The notes below the pieces were generated by a model. That model made no database searches, was not told the origin of the DNA, and saw nothing but the letters and a program-made list of their open reading frames with translations. The position numbers and the translations under genes were made by a program. From Phreatobacter sp. (GTDB lineage Bacteria; Pseudomonadota; Alphaproteobacteria; Rhizobiales; Phreatobacteraceae), in NCBI GenBank assembly GCA_019749835.1, contig JAIEPJ010000021.1, forward strand, positions 1 through 59,293: a stretch of DNA of 59,293 bases. Direction: 5' to 3'. The first letter of the stretch is position 1. Each line of letters opens with the position of its first letter. Below, one piece after another: positions 1 to 59,293 of the stretch.

Positions 1-2
1 AT

Positions 3-791
3 CTCACCGCTTTCCGCGAGGCGACGGAACGGGTCGAGACACTCGCCGATCCGATCTCGATGACGCTCCTCGCCGAGCTCCACGCGGCCGGCATCGGCAT
101 TCCGCAGAACGAGGAGCGGGCGCTCGGCTGGTACCGCCTCGCGGCCGAACGCGGCGACCGCAATGCCATTTTCGCGCTGGGCATGATGCATGTGGACGGT
201 CGCGCCGGCCAGGCCCGCGACCCGGCCCTCGCGCGGCCCTTCTTCGAGCGTGCGGCCGGCCTCGGCCATATCGCGGCCGCCTATAATCTCGGCCTGCTGA
301 CGCTTGCCGGCGATGGCGGTCCGCGCGATGCCGCCGCGGCCGCGCGATGGTTCCAGATGGCCGCCGATCTCGGCAGCGCCGATGCCCAATATGCCTTCGC
401 CGTGTTGCTGAAGGACGGCAATGGCGTGCCCGCTGACCTGCCGCGCGCCGCGATCTATATGGGCCGCGCCGCGGCACAGGATCTCCTCGAGGCGCAGATC
501 GATTTCGCCGTCATGGTGTTCAACGGCCAGGGCCTGCCGCGGGACGAGGCGCGCGCCGCGGCACTGTTCCGCAAGGCGGCGCTGCGCGGCAACCCGCTTG
601 CGATGAACCGCTATGCCCGCCTGCTCGCCGCCGGCCGCGGGACGCGTCCGGATGCGCAGAAAGCGGCCCAGTGGCACATGACCGCCCACATGCTCGGCGC
701 CCCCGACGGGTGGCTCCAGGAATTCGTCAAGGCGATGGATCCTGTCCAGCGCGACGCTGCCGAACGTGGCGCGCGCGAATGGCTGCGCTGA
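3..791 (+). CDS. Sel1-repeat (SEL1-like TPR) protein, 5' end outside window
   Basis: The reading frame is already open at base 3, so the N-terminus lies upstream of the window; the ATG at 60 is probably internal. The visible 262 residues are tandem Sel1-like repeats of about 36 residues, with recurring patterns such as LGMMHVDGR, YNLGLLTLAGDGG, YAFAVLLKDGNGV and RYARLLAAGRG, each ending in an Ala-rich helix. Sel1 repeats form an alpha-solenoid that binds other proteins; family members often act in envelope or signalling pathways. No catalytic domain is visible in this part. The family is certain, the partner and role are not. Confidence 0.85.
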   Translation, partial: LTAFREATERVETLADPISMTLLAELHAAGIGIPQNEERALGWYRLAAERGDRNAIFALGMMHVDGRAGQARDPALARPFFERAAGLGHIAAAYNLGLLTLAGDGGPRDAAAAARWFQMAADLGSADAQYAFAVLLKDGNGVPADLPRAAIYMGRAAAQDLLEAQIDFAVMVFNGQGLPRDEARAAALFRKAALRGNPLAMNRYARLLAAGRGTRPDAQKAAQWHMTAHMLGAPDGWLQEFVKAMDPVQRDAAERGAREWLR

Positions 792-865
792 CACCGTGGG
801 CGCACGGCGCTTGACCGTGACGCCGCTCACGGGCATGACCCCGGAAAGCCAGCCGAAAGATTGAT

Positions 866-1663
866 ATGCTCCGTTCCGCCCTTCTCAACGTCATGGTCGG
901 CGCCGCCCTCAAGGCCGGCCGCAGCCTCAAGCGCGACTTCGGCGAGGTCGAGCATCTGCAGGTCTCGCTGAAGGGGCCCGCTGATTTCGTCTCCGCCGCC
1001 GACCGCAAGGCCGAGCAGATCGTCATGGCCGAACTCATGAAGGCCCGCCCGGGCTACGGCTTCATCGGCGAGGAGGGCGGCAAGATCGAGGGGACCGATT
1101 CCACCCATACCTGGATCGTCGACCCGCTCGACGGCACCACCAACTTCCTGCACGGCATTCCGCAATTCGCCGTATCCATCGGCCTCGAGCGCAACGGCGT
1201 CCCCGTCGCCGGCGTCGTCTACAATCCGGCCAATGACGAACTCTATGTCGCAGAACGTGGCACCGGCGCCTTTCTCAACGACCGCCGCCTTCGCGTCTCC
1301 GCCCGCACCAAGCCGGAAGCCAGCGTTGTCGGCGGGGGCATTCCGCATATCGCCCGCGGCGACCATGTCCAGTTCCGCAACGAGTTGAAGGTGGTGCAGT
1401 CGCGTTTCGCCGGCATTCGCCGTATGGGGGCCTGTGCCCTCGATCTCGCCTATGTCGCGGCCGGTCGTTTCGACGGCTTCTGGGAGCGCGGCGTCCATCC
1501 CTGGGACATGGCGGCCGGGATCGTCCTGATCCGCGAGGCCGGCGGCTTCGTCACCGATTGCGACGGCCACGACAACATGATGCTGAACGGCACGATCTGC
1601 GCCGGCAACGAGCCGATCCAGAAGGCGCTGCTCGCAGCCGTCAAGGAAGGCCAGCGGGGCTGA
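866..1663 (+). CDS. suhB: Inositol monophosphatase family protein (SuhB-like)
   Basis: This 265-residue protein has the full metal-binding set of the inositol monophosphatase superfamily: GEEGG near residue 69, WIVDPLDGTTNF near 84-95, and GVHPWDMAAG near 209. These bind Mg2+ and hydrolyse myo-inositol-1-phosphate or related sugar phosphates in the cytoplasm. In proteobacteria SuhB also takes part in rRNA antitermination complexes; whether that holds here cannot be read from the sequence. Length matches the family. The next gene begins one base after its stop, so the two are probably translated together. Confidence 0.92.
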   Translation: MLRSALLNVMVGAALKAGRSLKRDFGEVEHLQVSLKGPADFVSAADRKAEQIVMAELMKARPGYGFIGEEGGKIEGTDSTHTWIVDPLDGTTNFLHGIPQFAVSIGLERNGVPVAGVVYNPANDELYVAERGTGAFLNDRRLRVSARTKPEASVVGGGIPHIARGDHVQFRNELKVVQSRFAGIRRMGACALDLAYVAAGRFDGFWERGVHPWDMAAGIVLIREAGGFVTDCDGHDNMMLNGTICAGNEPIQKALLAAVKEGQRG

Positions 1664-1664
1664 G

Positions 1665-2213
1665 ATGGGGCAGGCCAAGCGGCGCAAGGACGCGGGCGAG
1701 CGTCTCTCCCACTGCCGCACCTGCACCTATTGCTGTTCGCTGCCGCAGATCGAGGCGCTGGCCAAGCCCGCCTACAGTCCCTGCACCCATATCGCCGATG
1801 GCGGCTGCTCCATTCACGGCCGTCCCGAGCGGCCCGGGGCCTGCGCCGCCTATGCCTGCGCCTATCTGACCGCGCGCCTCGCCAATGCCCCCGAGCGCAA
1901 CCGTATTCCCCACCCCCTCGATTGCGGTGCCTATTTTCACCGCGACCCCCGCGAGAAGCTGATCTTCGTCTTCGTCGATCCGGCGCGCCCCTTTCTCTGG
2001 AAGGCCTCGTCGCTCCTCGTCGACTTCCTTCGCCTGCAGGTCGGCGCCGGCTTTGTGCTCTTCATCACCGACCGCGGCCGTCAGATGGTGATCCGCGATC
2101 CCGGCACTTTCTCGGAAATCCTCGCCCGTGACTTTGTCGCCCTGGCCGACCGGGAAGGGCGAGCCCTCGACGTGCCGAGTTTCCGCGTGGTCGGCTCCAC
2201 TCCCCCTGCGTGA
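1665..2213 (+). CDS. Cysteine-cluster protein, YkgJ-like
   Basis: A 182-residue protein whose first 70 residues carry a dense cysteine set: HCRTCTYCC near residues 17-25, then PCTH, GGCSIHG and GACAAYAC. This spacing resembles the YkgJ/zinc- or iron-binding cysteine cluster family, whose function is poorly known. The C-terminal half has no recognisable motif. It starts one base after the suhB stop (TGA, one base, ATG), which indicates translational coupling. Metal binding is inferred from the cysteines only. Confidence 0.7.
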   Translation: MGQAKRRKDAGERLSHCRTCTYCCSLPQIEALAKPAYSPCTHIADGGCSIHGRPERPGACAAYACAYLTARLANAPERNRIPHPLDCGAYFHRDPREKLIFVFVDPARPFLWKASSLLVDFLRLQVGAGFVLFITDRGRQMVIRDPGTFSEILARDFVALADREGRALDVPSFRVVGSTPPA

Positions 2214-2292
2214 TCCTGTCGCTGTGCCCTTGGGACAGCTTTACCTCGCTTTAAAGCGACCGGTGACAGACTGTCCGCAGGATAGGTCACCC

Positions 2293-3864
2293 ATGTATCG
2301 CGAGATGTTCCACAAGGGGATCGAGTGGCGCGCTCACGCCCATTCGATCCGGCGGCTCTACGGCACCTGGCTGGCGCTGCGCGCCGACGGCCGTGCCGTG
2401 CCGTTCCGCGAATTCGATCCGGCAACGATGGGTGACATCGCCGACGACATGATCGTCTTCCGTCCGACGGGCAATGGCGACATGGTCTATACCCATTATG
2501 GTCGTTCGCTCGTCGACCGCGTTGGCACCGACATGACGGGTCAGGCCAGTTCCCGCATCCGCGAGTCGGTCGGCGCTTTCTTCCGCGAGTGCAACGCCCG
2601 CGTTCTGGAAAGCGACGAGCCGCTTCTGACCCTGCATCGCAGCGCCTTGTCCGGGCAGGTTCATCTGTGGGAGCGGCTGGTCCTGCCGTGCCGCGATACC
2701 GATGGCGAGCCGGTCATCGTCATCATCGCCAAGCCACGACAGTTCCGTGACGACCTGCTGGCGGCTGTGCTTGACGCCTCGCTCGACGCCATCGTGGCGG
2801 TGCATCTCGTCCGCGACGATTCCGGGGCCCCCATCGATGGGGAGTTCGTCTCGGTCAATCGTCGTGCCGCCGAATGGAGCGGAGTGACCGTCGATGCCAT
2901 GCTTCAGTCCTCGGTCCTGACCCTTTGCCCCTGGCTCGCGGAGAGTGGCCTGTGGCAGCGCTATGTCGACGTCGCCGTGATGCGGGAGCCGTTGCAACTC
3001 GTCACCCGCTATCCCTGCGCCGATGCGCAGCGCTGGCTCGAGATCGCCTGCGTGCCCTTTGGTGACGGCTTCATGGTGACCAAGGCCGATATCACCGAGC
3101 GCAAGCAGGCCGAGGATGCCATGCGGCAGTCCCAGGCCGAATATGCTAGGGCAAACGCGGCACTGAAGGCGGAAATTCACCGCCGCCAGGCCCTCGAGGA
3201 TGAGCTCAGCCATCTCGCGACGCGCGACAGCCTGACCGGGGCGCTGAATCGCCGGGCGATCACCCAGGGCCTGCGCGACGCCATCGCCCGATCCGCCCGC
3301 TACGCCCATGCGGTCTCGATCGTCACCATGGACCTCGATCACTTCAAGCATATCAACGACCGCTTCGGCCATGCCGGCGGCGACGCCGTCCTGCGGCGTA
3401 CCGTCGATCTCCTGACCCATGGCCTGCGCGAGGATGTCGACCTTGTCGGCCGTCTGGGCGGCGAGGAGTTCGTCGTGGTCCTGCCCCATATCGGGGCGGC
3501 GGAAGCCGTCGGCGTCGCCTGCCGCATGCGGGCATTGCTCGCCGCTGCCAGCATCGATCACCAGGACGGAGAAATCCGCTTCACCGGTTCGTTCGGCGTC
3601 GCCGCCTGGGACGGTCGCGAAACCATGGACCGCCTGCTGAGCCGCGCGGATGCCGCGCTTTACCGGGCCAAGGCGGCGGGCCGCGACCGCGTGGCGCTCG
3701 ACGAGGGGCTCGGCGACATCCACGTCCTCGACCATGGCGGCGCTGTGCCGCTGCAGCCCTCGGCGGAACCGCCCGCCTTCACGCCGTCGACCCGCCAGGG
3801 AACGGCCCCGCGCGCGCCGCGTCGAGCCAGGACGTCAGTGCTTGCACGGCCGCCTCAGGCGTGA
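2293..3864 (+). CDS. PAS-domain diguanylate cyclase (GGDEF)
   Basis: The frame is open from 2128, but the ATG at 2293 lies past the previous gene and gives a natural start (MYREMFHKGIEW), 523 residues. The first 140 residues resemble the N-terminal PAS-like domain common in alphaproteobacterial signalling proteins; a second PAS region follows (about 150-285, ending TKADITERKQAE). A short coiled coil leads into a GGDEF domain with DSLTGALNRR near 312 and GGEEF near 390, so the active site for making cyclic di-GMP from two GTP looks intact. The RxxD inhibitory site is not properly spaced, which suggests no product inhibition. No membrane segment is seen. The last 86 bases overlap the end of miaA on the other strand. 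Confidence 0.88.
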   Translation: MYREMFHKGIEWRAHAHSIRRLYGTWLALRADGRAVPFREFDPATMGDIADDMIVFRPTGNGDMVYTHYGRSLVDRVGTDMTGQASSRIRESVGAFFRECNARVLESDEPLLTLHRSALSGQVHLWERLVLPCRDTDGEPVIVIIAKPRQFRDDLLAAVLDASLDAIVAVHLVRDDSGAPIDGEFVSVNRRAAEWSGVTVDAMLQSSVLTLCPWLAESGLWQRYVDVAVMREPLQLVTRYPCADAQRWLEIACVPFGDGFMVTKADITERKQAEDAMRQSQAEYARANAALKAEIHRRQALEDELSHLATRDSLTGALNRRAITQGLRDAIARSARYAHAVSIVTMDLDHFKHINDRFGHAGGDAVLRRTVDLLTHGLREDVDLVGRLGGEEFVVVLPHIGAAEAVGVACRMRALLAAASIDHQDGEIRFTGSFGVAAWDGRETMDRLLSRADAALYRAKAAGRDRVALDEGLGDIHVLDHGGAVPLQPSAEPPAFTPSTRQGTAPRAPRRARTSVLARPPQA

Positions 3865-4762
3865 GCCAGAGGGCCTCCGGCATCTGGTTGCGGAACCACG
3901 TCGCCTGGCGCTTCGCATAGGCGCGGGTGTCGCGCTGGCCGCGCGCGACGGCCTCGGCGAGGGTGAGTTCGCCCGCCAGATGCGCGACGAGCCCCGGCAC
4001 CCCGTGGGCCCGCATGGCGGGCAGCGCCGGATCGAGCCGCCGCTTGGCGAGCGCCTCCACCTCGGCCAGCGCCCCTGCCGCCATCATCGTCTCGAAGCGC
4101 CGATCGATCCGTGTCCGCAACGCCTCCCGTTCGACGGTCAGGAACACCGTCGCGAGGTCGTAACCGGCCAGCACCGCTGCCTCCCGTCCAGCCTCCTGCC
4201 AGTGCAGGAGCGGTCGTCCCGTCCCCTCCAGCACCTCGATGGCCCTGAGAATGCGCTGGGGATCGCTCGGCCGGAGGCGCGCCGCCGTCGCGGGATCACG
4301 CGCGGCGAGGCTGGCGTGCAGTTCCGCCGGCGCGCGACCCGCTGCTTCCTGCCGAACACGCTCGCGCACGTCCGGAGACACCTGGGGAATGGCCGAGAGG
4401 CCGGCCGTCAGCGCCTTGAAATAGAGGCCCGTGCCACCGACAAGGATCGGCAGGGCGCCCGCCGCCAGGGCAGTGGTGATCTCGGTTCCCGCCACCTCGA
4501 CCCAGCGCCCTACCGAGAAGGTCTCGGCGGCATCCACCGTGCCGTAGAGCCGGTGCGGGGCGAGCCCGGTCTCCGCCGCTGAGGGGCGCGCGGTGATGAT
4601 GGCGAGGTCACGGTAGACCTGCATGGAATCGGCATTGATGACGACGCCGCCGAAGCGACGGGCAAGGTCGAGAGCCAGTGCCGACTTGCCGCTCGCCGTC
4701 GGACCTGCGATGAGGACGGCCCTCGGCCTGTGGCCCTTGCGGGAAACCTCATCTTGACCCAC
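3779..4762 (-). CDS. miaA: tRNA dimethylallyltransferase
   Basis: MiaA transfers a dimethylallyl group from DMAPP to A37 of tRNAs that read UNN codons. The Walker A motif GPTASGKS lies about 20 residues from the start, followed by DSMQVYRDL, and the middle has VGGTGLYFKAL; these are MiaA hallmarks. The GTG at 4762 gives 327 residues; an in-frame ATG at 4783 is an alternative. Either start overlaps the 5' end of serB on the opposite strand, so the two divergent genes share coding DNA and must have promoters inside each other. The 3' end overlaps the diguanylate cyclase gene by 86 bases. Confidence 0.93.
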   Translation of the reverse strand: MGQDEVSRKGHRPRAVLIAGPTASGKSALALDLARRFGGVVINADSMQVYRDLAIITARPSAAETGLAPHRLYGTVDAAETFSVGRWVEVAGTEITTALAAGALPILVGGTGLYFKALTAGLSAIPQVSPDVRERVRQEAAGRAPAELHASLAARDPATAARLRPSDPQRILRAIEVLEGTGRPLLHWQEAGREAAVLAGYDLATVFLTVEREALRTRIDRRFETMMAAGALAEVEALAKRRLDPALPAMRAHGVPGLVAHLAGELTLAEAVARGQRDTRAYAKRQATWFRNQMPEALWLTPEAAVQALTSWLDAARAGPFPGGSTA

Positions 4763-5650
4763 GTCGCGACCCTCATCGCCCATCCGCACAACCCGGTTCT
4801 GACCGCCGACGCCATCGCCGCGGCGGCGGCGCGGCTCCCCGGCGCCGGCGCGCCGGCGATTCTCGACGCGGGCGTCGCCGCCGACATTCCTTTCGCACCT
4901 GGTGGGAATGCCGACAACCGCCTGCTCGCCGACGACCTGCGCGGTGCCCTTGCCGGCCTCGCCCTGGACGTCGTCGTGCAGCCGGTCACCGGCCGGGCCA
5001 AGCGGCTGTTCCTCGCCGACATGGATTCGACCATGATCGGGCAGGAATGCATCGATGAACTGGCTGATCTCGTGGGTCTCAAGGAGCATGTCTCGGCCAT
5101 CACCGAGCGGGCCATGCGCGGCGAGATCGCGTTCGAGCCGGCGCTGCGCGAGCGTGTGGCGCTGCTCAAGGGGCTCTCGGCGGCGGTGGTCGACGATGTC
5201 GTCGCCCGCCGCATCACCCTGACGGGCGGCGGCCCGGAACTGGTACGCACCATGCGGGCCCGCGACGGTTACACGGCCCTCGTTTCCGGCGGCTTCACGC
5301 TTTTCACGTCGCGGATCGGCGCGATGATCGGCTTCCACGAGGACCGTGCCAATCTCCTCGAGGTGGAGGACGGCCTGTTCGCGGGCACCGTTCGCGAGCC
5401 GATCCTCGGCCGCGAGGCGAAGCGCGAGACGCTCATGGAGCTGCGCAGCCGCTTCGGCCTGTCACCCGGCGAGACCATGGCCGTCGGCGATGGCGCCAAT
5501 GATCTCGCCATGCTCGGCGAGGCTGGCATCGGCATCGCCTATCACGCCAAGCCGAAAGTGGCCGAGGCTGCCGCGGTGCGCATCGACCACGCCGACCTCA
5601 CGGCGCTGCTCTACATGCAGGGCTACCGCCGCGCCGACTTCGTGCTGTGA
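4754..5650 (+). CDS. serB: Phosphoserine phosphatase
   Basis: SerB removes phosphate from O-phosphoserine, the last step of serine synthesis. The HAD motif I, DMDSTMIGQECIDELAD, is near residue 90 and motif IV, VGDGANDLAML, near 245; the VSGGFTLFT motif II is also present. The protein begins THVATLIAHP, the usual start of the alphaproteobacterial ACT-like N-terminal domain, which argues for the TTG at 4754 (298 residues); a GTG at 4730 in frame would add eight residues. It is divergent from and overlaps miaA. A weak hairpin (5652-5675) follows the stop. Confidence 0.93.
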   Translation: MTHVATLIAHPHNPVLTADAIAAAAARLPGAGAPAILDAGVAADIPFAPGGNADNRLLADDLRGALAGLALDVVVQPVTGRAKRLFLADMDSTMIGQECIDELADLVGLKEHVSAITERAMRGEIAFEPALRERVALLKGLSAAVVDDVVARRITLTGGGPELVRTMRARDGYTALVSGGFTLFTSRIGAMIGFHEDRANLLEVEDGLFAGTVREPILGREAKRETLMELRSRFGLSPGETMAVGDGANDLAMLGEAGIGIAYHAKPKVAEAAAVRIDHADLTALLYMQGYRRADFVL

Positions 5651-5651
5651 A

Positions 5652-5675
5652 CCGGCGAGCTGGGCGGCCCGCCGG
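5652..5675. terminator. Possible hairpin between convergent serB and protease genes
   Basis: CCGGCG and CGCCGG form a six-base perfect stem with a 12-base loop between two convergent genes. There is no T-tract, so termination is only a guess from position. Confidence 0.3.
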
Positions 5676-5687
5676 CACCACCTGAGG

Positions 5688-7238
5688 TCAGCGCAGGGTC
5701 AGCGCCACGAAGCGGCGGTCGCCTTCCGCATTGGCCACCAGGAAAAGGGCCGAGCTGCGGCCTTCGGCGCGCAGGGCCTCGATCCGCCGCGTCACGTCAG
5801 CCGGAGAATTGACCGGCTCGTTCTGCACTTCGAGGATGACGTTGCCGGCCTGGATGGCGCGTTCCGCGGCACGCGAATTGGGATCGACTTGGGTCACCAC
5901 CACCCCGCGCACGTCGTCACGCACCCGGAAGCGCTGGCGCATTTCCTGGGTCAGCCCCGAGAGCTGCAGGCCAAGCGCCGACACGGTCGGATTGGCCGGG
6001 CGCGGCGCCTGTCCCTGAGGCTGCTGGCCGGTGGAGGCTTGCTGGATATTGCCTTCGCGACGGCCGAGCGTGACGGTCAGCGTCTCCTCCTTGCCACCGC
6101 GCATGACAATGACCGGCACGGCCTTGCCGACGGCCGTTTCCGAGACGATGCGCGGCAGTTCGCGCGAATTGCGCACCTCGCGGCCGTCGAACTTGACGAT
6201 GACGTCGCCGGTCTTGATCCCGCCGGGGCCGGCCGGACCATTTGGTTCGACGCCAGCGATCAGAGCACCGCGGCGCGCGCCGAGGTTCAGGCTTTCGGCG
6301 ATCTCGTCCGTCACCTCCTGGATGCGCACGCCGAGCCAGCCGCGCCGCGTCTCGCCGAACTCGCGCAACTGCGCGATGATCGGCCGGGCGGTATTGGCCG
6401 GGATGGCGAAGGCGATGCCGATATTGCCGCCGGTCTGCGAGAAGATGGCGGTGTTGATGCCGATGACGTCGCCGGCCATGTTGAAGAGCGGGCCGCCGGA
6501 ATTGCCGCGATTGATGGCCGCGTCGGTCTGGATGTAGTTGTCGAAGGGTCCGGACTGGATGTCGCGGTTCTTGGCCGAGACGATGCCGGCGGTCACCGTG
6601 CCGCCGAGGCCGAGCGGGTTGCCGATGGCCATGACCGCCTCACCGATCCGGATCCGATCGGAATCGGCCATGTTGACCGCCTTGAGGGGGCGGGTCGGCT
6701 GCACCCGCAGCACCGCGACGTCGATCTCGCGGTCGCGGCCCACCAACTCGGCCTTCAGGCGCGTGCCGTCGTTGAAGATCACCGTGATCTCGTCGGCATT
6801 GTCGATGACATGGTTGTTGGTGATGACGATGCCGCTGGAATCGATCACGAAGCCCGAGCCGAGGGACGACTGGCGGCGCTGCGGCGTCTGCTGACCATTG
6901 GGACCACCCGGCGGGTTTTCGCCGCGGCGACGGAAGAATTCCTCGAACAGTTCGTCGAAAGGCGCACCGGGTCCGGGAGCGCCGGGAGCGCCCGGAGCGC
7001 CAGGGGGGCCGGGACGGCGGCCTTGCGGTCCCGGCCGCTGGCCGGCGGCGGCATCCACCCGCGTCGAGGTGGAGATATTGACCACGGCGTCGATGACCCG
7101 CTCGGCGAGGTCCGAAAGGTCGATCGCCTGACGGGCCTCGGCGCGCGGCGTGGCGCCAGGGCTGAGCGCGAGGCCAGTGCCGAGGACGAGGGCGAGGCTG
7201 GCCGCAGCGAGGCGGTTGCCGATCCGATTGGTCATCAT
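5688..7238 (-). CDS. Do-family periplasmic serine endoprotease (DegP/HtrA)
   Basis: A secreted quality-control protease that degrades or refolds misfolded envelope proteins. The catalytic triad is visible: His in NNHVID (about residue 141), Asp in REIDVAVL (about 172) and Ser in GNSGGP (about 245). Two PDZ domains follow. The ATG pair at 7238/7235 gives a typical signal peptide (ASLALVLGTGLALS, then RAEA/RQ) and is preceded by AGGA; an ATG at 7328 with GGAG upstream would add 30 polar residues and is an alternative. An unusual G-A-P rich stretch, GAPGAPGAPGPGAP, sits in the loop before the protease core. Confidence 0.92.
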   Translation of the reverse strand: MMTNRIGNRLAAASLALVLGTGLALSPGATPRAEARQAIDLSDLAERVIDAVVNISTSTRVDAAAGQRPGPQGRRPGPPGAPGAPGAPGPGAPFDELFEEFFRRRGENPPGGPNGQQTPQRRQSSLGSGFVIDSSGIVITNNHVIDNADEITVIFNDGTRLKAELVGRDREIDVAVLRVQPTRPLKAVNMADSDRIRIGEAVMAIGNPLGLGGTVTAGIVSAKNRDIQSGPFDNYIQTDAAINRGNSGGPLFNMAGDVIGINTAIFSQTGGNIGIAFAIPANTARPIIAQLREFGETRRGWLGVRIQEVTDEIAESLNLGARRGALIAGVEPNGPAGPGGIKTGDVIVKFDGREVRNSRELPRIVSETAVGKAVPVIVMRGGKEETLTVTLGRREGNIQQASTGQQPQGQAPRPANPTVSALGLQLSGLTQEMRQRFRVRDDVRGVVVTQVDPNSRAAERAIQAGNVILEVQNEPVNSPADVTRRIEALRAEGRSSALFLVANAEGDRRFVALTLR

Positions 7239-7463
7239 CGAGATCCTGGTGGAACATCCGGAAGAGGAAGGGGGCGGGAGTTTGCGGGCGCCATGGGCAT
7301 CGGCTTCGGCAGAGCGGTCATCGGTCATGTCACATCTCCGTTCGGCCAAGTCATGAACGCCCGCCATGTTTCGGCGGAATTGCATCCGGGCATAGTCTCA
7401 TGAAATGGGGCGCCATGGCGACAGCGGAAAGGCCCCGGAGAGCCCGCAGCTGGCCTGGGCTCA

Positions 7464-7862
7464 TCACACCTGTTTGAAGGCGTCGTCGACCGGCACCTGG
7501 AGGGCGGTCGCCAGGCGGTTCGTCTCAGCGGCCATGGCGACAACCGCGACAAGCTCCATGAACTGGGCATCGCTCATGCCCTTCGCGCGCGCGGCCGCGC
7601 CGTGCGAGCGGATGCAATATTCGCAGGAATTGGCCATTGAAACGGCCACATAGATGAGCTCCTTGGTCAGCGGATCGAGCGCCCCGGGCGCCATCACCTG
7701 TCGGATGCTCTCCCATGTCCGCTTCAGGGCAACCGGGTCATGGGCCAGCACGCGCCAGAAATTGTTGACGAATTCGGTTTGCCGCGTTGCCCGGATATCG
7801 GCGAAGACCGCTGCCGCCTCGGCCGACAGGTCCGCGTCCGCCAGCGGTGGCATCATCGCCAT
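7464..7862 (-). CDS. Carboxymuconolactone decarboxylase / AhpD-like protein
   Basis: A 132-residue protein of the CMD/AhpD fold. The AhpD-type redox motif is seen as SCEYCIRSH, with Cys80, Cys83 and His87, which suggests alkylhydroperoxidase or disulfide-reductase activity rather than lactone decarboxylation. The ATG at 7862 is chosen because GGGAGGAG lies just upstream. It begins 25 bases after the M20 peptidase on the same strand, so the two likely form an operon. The physiological substrate is unknown. Confidence 0.85.
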   Translation of the reverse strand: MAMMPPLADADLSAEAAAVFADIRATRQTEFVNNFWRVLAHDPVALKRTWESIRQVMAPGALDPLTKELIYVAVSMANSCEYCIRSHGAAARAKGMSDAQFMELVAVVAMAAETNRLATALQVPVDDAFKQV

Positions 7863-7887
7863 GACCGTCTCCTCCCGAACCGCCGGC

Positions 7888-9018
7888 TCAGCCGGCAATA
7901 TCCTCGATCAGCCCGCCGAGGATGGTTCCCCGCGGCAGGATCGAGCGAATGTCGCAATATTCTTCCTTGGTGTGGATGCCGCCGCCCCACACGCCGAGAC
8001 CGTCGAGCGTCGGAACGCCCATCGCCCCGGTGAAATTGCCGTCCGACCCACCGCCGGACTGCATGTGGTCGATCGGGTAGCCGTGCCGGTCGGCGATCGC
8101 CTTGGCCTTGGCGTAGAGCGCCATCGTGCCCTCGCCGGCGACGAAAAGCGGCCGCACCGGACCCGCCTCGATGGTGATGCGGGTGTTGGGGAAGGGCGGC
8201 CGGAGCGTCCGCAGACGCACGTCGATGTCGGCGAGGTCTTCCGGCGTCGCCGCCACGCACAGGACCTCCGCCGAGCACAGCACCGGCACGACGTTGACCC
8301 AGGTGCCGGAATTGACGCGGCCGACGGCAAAGGTCTGGCCACGCTCGTAGTCCGACCAGTCCTCGATGGTCTCGATGATCCGCGCCATGGCCCGGATCGA
8401 GGAGACGCCGCGGCTGATGGCGGCGCCCGCATGGGAGGGGCGCCCGTGGACATGGACCATATAGCGCACGACAGCGTGGCGGCCCGACGTGACAAAATGG
8501 TCGCGCCCCGGCTCGGGGACCAGGACATGAGCCGCCTTAGCGGCTTCCGCCTCGATGGTCAGCCGCGAAGAGGGCGACCCCACCTCTTCGTCAGGAATGA
8601 GCACGACGGTAACGCTGCGGCGCAGGCGTCCGCCCTTCTGCCGGATCAGCTTGCCGAGGACGTGGAGCGCCAGCACCGTGCCGCCCTTCATGTCGGTGAC
8701 GCCCGGCCCGTAGAGCCGGTCGCCCTCGCGGCGGATGGGCAGCGGACCGGCGAGGGTTCCCACCGCATGGACAGTGTCGACATGGGCGAGGATGAGGAGG
8801 CCGGGACCCGGCTCGGACCCTGCCAGACGGCCGATGACGATGTCGCCAAAACCCTGCGTGCCCGGCAGCCTGTCGATGTCGAAGCCCATGACGCCGAGGT
8901 CGCGTGCCCCTTCGTCCATCATGCGGTTGACGGCTGCGGCGTCATAGGTGGGGCTCTCGATCGAGGCCCAGCGCATGATGTCGGCTACGACCTGTTCGAC
9001 ATCGGTGGTCACGGGCAT
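7888..9018 (-). CDS. M20 family metallopeptidase (CPG2/ArgE-like)
   Basis: A 376-residue cytoplasmic zinc hydrolase. Metal ligands follow the M20 pattern: HVDTVH (His79, Asp81), GVTDMKGG (Asp109), PDEEVGS (Glu144-145) and GIHTKEE near the C-terminus. The dimerisation domain lies in the middle, with GRPSHAGA. Relatives hydrolyse N-acyl amino acids or dipeptides (carboxypeptidase G2, acetylornithine deacetylase). Its downstream partner is an AhpD-like protein, which does not identify the substrate. Confidence 0.88.
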   Translation of the reverse strand: MPVTTDVEQVVADIMRWASIESPTYDAAAVNRMMDEGARDLGVMGFDIDRLPGTQGFGDIVIGRLAGSEPGPGLLILAHVDTVHAVGTLAGPLPIRREGDRLYGPGVTDMKGGTVLALHVLGKLIRQKGGRLRRSVTVVLIPDEEVGSPSSRLTIEAEAAKAAHVLVPEPGRDHFVTSGRHAVVRYMVHVHGRPSHAGAAISRGVSSIRAMARIIETIEDWSDYERGQTFAVGRVNSGTWVNVVPVLCSAEVLCVAATPEDLADIDVRLRTLRPPFPNTRITIEAGPVRPLFVAGEGTMALYAKAKAIADRHGYPIDHMQSGGGSDGNFTGAMGVPTLDGLGVWGGGIHTKEEYCDIRSILPRGTILGGLIEDIAG

Positions 9019-9072
9019 GCGGGGCTCCTCCTCTAACGTTACGGGAGCCTAGAACCGCTGTGGCCGCCGCGT

Positions 9073-10230
9073 CTACGGCCGCTGCGGCTCACGAGCTATG
9101 ATGCCAAAGTTCTGCCCGCCGAAGCGCTGCTCGATCTGCTCGATGCGCTTTTCGTGATCCCGCCAGTTGAAGCGGCTGGTCGAGCGCTGGCCGGGCGGCG
9201 GTGTTTCCGCACCCGTCGGCACGGTGACGCCGCGCGCCAGCGGCGATCCGATGGCATTGAGATGCACCACGGCCCGCCGGCAATACTCGAGCGACAAGGC
9301 GCTCATCTCCGTCTCGTCCCAGCCGGCACGGTACTTCATCAGGGCCTGGCAGAGGTTGCCGCCGGACCTTTCCCAGGCGCCGGCGAGATAGGCCACACCC
9401 AGGCGGATGTTGGTTTCCGGCTCGAACAGTTCCTGGATCGTGCCATCGAATCCCAGTTGCCGCGCAATGGCCGGGCGCACCTGCATCAGGCCGATATCGT
9501 CGACGAGGCCGACAGCATGCGGATCATAGGCGCTTTCCACCATGACCACCGCATCGGCGAGGTCGATCGGCACGCGCAGGGCTGCGGCGAGCCGGCGCAC
9601 GGTCGGGTAATGCGCCCGCCGTCCGATGAGGTAGCGGGTATCGGAATAGGCTCTGCCCTCGAAGCGCCGCGGCGGCGCCTCGGCGAAGGGCGCCTCGAGC
9701 TGCGGCAGGTCAGTGGCCGTGTCGACGGCAGTGGGCTCGGCGGGTCGCGCCAGGATGGCGGGAGGGGGCGTCGCTCCTCGCGGACCGGCGGGCGGCACCT
9801 GGGCATTGATCACGGCGGGATGGTCATCGGGAATGGCGGGCGCCCGCCGGCTCGCGGCCTCGGTCTCGCGGAAAGCATCGTCGATGAGGCTTGGCGTGGC
9901 TTGCCCTGCAGCCCGCTCTGCACGAACCGGAGACGCGATCGATGGCGGCGTCCGCGGAGCCACAGGAGCAGGTGTCGGGGTGGCCGGTGGAACCGTTGCG
10001 AGTTCCGGTGCCGCCACCGGTTCGCCGTCGCCGGCATCGGCCGGCCGCGGTTCCGGAACCGGTGCCGTCCGTGGTGCCCGGACGACGGGGCGGGCCGGGC
10101 GCGGGGCCTGCTGTCCGGCTGGCGGCTGAGAAACCCCGGGAGGTGTCAGGTCGAGCTGGGCATGGGCCGGCATCGCGGTCAGAACCACGGCGACGGCGGC
10201 AATGGACATCAGCGGCAGGCCGGTACGCAT
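9073..10230 (-). CDS. Secreted lytic transglycosylase (SLT domain)
   Basis: The ATG at 10230 opens a signal peptide ending AMPAHA/Q; a GTG at 10275 would add 15 residues. After the signal comes a long Pro/Ala-rich low-complexity region of about 170 residues, then an SLT domain with the catalytic glutamate in MVESAYDPHAVG (about residue 231), followed by GLMQVRP and NIRLGVAYLAG. The enzyme cleaves peptidoglycan between MurNAc and GlcNAc. The Pro-rich region probably works as a spacer across the periplasm. The C-terminus is basic and has no known domain. Confidence 0.87.
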   Translation of the reverse strand: MRTGLPLMSIAAVAVVLTAMPAHAQLDLTPPGVSQPPAGQQAPRPARPVVRAPRTAPVPEPRPADAGDGEPVAAPELATVPPATPTPAPVAPRTPPSIASPVRAERAAGQATPSLIDDAFRETEAASRRAPAIPDDHPAVINAQVPPAGPRGATPPPAILARPAEPTAVDTATDLPQLEAPFAEAPPRRFEGRAYSDTRYLIGRRAHYPTVRRLAAALRVPIDLADAVVMVESAYDPHAVGLVDDIGLMQVRPAIARQLGFDGTIQELFEPETNIRLGVAYLAGAWERSGGNLCQALMKYRAGWDETEMSALSLEYCRRAVVHLNAIGSPLARGVTVPTGAETPPPGQRSTSRFNWRDHEKRIEQIEQRFGGQNFGIIAREPQRP

Positions 10231-10281
10231 CAGCGGAAGTCTAACCCGAGCGGCACGGTCGATGCCACCCGGCACGAAGCC

Positions 10282-11166
10282 TCATCCCGAACGCATGCGG
10301 CTTCCCACCAGTACGACGACGGCCACGGCCAGCGCGAACACGATGGTTTCCGGCCCCACAGCCTCGCCGTTGGCGGCTGTGGCGACGGCGAGCGTCACGA
10401 AGGTTTGAAGCAGTTGCACCTGCCCCACGCGGGCGATGCCGCCCAGCGCCAAGCCGGCATTCCAGAAGAAGAAGCCGATATACTGGCTGAACAAGGCGAC
10501 ATAGGCGAAGCCCCACCAGGCGGAGGCGGGGACCGCGCCTGGATCGGCCGGCGCAAACCACCATGCCGCCGGAATTGTCACGGGGAGAGACAGAACCAGC
10601 ATCCAGGAAACGACCTCCCAGCCCGGTCTGCTGCGGGTCAGCATGGCGCTGACCGTGTAGCCCAGTGCCGCCGCTACCACGGCGAGGACAAGAAAGACGT
10701 CGCCTGCCGACAGATGCAGCCCGCCTGCCTGCCGCAGGGCAAAGACGCAGACGAGCCCGGCTCCGACGATCCCCATCAGCCAGAAGCCCAGGGAGGGCCG
10801 CTCCCCGGATACGAGTGCTGCGGCGACGGCAGTCGCCAGCGGCAGGATGCCGAGCACCACGCCGCCGTGGCTGGCGGGCACAGTGACCATGGCCAGCGCT
10901 GTCAGGCCGGGAAAGCCGGCGATAAGGCCGGCCATGGCGATGCCGTAGAGCGGCAGGTCGCGGCGGTCGGGCAGGGGGCGCCGCAGGATGGCAAGGACCG
11001 CAGCCGCGAGAATGCCGGCGCCGGCGGCGCGACCGAAGGTCACGAACCAGGGGTCAAGCGCGGCGACGGCCAGCCGTGTCATCGGCAGTGTGGCGCCGAA
11101 GATCACGACACCGACAAAGCCGAGGCCGAGCCCGAGGAGGATGCGGGGGGACGGAGAGGAAGGCAT
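10282..11166 (-). CDS. EamA/DMT family transporter
   Basis: The ATG at 11166 (AAGG upstream) gives 294 residues with ten hydrophobic segments in two similar halves of five, as in EamA drug/metabolite transporters of the inner membrane. The ORF reaches further upstream, but those residues are not hydrophobic and precede no ribosome binding site. It ends 52 bases before the transglycosylase start on the same strand. Substrate is not predictable; many relatives export amino acids or amphipathic metabolites. Confidence 0.85.
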   Translation of the reverse strand: MPSSPSPRILLGLGLGFVGVVIFGATLPMTRLAVAALDPWFVTFGRAAGAGILAAAVLAILRRPLPDRRDLPLYGIAMAGLIAGFPGLTALAMVTVPASHGGVVLGILPLATAVAAALVSGERPSLGFWLMGIVGAGLVCVFALRQAGGLHLSAGDVFLVLAVVAAALGYTVSAMLTRSRPGWEVVSWMLVLSLPVTIPAAWWFAPADPGAVPASAWWGFAYVALFSQYIGFFFWNAGLALGGIARVGQVQLLQTFVTLAVATAANGEAVGPETIVFALAVAVVVLVGSRMRSG

Positions 11167-11277
11167 GGACCTTGGTTCACACGGGGGATCACCCGTCCCA
11201 CACAACGCCACGTGTCGGCCAATGCATTTGGCTGATGGGTGACATTCGAGGCGGACGGCCTTGTCGACTGATGGCCC

Positions 11278-11736
11278 TCAGTCTCTCATCCGGTCGAGCT
11301 TCTCGCGGATCTCGGCGAGTGGCGCGAGAGCGGCGGCGAAGGGCCCGCGCCCGATCTGCGCCAGAATGTCGTCCAGCAAGGGGGCGAGCCGGCGCAGGCA
11401 GTCAGCATGCATGGCGCGGCCCGCATCCGTGATCGCGACAAGACGGCCGCGCCCGTCGCTCTCGTCCGCCACGATCTCGACCAGCCCCTTCGGTTCGAGG
11501 CGCTGCAGCGTCGAGGTCATCGTCGCCCGCGTGACCTGAAAGGCGCTGGCGAGGTCGGAGGGGCGCTTGCGGCCCCCGAGCCTGACGAAGTGGTTGAGAA
11601 TGGTGAACTGGGCGAGCGTCATCCCCTCCGGCATGACACGCTCGAAGGCGGTGCTGGACAATTGCGCAATGATGCCGACCTCGTTGAACACGCGGAACAG
11701 GAGGTCGGCGTCGCTGGCGGGGTCTTGTCGGGTCAT
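11278..11736 (-). CDS. MarR family transcriptional regulator
   Basis: A 152-residue winged-helix protein with the MarR layout: N-terminal helix, LAQFTILNHFVRLG, RPSDLASAFQVTRATMTSTLQRLEP as recognition region, and DESDGRGRLVAITDAG as wing. Its ATG overlaps the stop of the upstream nitroreductase gene by four bases (ATGA), so both are made from one transcript. The operators at 12898-12964 upstream of that transcript make self-repression likely. Its ligand is unknown; many MarR proteins respond to aromatic compounds or oxidants. Confidence 0.9.
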   Translation of the reverse strand: MTRQDPASDADLLFRVFNEVGIIAQLSSTAFERVMPEGMTLAQFTILNHFVRLGGRKRPSDLASAFQVTRATMTSTLQRLEPKGLVEIVADESDGRGRLVAITDAGRAMHADCLRRLAPLLDDILAQIGRGPFAAALAPLAEIREKLDRMRD

Positions 11737-12881
11737 GCGGTCCTGATTCGCGAGGCCGCAGACCAGCGCGGCGTCTGCGGAACGGCTGGACCGTAACCCA
11801 ATCGGGCCAGCAAGTGCAGTCGCTTGGGCCGCCCGGTGCCGAGGATTTGGTCGAGTTCCGCGCGGGTTGCGTCCATCTCCGGGAATTCCTGCAGCGCCTG
11901 GCTCACCGGCTGCATGGACAGTCCGAGCGCCGTCGCCGTCAGGTTGGCCCTGATATAGGCGCGTCCTGCCGCGAATGTGCCGCCGCGGCCGTCGTCATCC
12001 GCTGTGACGGTGAGATAGGCCGGCGTCGCCGCCAGCATGGCGCGGTACATGTCCTGGCCCTGCCGGAATGCGGAGGAGGCGGGGTCTGCCAGTTGGGCGC
12101 GGGACAACTGGCCGACGAGGGACAATCCCTCGAGAAAGGCACCACCGAGCGAGATACCGTCGGGGCTGGCCTCGATCTCGCGGCGGCCGATGCGCATCAG
12201 GTCGACGCTCTCCTTATGCGTGCGCGCGGTGCGGCTCTCCACGTCCCACGCCGCCCAGGTGAGGGCGCGCAGCCGCGCGGTCATGCGCGCCTCCGTGATG
12301 GTCGCGACATCGAGGCCGGGCGATGATAGCGCGGCGAGGGCCGACAGGGCAGCTGCGGGAACGGGCCGGGCCATGTCATAGGGTCGCTTCGTCGACCGGC
12401 GCGCCGCCACATGGGCGAACAGCGGATCGGGCGACGCGGCCTGGTCCTTCACCAGCGTCAGATGGGCGATCGGCCGGCGGTCGAGGCGGGGCTGCGCCTC
12501 ACCCTCCGGGAAGGGCGTGACGTCAAGCCGGTAGCCGATGCCTGTTGCTGCGATGCGCGCGAGCTCGCAGAAACAGCCGAGGCCAATGAGGATTTGCCGG
12601 TCGAATGGGTCGGTCTCGGGCAGCCGCCGGTCGAGATCGCAATAGAGGGTCATCGATGTCGGGCCAGTCAGCTCGACGATCCACGGCTGCCGGTTATGCG
12701 GGTTCGGCGCGAGGATCGCATGGCCGACCACGAAGCGGCGCGGGTCAGGCCCAGCCGTGCCGGCCTCGGCCCAGGGCAGCAGCGCCGCCGTCGGCGTCCG
12801 GGTCAGGGCGAAGGCGGTGGCACCGGTGGCCGCGACGAGACCGGTGGCGGCGGAGGAGAGAAGGAACAGGCGGCGGTTCAC
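11733..12881 (-). CDS. Tat-exported nitroreductase-like (Acg-type) FMN protein
   Basis: The GTG at 12881 follows AGGAG at eight bases and opens a twin-arginine signal (NRRLFLLSSAATG), giving 382 residues. An ATG 66 bases upstream would lie inside the operators and is rejected. The mature part resembles the nitroreductase/Acg family: PNPHNRQPWIV near the start, RRSTKRPY in the middle and a C-terminal region rich in Arg and Leu. FMN binding is inferred from the family. Tat export fits a cofactor-loaded protein folded before export. It forms an operon with marR, which overlaps its stop. Confidence 0.8.
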   Translation of the reverse strand: MNRRLFLLSSAATGLVAATGATAFALTRTPTAALLPWAEAGTAGPDPRRFVVGHAILAPNPHNRQPWIVELTGPTSMTLYCDLDRRLPETDPFDRQILIGLGCFCELARIAATGIGYRLDVTPFPEGEAQPRLDRRPIAHLTLVKDQAASPDPLFAHVAARRSTKRPYDMARPVPAAALSALAALSSPGLDVATITEARMTARLRALTWAAWDVESRTARTHKESVDLMRIGRREIEASPDGISLGGAFLEGLSLVGQLSRAQLADPASSAFRQGQDMYRAMLAATPAYLTVTADDDGRGGTFAAGRAYIRANLTATALGLSMQPVSQALQEFPEMDATRAELDQILGTGRPKRLHLLARLGYGPAVPQTPRWSAASRIRTA

Positions 12882-12897
12882 GGGGAAACTCCTATGG

Positions 12898-12929
12898 TTT
12901 GATGTCGAACTATTTAATTCGATATCAAA
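12898..12929. promoter_or_regulatory. Paired MarR-type operators upstream of the nitroreductase-marR operon
   Basis: Two 12-base near-palindromes, TTTGATGTCGAA (12898-12909) and TTCGATATCAAA (12918-12929), are inverted with respect to each other and 20 bases centre to centre, two helical turns. Each fits TTTGATRTCRAA, a typical MarR-family site. They lie 17 bases or more upstream of the GTG start, where a promoter would be. Binding by the MarR protein of the operon is inferred. Confidence 0.75.
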
Positions 12930-12952
12930 CAGAGCCGTCGTCGTCAATCCGA

Positions 12953-12964
12953 TTTGATGTCAAA
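12953..12964. promoter_or_regulatory. Third MarR-type operator copy
   Basis: TTTGATGTCAAA repeats the consensus of the two sites at 12898-12929, 35 bases further upstream by centre. A further TCAAAT follows at once. Probably an auxiliary site for the same repressor. Confidence 0.65.
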
Positions 12965-13039
12965 TCAAATGGGGATCTTGGAGGTCCAAGGTCGTCCGCG
13001 GCCCTCGCTCCCTACCGGGTACAACCCGGGGGCAGGCTT

Positions 13040-14095
13040 TCAGCGCGGCGCGCCCCAGGACCGGCTGGCCTGGACCATGGAGGGCAGGTCCTGGCGCTGC
13101 GGCATGGCGGGTGGGTGCGGGGGCATGTCGGGCATCCGTCCGCCCGCCAACTCGACCAGGGCCTGGACCCTCTTGGTGATCGAGGGATGGGTCGAGAAAA
13201 GATCGGCGAAATCGTCCGGATCGTTCTCGAAACACATGTCCATGACGCCGGAGGGCACGCCCTCGATATCGGCCCGGCCGGAAATCTTCAGCAGCGCCGA
13301 GATCATCGCATCGGGGTCCTTGGTGAGTTCGACGGCACCTGCATCGGCGAGATATTCGCGCGAGCGCGACAGGGACAGCCTCACCACGATCGCCAGGATC
13401 CACGAGACGATGACGAGGGCGACGCCGATGAGCACGACGACGATGGCGCCGCCGCCCTTGCGGTCGCTGTTCGACGACGACCGGATTCCGCCGCGCAGGA
13501 AGGCGCGGAACACCAGTTCACCGACCAGAGAGACGACGCCGGAGATGACCACGGCGATGATCATCAGCCGGACGTCGCCATTGCGGATATGGGTCAGTTC
13601 ATGGGCGAGGACGGCCTCGATCTCCCTGTCATCGAGCTGGTTGAGAAGCCCGCGCGTCACTGTCACGGTGAACTGCTTGTCGTTGACCCCTGAGGCGAAG
13701 GCATTGAGCGCTTCGCTCTCCAGGATCGCCAGTTTCGGCGTCGGCATGCCGCGCGATATGCAGAGGTTCTCCAGCATCCGGTAGAGTTTCGGGTCGTCCG
13801 CCAGGGTGATCGGCTGCGCCCCCGTCATCCGGCCAATCAGCGCCACGTTGAACCGGAAGCCGATGAACACCCACAGCGCCGTCGCCGCGGTGACGAAGGG
13901 CAGGGCGGTGAGGAAGACGCGGCCGGCCTCTCCAGCGAGGTGACGCCCCAGCGGCGCACCGGACATGCCATAGCCAATGAGGATGATGCCGTAGGTCATC
14001 ACATAGGCGAGAAGGAACAGGCCGGCGATGAGGAAGCCGGACCGGATTCGGTTGTTGCGGATATGGCCGTAGAGCCCGTAGGCTTCGCCGATCAT
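13040..14095 (-). CDS. M48 family membrane metalloprotease (HtpX-like)
   Basis: A 351-residue inner-membrane zinc protease. Two hydrophobic segments at the N-terminus precede the HEXXH motif (AHELTHIRNGD, near residue 165); two more membrane segments follow, then the third zinc ligand in SREYLADAGAV. This is the order in HtpX-like proteases, which degrade misfolded membrane proteins. The C-terminal 45 residues are Pro/Gln-rich and likely disordered. It starts 16 bases after lemA on the same strand; LemA and M48 genes are often paired. Confidence 0.9.
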   Translation of the reverse strand: MIGEAYGLYGHIRNNRIRSGFLIAGLFLLAYVMTYGIILIGYGMSGAPLGRHLAGEAGRVFLTALPFVTAATALWVFIGFRFNVALIGRMTGAQPITLADDPKLYRMLENLCISRGMPTPKLAILESEALNAFASGVNDKQFTVTVTRGLLNQLDDREIEAVLAHELTHIRNGDVRLMIIAVVISGVVSLVGELVFRAFLRGGIRSSSNSDRKGGGAIVVVLIGVALVIVSWILAIVVRLSLSRSREYLADAGAVELTKDPDAMISALLKISGRADIEGVPSGVMDMCFENDPDDFADLFSTHPSITKRVQALVELAGGRMPDMPPHPPAMPQRQDLPSMVQASRSWGAPR

Positions 14096-14111
14096 GGCGC
14101 TGCCGCCGCGC

Positions 14112-14669
14112 TCAGAATTTCACGGTCGGGGCGGTCTCGATCTGGGCGCGGGTCTCGGGCCCGACGTCGAAGAACTCCCGCGACGTGAAGCCCATCGACG
14201 CCGCGAACAGCACAGCGGGGAAGGCCTGGATCGAGGCGTTGAACTCGCTCACCGCATTGTTGAAGAAGCGGCGGGCAGCGGCGAGCTTGTCCTCGACATT
14301 GCCGAGATCGACCTGAAGCTGCTGGAAATTGGCGCTCGCCTTGAGGTCCGGATAGGCCTCGCCGAGGGCGAGGAGCCGGCCGACGGCTCCCGAGAGCTGC
14401 TGCTCGGCGGCAGCCTGTGCCGCCGGACCATGGGCGCCCTGCGCCGAGTTGCGCGCGGCGATCACCGCGTCCAGCGTCGATTTCTCGTGCGCGGCATAGC
14501 CCTTCACCGTCTCGACGAGATTGGGGATGAGGTCGTGGCGCTGTTTCAGCTGCACGTCGATGTCGGCGAAGGCCTGGTTGACCCGCTGCCTGAGCCCGAC
14601 GAGGCCGTTATAGACGAAGACGGCGTAGATGGCGGCGGCGGCGATGATGCCGAAGATGGCCCAACCCAT
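14112..14669 (-). CDS. lemA: LemA family protein
   Basis: A 185-residue protein with one N-terminal membrane segment (IFGIIAAAAIYAVFV) followed by a helical domain containing the family pattern NGLVGLRQRVNQAFADIDVQLKQRHDLIPNLV and FNASIQAFP near the end. LemA proteins sit in the inner membrane with the helical bundle outside; their function is unclear. It is first in a two-gene operon with the M48 protease, which suggests a shared role in membrane protein quality control. Confidence 0.92.
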   Translation of the reverse strand: MGWAIFGIIAAAAIYAVFVYNGLVGLRQRVNQAFADIDVQLKQRHDLIPNLVETVKGYAAHEKSTLDAVIAARNSAQGAHGPAAQAAAEQQLSGAVGRLLALGEAYPDLKASANFQQLQVDLGNVEDKLAAARRFFNNAVSEFNASIQAFPAVLFAASMGFTSREFFDVGPETRAQIETAPTVKF

Positions 14670-14826
14670 GACGTGGCTCCTGCGCAGGACGACAGACGGC
14701 GATGCTGCCCGATGACAGTGTCACGGGCATGGCCGGTTCGCCAAGACAAGTTGGCCAGATGTGTTTCAGCGCGATGTCGGGGCCGGCTGGCTGCTGTCAC
14801 ACGCCTGCCGCGGTGCCCGATATGGC

Positions 14827-14857
14827 GAGGCCCCGGACGCTCTCGCGCCGGGGCCTC
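14827..14857 (-). terminator. Strong hairpin after the RNase P RNA gene
   Basis: GAGGCCCCGG and CCGGGGCCTC form a perfect ten-base stem around an 11-base loop, 9 bases past the estimated rnpB 3' end. There is no T-tract on the minus strand, so it may act in 3' end protection or in Rho-assisted termination. Confidence 0.7.
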
Positions 14858-14865
14858 TCAACATA

Positions 14866-15250
14866 TCAGTCGGCCTGTAAGCCGGGTTTTGTGGGGCGGG
14901 ATCGCTCCCGCGCGACGACCATTCCTCTAGGCGACCGATTGCTCGGCCGCTCTGGCAACCTACCCGGACGACGGCGCGGATCCACGCCCGGGGTTGCCCC
15001 CTGTCGTCCCTATTCGGTTTTGCTCCCGGTGGGGTTTACCGTGCCGCTTCCGTTGCCGGTCGCGCGGTGGGCTCTTACCCCACCTTTTCACCCTTGCCGG
15101 GGCGAACCCCGGCGGTCTGTTTTCTGTGGCACTGTCCCTGGGGTCGCCCCCGCCGGACGTTATCCGGCACCGTGTTTCCGTGGAGCCCGGACTTTCCTCC
15201 CCCGCGCCCTTTCGGGTGATGCGGCGGCGGCCGTCCGGCCGGCTGATGGC
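14866..15250 (-). ncRNA. rnpB: RNase P RNA, bacterial type A
   Basis: The catalytic RNA that removes 5' leaders from pre-tRNAs. On the minus strand the universally conserved GAGGAAAGTCCGGGCTCC is seen at about 15186-15203, followed by ACGGAAACA, and near the 3' end the matching conserved element AGAGGAATGG and ACAAAACCCGGCTTACAGGCCGACTGAT. The 5' and 3' ends pair (CAGCCGGCC region with GGCCGACTG). The size, about 385 bases, fits alphaproteobacteria. Ends are estimated to within a few bases. No protein-coding frame here has support. Confidence 0.95.
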
Positions 15251-15294
15251 CCCAAGTGAAACAGCGGCGGCGCGCTGTCAAGCGCCGCGCCGGC

Positions 15295-15537
15295 TCAGTC
15301 CTCGGCGGGGCGATCGACGGACTCGCGTCCCGCCGGGGCGCCGAGGCTGCTCGTCGGGGTCGACGGCTTGGCCGGGTCGCTGGCCGGGAAGGATCCCTCC
15401 AGAGCCTCGTTCAGGGCGGCCTCGTCGGCCTTGTTCATGGTGTTTTTCGGCATCTTCGGTCCCTTGCCGGAAATGGCATCCTCGAACTCGCGCGTGCCCT
15501 CGGCCTGCAGCGCGTCAGCCTTGATCCCTGGGGACAT
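15295..15537 (-). CDS. Small conserved protein with EGSFPASDP motif
   Basis: An 80-residue hydrophilic protein, acidic overall, with the sequence NEALEGSFPASDPAKPS in the middle. Short proteins with a similar (E)xSFPASDPP motif are common in Rhizobiales and other proteobacteria and have no assigned function. It is preceded by AGGAGAGAC at the right distance. The upstream region carries a GGAAC-17-GGTT element that resembles general-stress sigma factor promoters, so stress expression is possible. Confidence 0.7.
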   Translation of the reverse strand: MSPGIKADALQAEGTREFEDAISGKGPKMPKNTMNKADEAALNEALEGSFPASDPAKPSTPTSSLGAPAGRESVDRPAED

Positions 15538-15573
15538 GGGTCTCTCCTGTGGTCATGATGCGTCGACATCGAC

Positions 15574-15599
15574 AACCCGCGATGGCGTTCCGTGGTTCC
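15574..15599 (-). promoter_or_regulatory. Candidate EcfG-type (general stress) promoter
   Basis: Read on the minus strand, GGAAC (15599-15595) is followed after 17 bases by GGTT (15577-15574), close to the alphaproteobacterial EcfG pattern GGAAC-N16/17-cGTT. Two more GGAAC copies lie at 15591-15587 and 15613-15609. It sits 37 bases upstream of the small stress-like gene. Confidence 0.4.
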
Positions 15600-15685
15600 C
15601 GGCGAACCGTTCCCGGACCGCCAGCCGCCTTGGTCCCGGGTGCCTCGCTCTGCTAAGGCTGCAAGCCGTACAGGATGAGGTTTCC

Positions 15686-17032
15686 ATGCCGTCGCCGCTT
15701 CTCGCGCCCCTCTTCGGTTCGCCCGCCATGGAGGCGGTCTGGTCGGATGAGGCGGCTGTCGTCGCCATGCTCCACTTCGAGGCGGCACTGGCTGCTGCCG
15801 AGGGCGAGGCGGGCGTCATCCCGGCTTCGGCCGTCGTGCCGATCAACGCCGGCTGCATGATGCTGGACGTCGACATGGCGGCTCTGGCCAAAGCGGCCGG
15901 CATCGCCGGCAACACGGCGATTCCTCTCGTCAAGATGGCGACCGCAAAGGTGGCGGAATCCGATCCGGAATCCGCCAAATGGGTTCACTACGGCGCCACC
16001 AGCCAGGACGTGATGGACACTGGCCTGGTGTTGCAATTGCGCGAGGCCTTCAAGGTCGTCGAGGCCGACCTCGCCCGTTCCATGGCCGCCGCCGCGGCGC
16101 TGGCAAAAGCCTATCGCGACACGCCGATGGCCGGCCGCACCTGGCTGCAGCAGGCCCTGCCCATCACCTTCGGACTGAAGATGGCGGGAACGCTCGATGC
16201 GCTGATGCGCCATCGCGAGCGGCTGGCCGAGGCCCGCCCGCGCATTCTCGCGCTGCAGTTCGGCGGCGCGGTTGGAACGCTCGCCTCGCTCGGCGGCAAG
16301 GGGCCGGAGGTCGCCCGCCTGCTCGCCGCGCGCCTCGACCTGTCGTTGCCCGACACGCCCTGGCACGGCCAGCGCGACCGCATCCTCGAAGCAGCGAGCC
16401 TGATGGCGGGAGTGGTCGCGACATCGGCCAAGGTCGCCCGTGACGTCGCCCTCATGATGCAGACCGAGGTCGGCGAGGTGCTAGAGCCGGCCGCGCCGGG
16501 ACGCGGCGGCTCCTCTACCATGCCGCACAAGCGCAATCCTGCCCTCTCCGCCACCATCCTCGGCGCGGCCGGCCTCGCGCCCCAACTCCTCGCCACCATC
16601 GCTGCCGGCGGCGCGGGCGAGCACGAGCGCTTCGCCGGCGGCTGGCAGTCGGAATGGCTGGCGCTGCCAGAACTGGCCCGCCTCACCGGAGGCGTCCTGG
16701 CCCGTCTCGCCGAGCTCCTCGAGGGGCTGGAGGTGAAGCCTGAGCGGATGCACGCCAACCTCGACGCGACCGGCGGCCTTCTGATGGCGGAAGCCGTGCA
16801 GATGGCGCTGGCGCCGGCGCTCGGCCGTCTCGCCGCCCATGATCGCATCGAGGCCGCCTGCCGCAAGGCGACGAGCGAGGGCAGGGCGCTTCTCGACGTT
16901 CTGGCGGAGGACACCGCCATTGCGCCCCATGCCTCCCGCGAGCGCCTCGCCCAACTCCTCGACCCCGCCGGCTATCTCGGCGCGGCGGGGATCTTTGTGG
17001 ACCGGGTGCTGGAGCGGTATGCAGCCAGCTGA
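15686..17032 (+). CDS. pcaB: 3-carboxy-cis,cis-muconate cycloisomerase
   Basis: PcaB converts 3-carboxy-cis,cis-muconate to 4-carboxymuconolactone in the protocatechuate branch of the beta-ketoadipate pathway. The fumarase/argininosuccinase superfamily signature GSSTMPHKRNP is near residue 275, and HYGATSQDVMDTG lies near 100. The ATG at 15686, behind GAGG, gives 448 residues, the usual PcaB length; the frame is open further upstream but that part does not resemble the family. Other pca genes are not in the window. It ends two bases before the convergent matB. A relation to adenylosuccinate lyase is possible but PcaB fits best. Confidence 0.88.
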   Translation: MPSPLLAPLFGSPAMEAVWSDEAAVVAMLHFEAALAAAEGEAGVIPASAVVPINAGCMMLDVDMAALAKAAGIAGNTAIPLVKMATAKVAESDPESAKWVHYGATSQDVMDTGLVLQLREAFKVVEADLARSMAAAAALAKAYRDTPMAGRTWLQQALPITFGLKMAGTLDALMRHRERLAEARPRILALQFGGAVGTLASLGGKGPEVARLLAARLDLSLPDTPWHGQRDRILEAASLMAGVVATSAKVARDVALMMQTEVGEVLEPAAPGRGGSSTMPHKRNPALSATILGAAGLAPQLLATIAAGGAGEHERFAGGWQSEWLALPELARLTGGVLARLAELLEGLEVKPERMHANLDATGGLLMAEAVQMALAPALGRLAAHDRIEAACRKATSEGRALLDVLAEDTAIAPHASRERLAQLLDPAGYLGAAGIFVDRVLERYAAS

Positions 17033-17034
17033 AC

Positions 17035-18552
17035 TCAGCCGCCGTAGATGCCCTTGTAGGTCTCGCGCAGGACGTTCTTCTGCACCTTGCCCATGGTGTT
17101 GCGCGGCAGGTCATCGACGATGATGACCTTCTTCGGCAGCTTGAACTTGGCGAGGCGGGCCTCGAGGGCATGAAGGATGGCGCCCGCGTCCAGCGTCGCG
17201 CCTGGCACGGGCACCACCACGGCCGTGACGCCCTCGCCGAAATCGGGATGGGGGACGCCGATCACGGCGCTCTCGAAGACGCCGACCATGCCGTCGATCT
17301 CCGTCTCCACTTCTTTCGGGTAGACGTTGTAGCCGCCGGAAATGACGAGGTCCTTGCCGCGCCCGACGATATGGACATAGCCGTCGGCGTCGATCTTGCC
17401 GAGGTCGCCGGTGATGAAGAAGCCGTCCGCGCGGAATTCGGCAGCGGTCTTCTCCGGCATGCGCCAGTAGCCCTTGAAGACATTCGGCCCCTTGACCTCG
17501 ATCATGCCGATCTCGCCCTTCGCCACCTCGGTGCCGGTCTCCGGATCGGTGACGCGCAGCGAGACGCCCGGCAGCGGGAATCCGACGGTGCCCGCGACGC
17601 GCGCACCGTCATAGGGGTTCGAGGTGTTCATGTTCGTCTCGGTCATGCCGTAGCGCTCGAGGATCGCCTGACCAGTCATTTCCTTGAAGGCGCGGTGAGT
17701 CTCCGCGAGCAGCGGCGCCGAGCCGGAGATGAACAGGCGCATGTGGCGCGTCGCGCCGGGGGTGAGGCGCTTGTCCTGCACCAGACGCACGTAGAAGGTC
17801 GGAACGCCCATCATCGTCGTGGCGCGCGGCAGCAGTTCGAACACTTTGTCGGCGTCGAACTTCGGCAGGAACAGCATGGTCGCCCCCGCCATCAGGATTG
17901 TGTTGGTGGCGACGAACAGGCCATGGGTATGGAAGATCGGCAAGGCGTGCAGGAGCACGTCGTCGCGGGTGAAATGCCAGTAGTCCTTCAGGGTCAGCGC
18001 ATTGGAGGCGAGGTTGTCGTGAGTCAGCATGGCGCCCTTGGAACGCCCCGTCGTGCCCGACGTGTAGAGGATGGCGGCCAGATCGTCGGCGCCGCGCGTC
18101 ACCGTGTCGAAGACCGGCTCTTCGGCGAGCGCCTTCTGCCACAGCGAACCGTCCTTCCCCCGGCCGAGCGTCTCCACCGCCGGCACGCCGGTGCGGGCCG
18201 CCACTTCGGCGACGCCCTCGCGGCGGGAGGGATCACAGACCACCATTGCCGGCTCGGCATCGGAAAGGAAATATTCGATCTCCGCGAGCGTGTAGCCGGT
18301 GTTGAGCGGCAGGAAGACCGCACCGGCCCTCACGCAGGCGAGATAGAGGAAGATGGCGCCTGGCGACTTTTCCACCTGCACCGCCACCCGGTCACCGGGC
18401 TTCACGCCAGCCGCCACAAGCGCATTGGCGAAACAGCCGGTCGCTGCGAACAGGTCCTCATAGGTGAAGACCGTCCCGTCCTCGGTCTCGATGAAGGTCT
18501 TGGTCGAATCGGTGCCAAAGAGGCGAACGAGATCGAAGAGATGATTGGCCAT
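17035..18552 (-). CDS. matB: Malonyl-CoA synthase (acyl-CoA synthetase family)
   Basis: A 505-residue ANL-superfamily enzyme that activates malonate with ATP and CoA. Motifs include ILYTSGTTGRSKG (near 160), the adenylate-binding YGMTETNMNTSNP and the hinge GRGKDLVISGGYNVYP; LPRNTMGKVQKN holds the catalytic Lys. The SAPLL, TNMNTSNPYDG and overall length match rhizobial MatB closely as I recall the Rhodopseudomonas enzyme. No malonate decarboxylase or transporter gene stands beside it. It follows the Amt-kinase gene by 99 bases on the same strand. Confidence 0.88.
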   Translation of the reverse strand: MANHLFDLVRLFGTDSTKTFIETEDGTVFTYEDLFAATGCFANALVAAGVKPGDRVAVQVEKSPGAIFLYLACVRAGAVFLPLNTGYTLAEIEYFLSDAEPAMVVCDPSRREGVAEVAARTGVPAVETLGRGKDGSLWQKALAEEPVFDTVTRGADDLAAILYTSGTTGRSKGAMLTHDNLASNALTLKDYWHFTRDDVLLHALPIFHTHGLFVATNTILMAGATMLFLPKFDADKVFELLPRATTMMGVPTFYVRLVQDKRLTPGATRHMRLFISGSAPLLAETHRAFKEMTGQAILERYGMTETNMNTSNPYDGARVAGTVGFPLPGVSLRVTDPETGTEVAKGEIGMIEVKGPNVFKGYWRMPEKTAAEFRADGFFITGDLGKIDADGYVHIVGRGKDLVISGGYNVYPKEVETEIDGMVGVFESAVIGVPHPDFGEGVTAVVVPVPGATLDAGAILHALEARLAKFKLPKKVIIVDDLPRNTMGKVQKNVLRETYKGIYGG

Positions 18553-18651
18553 GGCTCAGCGGACGGTGCTCGGCGATGCGATCTGGGAACGCGGGAGGGC
18601 GGACCATGCCGCATCCCGTCGGTCAGGTCGAGTGGCGGGCAGCAGCGCCTG

Positions 18652-20856
18652 TCAGCCGGCAAGCACCAGCGGCTTGCCGAGGTGGTCAGCGCTGATGGTG
18701 GCGCGAACCTGCGTACCCGCCCCTGGCTTGGATCGGATGGTCAGTGCCCCGCCATGCAGGTCGATCAGCTTTTTCACGAGGGCAAGCCCCAGCTCGGCTC
18801 CTTCGCCCTCGACTTCCGCCAGCGGGTCGAGGGCCTGCGCCAACTGCCCCGGTGAGACGCCGTCGCCGGAATCGACCACGTCGAGCACCAGTTCGCCGCC
18901 GGGACCCTGCTTGACGGAAACGTTGACGATGCCGCCACGGGGGGTGGTGGCGATGGCGTTGTTGACGAGTTCGCCCATGATCTTGCGCATCGCCACCGCA
19001 TTGGCGGTCATGGTGGAGACTTCTGGGGTCCATACCACCCGGAACTTGACGCCCTTCGATTCGGCCCGCGGCCGGCACAGCAGGTTGACCTCGCCGATGA
19101 GCTTTTCCATCGGCGCCTGATCGCCGGTGGGCGGCGCCTCGATGGCGGAGGCCTGGGCGTAGTCGAGCACGTCGGCGAGACGGCGGGCCAGCCTGGCCGA
19201 TTCCTCCCGCGCCGCATCGATCAGCGCATCGATGTCGTCCTGGTGGCGGCTCGACGCGGCGCGCCGCGCCATCAGGTGCAGCCGTTCGATCGGCTGGCGG
19301 AACGTGCGGCCGATCAGCCGCACCAGTCCGGAGCGCACGCCCTTGAGGTTTTCGACGGCGATCAGCGAGCGGGCGACTTGGTCGGTCAGGAAGGCGACCT
19401 CGCGCGTCGCCGAATCGAGCTTGAGTTCGCGCTCCTGCACGTCGCCGGCGAGTTGGGCATTGAGGTCGTTGGCCTGCTCCGCAGCCGCCTCGGCAAGCGA
19501 GAGCTTTTCCTTCACGCCCTTGATCTGCGCCTGGAAAATATCGACCGCACGGTTGTATTCGCGGGCGATCTGGCCGAGTTCACCGTCGGAATCGGCTTCC
19601 AGATAGGCGAAGGCGCCGGCATTGAGGTTGAGGGCGCCGAGCTGGCTCACCAGCATGGCAACGTCCGTCGTCATGGCATGCTCGGTGACGTTGAGGCCGA
19701 TACGCTCCTCTTCGGGGCCCACCCTCAGACGGATGAGATGGTGCAGGCCGAACGCTGCCGCGCCCATGACCGCCGCCGACCAGGCGACGATGGCGAGCAG
19801 ACCGACGGCCTGCAGGGTCAGGGTCGCGACCAGAGTGTCGGGCAGGCAGAGGGCGACGGCCAGAACGCCGAGCATCCCGGGAAAGAGATGAGCGGAGGCG
19901 ATGCCGAGGGCATCGTCGATCTCGAGCTTTTCGAGCGCCCGCGCGCCAGCTAGCGCCACTGCCGCGCCCGCCGCCCCGAGCCCGATCGCGCCGAGCGGGT
20001 GCAGCAGGTGGGCCGCCGCCGAGGCCGCCACGACCCCAGCCAGCGTCGCATGGATGATGTGGACGACAGTGACACGCGAGGGGCGGATCTGGTTGGCCAG
20101 GAAGGTCGCGGTGATCGCCGCGGCGCCGGCGAGGACCAGATTGATCACGACGGGAGCGATGGCGATGCCTGCGGCCATCGCCTGACCGATGGCGATGCCG
20201 AACCAGCCGAGCCACAGCAGCATCACGCCGAGGGCGGCGAAGGGAAAGCTCTGGCTCTGCACCACGAGGCTGCGCCGGGTACCATTGAACCGGCCGGTCC
20301 GTGCGCCGACGGCATGGGCGGCCACCAGCGCGGCGGTGCCGCCGGCGACATGGATGACCCCGCCGCCGGCGAGGTCAATGAAGCCGAGGCCCTTGAGCCA
20401 GCCGGCGGTCTCGCCCTGGGCCCAGGCCCAGTGCATGACGAGGGGCAGCACGCCGAGGCTGAACACCGCCACCAGCGCTGCATAGCCGCGCAGCGTCGTG
20501 CGTTCCGCCAGTGGTCCTGACAGGAGAGTCGCCGCGGCGCAGGCGATGGCGAGTGCGAAGACGAGGTCCGATCCGCCGTCGGCGGGCATGAAAGGGCCAG
20601 TGCCGGCAAGGGGGCCTCCGGCGTTCATGATGCCATACCCCGCCGCCCAGACGATGAGGACCGTGACACCGACCTGGACGAGGAGCTTGGCAGCGGCGTT
20701 GACGCTGTGCTTGGCGCGCACCAGGCCGCTTTCCAGCGTGACGTGGCCGGCAAGGACGAGGAACACGCAGAGCGCGATGATGACGGGCCAGAGCAGATCT
20801 TGCGGCGTCGGAGGCATCATGAAACCGGTGGCGAGACGCATCGCTCGCCGTCGCAC
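18652..20856 (-). CDS. Ammonium transporter domain fused to degenerate histidine kinase
   Basis: A 734-residue fusion (numbered from the GTG at 20856; ATGs at 20841 and 20820 are other starts). Residues 20-395 are an Amt domain with about eleven membrane segments: SGLVRAKH, GPLAERTTL, DLAGGGVIHV (Asp161, His169) and the Amt C-terminal signature RVGPEEERIGLNVTEH. The second pore histidine of AmtB (His318) is Ala320, and the gate phenylalanines are Ile104 and Ile221. A HAMP-like stretch (DGELGQIAREYNRAV, about 425-440) and a coiled coil lead to a kinase core. In the dimerisation helix the H-box reads GRTFRQPI, with Arg517 where His is expected. ATP-binding motifs remain: VNNAIATTP, DSGDGVS, ELGLALVKK. 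Probably an ammonium receptor; transport and autophosphorylation both look doubtful. Confidence 0.85.
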   Translation of the reverse strand: MRRRAMRLATGFMMPPTPQDLLWPVIIALCVFLVLAGHVTLESGLVRAKHSVNAAAKLLVQVGVTVLIVWAAGYGIMNAGGPLAGTGPFMPADGGSDLVFALAIACAAATLLSGPLAERTTLRGYAALVAVFSLGVLPLVMHWAWAQGETAGWLKGLGFIDLAGGGVIHVAGGTAALVAAHAVGARTGRFNGTRRSLVVQSQSFPFAALGVMLLWLGWFGIAIGQAMAAGIAIAPVVINLVLAGAAAITATFLANQIRPSRVTVVHIIHATLAGVVAASAAAHLLHPLGAIGLGAAGAAVALAGARALEKLEIDDALGIASAHLFPGMLGVLAVALCLPDTLVATLTLQAVGLLAIVAWSAAVMGAAAFGLHHLIRLRVGPEEERIGLNVTEHAMTTDVAMLVSQLGALNLNAGAFAYLEADSDGELGQIAREYNRAVDIFQAQIKGVKEKLSLAEAAAEQANDLNAQLAGDVQERELKLDSATREVAFLTDQVARSLIAVENLKGVRSGLVRLIGRTFRQPIERLHLMARRAASSRHQDDIDALIDAAREESARLARRLADVLDYAQASAIEAPPTGDQAPMEKLIGEVNLLCRPRAESKGVKFRVVWTPEVSTMTANAVAMRKIMGELVNNAIATTPRGGIVNVSVKQGPGGELVLDVVDSGDGVSPGQLAQALDPLAEVEGEGAELGLALVKKLIDLHGGALTIRSKPGAGTQVRATISADHLGKPLVLAG

Positions 20857-20929
20857 TGTCCGCGATCATGGTTAATGCAAGGTTACTCGACGCCGAAACT
20901 GACGGGATCAGAACCGTTTAGCAGAGGTG

Positions 20930-21472
20930 TCAGCTCTCCGGCATCACCCCCGGCCTGTGCCGGTCGCGCCATTCGCGCGGGCGAACGAATTCGCCAGCCC
21001 AGAGGCCCCTTCGGGCCGTCCGGGCCGAAGCCTCGTCCTGGTAGTAGGCGCCATAGGCGACGGCATGACCGGAGAGAACCTGCGCCCGTCCGAGGTCGAC
21101 ATCCTCGACGCGGCACACGGCGATGGTCCGCCCGTACTGGTCAATGTCACGACGCTCGCAGGCGAGGGACTGGCCGGCGACCATGGCGATCAGGGAACGG
21201 GCGGATTCCCGTCCGCAGCGCACATCCCGCCCCTCGCGCGTGCAGCGCTGGAAGAGTTCCGGCGCATCAATGCCGAAAAGCCTCACCTCGACTCCGGCGA
21301 CGACCAAGCTGTCACCGTCGACGATGCGCGCATAGCCGCCGAAGCTACGGCCGGCCGCGGGCCCCTGGAGAGCATGGCGGATGGCATAGGTGGTGAGCGC
21401 CGCGACAGCCAGGATAAGCCACACGAAGCCGGTGTTGGGCCGCAGGCTGCGGAAACGGGAAAAACGCAGCAT
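20930..21472 (-). CDS. Thermonuclease (SNase) family protein
   Basis: A 180-residue protein with one N-terminal membrane anchor or signal (FVWLILAVAALTTYAI) and a staphylococcal-nuclease domain: RIVDGDSL, RLFGIDAPE, CGRESARSL and DQYGRTIAVCR give the calcium and catalytic residues (Asp, Arg, Glu, Arg). It should cut DNA or RNA outside the cytoplasm, perhaps for nutrient recovery. It stands upstream of the Amt-kinase gene on the same strand, separated by 73 bases; a functional link is not evident. Confidence 0.87.
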   Translation of the reverse strand: MLRFSRFRSLRPNTGFVWLILAVAALTTYAIRHALQGPAAGRSFGGYARIVDGDSLVVAGVEVRLFGIDAPELFQRCTREGRDVRCGRESARSLIAMVAGQSLACERRDIDQYGRTIAVCRVEDVDLGRAQVLSGHAVAYGAYYQDEASARTARRGLWAGEFVRPREWRDRHRPGVMPES

Positions 21473-21605
21473 GGCGGAGCCGGAGCGGGGAATCAGGAAT
21501 GAACCAGCGTGTTCATGGTTCGTTTACCATGGATCTCGACCTGCCGTTAATCAACCTCTGCCACATTTCGACCTGAGTTGCGTTGCGTTGGAGAGGTGCC
21601 CGGGG

Positions 21606-23219
21606 ATGGGCGTGACGGCGGCAGACGGACGGCCGGACGACCGGCAGGCCGAGAAGGCGCGTGAGCAAGCCCAGAGCCGCAAGCGCGTCGTCCGTCAGGT
21701 GCGCGATGCGCGTGATCGGCTGACCTCGACCACCGGCACGAAACGCTCGTTCGAATATGAGCTGATGCGCGTCTTCGCGCAGAACAAGCGCTCGGCAGGC
21801 ATTGCCGTCGCCCTGATCGCCGTCGCCACCGGCTGGGTTGCCGGCTGGGCCACCAACCCGGCGCTCGGAGCCGCCGCGGGCCTCGTCATCCTCGTTGCCC
21901 ACGGCTTCTGCATGCTCATGGCGCGGTCCTTCCTCAAGGTCGCGCCGGACAAGGCCGATCTTGGCTCCTGGCGTCTGCGCTTCGTTATCGCCGAGGTCAT
22001 GCTCGGCCTCGCCTGGGTTCTCGCCTTCATCGTCGTCATGCGCACCGAGGTCGCCGAGGCGAGCAATTTTCTGCTCGTCGGCATGCTCATCGTCGTCGCC
22101 GTCTCGGCGATGATCGGCTCGACCCTGCCGGCCGCCGTCTTTGCCTCCTCGCTGCCCGTCGCCGGCACGGTGATCGCCTATTTTCTGCTGCTCCACGGCA
22201 TGCAGGGCGCCGTTCTCGGAGCCATGGCCCTTGGCACGCTCGTCTTCTTCGCCATCATCTCGGCGCGCCTCTACCAGACCAACCTTGCCACCATCGAGGC
22301 GCGGGCCGAGAAGGACGCGCTGATCGGCGAGTTGGAGACGGCCAAGACGAATTCCGACGAGGCCCGGCGCAATGCCGAGATGGCCAACATCGCCAAGTCG
22401 CAGTTTCTCGCCCAGATGAGCCACGAACTGCGCACGCCGCTGAACGCCATCCTCGGCTTCTCCGAGGTGATGAAGGGGGAGATGTTCGGCCCTCACTCCT
22501 CGCCGCAATATGCCGAATATGCCGGCGACATCCATTCCTCGGGCCAGCACCTGCTTTCGCTGATCAACGAGATCCTCGACCTGTCGCGCATCGAGGCGGG
22601 CCGCTACGACCTCAACGAGGAGGCCTTGACGCTCGCCTATGTCGTCGAGGACTGCCACCACCTCCTGAAGGTACGCGCCAAGAACAAGGGCGTCGCCATC
22701 ATTGAGCGCTTCGAGGCGGACATGCCGAAGCTCTGGGCCGACGAGCGGTCGATCCGGCAGATCGTGCTCAATCTGATGTCCAACGCCATCAAATTCACCC
22801 CGCTTGGCGGCGAGATCACCCTGAAGGTCGGCTGGACGGCATCGGGCGGGCAATATATCGCGGTGAAGGATACCGGCCCCGGCATTCCCGAGGACGAGAT
22901 TCCGATCGTCCTGTCGAACTTCGGCCAGGGCTCCAACGCGATCAAGAATGCCGAGCAGGGCACCGGCCTTGGACTGCCCATCGTCCAGGGCCTGGTCTCC
23001 ATGCATGGCGGCACCTTCACGCTCAAGTCGACCGTGCGAATCGGTACCGAAGTGACCGTGACTTTCCCCGCGGAACGGGTGATGGAGGCGCTGCCGGCCA
23101 TCGCCAGTCCGCCCGTCGTCGCGCCCATCGAAATTCCCATGGCCGAGGAGCCGATGCCCGCCGCCATGGTGCAGAATGTCGGAGCGCTCCGCCGTGCCCT
23201 GTTCGGGCCGCGCCGCTGA
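21606..23219 (+). CDS. Membrane sensor histidine kinase, PleC/DivJ/PdhS-like
   Basis: A 537-residue kinase. After a basic N-terminus there are about six hydrophobic segments (roughly 65-225), then a short coiled coil and an intact kinase core: H-box MSHELRTPLNAI (His273), N-box LNLMSNAIKFTP, G1 DTGPGIP and G2 GTGLGLPIV. The phrase GFSEVMKGEMFGP after the H-box is typical of alphaproteobacterial PleC/DivJ/PdhS kinases that act on DivK and PleD to time division. The ATG at 21606 is chosen because upstream codons are not protein-like. No response regulator lies nearby, as usual for this group. Confidence 0.88.
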   Translation: MGVTAADGRPDDRQAEKAREQAQSRKRVVRQVRDARDRLTSTTGTKRSFEYELMRVFAQNKRSAGIAVALIAVATGWVAGWATNPALGAAAGLVILVAHGFCMLMARSFLKVAPDKADLGSWRLRFVIAEVMLGLAWVLAFIVVMRTEVAEASNFLLVGMLIVVAVSAMIGSTLPAAVFASSLPVAGTVIAYFLLLHGMQGAVLGAMALGTLVFFAIISARLYQTNLATIEARAEKDALIGELETAKTNSDEARRNAEMANIAKSQFLAQMSHELRTPLNAILGFSEVMKGEMFGPHSSPQYAEYAGDIHSSGQHLLSLINEILDLSRIEAGRYDLNEEALTLAYVVEDCHHLLKVRAKNKGVAIIERFEADMPKLWADERSIRQIVLNLMSNAIKFTPLGGEITLKVGWTASGGQYIAVKDTGPGIPEDEIPIVLSNFGQGSNAIKNAEQGTGLGLPIVQGLVSMHGGTFTLKSTVRIGTEVTVTFPAERVMEALPAIASPPVVAPIEIPMAEEPMPAAMVQNVGALRRALFGPRR

Positions 23220-23308
23220 CGCCCATCCCCCGTCCCGCCGGCTTGACCCTCCCCTGCCTCTGATGTGCAGTTACACGATAAGAAGCCTGCCGCACGAGGA
23301 CGCCCGCG

Positions 23309-23920
23309 ATGAAGCTCTACGATACCCCGCTCGCACCCAATCCGCGCCGGGTGCGCGTCTTCCTCGCCGAAAAGGGCATCGACATCCCCAAGGTCACCAT
23401 CGACCTCGGCAAGATGGAACAGAAGTCGGCGAGCTACGCCGCCGTCAATCCACGCCAGCGAACCCCCGCCCTGGAGTTGGACGACGGGTCGATCCTGTGT
23501 GAGTCCATTGCCATCTGCCGCTATATCGAGGCGCTCCATCCCGAGCCGAACCTGTTCGGGCGGACGCCGAAGGAGATCGGTGAGATCGAGATGTGGTCGC
23601 GCCGTGCCGAACTGAACCTTCTCTCCACCATCGCCTCGGCTTTCCGCCATCTGCACCCCGCCATGGCCGTCATGGAGGTGCCGCAGGTGAAGGAATGGGG
23701 TGAGGTCAACAAGGCGCGCATCGTCGATGAACTCGCTTTCCTCGATAGGCAGCTGGCGGGCCGCGACTTCGTCTGCTGCGACCGCTTCACCAATGCCGAC
23801 ATCACCGCGATGATCGGGGTCGATTTCCTCAAGCCGACCCGCGTCGCCGTCCCCGACGAACTGGTCGACCTGAAACGCTGGCATGGGGCGATGGCCGCCC
23901 GTCCCAGCGCCAAGGCTTGA
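23309..23920 (+). CDS. Glutathione S-transferase family protein
   Basis: A 203-residue cytoplasmic protein with the thioredoxin-like N-terminal domain (KLYDTPLAPNPRRVRVFLAEKGI, then CESIAICRYIE for the glutathione gamma-Glu contact) and an all-helical C-terminal domain. GST enzymes conjugate or reduce electrophiles with glutathione; the substrate is open. GAGGA precedes the ATG. The next gene starts 38 bases before its stop. Confidence 0.88.
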   Translation: MKLYDTPLAPNPRRVRVFLAEKGIDIPKVTIDLGKMEQKSASYAAVNPRQRTPALELDDGSILCESIAICRYIEALHPEPNLFGRTPKEIGEIEMWSRRAELNLLSTIASAFRHLHPAMAVMEVPQVKEWGEVNKARIVDELAFLDRQLAGRDFVCCDRFTNADITAMIGVDFLKPTRVAVPDELVDLKRWHGAMAARPSAKA

Positions 23921-24602
23921 GGGCGGACGCCTGACCGCCGGGCGGCGTGTCACCGACGGCAAGGCAGGCGAGGGCGAAGACGGCCTCGAGGCCCTCGGCC
24001 GCGCCATATCCGCCTGTCGGATCTGCGTCGACACCCCCCGTGGCGCGCCGCTTCCCCATACCCCGCGGCCTGTCGTGTGGCCGTCGGCCCCCGCGCGCAA
24101 CCACGGCGCGGGGCACGCCCCCCGCACCCGCGTCCATGCCTCGGGCCGGCCCTTCACCGACCCGTCCGGCGACAGGCTGCGGTCATGGATGGGGCTGGAC
24201 GAGGCCGTGTTCTACGACCGTGCCCGCCTCGCCATCGTTCCCATGGGCTTCTGCTTCCCCGGCCTCGACGCCAAGGGAGGCGACCTGCCGCCGCGCCGCG
24301 AATGCCGCGACGCCTGGCACGATCGGCTGATGGCGGTCATGCCGCAGGTCGACCTCATCCTTGCCATCGGCGCCTCGGCGCAGGCCTATCACCTCGGACG
24401 GCTCGGCCTCGGCCATTGGCGCGGCGCGACATTGACCGAGACCGTCGGCGCCTGGCAGGCCGTTCTCGCGGCACGCGAAAGCCCGGCTGTCTTCGTCCTG
24501 CCGCACCCCTCCTGGCGCAACTCGGGATGGCTGAAGCGCCATCCCTGGTTCGAGGCCGACCTCATCCCGGCGCTGCGGCAGGCGGTGGCGGCACGGGTTT
24601 AG
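23883..24602 (+). CDS. Uracil-DNA glycosylase family protein
   Basis: A 239-residue protein of the UDG superfamily. Visible are ISACRIC near residue 42, SGDRLRSWMGLDEAVFYD, IVPMGFCFPG, a DLILAIGASAQAYHLG strand-turn and the C-terminal HPSWRN motif typical of this fold. The branch resembles single-domain UDG proteins without a clear iron-sulfur cluster. These remove damaged bases or have unknown targets. No start other than the ATG at 23883 is available, so the 38-base overlap with the GST gene seems real. Confidence 0.78.
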   Translation: MGRWPPVPAPRLEGGRLTAGRRVTDGKAGEGEDGLEALGRAISACRICVDTPRGAPLPHTPRPVVWPSAPARNHGAGHAPRTRVHASGRPFTDPSGDRLRSWMGLDEAVFYDRARLAIVPMGFCFPGLDAKGGDLPPRRECRDAWHDRLMAVMPQVDLILAIGASAQAYHLGRLGLGHWRGATLTETVGAWQAVLAARESPAVFVLPHPSWRNSGWLKRHPWFEADLIPALRQAVAARV

Positions 24603-24639
24603 ATCCGGTCGCGGGGGAACCGTTCCGACGCGTCGCGCG

Positions 24640-25512
24640 TCACTTGCGCTCAAGGCGGGCGAAGAGGCTGGACGTGTCCCAGCGGCCGCCGCCCATCGCC
24701 TGGACCTCGCCATAGAACTGGTCGACCGCCGCCGTCACGGGCAGCGTCGCCCCGTTGCGGCGGGCTTCCGCCAGACAGATAGACAGGTCCTTGCGCATCC
24801 AGTCGACGGCGAAGCCGAAGTCGAACTTGTCCTGGTTCATCGTCTTGTGGCGGTTCTCCATTTGCCAGGACCCGGCAGCACCCTTGGAAATCACGTCGAC
24901 GAGCTGCTCGATGTCGAGACCGGCCTTGCGCGCGAAATGCAGCCCCTCGGAGAGGCCCTGGACGAGGCCAGCGATGCAGATCTGGTTGACCATCTTGGCG
25001 AGCTGGCCGGCCCCGGGGCCGCCGAGCCGGCGGGCGGCGCGGGCAAAGGCCATGATCACGGGTTCGGCGCGGGCATAATCGGATTCCTCTCCGCCGCACA
25101 TGACCGTGAGAACGCCGTTCTCGGCGCCGGCCTGGCCGCCCGAGACCGGCGCGTCGACGAAGCCGATGCCGAGAGCCTTCGCCTTGGCCTGGAGCTCGCG
25201 CGCGACATCGGCGGAAGCGGTGGTGTTGTCGACGAAGACAGAGCCCGGCGCCATGGCCTGGAACGCGCCCTCCGGGCCGATGGTGACGGCGCGCAGGTCT
25301 TCGTCGTTGCCGACGCAGGCGAAGACGAAATCCTGACCGGCGGCGGCTTCCTTCGGCGTCCGCGCGGCTCTCCCGCCATGCTGTGCCACCCAGGCATCGG
25401 CCTTGGCGCCCGTGCGGTTATAGACCGTCAGATCATGGCCGCCCTTGGCCTTGAGGTGGCCGGCCATGGGATAGCCCATGACGCCGAGACCGAGGAACGC
25501 GACTTTCGCCAT
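24640..25512 (-). CDS. NAD(P)-dependent beta-hydroxyacid dehydrogenase (HIBADH family)
   Basis: A 290-residue enzyme with the Rossmann motif GLGVMGYPMA at residues 8-17, the substrate motif DAPVSGGQAGA near 118, and the catalytic Lys in GAGQLAKMVNQ near 170. The family oxidises 3-hydroxyisobutyrate, tartronate semialdehyde and similar acids in the cytoplasm. The exact substrate cannot be told from sequence alone. It is convergent with the UDG gene and divergent from the TRAP dctP gene. Confidence 0.88.
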   Translation of the reverse strand: MAKVAFLGLGVMGYPMAGHLKAKGGHDLTVYNRTGAKADAWVAQHGGRAARTPKEAAAGQDFVFACVGNDEDLRAVTIGPEGAFQAMAPGSVFVDNTTASADVARELQAKAKALGIGFVDAPVSGGQAGAENGVLTVMCGGEESDYARAEPVIMAFARAARRLGGPGAGQLAKMVNQICIAGLVQGLSEGLHFARKAGLDIEQLVDVISKGAAGSWQMENRHKTMNQDKFDFGFAVDWMRKDLSICLAEARRNGATLPVTAAVDQFYGEVQAMGGGRWDTSSLFARLERK

Positions 25513-25752
25513 GATGTTAACTCCGCTGCGATGGCTGGAAGGAAGGGACGTCTACCATCCCCGTGGCGGGCGTGAGGTCAAGTCTCCGGGGTTGCAATCC
25601 ACCCTGCGAAAGCCCGCTATGTACAAACACTTAGCCATCCGAAATTCAGAGGCCCCCCAATCGGCAAAGCTGGCATGCGTTGGTGAATTGTGGTTTTGTC
25701 CGGCGCACGAGTCCGGCGAACGGGCCGATTTTTTTTCACTGCGGGACCTTAG

Positions 25753-26853
<1,101 letters not shown>

Positions 26854-26878
26854 CCATCGTCCGAGCGGCGAGTTACAG

Positions 26879-26910
26879 AAAACCCCGGCGGAGCGATCCG
26901 CCGGGGTTTT
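26879..26910 (+). terminator. Intrinsic terminator after the TRAP binding-protein gene
   Basis: AAAACCCCGGCGGA pairs perfectly over 14 bases with TCCGCCGGGGTTTT around a GCGA loop, ending in five Ts. It is symmetric enough to also stop transcripts from the convergent patatin gene. Confidence 0.93.
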
Positions 26911-26957
26911 TGCATGGGACCACTGTATGCTTGTTGCCCGAACCTCTACCCAGCAGA

Positions 26958-28136
26958 TCAGGGCCGATAGCCCGGCGGGCGCTTCAGCCAGGGCCGGTTG
27001 GTGCGAATCTCGTTGCGGCCGAACTCGAACAGCGCGTTCATGTAGACGGGATCGAAGGGCTTCTCGTAGGGCACCGTGAAACGGCTGGAAATATAGGCGA
27101 GATTGAAGTCGACCCGGTCGCGCTGGGTAACGAGGTACATCCGGTAGATGTCACCGATGGCGTTCGAGGTGATCATCGTCGAGATCGACCGCGCGGCAAT
27201 CTGCAACAGGCCACGCTTGACCTCCTCGTTCAGTTCCTGTGTCCGACCGTTGCGGATGATCCAGGCCACCCGTGGGACGCGGCGCACCACGGCGGGGGCA
27301 CTCCGCAGCGGCGCATCGCTCGGATAGAGGAACACCTGGGTCGTCGCCCCGCCGTCCACATGCATTTCCTGACGGCGGGTGGCGCCGACCATGACGTCCA
27401 TCATCACAGGCGGAAACGCGCCCGGGATCGAGGCCGAGGCGAGCAGGATGTCGCGGATCGCCTGGACCTTTCCAGGATGGTTGCTGATGGCGATGGCGCC
27501 GATGTTCCAGGCCACCGGCTGGCCAAGGTCGAGATTGGTGGTGCCGATCATCAGCACGCGACCCTTCCGGTATTCGCGGCCGATCTCCTCGACCATCTCC
27601 GGCGTGATGTGGGTGGCAATGAGCGCGGCAAGCGGCCGGCTGTCGGCGACGGAATCACCGTTGAGGATGGTGATGATCGGTAGGATCTGGGCGATGTTGT
27701 CCCGCTGGATGGTCGTGTAGACCGCCTTGAGCTGCGCGTCGTAGCGGCTTCCGAGGAAGGCGAAAGGCGCCGTCAGAGCACCGGTCGACACGCCCGTGAC
27801 GAGGCGGAATTGCGGCCGGTCGCCCCTTTCCGTCCAGCCGTAGAGCAAACCCGCTCCGAAGGCGCCGTTCTCGCCGCCGCCTGAAATGGCGAGCAGATGG
27901 TCCGTGCCGGTTTCGCCCGACAGGCGCCGCCGCTGTTCGGATGCGGCAAAGCTGGCGGTGAGGGCCGCGGTGTCCCCGCTCAGGGAGAAGCGTGCATCGG
28001 GAATGCCGAGGAACGACGCCTCGGACGTCTCGTGCCGGGGAACTGCCGGCAGCCGCGGCTGGGTCGAACACCCCGCGAGGACCAGGGTCATCGCCATCAC
28101 GGCGAGCTGAAACAGGCGAGGCACTGTCGGTTGCAT
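26958..28136 (-). CDS. Patatin-like phospholipase lipoprotein
   Basis: The ATG at 28136 opens a lipoprotein signal with lipobox LVLAGC (Cys23), giving 392 residues. The patatin domain has the oxyanion loop ISGGGENGAFG, nucleophile GVSTG (Ser117) and the catalytic Asp in HVDGGA (Asp261), so an active lipid acyl hydrolase anchored to a membrane is expected. It is the last gene of a likely operon with the TRAP permease genes dctQ and dctM, 95 bases past dctM. Patatin genes are not usual members of TRAP loci. Confidence 0.87.
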   Translation of the reverse strand: MQPTVPRLFQLAVMAMTLVLAGCSTQPRLPAVPRHETSEASFLGIPDARFSLSGDTAALTASFAASEQRRRLSGETGTDHLLAISGGGENGAFGAGLLYGWTERGDRPQFRLVTGVSTGALTAPFAFLGSRYDAQLKAVYTTIQRDNIAQILPIITILNGDSVADSRPLAALIATHITPEMVEEIGREYRKGRVLMIGTTNLDLGQPVAWNIGAIAISNHPGKVQAIRDILLASASIPGAFPPVMMDVMVGATRRQEMHVDGGATTQVFLYPSDAPLRSAPAVVRRVPRVAWIIRNGRTQELNEEVKRGLLQIAARSISTMITSNAIGDIYRMYLVTQRDRVDFNLAYISSRFTVPYEKPFDPVYMNALFEFGRNEIRTNRPWLKRPPGYRP

Positions 28137-28231
28137 AGACCACTCCGTGGCCCATCGATAATGGTCCGGTCGCTGAGCGTCTAGGCCCGAAAAGACACGG
28201 GCCGCAACGGTGAGTCGCGGCCCGGTCATCA

Positions 28232-30250
28232 TCAGTTGCGCGGCGCCGGTGGCGGCTCCAGCCCGGGCGGCGGTCCGCCGAGGCCGGGTGGCGGGCCACC
28301 AAGACCCGGAGGCGGTCCACCCAGGCCCGGTAAGCCGCCCGGCGCATCGAAGCTCGGCAGGCCGCCGCCCAGGCCGGGCAACTCGATCCGGATATCGACC
28401 TTCGAGGGATCGACGGTCGAAACCGCGCCCTTGTAGTGCATGACCATGCTGGGGAAGGCGATGACCAGAGCCACCATGATGCATTGGATGACGACGAAGG
28501 GCACCGCTCCCCAGTAGATCTGCATGGTGGTAACGGGCTCCATGCGGAGGCCTGTTATCTTGTCGACATAGGCCTCTTTTGGCGCCACGGATCGCAGATA
28601 GAACAAGGCGAAGCCGAAGGGCGGGTGCATGAAGCTCGTCTGCATGTTGACCGCGAGGATCACGCCGAACCAGATCAGGTCGATGCCGAGTTTCTCGGCG
28701 GCAGGGCCAAGCAGTGGCACGACGATGAAGGCCAGCTCGAAGAAGTCGAGGAAGAAGGCCAGCAGGAAGACCATGATGTTGACGACGATCAGGAAGCCCG
28801 CCTGACCGCCCGGCAGGGAGACGAGCAGATGCTCGACCCAGATGTGGCCGTTCACACCGTAGAAGGTCAGCGAGAAGACGCGGGCGCCGACCAGGATGAA
28901 CAACACGAAAGCGGACAGCTTGGCTGTTGACTCCGTCGCCTGGCGGACGAGGTCAAAGGTCAGTCGCCGCTTGATTATGGCCAGGATCATCGCACCCGCC
29001 GCGCCCATGGCGCCGCCTTCGGTCGGCGTCGCGAGGCCGATGAAGATCGTGCCCAGGACCAGGAAGATCAGGCCGAGCGGCGGCACCATGACGAAGGTGA
29101 CCTGCTCGGCGATGGGCGAGATCATCTTGAAATTGCCGAAGCGCTCGATGAGGCCGACCACGATCGCATAGCCGAAGCCGAAGGCGGCGGCTTCGGCGAT
29201 CAGTGACCAGACCTGGTAACCACCCTGCTTCAGGAAGAAGTAGGCGACCATGAGGGCCAGGGTGATGGCGACCGTGAGGAGCAGCCGCTGCGCGCCGAAG
29301 TAATAATTGCAGACGACGGCGATGAAGGCGACCATCACCGCCACCGACATCGCCAGGATGACGAAGTCTGCGCCGCCCCGGACGCTTGTCTGGTTCATGA
29401 TGAAGACGGCGACGATGGCCGAGACCAGGACGAGGACACCGAGCTTCCAGCTGCCGCGCTTGCCGTCGTCCTGCATGTAGAGAAGCGCTTCCTTGGGCAG
29501 GCCCGGCGCGTTCTTCGGCTGTGTCATGGTGACCAGGAAGACATAGCCCGCATAGAGCGCCGACAGCACGAGACCGGGCACGAAGGCGCCCTCATACATG
29601 TCACCGACCGAGCGTCCGAGCTGGTCTGCCATGACGATGAGGACGAGCGAGGGCGGAATGATCTGCGCCAGCGTTCCGGATGCGGCGATGACGCCGGAGG
29701 CGAGCCGGCGATCATAGCCGTAGCGCAGCATGATCGGCAGCGAGATAAGGCCCATCGAGATGACGGAGGCAGCTACGACGCCGGTCGTGGCGGCGAGCAG
29801 AGCACCGACGAAGATGACCGCATAGGCAAGGCCGCCGCGGATCGAGCCGAAGAGCTGGCCAATCGTGTCGAGCAGGTCTTCCGCCATGCCGGAGCGCTCA
29901 AGGATCAGGCCCATGAAGGTGAAGAACGGGATCGCCAGCAGCGTATCGTTGTTCATCGTCCCGTAGATGCGCTCGGGCAGCGCCTGCAGGAAGTTCGGCT
30001 GGAACAGGCCCAGTTCGATGCCGATGATGGCGAAGAACAGTCCGTTGGCCGCGAGCGCAAAGGCAACCGGGTAGCCGAGGAGCAGGAAGAAGACGAGCGC
30101 CACGAACATGACCGGTGCCATGTTGGCACGCACGAAATCGCCAAAACCGGAGCCTGTCGCTGCATGGGCCGGCTCGGCGAAGAGGGTGAGGGCGAGGAGT
30201 GTCAGGGCGGCGGCGGCGAGCGCGCCCGAGAGGGAACGGTGGATGGACAC
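28232..30250 (-). CDS. TRAP transporter large permease (DctM family), long form
   Basis: About 672 residues, against about 430 for ordinary DctM. The GTG at 30250 follows GGGAGA and begins a signal-like hydrophobic stretch ending AEPAHAA; a GTG at 30274 is possible. Membrane segments carry the family patterns GYPVAFALA, AIPFFTFMGLILERSG, IIPPSLVLIV and ATPTEGGAMGA. Extra membrane segments at about 265-380 interrupt the core. The C-terminus ends in three copies of GLGGPPP. It moves organic acids driven by sodium together with DctQ and the binding protein. Confidence 0.9.
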   Translation of the reverse strand: MSIHRSLSGALAAAALTLLALTLFAEPAHAATGSGFGDFVRANMAPVMFVALVFFLLLGYPVAFALAANGLFFAIIGIELGLFQPNFLQALPERIYGTMNNDTLLAIPFFTFMGLILERSGMAEDLLDTIGQLFGSIRGGLAYAVIFVGALLAATTGVVAASVISMGLISLPIMLRYGYDRRLASGVIAASGTLAQIIPPSLVLIVMADQLGRSVGDMYEGAFVPGLVLSALYAGYVFLVTMTQPKNAPGLPKEALLYMQDDGKRGSWKLGVLVLVSAIVAVFIMNQTSVRGGADFVILAMSVAVMVAFIAVVCNYYFGAQRLLLTVAITLALMVAYFFLKQGGYQVWSLIAEAAAFGFGYAIVVGLIERFGNFKMISPIAEQVTFVMVPPLGLIFLVLGTIFIGLATPTEGGAMGAAGAMILAIIKRRLTFDLVRQATESTAKLSAFVLFILVGARVFSLTFYGVNGHIWVEHLLVSLPGGQAGFLIVVNIMVFLLAFFLDFFELAFIVVPLLGPAAEKLGIDLIWFGVILAVNMQTSFMHPPFGFALFYLRSVAPKEAYVDKITGLRMEPVTTMQIYWGAVPFVVIQCIMVALVIAFPSMVMHYKGAVSTVDPSKVDIRIELPGLGGGLPSFDAPGGLPGLGGPPPGLGGPPPGLGGPPPGLEPPPAPRN
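28265..28327 (-). repeat. Three tandem 21-base repeats in the dctM 3' end
   Basis: The C-terminal tail of the large permease codes for GLGGPPP three times in a row, then a diverged copy GLEPPP. The units differ at a few third positions. Confidence 0.85.
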
Positions 30251-30270
30251 TGATTTTCTCCCGGTACGCG

Positions 30271-30879
30271 TCACTTCTTGGCCGCGTCGAGCAGGCCTTG
30301 TGCCTTGGCGATTTCGAGCAGCCGTGCGGCTTCCGCCTCGGCCATCTCGTGATGTCCGCCGCCATGCACGTCCTCGAGTTCACCGCGCATGATGGCGACG
30401 CGCTTGATGAGCTCGCTGATGCCCTGCAACAACAGCAGCACGAAGCCGGCCACGACGAGGAACTTGGCCGGCCAGACGACGAGGCCGCCAGCATTCATCG
30501 ACTGTTCGTTCTGCAGGTACGATTTCACGAAGAACGGCCAGCTGTCATAGAGCAGCAGGATGCAGAACGGCATCAGGAACAGGGTATGGCCGACGACGTC
30601 GATCCAGTTGCGCACCCGCTTCGAGAACAGGCTGTTCACGACGTCGATGCGGATATGTTCGTTGGCGAGCAAAGTCCAGGCCGCGCAGAGCATGAAGACC
30701 GCGCCGAACAGATACCATTGCGCCTCCAGCCAAGCGTTCGATGAACTCGAGAACACCTTGCGGATGATGGCGTTGCCGGCGGAAATGATGACAGCCACCA
30801 GGATCAGCCAGCTGGCGGCCCTGCCGATATAGGTGTTGACCGAGTCGATGACACGGCTGATCGAAAGCAGTCCCTGCAT
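30271..30879 (-). CDS. TRAP transporter small permease (DctQ family)
   Basis: The ATG at 30879 gives 202 residues with four membrane segments and the DctQ pattern EAQWYLFGAVFMLCAAWTLL and NEHIRIDVV. An upstream ATG at 30990 would add 37 basic residues without clear meaning. The C-terminus has a His/Glu-rich cytoplasmic tail (HGGGHHEMAEAE). It is first in the operon with dctM and the patatin gene; the gap to dctM is 20 bases. Together with dctM and the dctP protein it forms a TRAP carrier in the inner membrane. Confidence 0.9.
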   Translation of the reverse strand: MQGLLSISRVIDSVNTYIGRAASWLILVAVIISAGNAIIRKVFSSSSNAWLEAQWYLFGAVFMLCAAWTLLANEHIRIDVVNSLFSKRVRNWIDVVGHTLFLMPFCILLLYDSWPFFVKSYLQNEQSMNAGGLVVWPAKFLVVAGFVLLLLQGISELIKRVAIMRGELEDVHGGGHHEMAEAEAARLLEIAKAQGLLDAAKK

Positions 30880-31268
30880 GCCGGGTAGACTCCCCTGGAA
30901 GGCCCTGATCTTGCGGAGCCGCAGGAGAGGGCGCCGGGGCACCCCGCTCTCACGCATGCGAGCGGAAGACCCGCCGCCATGAAGCATCATGAAACATGTC
31001 TCACGACAATGGCCGTTCGCTACGTCATCGACGCAGCCCGCATTGTCCCTCGATCGCCCACCATGCCTGTCCCGCTGACCGACCCCGCAATTGTTGTGCG
31101 GTGACCGGTACTACGTCGAAATGTCGCACGTCCTCTATGCCACGGCTGTGGCGGGGACAATAGTGGGCGGTGGAAGATTCGGACCGGAATCCCCATCGCG
31201 TCGCAATGAAGAGCGTTATCTACCCGCACGTGGCGCCATTGTTGAGAAAACGGGCCAACGCCGCCAGA
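30880..31268. other. Intergenic region without supported gene
   Basis: About 390 bases between the dctQ start and the DMT gene end. It should hold the dctQM promoter. Short frames on both strands lack ribosome binding sites and protein-like composition. I could not recognise promoter elements or operators here. Confidence 0.5.
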
Positions 31269-32204
31269 TCATGGGAGGGTCGTCCGCGCCTCCACCTCCG
31301 AGCTTCTCATCCTCAGCCTGACCCGCTCGCGATGGAGGGTGTAGAGGCCAGCACCGACGATCAGGGCGATCCCGCCCCAACTGGTCGCATCCGGCCATTC
31401 ACCGAAGACGGTGATGCCGGAGACGATGGCCCAGACCATGACCGAGTATCGGAACGGCGAGACGAGCGAGACCTCGACCCCACGGAAGGCGAGGATCATC
31501 GCGTGGTTGCCGACCACCACCACGGTCGCTGCTGCGAAGAGCAGCCCGACATGGGTCAGGCTCGGGGTGACCCAGGTCTGGAACGGGATCATCGCGGCTC
31601 CGAACAGGGCCACCGCGACGCAGGTCGTCAGTGTGATGACGATCGTCGGAATGCGCGGGTCGATGAAGCGGGTGACCATGTCACGGATCGCGCAGAAGAC
31701 GACGCTGGCCAGCGCCATGGCGGTGGCGGAGCCGGCAACGAAGCCGGCCCCGCCCGGCTTCACCACCAGCAGCATGCCGAGGAAACCGGCGGCGACCGCC
31801 GACCAGCGACGCCAACCGACCTTTTCCTTCAGAAGGGGGCCGGACAAGGCCGTGATCAGGAGCGGCGTGATCAGGAAAATGGCGGTGATGTCGGCGATCG
31901 GCATCGACGCGATGGCGGTGATGAACAGGAAGGCGACGATCGCCTCAAGACCGGCGCGCGTCGCCACCAGCGGCGATGCCGCCATGCCGATCTGACGGGC
32001 GTGGCCGGCCATCACCAGCCAGGTGAAGACCATCACGGTCGCGAAGGCGCCGCGGATGGCGATCATCTGGCCTGACGGCAGGTCCTCCGCGACCAGCTTG
32101 ACCAGCGTGTCATTGGTCATGAAACAGGCCATGGCGGTGCACATGGCGATGATGCCGCGCCGGTTGGCGCCGCTGGCGACGGCAGGAGCGGTGAGGGGCG
32201 TCAA
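31269..32204 (-). CDS. EamA/DMT family transporter
   Basis: A 311-residue inner-membrane protein with ten hydrophobic segments in two EamA halves (ALSGPLLKEKVGWRRW and the second-half equivalent FGEWPDATSWGGIALI). Its TTG start overlaps the TGA of the SolA-like gene (TTGA) and follows GGGAG at seven bases, so it is translationally coupled to it. That pairing suggests it may export or import a compound linked to the amine oxidase, but this is inference. Codon use is ordinary for the window. Confidence 0.84.
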   Translation of the reverse strand: MTPLTAPAVASGANRRGIIAMCTAMACFMTNDTLVKLVAEDLPSGQMIAIRGAFATVMVFTWLVMAGHARQIGMAASPLVATRAGLEAIVAFLFITAIASMPIADITAIFLITPLLITALSGPLLKEKVGWRRWSAVAAGFLGMLLVVKPGGAGFVAGSATAMALASVVFCAIRDMVTRFIDPRIPTIVITLTTCVAVALFGAAMIPFQTWVTPSLTHVGLLFAAATVVVVGNHAMILAFRGVEVSLVSPFRYSVMVWAIVSGITVFGEWPDATSWGGIALIVGAGLYTLHRERVRLRMRSSEVEARTTLP

Positions 32205-33349
32205 GGAAGGGCTCCCGCCTGGACAAACCGGTCGAGACGGAACAGCGAGAGGTCGTGCCGGCTGCTGCCCCTGATGGTCAGGTCGGCGAGGATCTCGCCG
32301 ATGACACTGGCGAACTTGAAGCCGTGACCGGAGCAGGGGGAGGCGACGACGACCTGCGGCAGGCCGGGCAGGGTGTCGATGACGAAATGCTCGTCGGGCG
32401 TGTTGGTGAAAAGGCAGCAGCGGAGCGCCAGGGTCGGTCCGTCTGCCGCGGGGAAGACGTCGCGCATGACTTCGCGCAGCGCCGCTTCGTCCTCGGCGTT
32501 CGGCTCCCGCGACAGGCTGTCGGCATGACCCGTTTCGCGGCGGTGGTTGTAGAGGCCGATCTTGAAGCCCGGAACATGGAAGACCGGGAACTGGTAGCAG
32601 GACCCGAAGCGCGTTTCGACGATCGAAACCGGAAAGGCACCGAGCGCGAAGGGGGCGGGATCGCGCGGCTGGAACCAGCCCAGCACCTGACGCTCGGGCA
32701 CGGCGAGGCGGGCAAGGTCCGGCACATGGTTTGAGATCCAGGCCCCCGTCGACAGGATCAGACGCTCCGCCTCATAGGTCGCCCGCGTCGTGGTGACCCG
32801 GACCCCGCCACCGGCCGTCGGTTCCCAGCCCGTCAGTGCCTCGCGTCCGCGGATTTCGGCGCCCGCCGCCATCGCCATCGTGCTCTGGGCGACGATGGCG
32901 CGCTCGCTCATGACGAAGCCGGCATCCGCCTGAAAATTGGCGACATGCCCCTCGGCAAGCCGATAGGCCGGAAATCGGCGGCGGGTCTCACGCGCATCCA
33001 TCAACTCGTGAGGCAGGTCGTGCTCACGGCAGGCTGCCAGCGACCCCGCGACGACGCGGCCCTCGGCCGGACCGGCGTCGAGCCCGCCGGAGATATGGAG
33101 CAGTTGTTCGCCGAAGGCCGCCTCTGTCTCGCGCCACAGTTCGTAGGCCCGGCGCAGCAGCGGCACGTAGAGCGGGTGTTCGAAATAGGCGAGGCGGATG
33201 ATGCGGTTCACGCCATGGGAGGAGCCCATGGCATGGGGAATGTCGAAACGCTCCAGGCCGAGCACCCGGCGTCCCCGCCGCGCCAGCTGATAGGCCGCGG
33301 CGGATCCCATCGCGCCGATGCCGGCGACGATCACGTCGTAGTGGGCCAC
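32201..33349 (-). CDS. solA: N-methyl amino acid oxidase (SolA / monomeric sarcosine oxidase family)
   Basis: A 382-residue flavoprotein starting with GTG at 33349. The FAD motif GIGAMGSAAAYQLARRG begins near residue 10, followed by the ARG-rich loop MGSSHGVNRIIRLAY. The covalent flavin cysteine is in LRCCLFTNTPDEHF, as in monomeric sarcosine oxidase, and CSGHGFKFA closes the site. The enzyme demethylates N-methyl amino acids to formaldehyde and hydrogen peroxide. Whether sarcosine or N-methyltryptophan is preferred cannot be told. It is first in an operon with the DMT transporter. Confidence 0.86.
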   Translation of the reverse strand: MAHYDVIVAGIGAMGSAAAYQLARRGRRVLGLERFDIPHAMGSSHGVNRIIRLAYFEHPLYVPLLRRAYELWRETEAAFGEQLLHISGGLDAGPAEGRVVAGSLAACREHDLPHELMDARETRRRFPAYRLAEGHVANFQADAGFVMSERAIVAQSTMAMAAGAEIRGREALTGWEPTAGGGVRVTTTRATYEAERLILSTGAWISNHVPDLARLAVPERQVLGWFQPRDPAPFALGAFPVSIVETRFGSCYQFPVFHVPGFKIGLYNHRRETGHADSLSREPNAEDEAALREVMRDVFPAADGPTLALRCCLFTNTPDEHFVIDTLPGLPQVVVASPCSGHGFKFASVIGEILADLTIRGSSRHDLSLFRLDRFVQAGALP

Positions 33350-33476
33350 GCTTCAGCGCTCCGGTCGTTTCGTCCCTGCGACCGTGCTAGCGCCAGGCAG
33401 GCTGGCGGTCGAGCGTCGCTTCGTCGCATCAGCCCCGCGAAGGCCACCACATTCGACAGCCGGCCGATGGCTGTAC

Positions 33477-34217
33477 TCAACCGGGTCCTGCATGGACGGC
33501 GAAATCGGGCTGGCTGCCCCCGCCGTTTCCTCGGCGCAGACACGTTTCGGCCTGACGATAACTGCGCTGCACCCGCTCGTGGATCTGGGCGAAGATCAGG
33601 TCGGCCGATGCGACCTTCTCTGCGGCGCGGACATGCTCCTGCCCTTGCGTCATCGGGACCTCATGGCCAGCCGCATCGCCGCGCAGCTGGGCCGCCATGA
33701 GCATGACGGTCAGCACGACATCCACGGCAAGGATCGCCGAGATCGCGATGAGCCAGCGTGCGGAACTCGTGAAGGCCCCGCGGCGCGGACGCACCACGGC
33801 CGCTGCCGGGACGGGCGCGATACTCGGTCGGGCCGGGTCGGAGGGATCCACCCCGGTGGCGTTCGCCGCCCGGAGTTCGAAGGTCGGCCGATAGCTGCCT
33901 GGCGCCATCCGGATGCGCAGCGGATCGCGCGCGCCGGGGCCTGCATAGTAGAGGTCGAGCGCATTGCGCAGCCGCATCGCCGCGACACGCACTGTCGAAT
34001 CGCGATCCGGGTTGAAATCCGGTGACCGACCGAGGCCTTCGACCGCAATCGTATAGGCCTTGATCGTGCGTTCGTCTCCCGCAAGCGTGCGCTCGACAAC
34101 ATGGGTGAGGATCGTCGCCGACACCGAGCCGGCCGGCACGAAGGTGGATGTTGTGATGCGGCGCAGCGCGTCCCGCACGGTCGCGGGATCTGGCTGCGGC
34201 ATGGATGCAGAGGTCAT
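33477..34217 (-). CDS. Stand-alone cyclase/TPR-associated domain protein with one membrane segment
   Basis: The ATG at 34217 follows AAAGG and gives 246 residues. Residues 1-115 match the region found at the start of alphaproteobacterial adenylate cyclase and TPR proteins: [61 protein letters not shown]. Here no cyclase or TPR domain follows; instead there is a Pro/Arg linker, one membrane segment (WLIAISAILAVDVVLTVMLM) and about 70 hydrophilic residues. The N-terminal domain is thought to be DNA-binding-like, so a membrane-bound regulator is possible. The role is unknown. Confidence 0.65.
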   Translation of the reverse strand: MTSASMPQPDPATVRDALRRITTSTFVPAGSVSATILTHVVERTLAGDERTIKAYTIAVEGLGRSPDFNPDRDSTVRVAAMRLRNALDLYYAGPGARDPLRIRMAPGSYRPTFELRAANATGVDPSDPARPSIAPVPAAAVVRPRRGAFTSSARWLIAISAILAVDVVLTVMLMAAQLRGDAAGHEVPMTQGQEHVRAAEKVASADLIFAQIHERVQRSYRQAETCLRRGNGGGSQPDFAVHAGPG

Positions 34218-34460
34218 CGCAGACGCCTTTGGAAAATGAATCGTCACTGCGCGCGAAGGCGACGAACGACGGTTGATCAGGGATGCCTGTCGGGACCGTC
34301 GCAGTTTGATCTGCCAAAGCGAGCCGCCCGTGTGGCGCGGCTTAAGCAAGAAAATTGCGGCTGAAAAGCGGCAAGTTCCGCTGCGTCAATTGCATAGGTG
34401 TCAATCGATTCAAGTATTGTCATAATGTTGCAGAGGCGCAGTTGCAGGCGACACGATCTT

Positions 34461-35483
34461 TCATCCGCCTGTCATGCTCATGTGACGCGACACGGCCGGC
34501 TGGCGGGTGCGGCGATCGATCACGAAATCATGACCCTTGGGCTTGCGGGCAATGGCGCGGTCGATGGCCTCGCTGAGGAGATCGTCTGACTCCGACGCCC
34601 GCAACGGCGCGCGCAGGTCGGCGGCATCGTCCTGTCCGAGGCACATGTAGAGAGTGCCGGTGCAGGTGATGCGCACGCGGTTGCAGCTCTCGCAGAAATT
34701 GTGGGTCATCGGCGTGATGAAACCGACCCGACCGCCGGTTTCGGCCACATCGACATAGCGCGCCGGCCCCCCGGTCCGATGGAGGCTCTCGGTCAGCGTC
34801 CAGCGTTCACCGAGCCGCGCCCGCACCAGCGACAGCGGCAGGTACTGGTCGAGGCGCGAGGGCTCGATGTCGCCGAGCGGCATGACCTCGATGAAGGAAA
34901 TATCCATGCCCTTGCCATGGGCCCAGGCGACCAGCCCTTCGATTTCGGCCTCATTGACGCCGCGCAGCGCCACCGCGTTGATCTTGACGTGAATGCCCGC
35001 GCCCAGGGCCGCGTCGATCCCCTTGAGGACCGCGTCGAGGTCGCCCCAGCGGGTGATCTCGCGGAACTTCCCCGCGTCCAGCGTGTCGAGTGAGACATTG
35101 ATGCGCCGGACGCCGCAGGCGGCGAGGTCGGCGGCATGGCGGGCAAGTTGCGACCCGTTGGTGGTCAGGGTCAGTTCGTCCAGCGCCCCATGGTCGAGGT
35201 GGCGTGACAGCGAGCGGAACAGGGTCATCACATCCTTGCGAACCAGTGGCTCACCACCGGTCAGGCGCAACCTGCGGACACCCTTGCCGATGAAGGCGGA
35301 GCAGAGACGGTCGAGTTCCTCGAGCGTCAGCAGGTCCTTCTTGGGCAGGAAGGCCATGTTTTCCGACATGCAATAGACACAGCGAAAATCGCAACGATCG
35401 GTCACGGAGACACGCAGATAGTCGATCGACCGTCCGTAGGGATCGATCATCGGGAGCGGTCTCGTCACAGCTGGGTCGAACAT
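34461..35483 (-). CDS. moaA: GTP 3',8-cyclase
   Basis: MoaA starts molybdenum cofactor synthesis by rearranging GTP to 3',8-cH2GTP with two iron-sulfur clusters. The radical-SAM cluster is CDFRCVYC (Cys31, 35, 38) and the C-terminal cluster is [12 protein letters not shown] ... [14 protein letters not shown] binds SAM. The C-terminus ends in GG, which MoaA needs for catalysis. The ATG at 35483 is used because GGAGG lies five bases upstream. No other moa genes are in the window. It is divergent from the DUF971 gene. Confidence 0.95.
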
Positions 35484-35641
35484 ACGCACCTCCGGGTCGC
35501 GTCCCGGGGGATGGCGACCGCCTCTTTTGTCTATTTAGGCGTTGAAGGCCCGGTCGTCACCTCCTGCGACGTTGAAGATGGCGAGAGAACAGTCTACCTC
35601 TCCGTTCCGTCCTGCGACACGTCTCAGACAGGAGCTCCGCC

Positions 35642-36046
35642 ATGACGGAGATCAGTACCGTTGAGAGCGCCACCGGCCGGCAGCACGCCTGGCCGACCGA
35701 ACTCAGGCTGTCCGCCGACCGCCGGCTGCTGACGGTCACTTACGATGACGGGCATATTTTCGCCCTCGACGCCGAATATCTCCGGGTGGAGAGCCCGTCT
35801 GCGGAGGTGCAGGGGCATTCGCCGTCTGAGCGCAAATTCGTCGGGGGCAAGAAGGACGTCCAGCTGATCGGCATCGATCGGGTCGGGCATTACGCGGTCC
35901 GCCTGACCTTCGACGACATGCATTCCTCCGGCATCTATTCATGGGACTACCTGTATGAGCTCGGACGAGACCACGACGCGACCTGGACCCGCTACCTCGA
36001 CGGACTCGCCTCCGCCGGCGCCTCCCGCGACCGCCCGGGCCGTTGA
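35642..36046 (+). CDS. DUF971 (GBBH-like N-terminal domain) protein
   Basis: A 134-residue protein of the DUF971 family (PF06155), which resembles the N-terminal zinc domain of gamma-butyrobetaine hydroxylase. Typical phrases are ELRLSADRRLLTVTYDDG, LDAEYLRVESPSAEVQGH, VGHYAVRLTFDDMHSSGIYSWDYLYELG and the ending YLDGLASAGASRD. Function is not known; in other bacteria the family often neighbours iron-sulfur or Mrp genes. Here it is divergent from moaA, an iron-sulfur enzyme. GACAGGAG precedes the ATG. Confidence 0.88.
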   Translation: MTEISTVESATGRQHAWPTELRLSADRRLLTVTYDDGHIFALDAEYLRVESPSAEVQGHSPSERKFVGGKKDVQLIGIDRVGHYAVRLTFDDMHSSGIYSWDYLYELGRDHDATWTRYLDGLASAGASRDRPGR

Positions 36047-36065
36047 GCTCGGGCCCGACGACCGG

Positions 36066-36998
36066 GTGAAGCTCGACGAACTCTCCGCCGCACTCGAAGG
36101 CCTTAGCCTCGATCGGCCGGATCCGCCCTTGAGCGCGGCCACCATCGCCGCCGCCGCGCCGACGGTGCCCTCCGAACCCATTGCCATGCCGTCTCCCCCC
36201 GTGGCGGATCCTGTTACCCCCGACCTGCCCACCCTCGCGCCTGCTGCTCCCCCGCCGGTCGCCGTCGCGCCGCTACCTGTTCCGAACCCTGCCCCGGCCC
36301 CCGTTCCCGCTCCCTCCCTGCCCACGAGTTCCACCGCCATGATCCCCTGGATCGAGACCAAGCAATTCACCGTCGACCTGTTTCCCAACTGGACCAAGAC
36401 GGAGGGCGACAAGGAGTGGAGCCTCGGCGCGGTCACTGTCGACGTGCCCGCCATCACCAGCCGTCTCGACCAGCTCATCGCCTCGCTGAACGAGGACCAG
36501 TGGGAGATCAAGATGGTCGTGCCGCTGGACAAGAGCCTGACCTATCACGAGCACCAGAAGGTTGTGCGGGCGGGCAGCCGCCGCGAGCCCGAAGCCGTGC
36601 TCGGCGCCTTCGGCCTCGGTTGGGCTGCCGGCACCACGGCCTCCCTGCTCGTCGTGTGTCAGCGCACGGAATGGCTGGAAGCAGCCGATTACCGCGCCCG
36701 TATCGACGCCCGGAACGCCAAGCTCGCCGGCGTCCAGCGCGAGCGTGACCGCGCGCTGGCGCTCGAACACAACGCCGCCGTCAACGCCAAGATCACAGCG
36801 GCCCAGACGGTTCTCGACGACCTCAAGACTCATGGCGTCAAGGTGAAGAAGTCCGGCTTCCTGCGCGGCGAGAAATTCGTTGTCGACGGCGCCGAGTTCA
36901 CAAACCGGACCGAAGCCGAATCGGCTTTGCGCGCCCGCATGGGCGAGTTGGAGGCCGACCTGGCTGCGCTGCCGCGGCAGTTGAAGTCCATGCCCTGA
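36066..36998 (+). CDS. Unrecognised protein with Pro/Ala-rich N-terminal region
   Basis: I do not recognise this protein. The GTG at 36066 gives 310 residues; an ATG at 35955 in the same frame would overlap DUF971 by 92 bases and is less likely. Residues 1-95 are rich in Pro and Ala and probably disordered. From IPWIETKQFTVDL on it is globular: DQWEIKMVVPL, a Gly-rich segment GAFGLGWAAGTTAS, then a Lys/Arg/Glu/Ala coiled coil (ARNAKLAGVQRERDRALA) and SGFLRGEKFVVDGAEFTNRTEAE. No signal peptide or membrane segment is visible. It follows the DUF971 gene on the same strand, 19 bases apart. Confidence 0.65.
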   Translation: MKLDELSAALEGLSLDRPDPPLSAATIAAAAPTVPSEPIAMPSPPVADPVTPDLPTLAPAAPPPVAVAPLPVPNPAPAPVPAPSLPTSSTAMIPWIETKQFTVDLFPNWTKTEGDKEWSLGAVTVDVPAITSRLDQLIASLNEDQWEIKMVVPLDKSLTYHEHQKVVRAGSRREPEAVLGAFGLGWAAGTTASLLVVCQRTEWLEAADYRARIDARNAKLAGVQRERDRALALEHNAAVNAKITAAQTVLDDLKTHGVKVKKSGFLRGEKFVVDGAEFTNRTEAESALRARMGELEADLAALPRQLKSMP

Positions 36999-37171
36999 GG
37001 CCTGCCCGCCGGCTGGCTTTCTGCCGGGAGTCGCGTGACGTCCAGGGGTGTCACGCCCTCCGTCCTCCTCTCCCGCGCCGCGGCCTGGGCGGTTGCGCAG
37101 AGGTGAAGCCGTGCTAGGGTTCTCGCCAAAAGACGGGGGCCCAAGCCCGCGCATTCATCCCAGGAGGACTT

Positions 37172-38164
37172 ATGACCAAGGCTATCGACAGGCGCACCGT
37201 GCTCGGCTTGGCGGCCGGAACGCTCGCCACTCCCTTCATCGGCACTGCGGGCTTCGCCCAGACCTACCCGGCCCGTCCCGTCACCTGCATCGTGCCCTTC
37301 GGCGCCGGCGGGTCGACGGATGTCATCGGACGTATCGTCTGCGAGAAGCTCACCCAGAGGTTCGGGCAGAGCTTCGTCATCGAGAACCGCGCTGGCGCGG
37401 GCGGCAATGTCGGCGTCGCGGCGATCGCGCGCGCGCAGCCGGACGGTTACACGATCGGCATGACGACCATCTCCACCCACGGCATCAATCCGAACCTCTT
37501 CGGCGAGCGTCTGCCGTTCAAGCCGATGGACGATTTCGAGTTCATCGGCCTGTCCTCGTCGCAGCCGAATTTCCTCTGCATCCACCCGTCGATCCCGGCC
37601 AACAACCTGGCCGAGCTGATCGCCTATCTGAGGGCCAATCCGGGCAAGGAGAATTTCGGCTCGTCCGGCATCGGCACCTCCATCCACCTGTCCGCCGAGC
37701 TCTTCATGCAGCTTACCGGCACGCGCATGACCCACGTTCCGTTCCGTTCCTCGGCCGCGCTGGTCCAGGGGCTGATCACCGGCGAGGTCAAACTGTCCTT
37801 CGACAACTTCACCTCGCCCTTCCCCCACTACAAGGCCGGTTCCATCCGCGGCATCGCCGTGACCTCGGCCACCCGGGCCGCCATCGCTCCCGAAATCCCG
37901 CCGCTCAACGACACCCTCCCGGGCTTCGACATCACCTCCTGGAACGGTTTCGTCGCCCCCAAGGGCACGCCGAAGGAGATCGTCGAGGCGCTGGAAAAGG
38001 CGCAGATGGAGGCGCTGAAGGATGCGGCCGTCGTGAAGCGCTTCGAGGAGATGGGGGCCGCTGCCATTCCCTCCACCGGCGCCGAAATGCGCCAGAAGGC
38101 CGTCATCGAGATCGCAAAATTCAAGACGATCATCGAAAAAGGCAACATCAAGCTGCAGAACTGA
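37172..38164 (+). CDS. Bug family tripartite tricarboxylate transporter binding protein
   Basis: A 330-residue periplasmic binding protein with a Tat-like signal (DRRTVLGLAAG ... GFAQ). The Bug signature is clear: YPARPVTCIVPFGAGGSTDVIGR, IENRAGAGGNVG, AQPDGYTIG, and FVAPKGTPKEIV. Bug proteins bind carboxylates or amides and usually feed a TctAB membrane pair; none is seen here, so it is an orphan or works with a remote system. AGGAGGA precedes the ATG. Confidence 0.9.
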   Translation: MTKAIDRRTVLGLAAGTLATPFIGTAGFAQTYPARPVTCIVPFGAGGSTDVIGRIVCEKLTQRFGQSFVIENRAGAGGNVGVAAIARAQPDGYTIGMTTISTHGINPNLFGERLPFKPMDDFEFIGLSSSQPNFLCIHPSIPANNLAELIAYLRANPGKENFGSSGIGTSIHLSAELFMQLTGTRMTHVPFRSSAALVQGLITGEVKLSFDNFTSPFPHYKAGSIRGIAVTSATRAAIAPEIPPLNDTLPGFDITSWNGFVAPKGTPKEIVEALEKAQMEALKDAAVVKRFEEMGAAAIPSTGAEMRQKAVIEIAKFKTIIEKGNIKLQN

Positions 38165-38194
38165 CGGTTCTGCCGCGCGGACCCGCCATCGCGC

Positions 38195-38545
38195 TCAGGC
38201 GCGGTGGCTCTCGCGGCTGTCGTCGGGAGCCTGGTCCCGGTTCTCGGTCATGCCATAATCGCGCATCACCGCCGCGACGCGCAGGCGGTAGCCGGCGAAC
38301 ATGCCGTCCCGTCCCGCCGCCTGCGTCGCCCGATGCATGGCATGGTTGCGCCACGCCTTGACTGCCGCCTCGTCGCGCCAGAACGACAGCGACAGGAGCT
38401 TTGCCGGATCGGTCAGGCTCTGGAAGCGCTCGACGGAAATGAAGCCATCGATAGACTCCAGTTCCGGCCGGAGCCTTTTCGCGTGCTCCAGATAGCCGGG
38501 GAGGGCTCCCTCGGCCGGGATCACCTCGAAGATCACCGCGATCAT
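38195..38545 (-). CDS. Antibiotic biosynthesis monooxygenase (ABM) family protein
   Basis: A 116-residue single-domain protein of the dimeric alpha/beta-barrel ABM fold: MIAVIFEVIPAEG, ESIDGFISVERFQSLTDPAKLLSLSFWRDEAAVKAWR and HRATQAAGRD. The open frame runs much further upstream, but only this part matches the family. Some members are heme-degrading or quinol oxygenases; no specific active-site residue allows a choice. It is convergent with the Bug gene. Confidence 0.85.
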   Translation of the reverse strand: MIAVIFEVIPAEGALPGYLEHAKRLRPELESIDGFISVERFQSLTDPAKLLSLSFWRDEAAVKAWRNHAMHRATQAAGRDGMFAGYRLRVAAVMRDYGMTENRDQAPDDSRESHRA

Positions 38546-38713
38546 CTCACCCGCCCTTCTATGTCTGCCGCCTGTCTGGGGTGTAAGACATATCCCTGTC
38601 TCTGTCAGGGGCCACCGGCGCAAGCGGCCGACCGCGACTCGTGGGCTTTGACGCTGGCGGTCGCGGGTGGTCGGATGGCGACGACACCGAGTCGCATCGC
38701 GAAAGCCAACCCC

Positions 38714-39346
38714 ATGACCTTCGGCCTGTTCTTCGCCACCCTCGCCGCGGCGATGATCTATGTCCTCACCCCCGGACCCGCCTTCCTGGCGCTCTTCGCC
38801 CTGGCGGCCAAGGAGGGACGCCTGTCGGGGACATGGTTCGTCGCCGGCCACCTGGTCGGAGACGTGCTCTGGGGCACGCTCGCCCTTGCCGCGATCGTCG
38901 GCGTGAACCAGTTGGGTCCGCTGCTGTTCGAGATCCTCGGCCTCGCCTGCGGCGCCTATCTCGTCTTTCTCGGCGTCAAGGCGCTGATGGCAAGGGAGGC
39001 GGCCGGCACGGCTGTCGTCGGCAGCCGCCACCCCCTGCTCGCCGGTCTCGTCTTCGGCGTCACCAATCCCAAGGCCTATCCCGTCTCCGTCGCCATGTTC
39101 ACGGTGCTGGTGGGCCATTATTCCGGGCTGCTGACCTGGGACCTCGCGCCGCAGGTCATGCTTGTCGCCTTCCTCGGCTTCATCCTCGCCGATGTGATCC
39201 TTGTTGCCGTCGCCGGCCTGCCGGCGGTTCGGCGCTTCTTCATGACCCACGGCCTGATCGTCACGCGCCTCGTCGGCCTCACCTTCGTCCTGTTCGGTGC
39301 GAAATCAGTGGCCGATGCCGTGCAGAGCTATCGCCAGCGCGCCTGA
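38714..39346 (+). CDS. LysE/RhtB family translocator
   Basis: The ATG at 38714 gives 210 residues with six hydrophobic segments and the LysE opening YVLTPGPAFLALFALAAKEG, then FLGVKALMAR and VFGVTNPKAYPV. These inner-membrane proteins export amino acids. An ATG at 38675 would add 13 polar residues. It is followed by the GT39 gene 18 bases later on the same strand. Confidence 0.87.
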   Translation: MTFGLFFATLAAAMIYVLTPGPAFLALFALAAKEGRLSGTWFVAGHLVGDVLWGTLALAAIVGVNQLGPLLFEILGLACGAYLVFLGVKALMAREAAGTAVVGSRHPLLAGLVFGVTNPKAYPVSVAMFTVLVGHYSGLLTWDLAPQVMLVAFLGFILADVILVAVAGLPAVRRFFMTHGLIVTRLVGLTFVLFGAKSVADAVQSYRQRA

Positions 39347-39364
39347 TCGGCTAATCCGCCCGGC

Positions 39365-40900
39365 ATGACCGCAGCGCCCGGCGACAAGCCCTTCTCCTTC
39401 CTTCCCGATGATCCCGCGCGCGCGGCGCTGGGGCTAATCCTCGCCTTCACGCTGCTGCGCGTCTCCTTCGCCGCGCTGCTCGGCTTCGGCGTCGACGAGA
39501 GCTACACGCTCGGACAGGCCCGGCGCCTCGCGCTCTCCTATTTCGACCATCCGCCGCTGCATCTCTGGCTGGCGAACCTGTCGATGGTGCTGTTCGGGAC
39601 GACATGGGCGGTGCGGCTTCCCTTCATCCTGATGTTTTCCGGCGCGTCTTGGCTGCTCTTTGGTCTGACGCGGCGCCTGTTCGGCGGCTGGGAAGGGGTG
39701 TGGGCCGTACTCGCTCTCAACGCGTCGCTGTTCTTCCTCGCTTCCCCCGGCACCTGGATCGTCCCGGACGGGCCACTGCTGTTCTGTCTCGCCGGCGGCG
39801 TGCTGGCGCTGGCACGGCTGTTCTTTCCCGCACCGGGCGAGACGCCATCAGCCTGGACGGGTTGGCTCCTCGCAGGTCTCTGTTTCGGCCTCGCCGGCCT
39901 GTCCAAATATTCCGCACTCTTCGTCGTCGCCGGGCTCGCACTCTTCCTGCTCGCCAGCGAGCACCGCCGCTGGCTCGTCCACCCCGCCCCCTATCTGGGT
40001 GCCGTCATCGCGGCCCTCGTCGTCTCGCCGGTCATCCTGTGGAACCTCGCCAATGACTGGGCTTCCCTGCGCTTCCAGGCGGGCAGGGGGGGCGGGCGGG
40101 GGCTGACCCTCGCCGCCTTCGCCCAGATGCTGGCCGGCCAGTTCGTCTGGCTGGCGCCCTGGATCGCGGTGCCGCTAGCCATCATCGCCGCGCAGAACCT
40201 GCGCCTCCTGAAGGACCCGCGCCGCCTGTTTCTCATGGCCCTGGCGGCGCCGACCATCCTCTATTTCACGCTGCAGTCGCTGTGGTCCGGCTGGGCCCTG
40301 CCGCACTGGCCGATGCCGGGCTGGTTCTTCGTCTTCCCGTTGCTCGGGGCCTGGATGGTCGCCAATCCCCTCGCCAGTCCCTCGCCCAGGGCATGGGCGG
40401 GATGGAGCGCGGGTCTCGCCGTGGTCATCGTGCTCATCGTCGGCGGGCTCGGCGCCACGGGCCTTCTGACCCGCCTCGGTGTTCCGGTCAGGGCCGATCC
40501 GACCATCGACGCCTTCGACTGGACGGCGCTGCGGCCCATCCTCGCCGCAAAGGGCGTGGCGCGCGGTGCCGGGCCGGTCGTGGTCGGCCTCACCTGGAAC
40601 GAAGGCGGCAAGGTCGACCTGGCGGTGGGAGACCGTGCCGACGTCATGGTCATCGGGCCCGATCCGCGTGGTTTCGCCTTCCGGCAGGAGCCCCGCGCCT
40701 ATCAGGGCGCGGATATCCTCATCATCGCGCTGGCGGGCACATGGGCCCGCCAGCAGGCCACGCTGCAGGGCCAGTTCGCGGTGATCGGGGAACCCGAGCG
40801 CCTGTCCATCGGCCGCGGCGGGCGCTCCGAACTCGACCTCGTCATCGTGCCGGCGCGTGGCCTGAAATCGCTGTCACCGGTCAGCGTTGCGGCGCGCTGA
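39365..40900 (+). CDS. GT39 / ArnT-like membrane glycosyltransferase
   Basis: A 511-residue protein with about ten membrane segments. Near the N-terminus an acidic periplasmic loop GFGVDESYTLGQARRL and FDHPPLHLWL match the catalytic Asp/Glu region of the GT39 family (dolichyl-phosphate-mannose transferases, ArnT). It should move a sugar from a lipid carrier to a protein or lipid on the outer face of the inner membrane. Acceptor and sugar are unknown. A strong hairpin follows its stop. Confidence 0.83.
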   Translation: MTAAPGDKPFSFLPDDPARAALGLILAFTLLRVSFAALLGFGVDESYTLGQARRLALSYFDHPPLHLWLANLSMVLFGTTWAVRLPFILMFSGASWLLFGLTRRLFGGWEGVWAVLALNASLFFLASPGTWIVPDGPLLFCLAGGVLALARLFFPAPGETPSAWTGWLLAGLCFGLAGLSKYSALFVVAGLALFLLASEHRRWLVHPAPYLGAVIAALVVSPVILWNLANDWASLRFQAGRGGGRGLTLAAFAQMLAGQFVWLAPWIAVPLAIIAAQNLRLLKDPRRLFLMALAAPTILYFTLQSLWSGWALPHWPMPGWFFVFPLLGAWMVANPLASPSPRAWAGWSAGLAVVIVLIVGGLGATGLLTRLGVPVRADPTIDAFDWTALRPILAAKGVARGAGPVVVGLTWNEGGKVDLAVGDRADVMVIGPDPRGFAFRQEPRAYQGADILIIALAGTWARQQATLQGQFAVIGEPERLSIGRGGRSELDLVIVPARGLKSLSPVSVAAR

Positions 40901-40917
40901 GGGCGCCTCGACATGAT

Positions 40918-40945
40918 CAGGGCGGCGCCGCAAGGCTCCGCCCTG
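40918..40945. terminator. Hairpin terminator between convergent GT39 and gabD genes
   Basis: CAGGGCGG pairs with CCGCCCTG, and an inner GCC-GCAA-GGC extends the stem past single-base bulges. The hairpin lies 17 bases past one stop and 24 past the other, so it likely serves both genes. Confidence 0.75.
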
Positions 40946-40969
40946 TTCCAGCTTCGAAAATGGCCGTCC

Positions 40970-42442
40970 TTACTGGATGCCGCCGAGCATCATCAGCTTG
41001 ATCTCGATGAACTCGTCGAGCCCGTAATGCGAGCCCTCGCGGCCGAGGCCTGATTCCTTGACGCCGCCGAAGGGTGCCACGTCGGTGCCGACGAGACCGG
41101 TATTGATGCCGACCATGCCGTATTCCAGCGCCTCGGCGACGCGGAAGATGCGACCGATGTCCCGGCCGTAGAAATAGCTCGCCAGGCCGAACTGCGTGGC
41201 ATTGGCCAGCGCCACCGCCTCGTCCTCGGTCTTGAACTTGTAGATCGGGGCGAGCGGCCCGAAAGTCTCCTCGTTGGTCACGAGCATGTCGGTGGTGACG
41301 CCGGAAATCACCGTCGGCTCGAAGAAGGTATGGCCGAGGGCGGACCTTTTGCCGCCGGTCTCGACCTTGCCGCCCTTGGCGATCGCGTCCTTGACGTGGG
41401 CCTCGACCTTGTCGACGGCAGCGGGCTTGATCAGCGGGCCCTGGTCGATGCCGGCTTCCAGGCCGTTGCCGACCTTGAGCGCCCTCACCCTGGCGGTGAA
41501 CTTGGCAACGAACTCGTCATGCACCGATTCCTGCACGAAGATGCGGTTGGCGCAGACGCAGGTCTGCCCCATGTTCCGGTACTTGGACACCATCGCGCCC
41601 TCGACGGCCGCATCCACGTCCGCATCGTCGAAGACGATGAAGGGCGCATTGCCGCCGAGTTCGAGGCCGACGCGCTTCACGGTGGAGGCGGCCTGCGCCA
41701 TGAGCAGCTTGCCGACCGGCGTCGATCCGGTGAAGCCGATGAAGCGCACGGTCGGATGCTCACACCAGACCTTGCCGATGGGCGCCGCATCGCCGGTGAT
41801 GATGTTGATGACGCCAGCCGGAATGCCGGCGCGATGGGCGAGTTCGGCCAGCGCCAGCGCGGTGAGCGGCGTTTCCGGGGCGGGCTTCACCACCATGGTG
41901 CAACCCACCGCGATGGCCGGCGAGCACTTGCGGGTGATCATCGCCGCCGGGAAGTTCCACGGCGTGATGGCGGCACAGACCCCGATGGCCTGCTTGTGCA
42001 CCAGGATGCGGTGGTCGGGCCGGTGCTGCGGAATGATGTCGCCATAGACCCGCCGCGCCTCCTCGGCGAAGAACTCGACGAAGGAGGCGGCATAGGCCAC
42101 CTCGCCCTTGGCCTCGGCCAGCGGCTTGCCCTGCTCGGCGGTCATGATCAGGCCGAGATCGTCCGTGTTGGCGATCATCAGGTCGAACCATTTCCGCAGG
42201 ATGTTCGAGCGCTCCTTGGCGGTCTTCTTCGACCACAGCTTGAAAGCCTTGCCGGCGTGAGCGACTGCCTCGGCGGCTTCCGTCGCGCCGAAGCGCGGCA
42301 CGTGGCCGATGGTCTGGCCGGTGGCCGGATTGACGACGGGATCGATGGGGGTACCGACCCATTCGCCGTTGACGTAGCACTGCGACTTCAGGAGCGTCGG
42401 GTCCTTCAGCGGCAGGGGCGTGGTCTTCAGGGGCGCGTTCAT
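40970..42442 (-). CDS. gabD: NAD(P)-dependent succinate-semialdehyde dehydrogenase
   Basis: A 490-residue aldehyde dehydrogenase that oxidises succinate semialdehyde, the end of GABA breakdown. Motifs: FTGSTPVGKLLM, catalytic Glu in LELGGNAPFIVFDDAD, catalytic Cys in NMGQTCVCANRIFVQ, and NEETFGPLAPIYKF. The CVC pattern and overall length fit GabD. A GABA aminotransferase is not adjacent, although a class III aminotransferase lies at 51.7 kb. Related semialdehydes are possible substrates. Confidence 0.9.
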   Translation of the reverse strand: MNAPLKTTPLPLKDPTLLKSQCYVNGEWVGTPIDPVVNPATGQTIGHVPRFGATEAAEAVAHAGKAFKLWSKKTAKERSNILRKWFDLMIANTDDLGLIMTAEQGKPLAEAKGEVAYAASFVEFFAEEARRVYGDIIPQHRPDHRILVHKQAIGVCAAITPWNFPAAMITRKCSPAIAVGCTMVVKPAPETPLTALALAELAHRAGIPAGVINIITGDAAPIGKVWCEHPTVRFIGFTGSTPVGKLLMAQAASTVKRVGLELGGNAPFIVFDDADVDAAVEGAMVSKYRNMGQTCVCANRIFVQESVHDEFVAKFTARVRALKVGNGLEAGIDQGPLIKPAAVDKVEAHVKDAIAKGGKVETGGKRSALGHTFFEPTVISGVTTDMLVTNEETFGPLAPIYKFKTEDEAVALANATQFGLASYFYGRDIGRIFRVAEALEYGMVGINTGLVGTDVAPFGGVKESGLGREGSHYGLDEFIEIKLMMLGGIQ

Positions 42443-42594
42443 CGGAGCCTCCGGGGCTTGTTAAGGGACGTGAAGGCGTTCTAGCACCCGCCCGCAGGCG
42501 GCGCATCCCGCCGGCCGGCACGGCAGCCAAACGTCAGGTGACAATCCCGCCCATATTCGGCATGACCTGCCGGATCTGCAGGGAGAACACAGGC

Positions 42595-43275
42595 ATGTCG
42601 GCCGCCACCATCGTCTTCGATCTCGACGGCACGCTCGTCGACACCCATCCGGACCTGATCGGTACACTCTCCTGGCTGCTCGAGGAGGAGGGGCTCGACG
42701 CCATCGATCTCGAGGCGGCGAAGAAGCTGATCGGGCACGGCATGAAGCCGATGGTCGAGAAGGCGCTGAAGCTGAAGGGCAGGGGCGGCACCCAGGACGA
42801 GATCGAGGCGGTCTATGCCCGTTATATCGCCGTCTATGAAACCCGCCTGACCCGAGAGAGCCGCCCCTTTCCCGGTATGCTCGAGGCGCTCGACCGGCTG
42901 GCCGACTCGGGGATGATCCTTGCCGTCTGCACCAACAAGATCGAACGGCTTGCCAAGAAACTCCTCGACGAACTGGACATGACGCGCCGCTTCGCCTTCA
43001 TCGCCGGGGCCGACACCTATGCGCTGCGCAAGCCCGATCCCCGACACATCCTTCTGACGGTCCGCGATGCCGGCGGTAATCCTGCCCGCGCGGTGATGGT
43101 GGGCGATTCCGACACCGATATTCGCGCTGCCCAGGGCGCCGGTGTGCCGGTCGTGGCCTATTCCGGCGGTTATACGGCCATACCGCTTGAGAGCCTCGAC
43201 CCCGACGTCATCATCGACCATTACGACAGCCTGCCCGAGACCGTCGCGCGCCTGCTGACTTCGCCGAAAGTCTAA
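42595..43275 (+). CDS. gph: HAD family phosphatase, phosphoglycolate phosphatase-like
   Basis: The ATG at 42595, behind GGGAGAAC and AGG, gives 226 residues. HAD motif I FDLDGTLVDTHPDL is at residues 7-20, motif II VCTNK near 125, the Lys in LRKPDP near 148 and motif IV MVGDSDTDIRAA near 168. A helical cap lies between motifs I and II. Gph clears 2-phosphoglycolate, a product of DNA repair or of photorespiration. Other small phosphate esters are possible. Confidence 0.87.
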   Translation: MSAATIVFDLDGTLVDTHPDLIGTLSWLLEEEGLDAIDLEAAKKLIGHGMKPMVEKALKLKGRGGTQDEIEAVYARYIAVYETRLTRESRPFPGMLEALDRLADSGMILAVCTNKIERLAKKLLDELDMTRRFAFIAGADTYALRKPDPRHILLTVRDAGGNPARAVMVGDSDTDIRAAQGAGVPVVAYSGGYTAIPLESLDPDVIIDHYDSLPETVARLLTSPKV

Positions 43276-43383
43276 TTCGGGGCCGCGTCCCGCCCAACGA
43301 TACGTTTAAGCGACCGTTTACCCTCTTGCGCGACAATTCCCGCAATAATCTCGTCAATTGACGGGGAGCCAGAGGGAACGCCG

Positions 43384-45150
43384 ATGGACTTTGGCCGCAT
43401 GCGTAAGGTGCGCAACCCGGCGGTTGGGGCGTCGCCGCATATGCCCGCAGCCGAGCCGGATGGGTCTACTCAAGAAATCGCGCGACTGAAGGCCGAGATC
43501 GTCCAGATCCGTGACACGATCGGGCTCGTGGAGTCCGACCTCATGAAGGTGATCGCGGATGTCTCGGATTCCGCCGACCATGTCCATGACGGCACGGCTG
43601 CCGCGAGCCGTGCCCTCGCGGCGATCCGCGATCGTTCGCGCGCGCTCGACCAGCTCGCCGCCGGTGCTTCGCAGAATTCGAGCCAGCTCGCCGCCGCCAC
43701 CGAGGAATTCGGGCAGAGTGCCGCGGCGATCGGCGACCGCGTACGCCAGGCGACGCGTTTCACCCAGGATGCCATCGAGGCGGCGGGTCTCGCCTCGGTG
43801 AGCGTCGACGGCCTGAGAGCCTCGTCGGGCGAGATCGATCAGGTGGTCGGCCTGATCGCCAAGATCGCCCGCCAGACCAACCTCCTCGCCCTCAACGCGA
43901 CGATCGAGGCGGCCCGCGCCGGCGAGGCCGGCAGGGGCTTCGCCGTGGTCGCCACCGAGGTCAAGAGCCTCAGCCTCGAGACGCAGCGCGCGATCGACGA
44001 GATCTCGCGGCGCATCGCGAAACTTCAGGCGGATTCGCAGGCCTCCATCGCTGCCGTCCAGCAGATCGCCGGTGCCGTCGATGCGATCCGTCCGGTTTTC
44101 GCCTCCGTTGCCGAGGCGGTGGAACAGCAGGTCGCCACCATCGGCGAACTCTCGCGCTCGGCCGGCAACAGCGCCGCCTTCATCGCCGATGTCGCGTCCG
44201 GCGCCGGTGCGATCGATCAGGCGGCTGTCCAGGCCGAAACCACCTCGGACGAAGCCGACGAGGCCGGTCGTCAGGCCAAGCTGCTGACCGAGAAGTTGCG
44301 CTCGCGTTTCACCATCTTCCTGCGCCAGTCGGAAGTCGGCGACCGCCGCCGTCATGACCGCCTTCCCGTTGAACGCGCCGTCCGTATCGATGGCCCCGCC
44401 GGCTCCATCCGCACGAAGACCATGGACCTCTCCGAAGGTGGGATGCTGCTGGCGGCTGGCGAGGTCGACCGACTGCCAGTCGGCGCCATGGCGTCAGCCG
44501 CTGTGAACGACCTCTCCACGTTCCGCATCAGGGTGGTCGCCCGGTCGGCGCTCGGGACCCATTGCGAATTCATCACGCCGGACGAAGCCGGGCGTGCTGC
44601 CCTAGTGAAGACGATCGCTGCGCTTCGTGAGGCCGATGCCCTGCGCATCGATCACGTGGTCAAGGCGGCCGCCGAGATCAGCCGTGCCGTGGAACAGGCC
44701 ATCGAGGCCGGAAGGCTGTCGCGCGACGACGCGTTCGACAACAATTATGTGCGCATTCCCGGCACCGATCCGGTCCAGTTCTCGACCCGCTACCTCAAGG
44801 TCTTCGAGGAGATACTGCCGCCTATCCAGGAACGCTGGCTCGCCGTCGACAAGCAGATGACCTTTTGCGCTGCGGTGGACCGCAATGCCTATCTGCCGGT
44901 CCACAACCGCATCTATGCCCATCCGCAGAAGCCGGGCGATCCGGTCTGGAACGCCGCCAACTGCCGCAACAAGCGAATCTTCGACGACCGCGCCGGCCTT
45001 TCGGCCGCCCGCTCTTCGCGGCCTTACCTCGTCCAGTCCTATGTCCGCGACATGGGCAACGGCGTCACGGTCAACATGAAGGAGATCGACGCGCCGATCC
45101 GCATCTTTGGCCGCCACTGGGGCGGTCTGCGGATGGCCTATCGGCTCTGA
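43384..45150 (+). CDS. Soluble chemoreceptor with central PilZ domain
   Basis: A 588-residue methyl-accepting protein without a membrane segment. The signalling part comes first, with the hairpin tip [20 protein letters not shown] near residues 160-180. A PilZ domain follows at about 320-410 ([15 protein letters not shown] and DLSEGGMLL), the cyclic di-GMP binding pattern. The C-terminus (about 430-588) is a sensory domain also found in other cytoplasmic chemoreceptors: [41 protein letters not shown]. It likely links cyclic di-GMP and a cytoplasmic signal to CheA. No che genes are nearby. Confidence 0.9.
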
Positions 45151-45154
45151 CGGC

Positions 45155-46321
45155 TCAGGCGCCCTCGGCCCGCAGCGCGGCTGTGGGAGGGGACGCTGGG
45201 GCCGCCGCACGTGCCGCACCCGTCGGCGTCGTCCATGGCGCCGCCTTGAACAGACGGGCAAGCCATGCTGCCGCAACGATGCCGGCGAGGCCGGTGAGAT
45301 TGACCAGGGCCGCCGGTCCGGGCCCGTCGCCGACGATGTCGAGCGCGATGCCGCCGATCCAGGCGAGCACCGTACAGGCGAGGAAGGCCGGCAGCGACTG
45401 GGTGCCGACGAGGGTCAGGACCGCCGCCGCGCGTGTCTCGAGCAGCCAGCGCGCCCCTTCCAGCAGCGACAGGGCAAGATAGGCCAGCGCCAGGAAGTGG
45501 ATGATGCGGACCGGGTGGATGTTGGTCCAGGTATTGGCCGGCAGAACCAGCAACTGCAGGTCGATGAAGACGGGGAAGGCGTCCGTGATCATCCAGAAGT
45601 TGAACGGCACCGAGACGGCGACGATGGCCGCAGCAAGTCCGACCAGCGGTGATCGCGTCAGGGCTGGTGGCTTCCACCAGCCGAGACCGATGGCGAAGCC
45701 CGCGAAGAACAGCAACTGCCAGGCGAAGGGGTTGAAGAACCAGGTCCCGGCATTGTCGGAGCGGCCTGGCATGGCCAGACCGAAGGCCTGTGCGGCGATG
45801 TAGAGCGCCGCGGAGAGGGCGAAGGGGGCGACGGGGTGCAGCCGGTGCGCCGCCATCATCACCGGCACCAAGGCCAGCACGACGATGTAGAGCGGCAGGA
45901 TGTCCAGCAGCATCGGTACATAGGTCAGCGTGACGAGACCGCCGAGCGCCTGGGCCGGCGCCGCGAAGACATAGGCGAGGGCGCGCATGGCATGGCTGTC
46001 GGCCGGAGCGAGAAGAACGGTCGTGCCGGCCAGCGCGACGAACAGTGCCAGATGGGCCCAGTAGAGCTGCCAGATGCGCTGCACGATCTTCAGCGTCGCC
46101 GGGATGAAGCCGGCGGATGCATAGCTCCGCCCGAAGGCCATGGCGCTCGCGAATCCGGAGCCGAAGACGAAGAGTTCCGTTGCCGAGGAAAAGCCGAACC
46201 GCGCCGGGATCCAGGCGAGCCAGGGGTTCTGTGGCATGTGGGCGATGAAGATGATCAGCATGCACAGGCCGCGGAAGACATCGAGGCGCACATCGCGCGG
46301 GCGCTTGAGCGGTGCGGTCAT
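45155..46321 (-). CDS. opgC: OpgC family membrane protein
   Basis: The ATG at 46321 gives 388 residues with about ten membrane segments. It opens with RDVRLDVFRGLCMLIIFIAHMP and then FGFSSATELFVFGSGFASAMAFG, the start of OpgC proteins (PF10129) that succinylate periplasmic glucans. The C-terminus is Ala/Pro-rich. OpgG/OpgH genes are not in the window. It ends five bases past the convergent chemoreceptor stop. An upstream in-frame ATG at 46432 precedes residues unlike the family and is rejected. Confidence 0.86.
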   Translation of the reverse strand: MTAPLKRPRDVRLDVFRGLCMLIIFIAHMPQNPWLAWIPARFGFSSATELFVFGSGFASAMAFGRSYASAGFIPATLKIVQRIWQLYWAHLALFVALAGTTVLLAPADSHAMRALAYVFAAPAQALGGLVTLTYVPMLLDILPLYIVVLALVPVMMAAHRLHPVAPFALSAALYIAAQAFGLAMPGRSDNAGTWFFNPFAWQLLFFAGFAIGLGWWKPPALTRSPLVGLAAAIVAVSVPFNFWMITDAFPVFIDLQLLVLPANTWTNIHPVRIIHFLALAYLALSLLEGARWLLETRAAAVLTLVGTQSLPAFLACTVLAWIGGIALDIVGDGPGPAALVNLTGLAGIVAAAWLARLFKAAPWTTPTGAARAAAPASPPTAALRAEGA

Positions 46322-46515
46322 GTCGGGCTCGCCTGTCGGTTGCTGCAAGGCCGAATACGCGGTGACCGACAGCGGCGTTACACGAGGGACCGCAAGCGGC
46401 GACATGGCCGCTTCACGGTTTGGTGAGACCACCGAAAGGTAACGCCGCGGCGCGCTCGGCGAATGGTCAGGCAGGGGGCGAGGTCGCCTCGCACCACGAC
46501 ATGAGGGGGCCCGCC

Positions 46516-47034
46516 ATGATCGCCGACACTGCTCGATCCGCCATGAACCAACAGTTTCGTATTGCCGGCGTTGTCATGCCGGGCCTGCGCGAGATGATTG
46601 CCCTGATGGTCGGAGGTTTAGCCGGACTCGGCCTGTGGGAGATCTGGGCCAACGTGCCGACCGCCATCGTCGCCGGCGGGCCGCTGGAGCCGCCGGCCCT
46701 GATCAAGGCGCTGTTCGCCGCCCGCCTCGGCTTCGAGCCTTCCGACGTCGCCGCAAAGGCGCTCCACTACGTCACCGGCATCGTCGGCTACCCGCTCGGC
46801 TACTTTTTTCTGACCCGCAACGGCGTCTCGCTCGGGCGGCGCTGGAACGGCTGGGTCTGGGGCACCTTCACCACCTTCATCGCGCTCGGCATCTTCGCAC
46901 CGCTGGCCGGTCTGCCCTTCCTGCTTCTCGCCTGGGGCGGCCAGCTCACCGTCATGAGCACGATCGGCCACGCGCTCTATGGCGCCTTGGCGGCCTATGT
47001 GACGGAGATGATGCTCGATCGCGACCGCGCCTGA
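46516..47034 (+). CDS. Hypothetical integral membrane protein
   Basis: I do not recognise this protein. The ATG at 46516 (GAGG upstream) gives 172 residues with four hydrophobic segments: MIALMVGGLAGLGLWEIW, YVTGIVGYPLGYFFL, FTTFIALGIFAPLAGLPFLLLAW and TIGHALYGALAAYVTEMM. Conserved-looking features are the motif GYPLGYFF and a His in IGHALYG. It is divergent from opgC, 194 bases apart. No function can be assigned. Confidence 0.75.
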   Translation: MIADTARSAMNQQFRIAGVVMPGLREMIALMVGGLAGLGLWEIWANVPTAIVAGGPLEPPALIKALFAARLGFEPSDVAAKALHYVTGIVGYPLGYFFLTRNGVSLGRRWNGWVWGTFTTFIALGIFAPLAGLPFLLLAWGGQLTVMSTIGHALYGALAAYVTEMMLDRDRA

Positions 47035-47166
47035 GCCTTCGCGACATTTGCTGCGACACGGACAAGGAAACGGCAACCTTGATCGCGCTCAGGGCTTGCC
47101 CGTTAACCATTCCTGTACGAGAAAGTCGCCATCGTGCCGCTCAAGAGCACGTTCGAGGATGCGCGC

Positions 47167-47370
47167 ATGACCACCATCAAGCTGCAGATCCCGCCGGACC
47201 TCCTGGCCGCGGTGGACCGTTTCATCGAGGAGGAGGTGCCCGAGGTGAGCCGTCCCGACGCGCTGCTCGCCGCCCTGCGCGCCTGGGCCGTCGGTAACGG
47301 GCTCATGCTCTCCTGGCGCGGCCCGCAGGACCCGCCCGCCACCTGGCCCCAGGCCGCCAACGACGGGTGA
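47167..47370 (+). CDS. Small ribbon-helix-helix-like protein
   Basis: A 67-residue protein with an N-terminal strand MTTIKLQIPPDLLAAVDRFI, then EVSRPDALLAALRAWAVGNGL, the layout of ribbon-helix-helix (CopG/Arc-like) DNA-binding proteins. GAGG lies eight bases before the ATG at 47167; the ATG at 47134 is less likely. No toxin gene follows, so an antitoxin role lacks support. The C-terminus is Pro-rich. DNA binding is inferred from pattern only. Confidence 0.65.
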   Translation: MTTIKLQIPPDLLAAVDRFIEEEVPEVSRPDALLAALRAWAVGNGLMLSWRGPQDPPATWPQAANDG

Positions 47371-47407
47371 GGGGGGCTCACGCCCGGCCCCCGCACACTG
47401 GCATGAC

Positions 47408-47427
47408 GCCCGGCCCCAGCGCCGGGC
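47408..47427. terminator. Hairpin between small RHH gene and convergent dctM
   Basis: GCCCGGC pairs with GCCGGGC around a six-base loop, followed on the plus strand by TCTTCATT. It probably stops the small RHH gene transcript. Confidence 0.6.
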
Positions 47428-47449
47428 TCTTCATTCCTGCCGCTCGCGG

Positions 47450-48724
47450 TCAACGGTACCAGAGCGTCGGCAGCGCCGTGGTGAACCACGGGAAGACCGA
47501 GATCAGCACCAGCACGATCAGCAGCGGCACGAGGAAGGGCGTCACACCCGACACGGTGCGTTCGAAGGAAATATTGGCCACTTTCGACAGCACGAACAGC
47601 ACCATCCCGACGGGGGGCGTGAGCAGGCCGATCATCAGGTTCAGCACCATGACGACGCCGAACTGCACGGGATCGATGCCGACCTTCAGGATGATGGGCA
47701 TCAAGATCGGTACGAGGATGGAGATTGCCGCGATCGTCTCCATGAAGCAGCCCACCACCAGCAGGAACAGGTTGATGAGCAGCATGATCAGCAGCGGGTT
47801 GTCGGTGATCGACAGGAGCCCCGTCGCGATCGCTTCGGTGACGCGTGTGGTGGTCAGCACCCAGCCAAATAGCGAGGCTGCCGCGACGATGATGAGCACG
47901 CTGGCTGTGGTCTCGATGGTCTCCAGCGTGATGCGGTAGAACTGCTTGAGCGACAGCGACCGGTAGAGCAGCGCCCCGAGCAGCAGCGCCCAGGCACAGG
48001 CCGCGATCGCCGCCTCGGTCGGCGTGAATATGCCCAGCGACATGCCGCCGATGATCAGCGTCGGTGTGAACAGCGCCGGGATCGCGCGGACGAAGGTTTG
48101 CCCCAGCGCCTTCATCCGGAACACCTGGTCGCGGCCGATCCCGTGCCGGCGCGCATACCAGGTGACGTAGAACATCAGGATCACCGCCATCAGCACGCCG
48201 GGAATGAGCCCGCCGGCGAAGAGCTGGCCGATGGAGACATTGCCGACGACGCCGAAGATCACCATGGGCAGCGAGGGCGGGATAATCGGCCCGATGGTCG
48301 AGGAGGCCGCGGTGATGCCGACGGCGAACTCGTCCTTGTAGCCGTGGTCGCGCATTGCCTTGATCTCGATCGTGCCGAGGCCACCGGCATCCGCCACGGC
48401 CGTGCCCGACATGCCCGCGAAGATCACCGAGCCCACCACATTGACGTGGCCGAGGCCGCCCCTCATCCAGCCGACCGCCGAAACGGCGAAATCATAGATG
48501 CGGTTGGTGATGCCGGCGGTGTTCATCAGGTTGCCGGCAAGGATGAAGAACGGCACCGCCAGCAGCGGAAAGGAATCGACACCCCCGGCCATGCGGTGGA
48601 GCACCACGAAGTCCGGGATCATGGTCTCGAACTTGATGTAGGCGAGCGATCCCGCCGCAAGCGCCACGAAGATCGGCGTACCGAGGAGCAGAAGGATGAC
48701 GAAGGTGCCAAAAAGCCAGAACAT
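47450..48724 (-). CDS. TRAP transporter large permease (DctM family)
   Basis: A 424-residue inner-membrane protein of normal DctM length. Segments carry AVPFFILAGNLMN, GGLGHVNVVGSVIFAGMSGTAVADAGG, IIPPSLPMVIFG and the C-terminal GLLTPPVGMVLFVLS pattern. It is third in the operon dctP-dctQ-dctM, nine bases after dctQ, behind a GntR regulator. With its partners it takes up a carboxylate using the sodium gradient. The substrate cannot be told from sequence. Confidence 0.93.
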   Translation of the reverse strand: MFWLFGTFVILLLLGTPIFVALAAGSLAYIKFETMIPDFVVLHRMAGGVDSFPLLAVPFFILAGNLMNTAGITNRIYDFAVSAVGWMRGGLGHVNVVGSVIFAGMSGTAVADAGGLGTIEIKAMRDHGYKDEFAVGITAASSTIGPIIPPSLPMVIFGVVGNVSIGQLFAGGLIPGVLMAVILMFYVTWYARRHGIGRDQVFRMKALGQTFVRAIPALFTPTLIIGGMSLGIFTPTEAAIAACAWALLLGALLYRSLSLKQFYRITLETIETTASVLIIVAAASLFGWVLTTTRVTEAIATGLLSITDNPLLIMLLINLFLLVVGCFMETIAAISILVPILMPIILKVGIDPVQFGVVMVLNLMIGLLTPPVGMVLFVLSKVANISFERTVSGVTPFLVPLLIVLVLISVFPWFTTALPTLWYR

Positions 48725-48733
48725 GCTGCGCCC

Positions 48734-49288
48734 TCAATCGATGATGAGGCCCTGGCGGGCCGGGTCCGGGCGCCACCCGCGGCGGGCATTGGCGATGAAC
48801 ATCTGGCCGGCGCGCCAGAGCATGAGCAGGCAGCCGACAAGGATGCCGCCGTAGACGATGCTCATCGACAGGTCGAAGACCGTCATGCGCTGGATCTCCA
48901 TGCGCTCGGTCACCTGCCAGGCGAACCAGACGAGCAGGGCGACGAAGCCCAGCACGACCACGTCGATCAGGAAGTTGAGCAGGCGGACGACCGGTCCGGG
49001 AAGGAACTGGTGCAGCACCTCCACCGCGATGTGGTTGCGCCGGCGCATGGCGACCGCCGATCCGACAAAGGTCACCCACATCAGCAGGTAGCGCGCGATC
49101 TCCTCTGTCCATGAGAAGGACGAGTTGAGAATGTAGCGGGAGAAGAACTGCAGGAAGACGACGAAGGCCATCAGCCAGAACAGGGCGAAGGCGATCCAGT
49201 CCTCGGGATAGTGCTCGATCCGCACGTCCGGGTCTTCGACGACGATCAGATGCTCCGCGCCGGGCGCGGTCGGGGGCGGCGATGACAT
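48734..49288 (-). CDS. TRAP transporter small permease (DctQ family)
   Basis: A 184-residue protein with four membrane segments and the DctQ phrase FSWTEEIARYLLMWVTFVGSAVAMRRRNHIAVEVL. The N-terminal 35 residues are polar and acidic. It is between dctP and dctM in the same operon and should form the membrane unit with DctM. Confidence 0.92.
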   Translation of the reverse strand: MSSPPPTAPGAEHLIVVEDPDVRIEHYPEDWIAFALFWLMAFVVFLQFFSRYILNSSFSWTEEIARYLLMWVTFVGSAVAMRRRNHIAVEVLHQFLPGPVVRLLNFLIDVVVLGFVALLVWFAWQVTERMEIQRMTVFDLSMSIVYGGILVGCLLMLWRAGQMFIANARRGWRPDPARQGLIID

Positions 49289-49387
49289 GGGAACCTTGTC
49301 GGACAGGCAGTGTGGGGCGCTGCAGGAGACGGTGGCGCCGGCAAAGGCACCACCGTCTCGATGTCGGGTGGAGAAGGCGCCGCCGCC

Positions 49388-50398
49388 TCAGCTGGAGGAG
49401 GCAAGCCCCTGGAGCGCGTCGTATTCGGCCTTTGACCAGCCGGCACCCGAGGCCGCATCGTTGTGCAGCGGCACCGCCACGGCCCGGAACGCCGCGCGGT
49501 CAGGCGCGATGACGGTCTTGCCGAGCTTGCGGAATTCCTCGGCGAGCTTCTGCTCGCTCTCGCGGATATGGTCAGATGCGCGGGAGGCGGCCTCCATCAG
49601 CACGTCGGAGAAGATCTTCTTCTCGGCGTCGTTCAGCCGGGCCCAGACGTGGCTGCCGACGATCGACAGCAGCGATTCCGTGATGTGGCCGGTGAGCATG
49701 ATGTGACTCTGCACCTCGAAGAACTTCTTCGCCATGATCGTGGGAAGCGGGTTCTCCTGGCCGTCGACGGTGCCCTGCTGCAGCGCCAGATAGACCTCGG
49801 CGAAGGCGATCGGCGTCGCGTTGGCGCCGACCGACTTGGTGAACATCAGGAAGAGCGGCGCCGGCGGCACGCGCAGCTTCATGCCGCGCATATCCTCGGG
49901 CTTGTTGATCGCACGGTTGGCGGTCACATGGCGCTCGCCGTAATAGGTGAGGGCGGTCACCTTGTGGCGCGTGCGGCCCTCGTAGCCCGAGGCGATCTGC
50001 CGGAACAGCGGCGAGTCGCGATAGGCCTTCCAGTGGTTGAAGTCGCGCAGCACATAGGGCGCGTTGGTGATGGCGATCGGCCTGTGGATCGAGCCGGCGA
50101 AGGCGACGCCGGTATAGATGATGTCGACCGTGCCGAGACCGAGCGCCTCGTTGATCTGGTTCTCGTTGCCGAGTTGCGAGGCAGCGAAAACATCGATCTG
50201 GTACTTGCCGTTGGTGCGCTTGGCGATTTCCGCCGCGGCCCAAAGGGCATCGGTGTGATAGGCCTCGCCCGTCTCGTAGACATGGGCCCATTTCAGCTTC
50301 GTCTGCTGGGCGCGCAGCGGCGTGGCGCCGAAGGGGCCGATGGCGGTCGTTGCAAGTCCCGCGCCCGCGATCAGGGCGTTGCGGCGTGTGATGGTCAT
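49388..50398 (-). CDS. TRAP transporter solute-binding protein (DctP family)
   Basis: A 336-residue periplasmic binding protein with a Tat-like signal (TITRRNALIAGAGL ... PLRAQ). The DctP pattern is clear: KWAHVYETGEAYHTDALWAAAEIAKRTNG, the Arg-containing NKPEDMRGMKLRVPPAP and GTVDGQENPLPTI, which contact the carboxylate of the ligand. It leads the dctPQM operon and follows the GntR gene by 94 bases on the same strand. Ligand unknown. Confidence 0.93.
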   Translation of the reverse strand: MTITRRNALIAGAGLATTAIGPFGATPLRAQQTKLKWAHVYETGEAYHTDALWAAAEIAKRTNGKYQIDVFAASQLGNENQINEALGLGTVDIIYTGVAFAGSIHRPIAITNAPYVLRDFNHWKAYRDSPLFRQIASGYEGRTRHKVTALTYYGERHVTANRAINKPEDMRGMKLRVPPAPLFLMFTKSVGANATPIAFAEVYLALQQGTVDGQENPLPTIMAKKFFEVQSHIMLTGHITESLLSIVGSHVWARLNDAEKKIFSDVLMEAASRASDHIRESEQKLAEEFRKLGKTVIAPDRAAFRAVAVPLHNDAASGAGWSKAEYDALQGLASSS

Positions 50399-50492
50399 GG
50401 GGTGTCCTCCCTACCCGTGATGATGGTGTGATGGGCGGTTGATCCGCCGCTTGTTGCCGCAGGGTCCTTCGGGACCTGGCGGTGAATGGGCT

Positions 50493-51221
50493 TCAGGCGC
50501 GCTTCAGGTCGGGCCGCCCGCTATCCTCCACGAAAAAATCGGGGTTGAAGTGCTTAAGATCCTCGGTCCCGAGCTTGAGGCCGTCGATGTGCCGGCCGAG
50601 CGCCTCAGCCGCGGCATCCGGCCGGCGCTGCTCAAGGGCCTTCAGAATCGCCTCATGCTCGGCCACTACACGCGCCATCCGCCCCGCAAGCGGCAAGGTC
50701 AGGCGGCGAAACCGGTCCACCTGCAGCTTGACGTGCCGGACAAGCGCCCAGACGCCGGGATGGCCGCCGGCCGCCGCGATCGCTTCGTGGAAGGCCTCGT
50801 CGGCCCGGTGGAAGGCTTCCGTGTCTCCCGACTCGGCCGCCTCCGCCATCCGCGCCAGAATGGCGCCGAGTTCGATGATCTGGCTTTTCGTAGCGCGCTC
50901 CACAGCGGCGCGCACCGCATGCTGCTCCAGAACGCGCCGGATGGTAATGGCTTCGGGCAGGTCGGCCAGCGGGATTCGCGAGACATAGGTGCCGGACTTC
51001 GAGACGATGTCCACCAGACCCTCGTCCGAGAGGCGGAGCAGGGCCTCGCGGACCGGCGTGCGGCTGACGCCGTGCTGGGCGGCGATGTCCTTCTCGTTGA
51101 GCTGAGAACCCGGAGCGAGGCGGAGCGACAGGATATCGTCGCGCAACAGGCCATGGACCGCCGTCGCCGCCGTCCGGCCGCGTGACGCCCTGTCCCGTAC
51201 TCCGCCGATCACTGTCAGCAT
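50493..51221 (-). CDS. GntR family regulator with FCD domain (FadR-like)
   Basis: The ATG at 51221 gives 242 residues. The N-terminal winged helix has LRLAPGSQLNEKDIAAQHGVSRTPVREALLRLSDEGLVDIVSKSGTYVS (about 32-80), the GntR signature. The FCD ligand domain follows, with the metal-binding Asp/His set AFHRADEAFHEAIAAAG, MARVVAEHEAIL and AEALGRHIDGL. Two operator palindromes (51229-51260) start eight bases upstream of its ATG, so it likely represses itself and the dctPQM genes after it. Its inducer is probably the carboxylate carried by that TRAP system. Confidence 0.92.
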   Translation of the reverse strand: MLTVIGGVRDRASRGRTAATAVHGLLRDDILSLRLAPGSQLNEKDIAAQHGVSRTPVREALLRLSDEGLVDIVSKSGTYVSRIPLADLPEAITIRRVLEQHAVRAAVERATKSQIIELGAILARMAEAAESGDTEAFHRADEAFHEAIAAAGGHPGVWALVRHVKLQVDRFRRLTLPLAGRMARVVAEHEAILKALEQRRPDAAAEALGRHIDGLKLGTEDLKHFNPDFFVEDSGRPDLKRA

Positions 51222-51228
51222 ATCCGCT

Positions 51229-51260
51229 CCTGATATGACAGGTACACCTGATATATCAGG
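51229..51260. promoter_or_regulatory. Tandem GntR-type operators
   Basis: Two 14-base sites, CCTGATATGACAGG (51229-51242) and CCTGATATATCAGG (51247-51260), lie 18 bases apart by centre; the second is a perfect palindrome. They sit just upstream of the GntR gene that leads the TRAP operon. FCD-type regulators bind such sites. Confidence 0.8.
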
Positions 51261-51473
51261 TTGGCAACGGGTTCCAGGAGAGCATGCGGGTGGAGCCGGG
51301 GATCGGGTGTCGAAACGCCATAGGACGCGCGCCACCGTCCGGGATCACGGGCGGCGGCGACCGCCATTCCGGCGTGACCCGGAGCAAGATCCCAATGCTG
51401 GTGACAGGCAGGTTCCGGCCCGGACAGGCGGCGCCACGCATCGCCATCGGTTCGTCTGGTCGGTTGTAGGGAA

Positions 51474-51548
51474 TGGTGGGCGCGACAGGGATTGAACCTG
51501 TGACCCCTCCCGTGTGAAGGGAGTGCTCTCCCGCTGAGCTACGCGCCC
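51474..51548 (-). tRNA. tRNA-Val (CAC)
   Basis: The minus strand reads GGGCGCGTAGCTCAGCGGGA and onward, with anticodon stem CTCCC-TTCACAC-GGGAG giving anticodon CAC, T-arm with GGTTCAATCC, acceptor stem GGGCGCG/CGCGCCC, discriminator A and an encoded CCA at 51474-51476. All four stems pair. It reads the valine codon GUG, which is frequent at this GC content. No integrase or repeat marks it as an insertion site. Confidence 0.96.
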
Positions 51549-51678
51549 GCGCCACCGAGTGGCGAAGAGCCGCGTTCCTAGCGGCTCCCCCCGACCGGTG
51601 TCAAGAATCGAGATGGCGGAAAGGGTGGCGGTTGGACGGAAGCCGTCGCCGCGAGCGCGACCGGTTCCGCGGCCGCCG

Positions 51679-53010
51679 TCACGCTGCCGCCGTGATCGCC
51701 GCGTCCACCGCCTCGCCAAGCCGCTCGACGATGACGTCGATGTCGGCTGCAGTGGCGATGAAGGGCGGTGCGAGAAGAACGTGGTCGCCGCGCGTGCCGT
51801 CTGCGGTGCCTCCCGTGGGATAGACCATGAGCCCCCGCCCCATGGCCTCCGCCTTGATGCGGGCATGGAGCTTGAAAGTCGGGTCGAAGGTCTCCTTGGT
51901 GCCGCGGTCGGCGACGATCTCGATGGCCTGGAACAGGCCGCGGCCGCGGATGTCGCCGACATGGTGGTGGTTGCCGAAGCGCTCGGTCAGACGGCGCGTC
52001 AGATGCGCGCCCTGGGCCTGCACATTGGCCAGGAGCCCGTCGCGCTTGATGACCTTCTGCACCGCGAGGCCGGCGGCGCAGGCCAGCGCATGGCCGAGAT
52101 AGGTATGGCCGTGCTGGAACAGTTTCGAGCCGCGGTCGAAGGCCTGAAACACACTGTCTGCCACCAGTACGGCCCCAATGGGGGCGAAGCCGCCGCCGAG
52201 CCCCTTGGCGATGGTCATGAGATCCGGCGAGACGCCTTCCTGCTCGCAGGCGTGCAGCGTGCCGGTGCGGCCCATGCCGCACATGACCTCGTCAAGGATC
52301 AGAAGAATGCCGTGGCGGTCGCAAATCTCCCGAACCGCACGAAAATAGCCGGGTGGGGCGGTAATGGCGCCGCAGGTCGCCCCGCCCACGGTCTCGGCGA
52401 CGAAGGCGATGACGCTGTCAGGCCCGAGCCGGTCAATCTCACCCGCCAGTTCGGCGGCGAGGCGCGCGCCATAGGCCTCTGGCGTCTCGCCGGGCTCGCG
52501 GCCGCGATAGTCATAGGCCGGCGCGACATGGTGGGCTTCGATCAGCAGTGGTGCATACTGCACCCGCCGCGCCGCATTGTGGCCGATGGCGAGGGCCCCC
52601 AGCGTGTTGCCGTGATAGCTCTGCCGCCGGCCGATGAAATGCCGGCGCTGCGGCTGGCCGATCTCGACGAAATATTGCCGCGCCATCTTCAGCGCCGTCT
52701 CGATCGCCTCCGATCCGCCGGAGAGGAAATAGACATGGCCCATGCCGTCCGGCGCATCGGCAACGAGGGTTTCAGCCAGTTCCTCGGCCACCGCGGTCGT
52801 GAAAAAGCTCGTATGGGCGTAGGCGAGGCTATCAAGCTGGGCATGCATGGCGGCCAGCACGTCCGGATGCGAATGGCCGAGGCAGGAGACCGCCGCCCCG
52901 CCCGAGGCGTCGAGATAGGCGCGGCCCGCGGCATCGCGGATGACGAGGCCCGCGCCCGACACGGCCACGGGGTAGTCGTGGGCGAGGCTGCGGTGGAAGA
53001 TCGACGTCAT
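51679..53010 (-). CDS. Class III aminotransferase (PLP-dependent)
   Basis: The ATG at 53010, behind AGAGGA, gives 443 residues. The fold-type I class III pattern is complete: SGGSEAIETALKMAR for phosphate binding, HGILLILDEVMCGMGRTG with the PLP Asp, and the Schiff-base Lys in MTIAKGLGGGFAPIGA. The family moves an amino group from omega-amino acids, GABA, diamines or similar to a keto acid. It could supply semialdehyde to the GabD enzyme at 41 kb, but there is no direct evidence. Confidence 0.88.
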   Translation of the reverse strand: MTSIFHRSLAHDYPVAVSGAGLVIRDAAGRAYLDASGGAAVSCLGHSHPDVLAAMHAQLDSLAYAHTSFFTTAVAEELAETLVADAPDGMGHVYFLSGGSEAIETALKMARQYFVEIGQPQRRHFIGRRQSYHGNTLGALAIGHNAARRVQYAPLLIEAHHVAPAYDYRGREPGETPEAYGARLAAELAGEIDRLGPDSVIAFVAETVGGATCGAITAPPGYFRAVREICDRHGILLILDEVMCGMGRTGTLHACEQEGVSPDLMTIAKGLGGGFAPIGAVLVADSVFQAFDRGSKLFQHGHTYLGHALACAAGLAVQKVIKRDGLLANVQAQGAHLTRRLTERFGNHHHVGDIRGRGLFQAIEIVADRGTKETFDPTFKLHARIKAEAMGRGLMVYPTGGTADGTRGDHVLLAPPFIATAADIDVIVERLGEAVDAAITAAA

Positions 53011-53197
53011 TGGCGGGTCCTCTCGGAACCAGGGCGGCAAGGAGCCATTTGGACGCAGGGCTCGCCGTTCGGCAATGGCGCGCCAGGGAGGCTGGACTGC
53101 ATCGGCGCGTGTTCTGGCGAAGACCACGAAATTGAAATAGTTTTGCGGCTACATCGCACCGGCGCATGAGATGCCGGAACAGTCCGAAGGGGGACAC

Positions 53198-54571
53198 GTG
53201 CAGGTTCGTCGGGTGCCCAGGCGGGCGGTGTGGCTGGCTTTGGCGGGGGTGGCATTGGCCATTGCCGCCGAGATGGCACGGCCGTCGCAGGCCCTGGCGC
53301 AGGCCTCGGCGGCTTGCGGACAGATTCGCGCCCGGATCGCCCAGCTCGACCGGGCGCCTTCCGGCGGAGCGGTCAATCGCCGTTTCGCTGCTGCGGCCCG
53401 CAGTCAGCGCGCGGAGATCGCCAATGTCACCCGCGCCTATCAGGCCGCCGGCTGCGGTGGTTTCTTCCAGGGCGCCCAGTGCGCTGCCCTCGACGCCCGC
53501 CGCCGCCAGATGCAGGCCAATCTCGCCCAACTCGAAGCCCAGGCGGGCGGCGGAGGGGTGGAGACCGCCCAGCGGGCCCAGCAGCGGGCGCAGCTCATCG
53601 CCGCCTTCGACGCCAATGGCTGCCGCGGCGGCGGCGTGACGCGCGAGGCAGCAGCCCCGCCGCGTCCCGGCTTCTTCGGTTTCGGCGCGACGCCGGACCG
53701 GGATTTCCATCGCGAGTACCGCACGCCGGATTCGCGTCCCCAGACCGCCTATCGCGAAGGCGCGGAGCCGCCGCGTCCCGGCTTCGGCAATTTCATCGAG
53801 CACCTGTTCAGTGCCCGGCGCGACCCCCGCTTCGACGATGTCGCGCCCGTGCCCGAAGAGCAGTTGCGTCCCGGCGACGGCGATGCCCGCCCGCGCAATG
53901 TCGGCCACCGCGCCGTCTGCGTCCGACTCTGCGACGGCGCCTTCTTTCCCATGACCTCCTCGCCGCGGCCGGGGGCGCAGCTCGGCCAGGAGGAGCTCTG
54001 CCAGATGCAGTGCCCTGGCGCCGAGGTCGCGCTTTACCGCATGCGCGACGACCAGATCGAGAACGCCGTGTCGATGGATGGTGCGCCCTACACGGCGCTG
54101 CCCAATGCGCTGCGCTTCCGCCAGCGTTTCGATGCCGCCTGTACCTGCCGGCCGCGCAATGGCTCCTGGGCCCAGGCCTTCTCCGACCGCGCCGACCCGA
54201 CGCTGCGCGCCGGCGACCAGGTGATCTCCGCGGAGCAGGCGCGCCTTCTGTCCATGCCTGCCGACCAGCGGCAGGCGGTGCGCGAGGAGATCGCCTTGGA
54301 GCAGCGCGCCCGGCGCGATGCCGAGCGACTGGAGCGGCTCGACCGGGCGCGCGGCCGCGACGGCACGCCCCGCCCAACCATCGGTCTCGACGGCACCATC
54401 CGCGCCCCCGCCGCGCCGGAACCGCTTGAGATCCGCGGTACGACGCCGGACGGCCTTCAGCTGCCGTCCCCGCCGGACGGCGGCAGTGAGCCGGACCGCC
54501 GCAACATCCGCGTCATTGGCCCCCTCTACGCCCCCCGCGCCGATACGCCGGTCGCTCCCAGCGGCGGCTGA
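53198..54571 (+). CDS. DUF2865 secreted protein
   Basis: The GTG at 53198 follows GGGGGA and opens a signal peptide ending PSQALAQA; the ATG at 53171 would add nine residues. The mature protein has an Ala/Gln/Arg helical region with paired cysteines (AACGQIRARI, GCGGFFQGAQCAALDARRRQM), then the DUF2865 core: AVCVRLCDGAFFPMTSSP, EELCQMQCPGAEVALYRM and FDAACTCRP. The cysteines suggest disulfides in the periplasm. The family is almost limited to Rhizobiales and has no known role. Confidence 0.87.
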   Translation: MQVRRVPRRAVWLALAGVALAIAAEMARPSQALAQASAACGQIRARIAQLDRAPSGGAVNRRFAAAARSQRAEIANVTRAYQAAGCGGFFQGAQCAALDARRRQMQANLAQLEAQAGGGGVETAQRAQQRAQLIAAFDANGCRGGGVTREAAAPPRPGFFGFGATPDRDFHREYRTPDSRPQTAYREGAEPPRPGFGNFIEHLFSARRDPRFDDVAPVPEEQLRPGDGDARPRNVGHRAVCVRLCDGAFFPMTSSPRPGAQLGQEELCQMQCPGAEVALYRMRDDQIENAVSMDGAPYTALPNALRFRQRFDAACTCRPRNGSWAQAFSDRADPTLRAGDQVISAEQARLLSMPADQRQAVREEIALEQRARRDAERLERLDRARGRDGTPRPTIGLDGTIRAPAAPEPLEIRGTTPDGLQLPSPPDGGSEPDRRNIRVIGPLYAPRADTPVAPSGG

Positions 54572-54633
54572 CCTCCCGGGCGCACACCGGGCCGCGTGGA
54601 CCCGCATCGCCGCAGATACCGAGAAAGTGCCGA

Positions 54634-54948
54634 ATGGATCTCGTTCTCAACGGTCTCGTCTGGCTCGCGCTGATCGGGGCGACGGCCTGGCTCCTGTCCT
54701 TCTGGCCGCGCTGGGTGGCCGACGAGCTCGGCGTACCGGCGCGCCAGATGCTCATGCGGCCGTGGATGCGGGGCCTCTCTCCCTATCGGAGCCGCTGGCC
54801 CTACGTATCGCTCGCCTTCTACGCGCATTTGTGGCGCCGTGGCTGCATCCTGGAATTCGTCCTGGCCGCGATCGCCTTCTTCTCCGCTTTCCGCATCGCC
54901 AGTGCCATCTTCAAGACCGCGAGCGCCGTCATGCGGGCCGGCGGCTGA
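54634..54948 (+). CDS. Hypothetical small membrane protein
   Basis: A 104-residue protein with two hydrophobic segments (VLNGLVWLALIGATAWLLSFW and FVLAAIAFFSAFRIASAIF) and a basic loop rich in Arg, Trp and Tyr between them. I do not recognise a family. It lies 62 bases after the DUF2865 gene and 79 bases before the FAD monooxygenase gene on the same strand. Confidence 0.6.
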   Translation: MDLVLNGLVWLALIGATAWLLSFWPRWVADELGVPARQMLMRPWMRGLSPYRSRWPYVSLAFYAHLWRRGCILEFVLAAIAFFSAFRIASAIFKTASAVMRAGG

Positions 54949-55027
54949 GCGGCGGGGTGGACGGGGGCGCGTGCCTCGGTCAGAACTGGCGGAAATGGTT
55001 TCAGGCGTAACCATCGGGGGGCCCTCC

Positions 55028-56914
55028 ATGCCGATCGCCGCACCGGACGCTTTGCCGCTTCGCTTCGCCTATCGGCGTCACGCGGATCAGTCCGCTGCAA
55101 TGCCCGCGCGCCATCCCGTTGTCATCGTCGGCGCCGGACCCGTCGGCCTGTCTCTGGCCATCGATCTCGCTCTCACCGGCATTGCCAGCCTCGTCCTCGA
55201 CGATGCCGACCGCATCGGCGAAGGCAGCCGCGCCATCTGCTTTGCCAAGCGGACGCTGGAGATCTTCGACCGGCTGGGCATCGGCGATGCGCTGGTGGCC
55301 AAGGGCGTGACCTGGCAGCGCGGCCGCGTCTTCCTCGGCGAGCGCGAACTCTACGATTTCGACCTGCTGCCCGAGACCGGCCATCGCCGTCCCGCCTTCA
55401 TCAATATCCAGCAATTCCATGTCGAGGCGGCGCTGGTGGCGCGCGCCCTTCAACTCGCCGACCTCATCGACCTGCGCTGGCTGAACCGTGTCGACGCCGT
55501 CGCGCCGCAGGGCGATGGCGCCATCCTCACCGTCGGGACGCCGGACGGCCCCTACCGCATCGCAGCCGACTGGGTGATCGCCTGCGACGGCTCTCGCTCG
55601 CCGATCCGCTCCATGATGGGGCTCGACTTCGCCGGCGAGGTCTTCGACGACCGGTTCCTCATCGCCGATGTGAAGATGACGGCGGACTTTCCGACGGAGC
55701 GCTGGTTCTGGTTCCAGCCGCCCTTCCATGCGGGACAGTCGGCCCTGCTGCACAAGCAGCCGGACGATGTCTGGCGCATCGATCTGCAACTCGGTCGCGA
55801 TGCCGATGCCGAGCTGGAGAAGCGGCCGGAAAATGTCGTCCCGCGCATCCGCCGGATGCTCGGCCACGATGCCTTCACGCTCGAATGGGTGTCGGTCTAC
55901 ACCTTCCAGTGCCGCCGGCTCGCCCGCTTCATCCATGGCCGGGTGATCTTCGCCGGCGATGCCGCCCACCAGGTCTCGCCCTTCGGAGCCCGGGGTGCCA
56001 ATTCCGGGATTCAGGACGCCGAGAACCTCGCCTGGAAGCTCGGCCTGGTTCTGAGGGGGGAGGCGGGACCGGGCCTGCTCGCGACCTATGATGCCGAGCG
56101 CGGCGCCGCAGCCGACGAGAACATTCTGAACTCGACGCGCGCCACCGATTTCATCGCGCCGCCGTCGCCGGGCGAGCGGACCGTCCGCGATGCCGCACTG
56201 GCGCTGGCCGCCCGGGCCGCCTTCGCGCGGCGCCTCGTCAATTCCGGGCGGCTGTCCACCCCCACCACCTACGACAGCGAACTCTCGACGCCGGACGAGG
56301 ATGTCTGGGCCGGGACCGCGCGTCTGGGCGCCCCCGTTCCCGATCTGCCGCTCATGTTTCCCGACGGTCTGCAAACCCACCTCACCGCGCTCGCCGCGGG
56401 CCGCTTTACCTTGATCACGATGGGAGAGACGGGCATCGCGGTTCCCGGTTGCGACCGCCTGACCATCGGCCCGGACCTGCGCGACGGCGACGGGCTCTTC
56501 GCCCAGCGCTTCGACGCCACGCCCGGTGCGGGCTTCCTGTTGCGCCCGGACGGACATCTGGCGGCACGCTGGCGCAGCCCCGATCCCGTGAAGGTCGAAC
56601 ATGCGATACGGCGCGCAAAGGGATTCCAGGACAAGGACTTGGCCGACCGCGCTGAATCGGAATCATCGTCTGAACGGGTTGAATCTCAACATGAGGACAA
56701 GCCCGCCACGCCGCTGATGACCGAGAACCGTTTCGCCGACCCCGATGCCGCCCTGCGCATCCTCGCCGATGCCCACAGGCCCCTGTCGGAGAGCGCCAGC
56801 GCCGCCTTCAACGCCCGGCTGGTGCTGATCCTCGCCAACCATGTGGGTGATCAGGCCGTGCTGGCAGAGGCCGTGGCCCTGGCGCGGAGGGCCCTCGAGC
56901 CCGAGGCTTCCTGA
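55028..56914 (+). CDS. FAD-dependent aromatic-ring-type monooxygenase fused to DUF2783
   Basis: The ATG at 55028 gives 628 residues. Residues 30-400 are a flavin hydroxylase: VVIVGAGPVGLSLAIDLA, the DG motif VIACDGSRSPIR, and FAGDAAHQVSPFGARGANSGIQDAENLAWKL. A C-terminal thioredoxin-like part follows, as in MhpA-type enzymes (to about 535). An acidic linker leads to residues 560-628, which match DUF2783 (RFADPDAALRILADAHRPLSE, NARLVLILANHVGDQAVLAEAVALAR). DUF2783 is normally a separate small gene right after the monooxygenase. An in-frame ATG at 56717 could still start it alone. The substrate is probably an aromatic acid. Confidence 0.87.
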   Translation: MPIAAPDALPLRFAYRRHADQSAAMPARHPVVIVGAGPVGLSLAIDLALTGIASLVLDDADRIGEGSRAICFAKRTLEIFDRLGIGDALVAKGVTWQRGRVFLGERELYDFDLLPETGHRRPAFINIQQFHVEAALVARALQLADLIDLRWLNRVDAVAPQGDGAILTVGTPDGPYRIAADWVIACDGSRSPIRSMMGLDFAGEVFDDRFLIADVKMTADFPTERWFWFQPPFHAGQSALLHKQPDDVWRIDLQLGRDADAELEKRPENVVPRIRRMLGHDAFTLEWVSVYTFQCRRLARFIHGRVIFAGDAAHQVSPFGARGANSGIQDAENLAWKLGLVLRGEAGPGLLATYDAERGAAADENILNSTRATDFIAPPSPGERTVRDAALALAARAAFARRLVNSGRLSTPTTYDSELSTPDEDVWAGTARLGAPVPDLPLMFPDGLQTHLTALAAGRFTLITMGETGIAVPGCDRLTIGPDLRDGDGLFAQRFDATPGAGFLLRPDGHLAARWRSPDPVKVEHAIRRAKGFQDKDLADRAESESSSERVESQHEDKPATPLMTENRFADPDAALRILADAHRPLSESASAAFNARLVLILANHVGDQAVLAEAVALARRALEPEAS

Positions 56915-56933
56915 GGAGCCGCGACGGCGTCTG

Positions 56934-57668
56934 TCAGCCGATCGACGGCCGACCCGACATCCATGCCGCGACCGCCATCCACGGGCGGTCGACGAGGCTG
57001 CCATGGGCCGGCCTGTCCTCGCCCGCAAGCTTCAGCGGATGCACGTCGAGCAGCGGCAGGGCGGGCCCGGAATAGTTCTCGCTGATAAGGATGCCCGAGC
57101 GGGCGCCACGCACCAGCACCGCGTCGGACGGCGCTGCCGAGACGAACCCCTCGCTGGGGCTACGCTCGCGGCCCGTGAGACGCGTTTCCTCGAAGGCGAC
57201 GACGGAGCCGTTATCGGCGAGGACCAGATAGACGAGCGGCATCCTCTCGGCCTCCTGGAAGCCGATCGCCTCGACGAAGCGCCAGCTCTCCTCCTGCACG
57301 TCACCCTCGGCAATATCGGCGAGGAGCGCCCGCCTGAGCGCGGTCGTACGGCCCCGGCGCGCGACGACGCGTACCGCACTCATGCCGCCCCAGCCGCCGA
57401 GCCAGAAGAGCGCCGCCAGCAGCCAGGTCTGGTCGGTGCCGAAGGACATGCCGGTGGCGAATTGCAGGCCCCAGGCGGCGAGCAGCGCCACTGGACCGAT
57501 GAACAGGAGCGAGATGAGTCCGAGCCCGAACCCCGAGCCCACTTCGGCGAGGTCGGACTGCGGATCGTGGCGCAGGCCGTCCAGCACCCCCCGCAGCACG
57601 TTCTTCTCCGAACGGTCCGCAGGCCGGCGGTAGGACAACGACAGGGGTCGCTCGCGTGTCTCGACCAT
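56934..57668 (-). CDS. Hypothetical membrane protein, partner of the ABC exporter
   Basis: A 244-residue protein of no family I know. After a basic N-terminus it has two hydrophobic segments (LGLISLLFIGPVALLAAWGL and WLLAALFWLGGWGGMSAV), then an alpha/beta part with FQEAERMPLVYLVLADNGSVVAFEETRL and a Pro-rich end. Its ATG is seven bases after the stop of the ABC exporter gene, so they are made from one transcript and may act together. Confidence 0.72.
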   Translation of the reverse strand: MVETRERPLSLSYRRPADRSEKNVLRGVLDGLRHDPQSDLAEVGSGFGLGLISLLFIGPVALLAAWGLQFATGMSFGTDQTWLLAALFWLGGWGGMSAVRVVARRGRTTALRRALLADIAEGDVQEESWRFVEAIGFQEAERMPLVYLVLADNGSVVAFEETRLTGRERSPSEGFVSAAPSDAVLVRGARSGILISENYSGPALPLLDVHPLKLAGEDRPAHGSLVDRPWMAVAAWMSGRPSIG

Positions 57669-57675
57669 CGGGCCG

Positions 57676-59293
57676 TTACTCCGCCGCCTCCCGTGGCGGC
57701 TTGACGAAGGTTCCAGCGCGTTCGGCGGACGAACCCGAGGCCGCTTCCTGGGACCGGGCGGGCGTGCCGCGATCGAGGCCTGCGATCTTTTCCTCGGCCT
57801 CGGCCGCTTCGCGCTGACGGTTCCACAATCCGGCATAGAGGCCGCCCTTGGCAAGCAGTTCTCCATGCGTGCCGCGCTCGGCCACCCTGCCGTCGTCGAG
57901 AACGATGATCTCGTCGGCATTGACCACGGTCGACAGGCGGTGGGCAATGACGATGGCGGTGCGGTCGCGGGCAATGCGGTCGAGGGCTTCCTGGATCTCC
58001 CGTTCGGTATGGCTGTCGAGCGCCGATGTCGCTTCGTCCAGCACCAGGATGGGCGGCGATTTGAGGATGGCGCGGGCGATCGCGACCCGCTGCTTCTCGC
58101 CACCCGAGAGCTTCAGGCCGCGTTCGCCGACCTCTGTCGCATAGCCGTCCGGGCTGCGCGCGATGAAGTCGTGGATCTGGGCGAGGCCCGCCGCCTCCTC
58201 GACCTCGGCGTCGCTCGCCTCCCAGCGACCGTAACGGATGTTGTAGCGGATCGTATCGTTGAACAGCACGGTGTCCTGCGGAACCATGCCGATGGCCTGG
58301 CGCAGCGAGGCCTGCGTCACCTCGCGGATGTCCTGGCCGTCAACGGTGATGCGTCCACCGCTGATGTCGTAGAAGCGGAACAGCAGGCGCGAGATGGTCG
58401 ACTTGCCGGCCCCCGACGGACCGACGATGGCGATGGACTTGCCCGCCGGCACCTCGAAGGACACGCCCTTCAGGATGGGCCGCGCCGGATCATAGGCGAA
58501 GGTCACGTCCTCGAAGCGGATCGTGCCGCCGTCGACCTTCAGGTCCGGCGCGCCCGGACGGTCGACGATCTCGGGATTGCGGCCGAGGATGGCGAACATC
58601 GCCTCGATGTCGGTCACCGCCTGTTTGATCTCGCGATAGACCATGCCCATGAAATTCAGCGGCTGGTAGAGCTGGATCATCATGGCGTTGATCATGACGA
58701 AGTCGCCCACCGTGTTGCGCCCACGGGTGATGTCGATGGCGCAGAGCACCATGGCCACCGTCATGCCGGCGGTGAAGATCGCCGCCTGTCCTGCATTCAG
58801 CACGGCGAGCGAGGTCAGCGCCTTGGTCGAGGCGGTCTCGTATTTCGCCATGGAGACGTCGTAGCGGGCCTTTTCGCGCGCTTCGGCCGAGAAATACTTG
58901 ACCGTCTCGAAATTCAGCAGCGAGTCGATGGCCTTGACGTTGGCGTTGGTGTCGCTCTCGTTCATGTCGCGGCGGATGGCAATCCGCCATTCCGTGGCGT
59001 AGTAGGTGAAGGCCAGATAGGCCGCGACCGTCACCAGGATGACCACCACATAGCGCCAGTCGAACATCCACAGGAGGATGCCGACGATCATCGCAAGTTC
59101 GAGGATGGTCGGCATAAGCTGCAGGATGATCATCCTGACGATGGTCTCGATGGCGTTGCGGCCACACTCGAGCACGCGCGTGAGCCCGCCGGTCTTGCGC
59201 TCCAGGTGGAAGCGCAGCGAGAGCTTGTGCATGTGCTCGAAGGTCAGCAGCGCGAGGCGCCGCACCGCATGCATGGATACCTTGGCGAACAGG
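57676..59293 (-). CDS. Atm1/HMT1-type ABC exporter, N-terminus outside window
   Basis: The frame stays open to the right edge, so the first membrane helices are missing; 538 residues are visible. The membrane part has LSLRFHLERKTGGLTRVLE, as in the Atm1/ABCB7 group, which exports glutathione-linked sulfur species for cytosolic iron-sulfur work or metals. The nucleotide-binding domain is complete: Walker A VGPSGAGKST, Q-loop GMVPQD, signature LSGGEKQRVAIARA, Walker B ILVLDEATSALD and the switch His in IVIAHRLST. A homodimer is expected. Confidence 0.92.
   Translation of the reverse strand, partial: LFAKVSMHAVRRLALLTFEHMHKLSLRFHLERKTGGLTRVLECGRNAIETIVRMIILQLMPTILELAMIVGILLWMFDWRYVVVILVTVAAYLAFTYYATEWRIAIRRDMNESDTNANVKAIDSLLNFETVKYFSAEAREKARYDVSMAKYETASTKALTSLAVLNAGQAAIFTAGMTVAMVLCAIDITRGRNTVGDFVMINAMMIQLYQPLNFMGMVYREIKQAVTDIEAMFAILGRNPEIVDRPGAPDLKVDGGTIRFEDVTFAYDPARPILKGVSFEVPAGKSIAIVGPSGAGKSTISRLLFRFYDISGGRITVDGQDIREVTQASLRQAIGMVPQDTVLFNDTIRYNIRYGRWEASDAEVEEAAGLAQIHDFIARSPDGYATEVGERGLKLSGGEKQRVAIARAILKSPPILVLDEATSALDSHTEREIQEALDRIARDRTAIVIAHRLSTVVNADEIIVLDDGRVAERGTHGELLAKGGLYAGLWNRQREAAEAEEKIAGLDRGTPARSQEAASGSSAERAGTFVKPPREAAE

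Follow-up and report, generated by a model that had tools for sequence, protein, structure and literature searches.

Pseudo-histidine kinases are known chiefly from DivL, an essential hub with a soluble output. According to the DivL report, DivL keeps the N, G1, F, and G2 boxes, Ala stands in the H place of one DivL, and R553, T557, Y562, and H579 are needed for binding of DivK~P (PMC4211667). The other closely related system is the Amt-kinase fusion Ks-Amt5 of Kuenenia, for which the published work describes a filter made of W144 and S227, a Phe gate (F103/F223), a high-affinity NH4+ site, and autophosphorylation on His (PMC5764959). At the level of search listings, no description of an Amt-linked pseudo-histidine kinase was found in the open full-text literature, and searches on Phreatobacter and on phosphatases returned nothing about the protein analyzed here.

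Domain layout and H-box of the Phreatobacter fusion

We analyzed a 59,293-nucleotide stretch of Phreatobacter sp. DNA (contig JAIEPJ010000021.1 of assembly GCA_019749835.1; the window). An original prediction, made from the letters alone, held that one gene in it encodes an Amt-histidine kinase fusion whose H-box has lost its histidine. The layout of this protein, P0001, is given below.

18652..20856, minus strand: P0001, 734 aa, an Amt - HAMP-like/coiled-coil - DHp - CA fusion with an orthologue in 12/12 Phreatobacter genomes
19672..20793, minus strand: Amt domain (residues 22-395, Pfam); twin His H169 and H323, D161, and E42 kept in 12/12
19519..19671, minus strand: HAMP-like linker (residues 396-446), ADxDGE[LI]GQ[IV]AREYNRA; a weak assignment (Pfam HAMP E 0.34, below the cut-off)
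19147..19332, minus strand: DHp helical hairpin (residues 509-570); 39/62 positions invariant in 12 genomes
19306..19308, minus strand: Arg517 codon, where a kinase has its phospho-acceptor His
19276..19278, minus strand: His527 codon, +10 from the H place; the sole invariant His of the DHp (12/12)
18697..19101, minus strand: CA domain (residues 586-720), with a degenerate N-box, an invariant G1 DSGxG, and a short ATP lid

The length of 734 aa is counted from the GTG at 20856, and a later codon may be the true start. A Pfam scan of the whole protein matched Amt at residues 22 to 395 (E = 2.3e-68) and HATPase_c at 619 to 721 (E = 7.6e-19), with neither HisKA nor a PAS domain at E ≤ 1; an Amt domain is thus fused to a kinase core, as in Ks-Amt5-type sensors. 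The Amt profile score of about 231 to 234 bits, against a cut-off of 23.2, establishes membership in the Amt family, although it is lower than that of a His-bearing Amt-kinase (380 bits) and that of a second Amt protein in the same genome (376 versus 234 bits).

The H-box of P0001 reads GRTFRQPI, and the segment LVRLIGRTFRQPIERLHLMARR puts Arg517 opposite the phospho-acceptor His. We based this register on a HisKA profile match, on the spacing, and on the shared R520 and P522, which are the +3 and +5 residues of HELRTP and are invariant in Phreatobacter. When the DHp-CA core of P0001 was scanned alone, a sub-threshold HisKA match emerged (E = 0.075; 13.5 bits versus a cut-off of 26.9), and profile position 11 fell on Arg517 of P0001 and on His319 of P0002, an intact neighboring kinase. 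Weak HisKA matches were obtained for 7 of the 12 Phreatobacter members (best E, 0.06) and none of the 12 passed the cut-off, whereas the control, 21 scanned Amt-kinases of other orders, matched HisKA without exception (E ≤ 0.01). A forced global profile alignment likewise set R517 opposite the His; a local profile alignment of the core covered helix 2 alone (25 columns, probability 10%). Plain multiple alignment (MAFFT) left the H-boxes unaligned and slid SHELRTP onto the upstream REVAFLTDQ, a register that would give a far overlong DHp hairpin. Two AlphaFold models, each built from only five close sequences and hence of low confidence (mean pLDDT, 56.4 and 63.6), place R517 within DHp helix 1.

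The Phreatobacter set comprised 12 genomes, the genus being the whole family as sampled. The gene is present in all 12, single-contig assemblies among them, at 60 to 100% identity and with no internal stops. Arg517 occurs in every one, encoded by AGA, CGA, CGC, or CGG, and four codons for an invariant residue argue against sequencing error. Thus, the predicted loss of the His, with Arg in its place, was borne out by the profile register and by 12/12 genomes, and the proposed survey of close relatives found none in the genus that retains His. All but one position of GRTFRxPIERLH are invariant, with G516, T518, F519, R520, and P522 to H527 fixed in the 12 genomes. Mean pairwise identity was highest for the DHp (0.85), followed by the HAMP-like linker (0.80), CA (0.73), Amt (0.67), and the coil (0.64). 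In seven close pairs, whole-gene dN/dS was about 0.055 to 0.22, and that of the DHp was 0.00 to 0.05. Judged by these sequences, the gene is under purifying selection, which is strongest on the DHp. A sequencing error, a chimera, or a decaying gene could be argued from the long stem branches of the Amt tree (2.31 changes per column) and of the CA tree, which signify fast past change, and from a relative in another family (G585, below) that is split in two frames. However, the frame is open in 12/12 genomes, single-contig assemblies included, dN/dS is low, and R517 is kept through synonymous change; by the pattern of conservation this reading is already refuted, and we leave it next to no probability.

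Ammonium-sensing and ATP-binding residues

A search of 385 genomes of the class (E ≤ 1e-50) yielded 27 further loci, 25 encoding Amt-kinases and 2 with other tails; they are spread over 26 genomes, all from outside the order of Phreatobacter. The two non-kinase loci (L039 and L048) were set aside, with their tails judged EAL/GGDEF and chemotaxis-receptor by eye. The 25 Amt-kinases of other orders are 28 to 32% identical to P0001 and share its domain order and the linker motif GLNxxEH. Unlike P0001, they have kept the N-box along with the ammonium-site residues counted below, and their H-box, with its His, reads SHELRTPLNA in 25/25. The comparison with Amt-kinases that the original prediction had called for thus set SHELRTP in all 25 against GRTFRQPI in P0001. 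Amt domains fused to GGDEF/EAL-looking and chemotaxis-receptor-looking tails were seen at L107 (G058) and at L048 and L039 (G326); the Amt fold serves many outputs.

Among solved structures, the best match for the Amt part of P0001 was 8qj3/8qpf (E = 4.4e-48), entries named 'Ammonium transporter' (644 and 661 aa) and compared by entry name and length alone; Ks-Amt5 (PDB 6eu6) ranked third (E = 6.5e-46). Ks-Amt5 positions were mapped onto P0001 via the phmmer alignment to 6eu6 and counted over the 12 Phreatobacter proteins and the 25 Amt-kinases. Like Ks-Amt5, P0001 joins Amt to DHp-CA and keeps the His pair and the E31 equivalent, as do all 12 Phreatobacter proteins. Unlike Ks-Amt5, it is without the filter Ser, the Phe gate, the Q24, N47, and D50 equivalents, and the H-box His. 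The filter Ser (S227 equivalent; Q225 in the window) is replaced by Gln in 11 Phreatobacter proteins and by Lys in 1, and the filter Trp (W144 equivalent) is kept in 10/12. At the gate, the F103 equivalent (I104 in the window) is I, L, or V in 12/12, and the F223 equivalent (I221) is I or V in 10 and F in 2. The NH4+ ligands Q24, N47, and D50, whose equivalents in the window are L35, L58, and Q61, are gone from all 12. At these ten positions all the Amt-kinases, on the other hand, retain Q, E, N, D, F, F, W, S, H, and H. Because the Amt-kinases do not have T51 and Y30 either, these two were left out of the loss count. Moreover, at 31 of 110 Amt columns that are near-invariant in Amt-kinases, that residue is found in 0/12 Phreatobacter proteins. 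Ammonium appears doubtful as a ligand of P0001, in which the filter Ser, Phe gate, and Ks-Amt5 sensing site have largely been lost; with most sensing residues replaced, the view of the Amt half as an ammonium sensor is not supported. The Gln at the filter position (Lys in one species) may be a built-in occupant. In the protein with Lys rather than Gln (G065, locus L009), the side chain would bring an ammonium group of its own to the ammonium site.

The ATP-binding half had been described as well conserved, a description that fits the G1 box and fails for the N-box. The DSGxG of G1 is invariant and HATPase_c is matched in 12/12 Phreatobacter proteins, and these features, along with a fold search on the model of pLDDT 63.6, identify a class I DHp-CA fold; in the alignment, the ATP lid of P0001 is short. 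In the N-box, the first Asn is Glu in 12/12 (E629), the second (N633) is N in 6, the window included, H in 4, and T in 2, and the Lys is replaced in 12/12, so that the N-x-x-x-N of HisKA-type kinases is not found in Phreatobacter; N, N, and K are intact in 25/25 His-bearing Amt-kinases. The G199 orthologue (metagenome assembly; LNFH01000426.1) has an in-frame loss of 11 residues just before the N-box, corresponding to residues 615 to 625 of the window protein. Nucleotide may still bind P0001, since the Asp and Gly of G1 are kept, and the intact G1 box together with the second N-box Asn in 6/12 would leave ATP binding possible. Mg-ATP catalysis, judged from the same residues, is doubtful.

By the chemistry of the His loss, P0001 would not autophosphorylate at its H-box, and we infer that kinase activity is absent altogether. 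P0001 might instead still be a kinase, either with His527 or some other residue as its acceptor or one that phosphorylates in trans. The invariance of H527 in 12/12, the intact G1 box, and the HATPase_c matches in 12/12 are in keeping with such activity; however, H527 lies 10 residues past the H place and, by heptad reasoning, off the helix face, and the residue after it is L or A, so that an acidic neighbor is missing. The altered N-box and the lack of H527 in relatives from other families also argue against it, and we regard continued kinase activity as highly unlikely. Many HisKA kinases double as phosphatases, usually through an E/DxxT/N motif, and a phosphatase for a response regulator was among the roles first suggested for P0001. 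In the Phreatobacter proteins, however, position +1 from the H place is Thr, not Glu or Asp, and +4 is Q, A, or P, not Thr or Asn, so that the motif site reads T-F-R-[Q/A/P]; furthermore, the contig carries no regulator. The phosphatase option is accordingly disfavored, with only a very slim chance of being right.

Relatives of P0001 and comparison with DivL

In 199 genomes of the order, a search at E ≤ 1e-60 gave 8 matches, namely, 7 Phreatobacter genomes (window included) and G095, which belongs to another family. Within that family (f11; 20 genomes), G095 has the architecture, G585 has a relative split in two frames (L106 and L108; ORFs of 451 and 707 aa), and G058 has other Amt proteins. 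The H-box His is absent from both G095 and G585 (NQLVGRLVRDLD and NLLTANFVRDIE), and G095 retains the ammonium-site residues. G608, from a third family, emerged from a profile search of the order (297 genomes); its H-box reads LHGAFEAPI, in which a His immediately precedes the H position. The Amt domain at the G608 locus (L134:7890-10139) is very divergent (PF00909, 136 bits). His527 is absent from the relatives in other families. A C-terminal profile was run against the order (297 genomes, E ≤ 1e-24, at most the 6 best candidates scored per genome), where it matched the 12 Phreatobacter genomes and G608 only, and against the class (385 genomes, E ≤ 1e-28, at most the 5 best candidates scored per genome), where its one match was the window's own genome. 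G095 and G585 were recovered by full-length queries only, and the apparent absence elsewhere is a result for this sample. As read from these sequences, loss of the H-box His is fixed in the genus, common to relatives of two other families, and patchy elsewhere in the order.

The CA parts of the 12 Phreatobacter proteins and of G095, G585, and G608 form one branch in a 65-row tree (support, 100/99), and in an 82-row tree the Phreatobacter and f11 transmitters join at an SH-aLRT of 80, beside a long-branched paralogue. The reduced set behind the 65-row tree and the AU tests was obtained from 83 rows by dropping 19 (long-branched paralogues, at least 6 divergent DivLs, and near-duplicates); the supports of 99 to 100 apply to this reduced set, and the AU run flagged long branches meeting.

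One explanation for these transmitters is that they descend from or copy DivL, sense DivK or another single-domain regulator in phosphorylated form, and feed CckA-CtrA. When the core profile was compared with solved sequences, DivL (4q20) came first (E = 1.1e-19), with helix 2 and CA covered and helix 1 not. A fold search with the second model (mean pLDDT, 63.6) also placed DivL first (E = 3.9e-14, 28% identity, TM of 0.53 to 0.54), and HK853 came second (E = 6.4e-13), so the lead of DivL is small. The best other match of P0001 in its own genome is DivL, a protein of 846 aa with Tyr in the H place. Like DivL, P0001 has a class I DHp-CA fold in which the His is replaced lineage-wide, an Arg at +3, a Pro at +5, and its best conservation in the DHp; R553 of DivL, needed for DivK~P binding, corresponds to the invariant R520. 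The genome also contains a DivK/PleD-like pair of ORFs (C222). On the other hand, P0001 has Arg rather than Tyr in the H place (12/12), an Amt rather than a PAS sensor, and a degenerate N-box, and the docking residues other than the Arg553 equivalent are replaced (T557 by E524 and Y562 by M529). In the reduced-set tree, 23 DivLs are separated from the 15 transmitters, which have a branch to themselves (98/95). On the reduced set, the AU test did not reject the DivL grouping (p = 0.51, or 0.71 with the f11 relatives) and rejected the Amt-kinase grouping no more (p = 0.44, or 0.67). The sequence matches made DivL descent look strong; the trees and AU tests neither established nor rejected it. 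Taken together, we consider this explanation distinctly unlikely.

Five positions of DHp helix 1 (+7, +8, +11, +12, and +15), which we take to be docking positions, read E, R, L/A, M/L, and R in the 12 Phreatobacter proteins. The same positions are N, A, G, F, and hydrophobic in the 25 Amt-kinases, and N/T, variable, G, F/Y, and hydrophobic in DivL (24 of 30 DivLs caught by the H-box pattern). The docking face is thus conserved in Phreatobacter and yet distinct from those of the other two groups, suggesting a dedicated partner that is not DivK. DivK as the partner is disfavored, the replacement of most docking residues speaking against it.

Genomic context and proposed mode of signaling

The following genes of the window bear on the choice of a partner or lie in the surroundings of P0001.

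17035-18552, minus strand: acyl-CoA-synthetase-like gene (PF00501), presumably a malonyl-CoA synthetase
20930..21472, minus strand: SNase-like gene (PF00565), 73 bp upstream of the P0001 gene; synteny in 11/11 other Phreatobacter loci
21390..23219, plus strand: P0002, an ordinary HisKA histidine kinase with MSHELRTPL, transcribed divergently from P0001; conserved part from about 21660
28232-30990, minus strand: TRAP transporter genes (DctM, DctQ)

The SNase-like protein has an N-terminal hydrophobic stretch, and its gene is possibly cotranscribed with the Amt gene. The acyl-CoA-synthetase-like and TRAP genes may hint at malonate or dicarboxylate use. As the original prediction had stated, no response regulator lies nearby: none of the genome's 45 receiver matches falls on the window's contig. 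The ordinary histidine kinase P0002, 0.5 to 0.8 kb from P0001 on the other strand, had gone unmentioned.

P0001 could pair with an ordinary kinase, most simply P0002, and tune it. The order acyl-CoA-synthetase-like gene, P0001, SNase-like gene, P0002, and GST-like gene is found together in 11/11 other Phreatobacter loci and not at G095, so that P0002 stays beside P0001 throughout the genus. There is also a precedent: in the ChrS/HrrS study, the native kinases pair and the pseudokinase raises the output of the other system, although the truncated ChrS pseudokinase gave no significant heterodimer signal (PMC9491836). However, most of the surrounding genes are syntenic as well, and in a sample of 150 genomes from the order, 119 have P0002, mostly ones in which no P0001 relative was found. 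Being order-wide, P0002 provides no evidence of partnership by its linkage, and its candidacy as a private partner is weakened. The docking positions of helix 1 differ throughout as well, with E, R, L/A, M/L, and R in P0001 against N, A, G, F, and V in P0002. Such a heterodimer therefore seems unlikely to us, though possible.

We favor the reading that P0001 is a receptor without His phosphotransfer that acts through a dedicated DHp contact, and we hold it with somewhat better than even confidence, on the strength of sequence comparison. Its signaling is probably by shape and contact rather than phosphate transfer. The Amt fold would lead through a HAMP-like helix and coiled coil to a class I DHp-CA core, which would be unable to autophosphorylate at the H-box with Arg517 replacing His and whose Mg-ATP site appears to be degrading too. 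A conformational change in the membrane part would be passed to a dedicated partner binding the DHp helices, which may be a receiver domain, an HPt, or another kinase. Constraint peaks at the DHp surface, to which Arg517 and Arg520 belong, and partner signaling is thus most likely via the DHp, by analogy to DivL, which works through its DHp. From this conservation and the DivL precedent we infer both that the DHp is the output and that a partner of the kind described exists; dimerization alone could also be the cause of the DHp conservation. Among the roles originally offered for P0001, that of an allosteric partner remains the best.

A bolder version of the contact model is tentative, and we think it possible rather than probable. 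It would have P0001 devoid of chemistry at both ends, a former ammonium sensor with a tethered Gln/Lys occupant joined to a former kinase with a fixed Arg. The device would be purely mechanical, running from an Amt trimer through the coiled coil to a DHp that docks one partner, with Arg517 making the former phospho-His contact, and the receptor family would comprise Phreatobacter and two other families.

These findings provide a second, unrelated-looking case of a pseudo-histidine kinase beside DivL, one fixed in a genus and patchy elsewhere in the order, in which the kinase part is joined to a transporter fold itself stripped of the known ligand chemistry. The natural stages run from the Amt-kinases, with everything intact, through f11, with the ammonium site kept and the His gone, to Phreatobacter, with both gone. 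With these stages one can test how a contact-only device is made out of a two-component receptor, and what role the DHp surface plays once it is free of phosphate.
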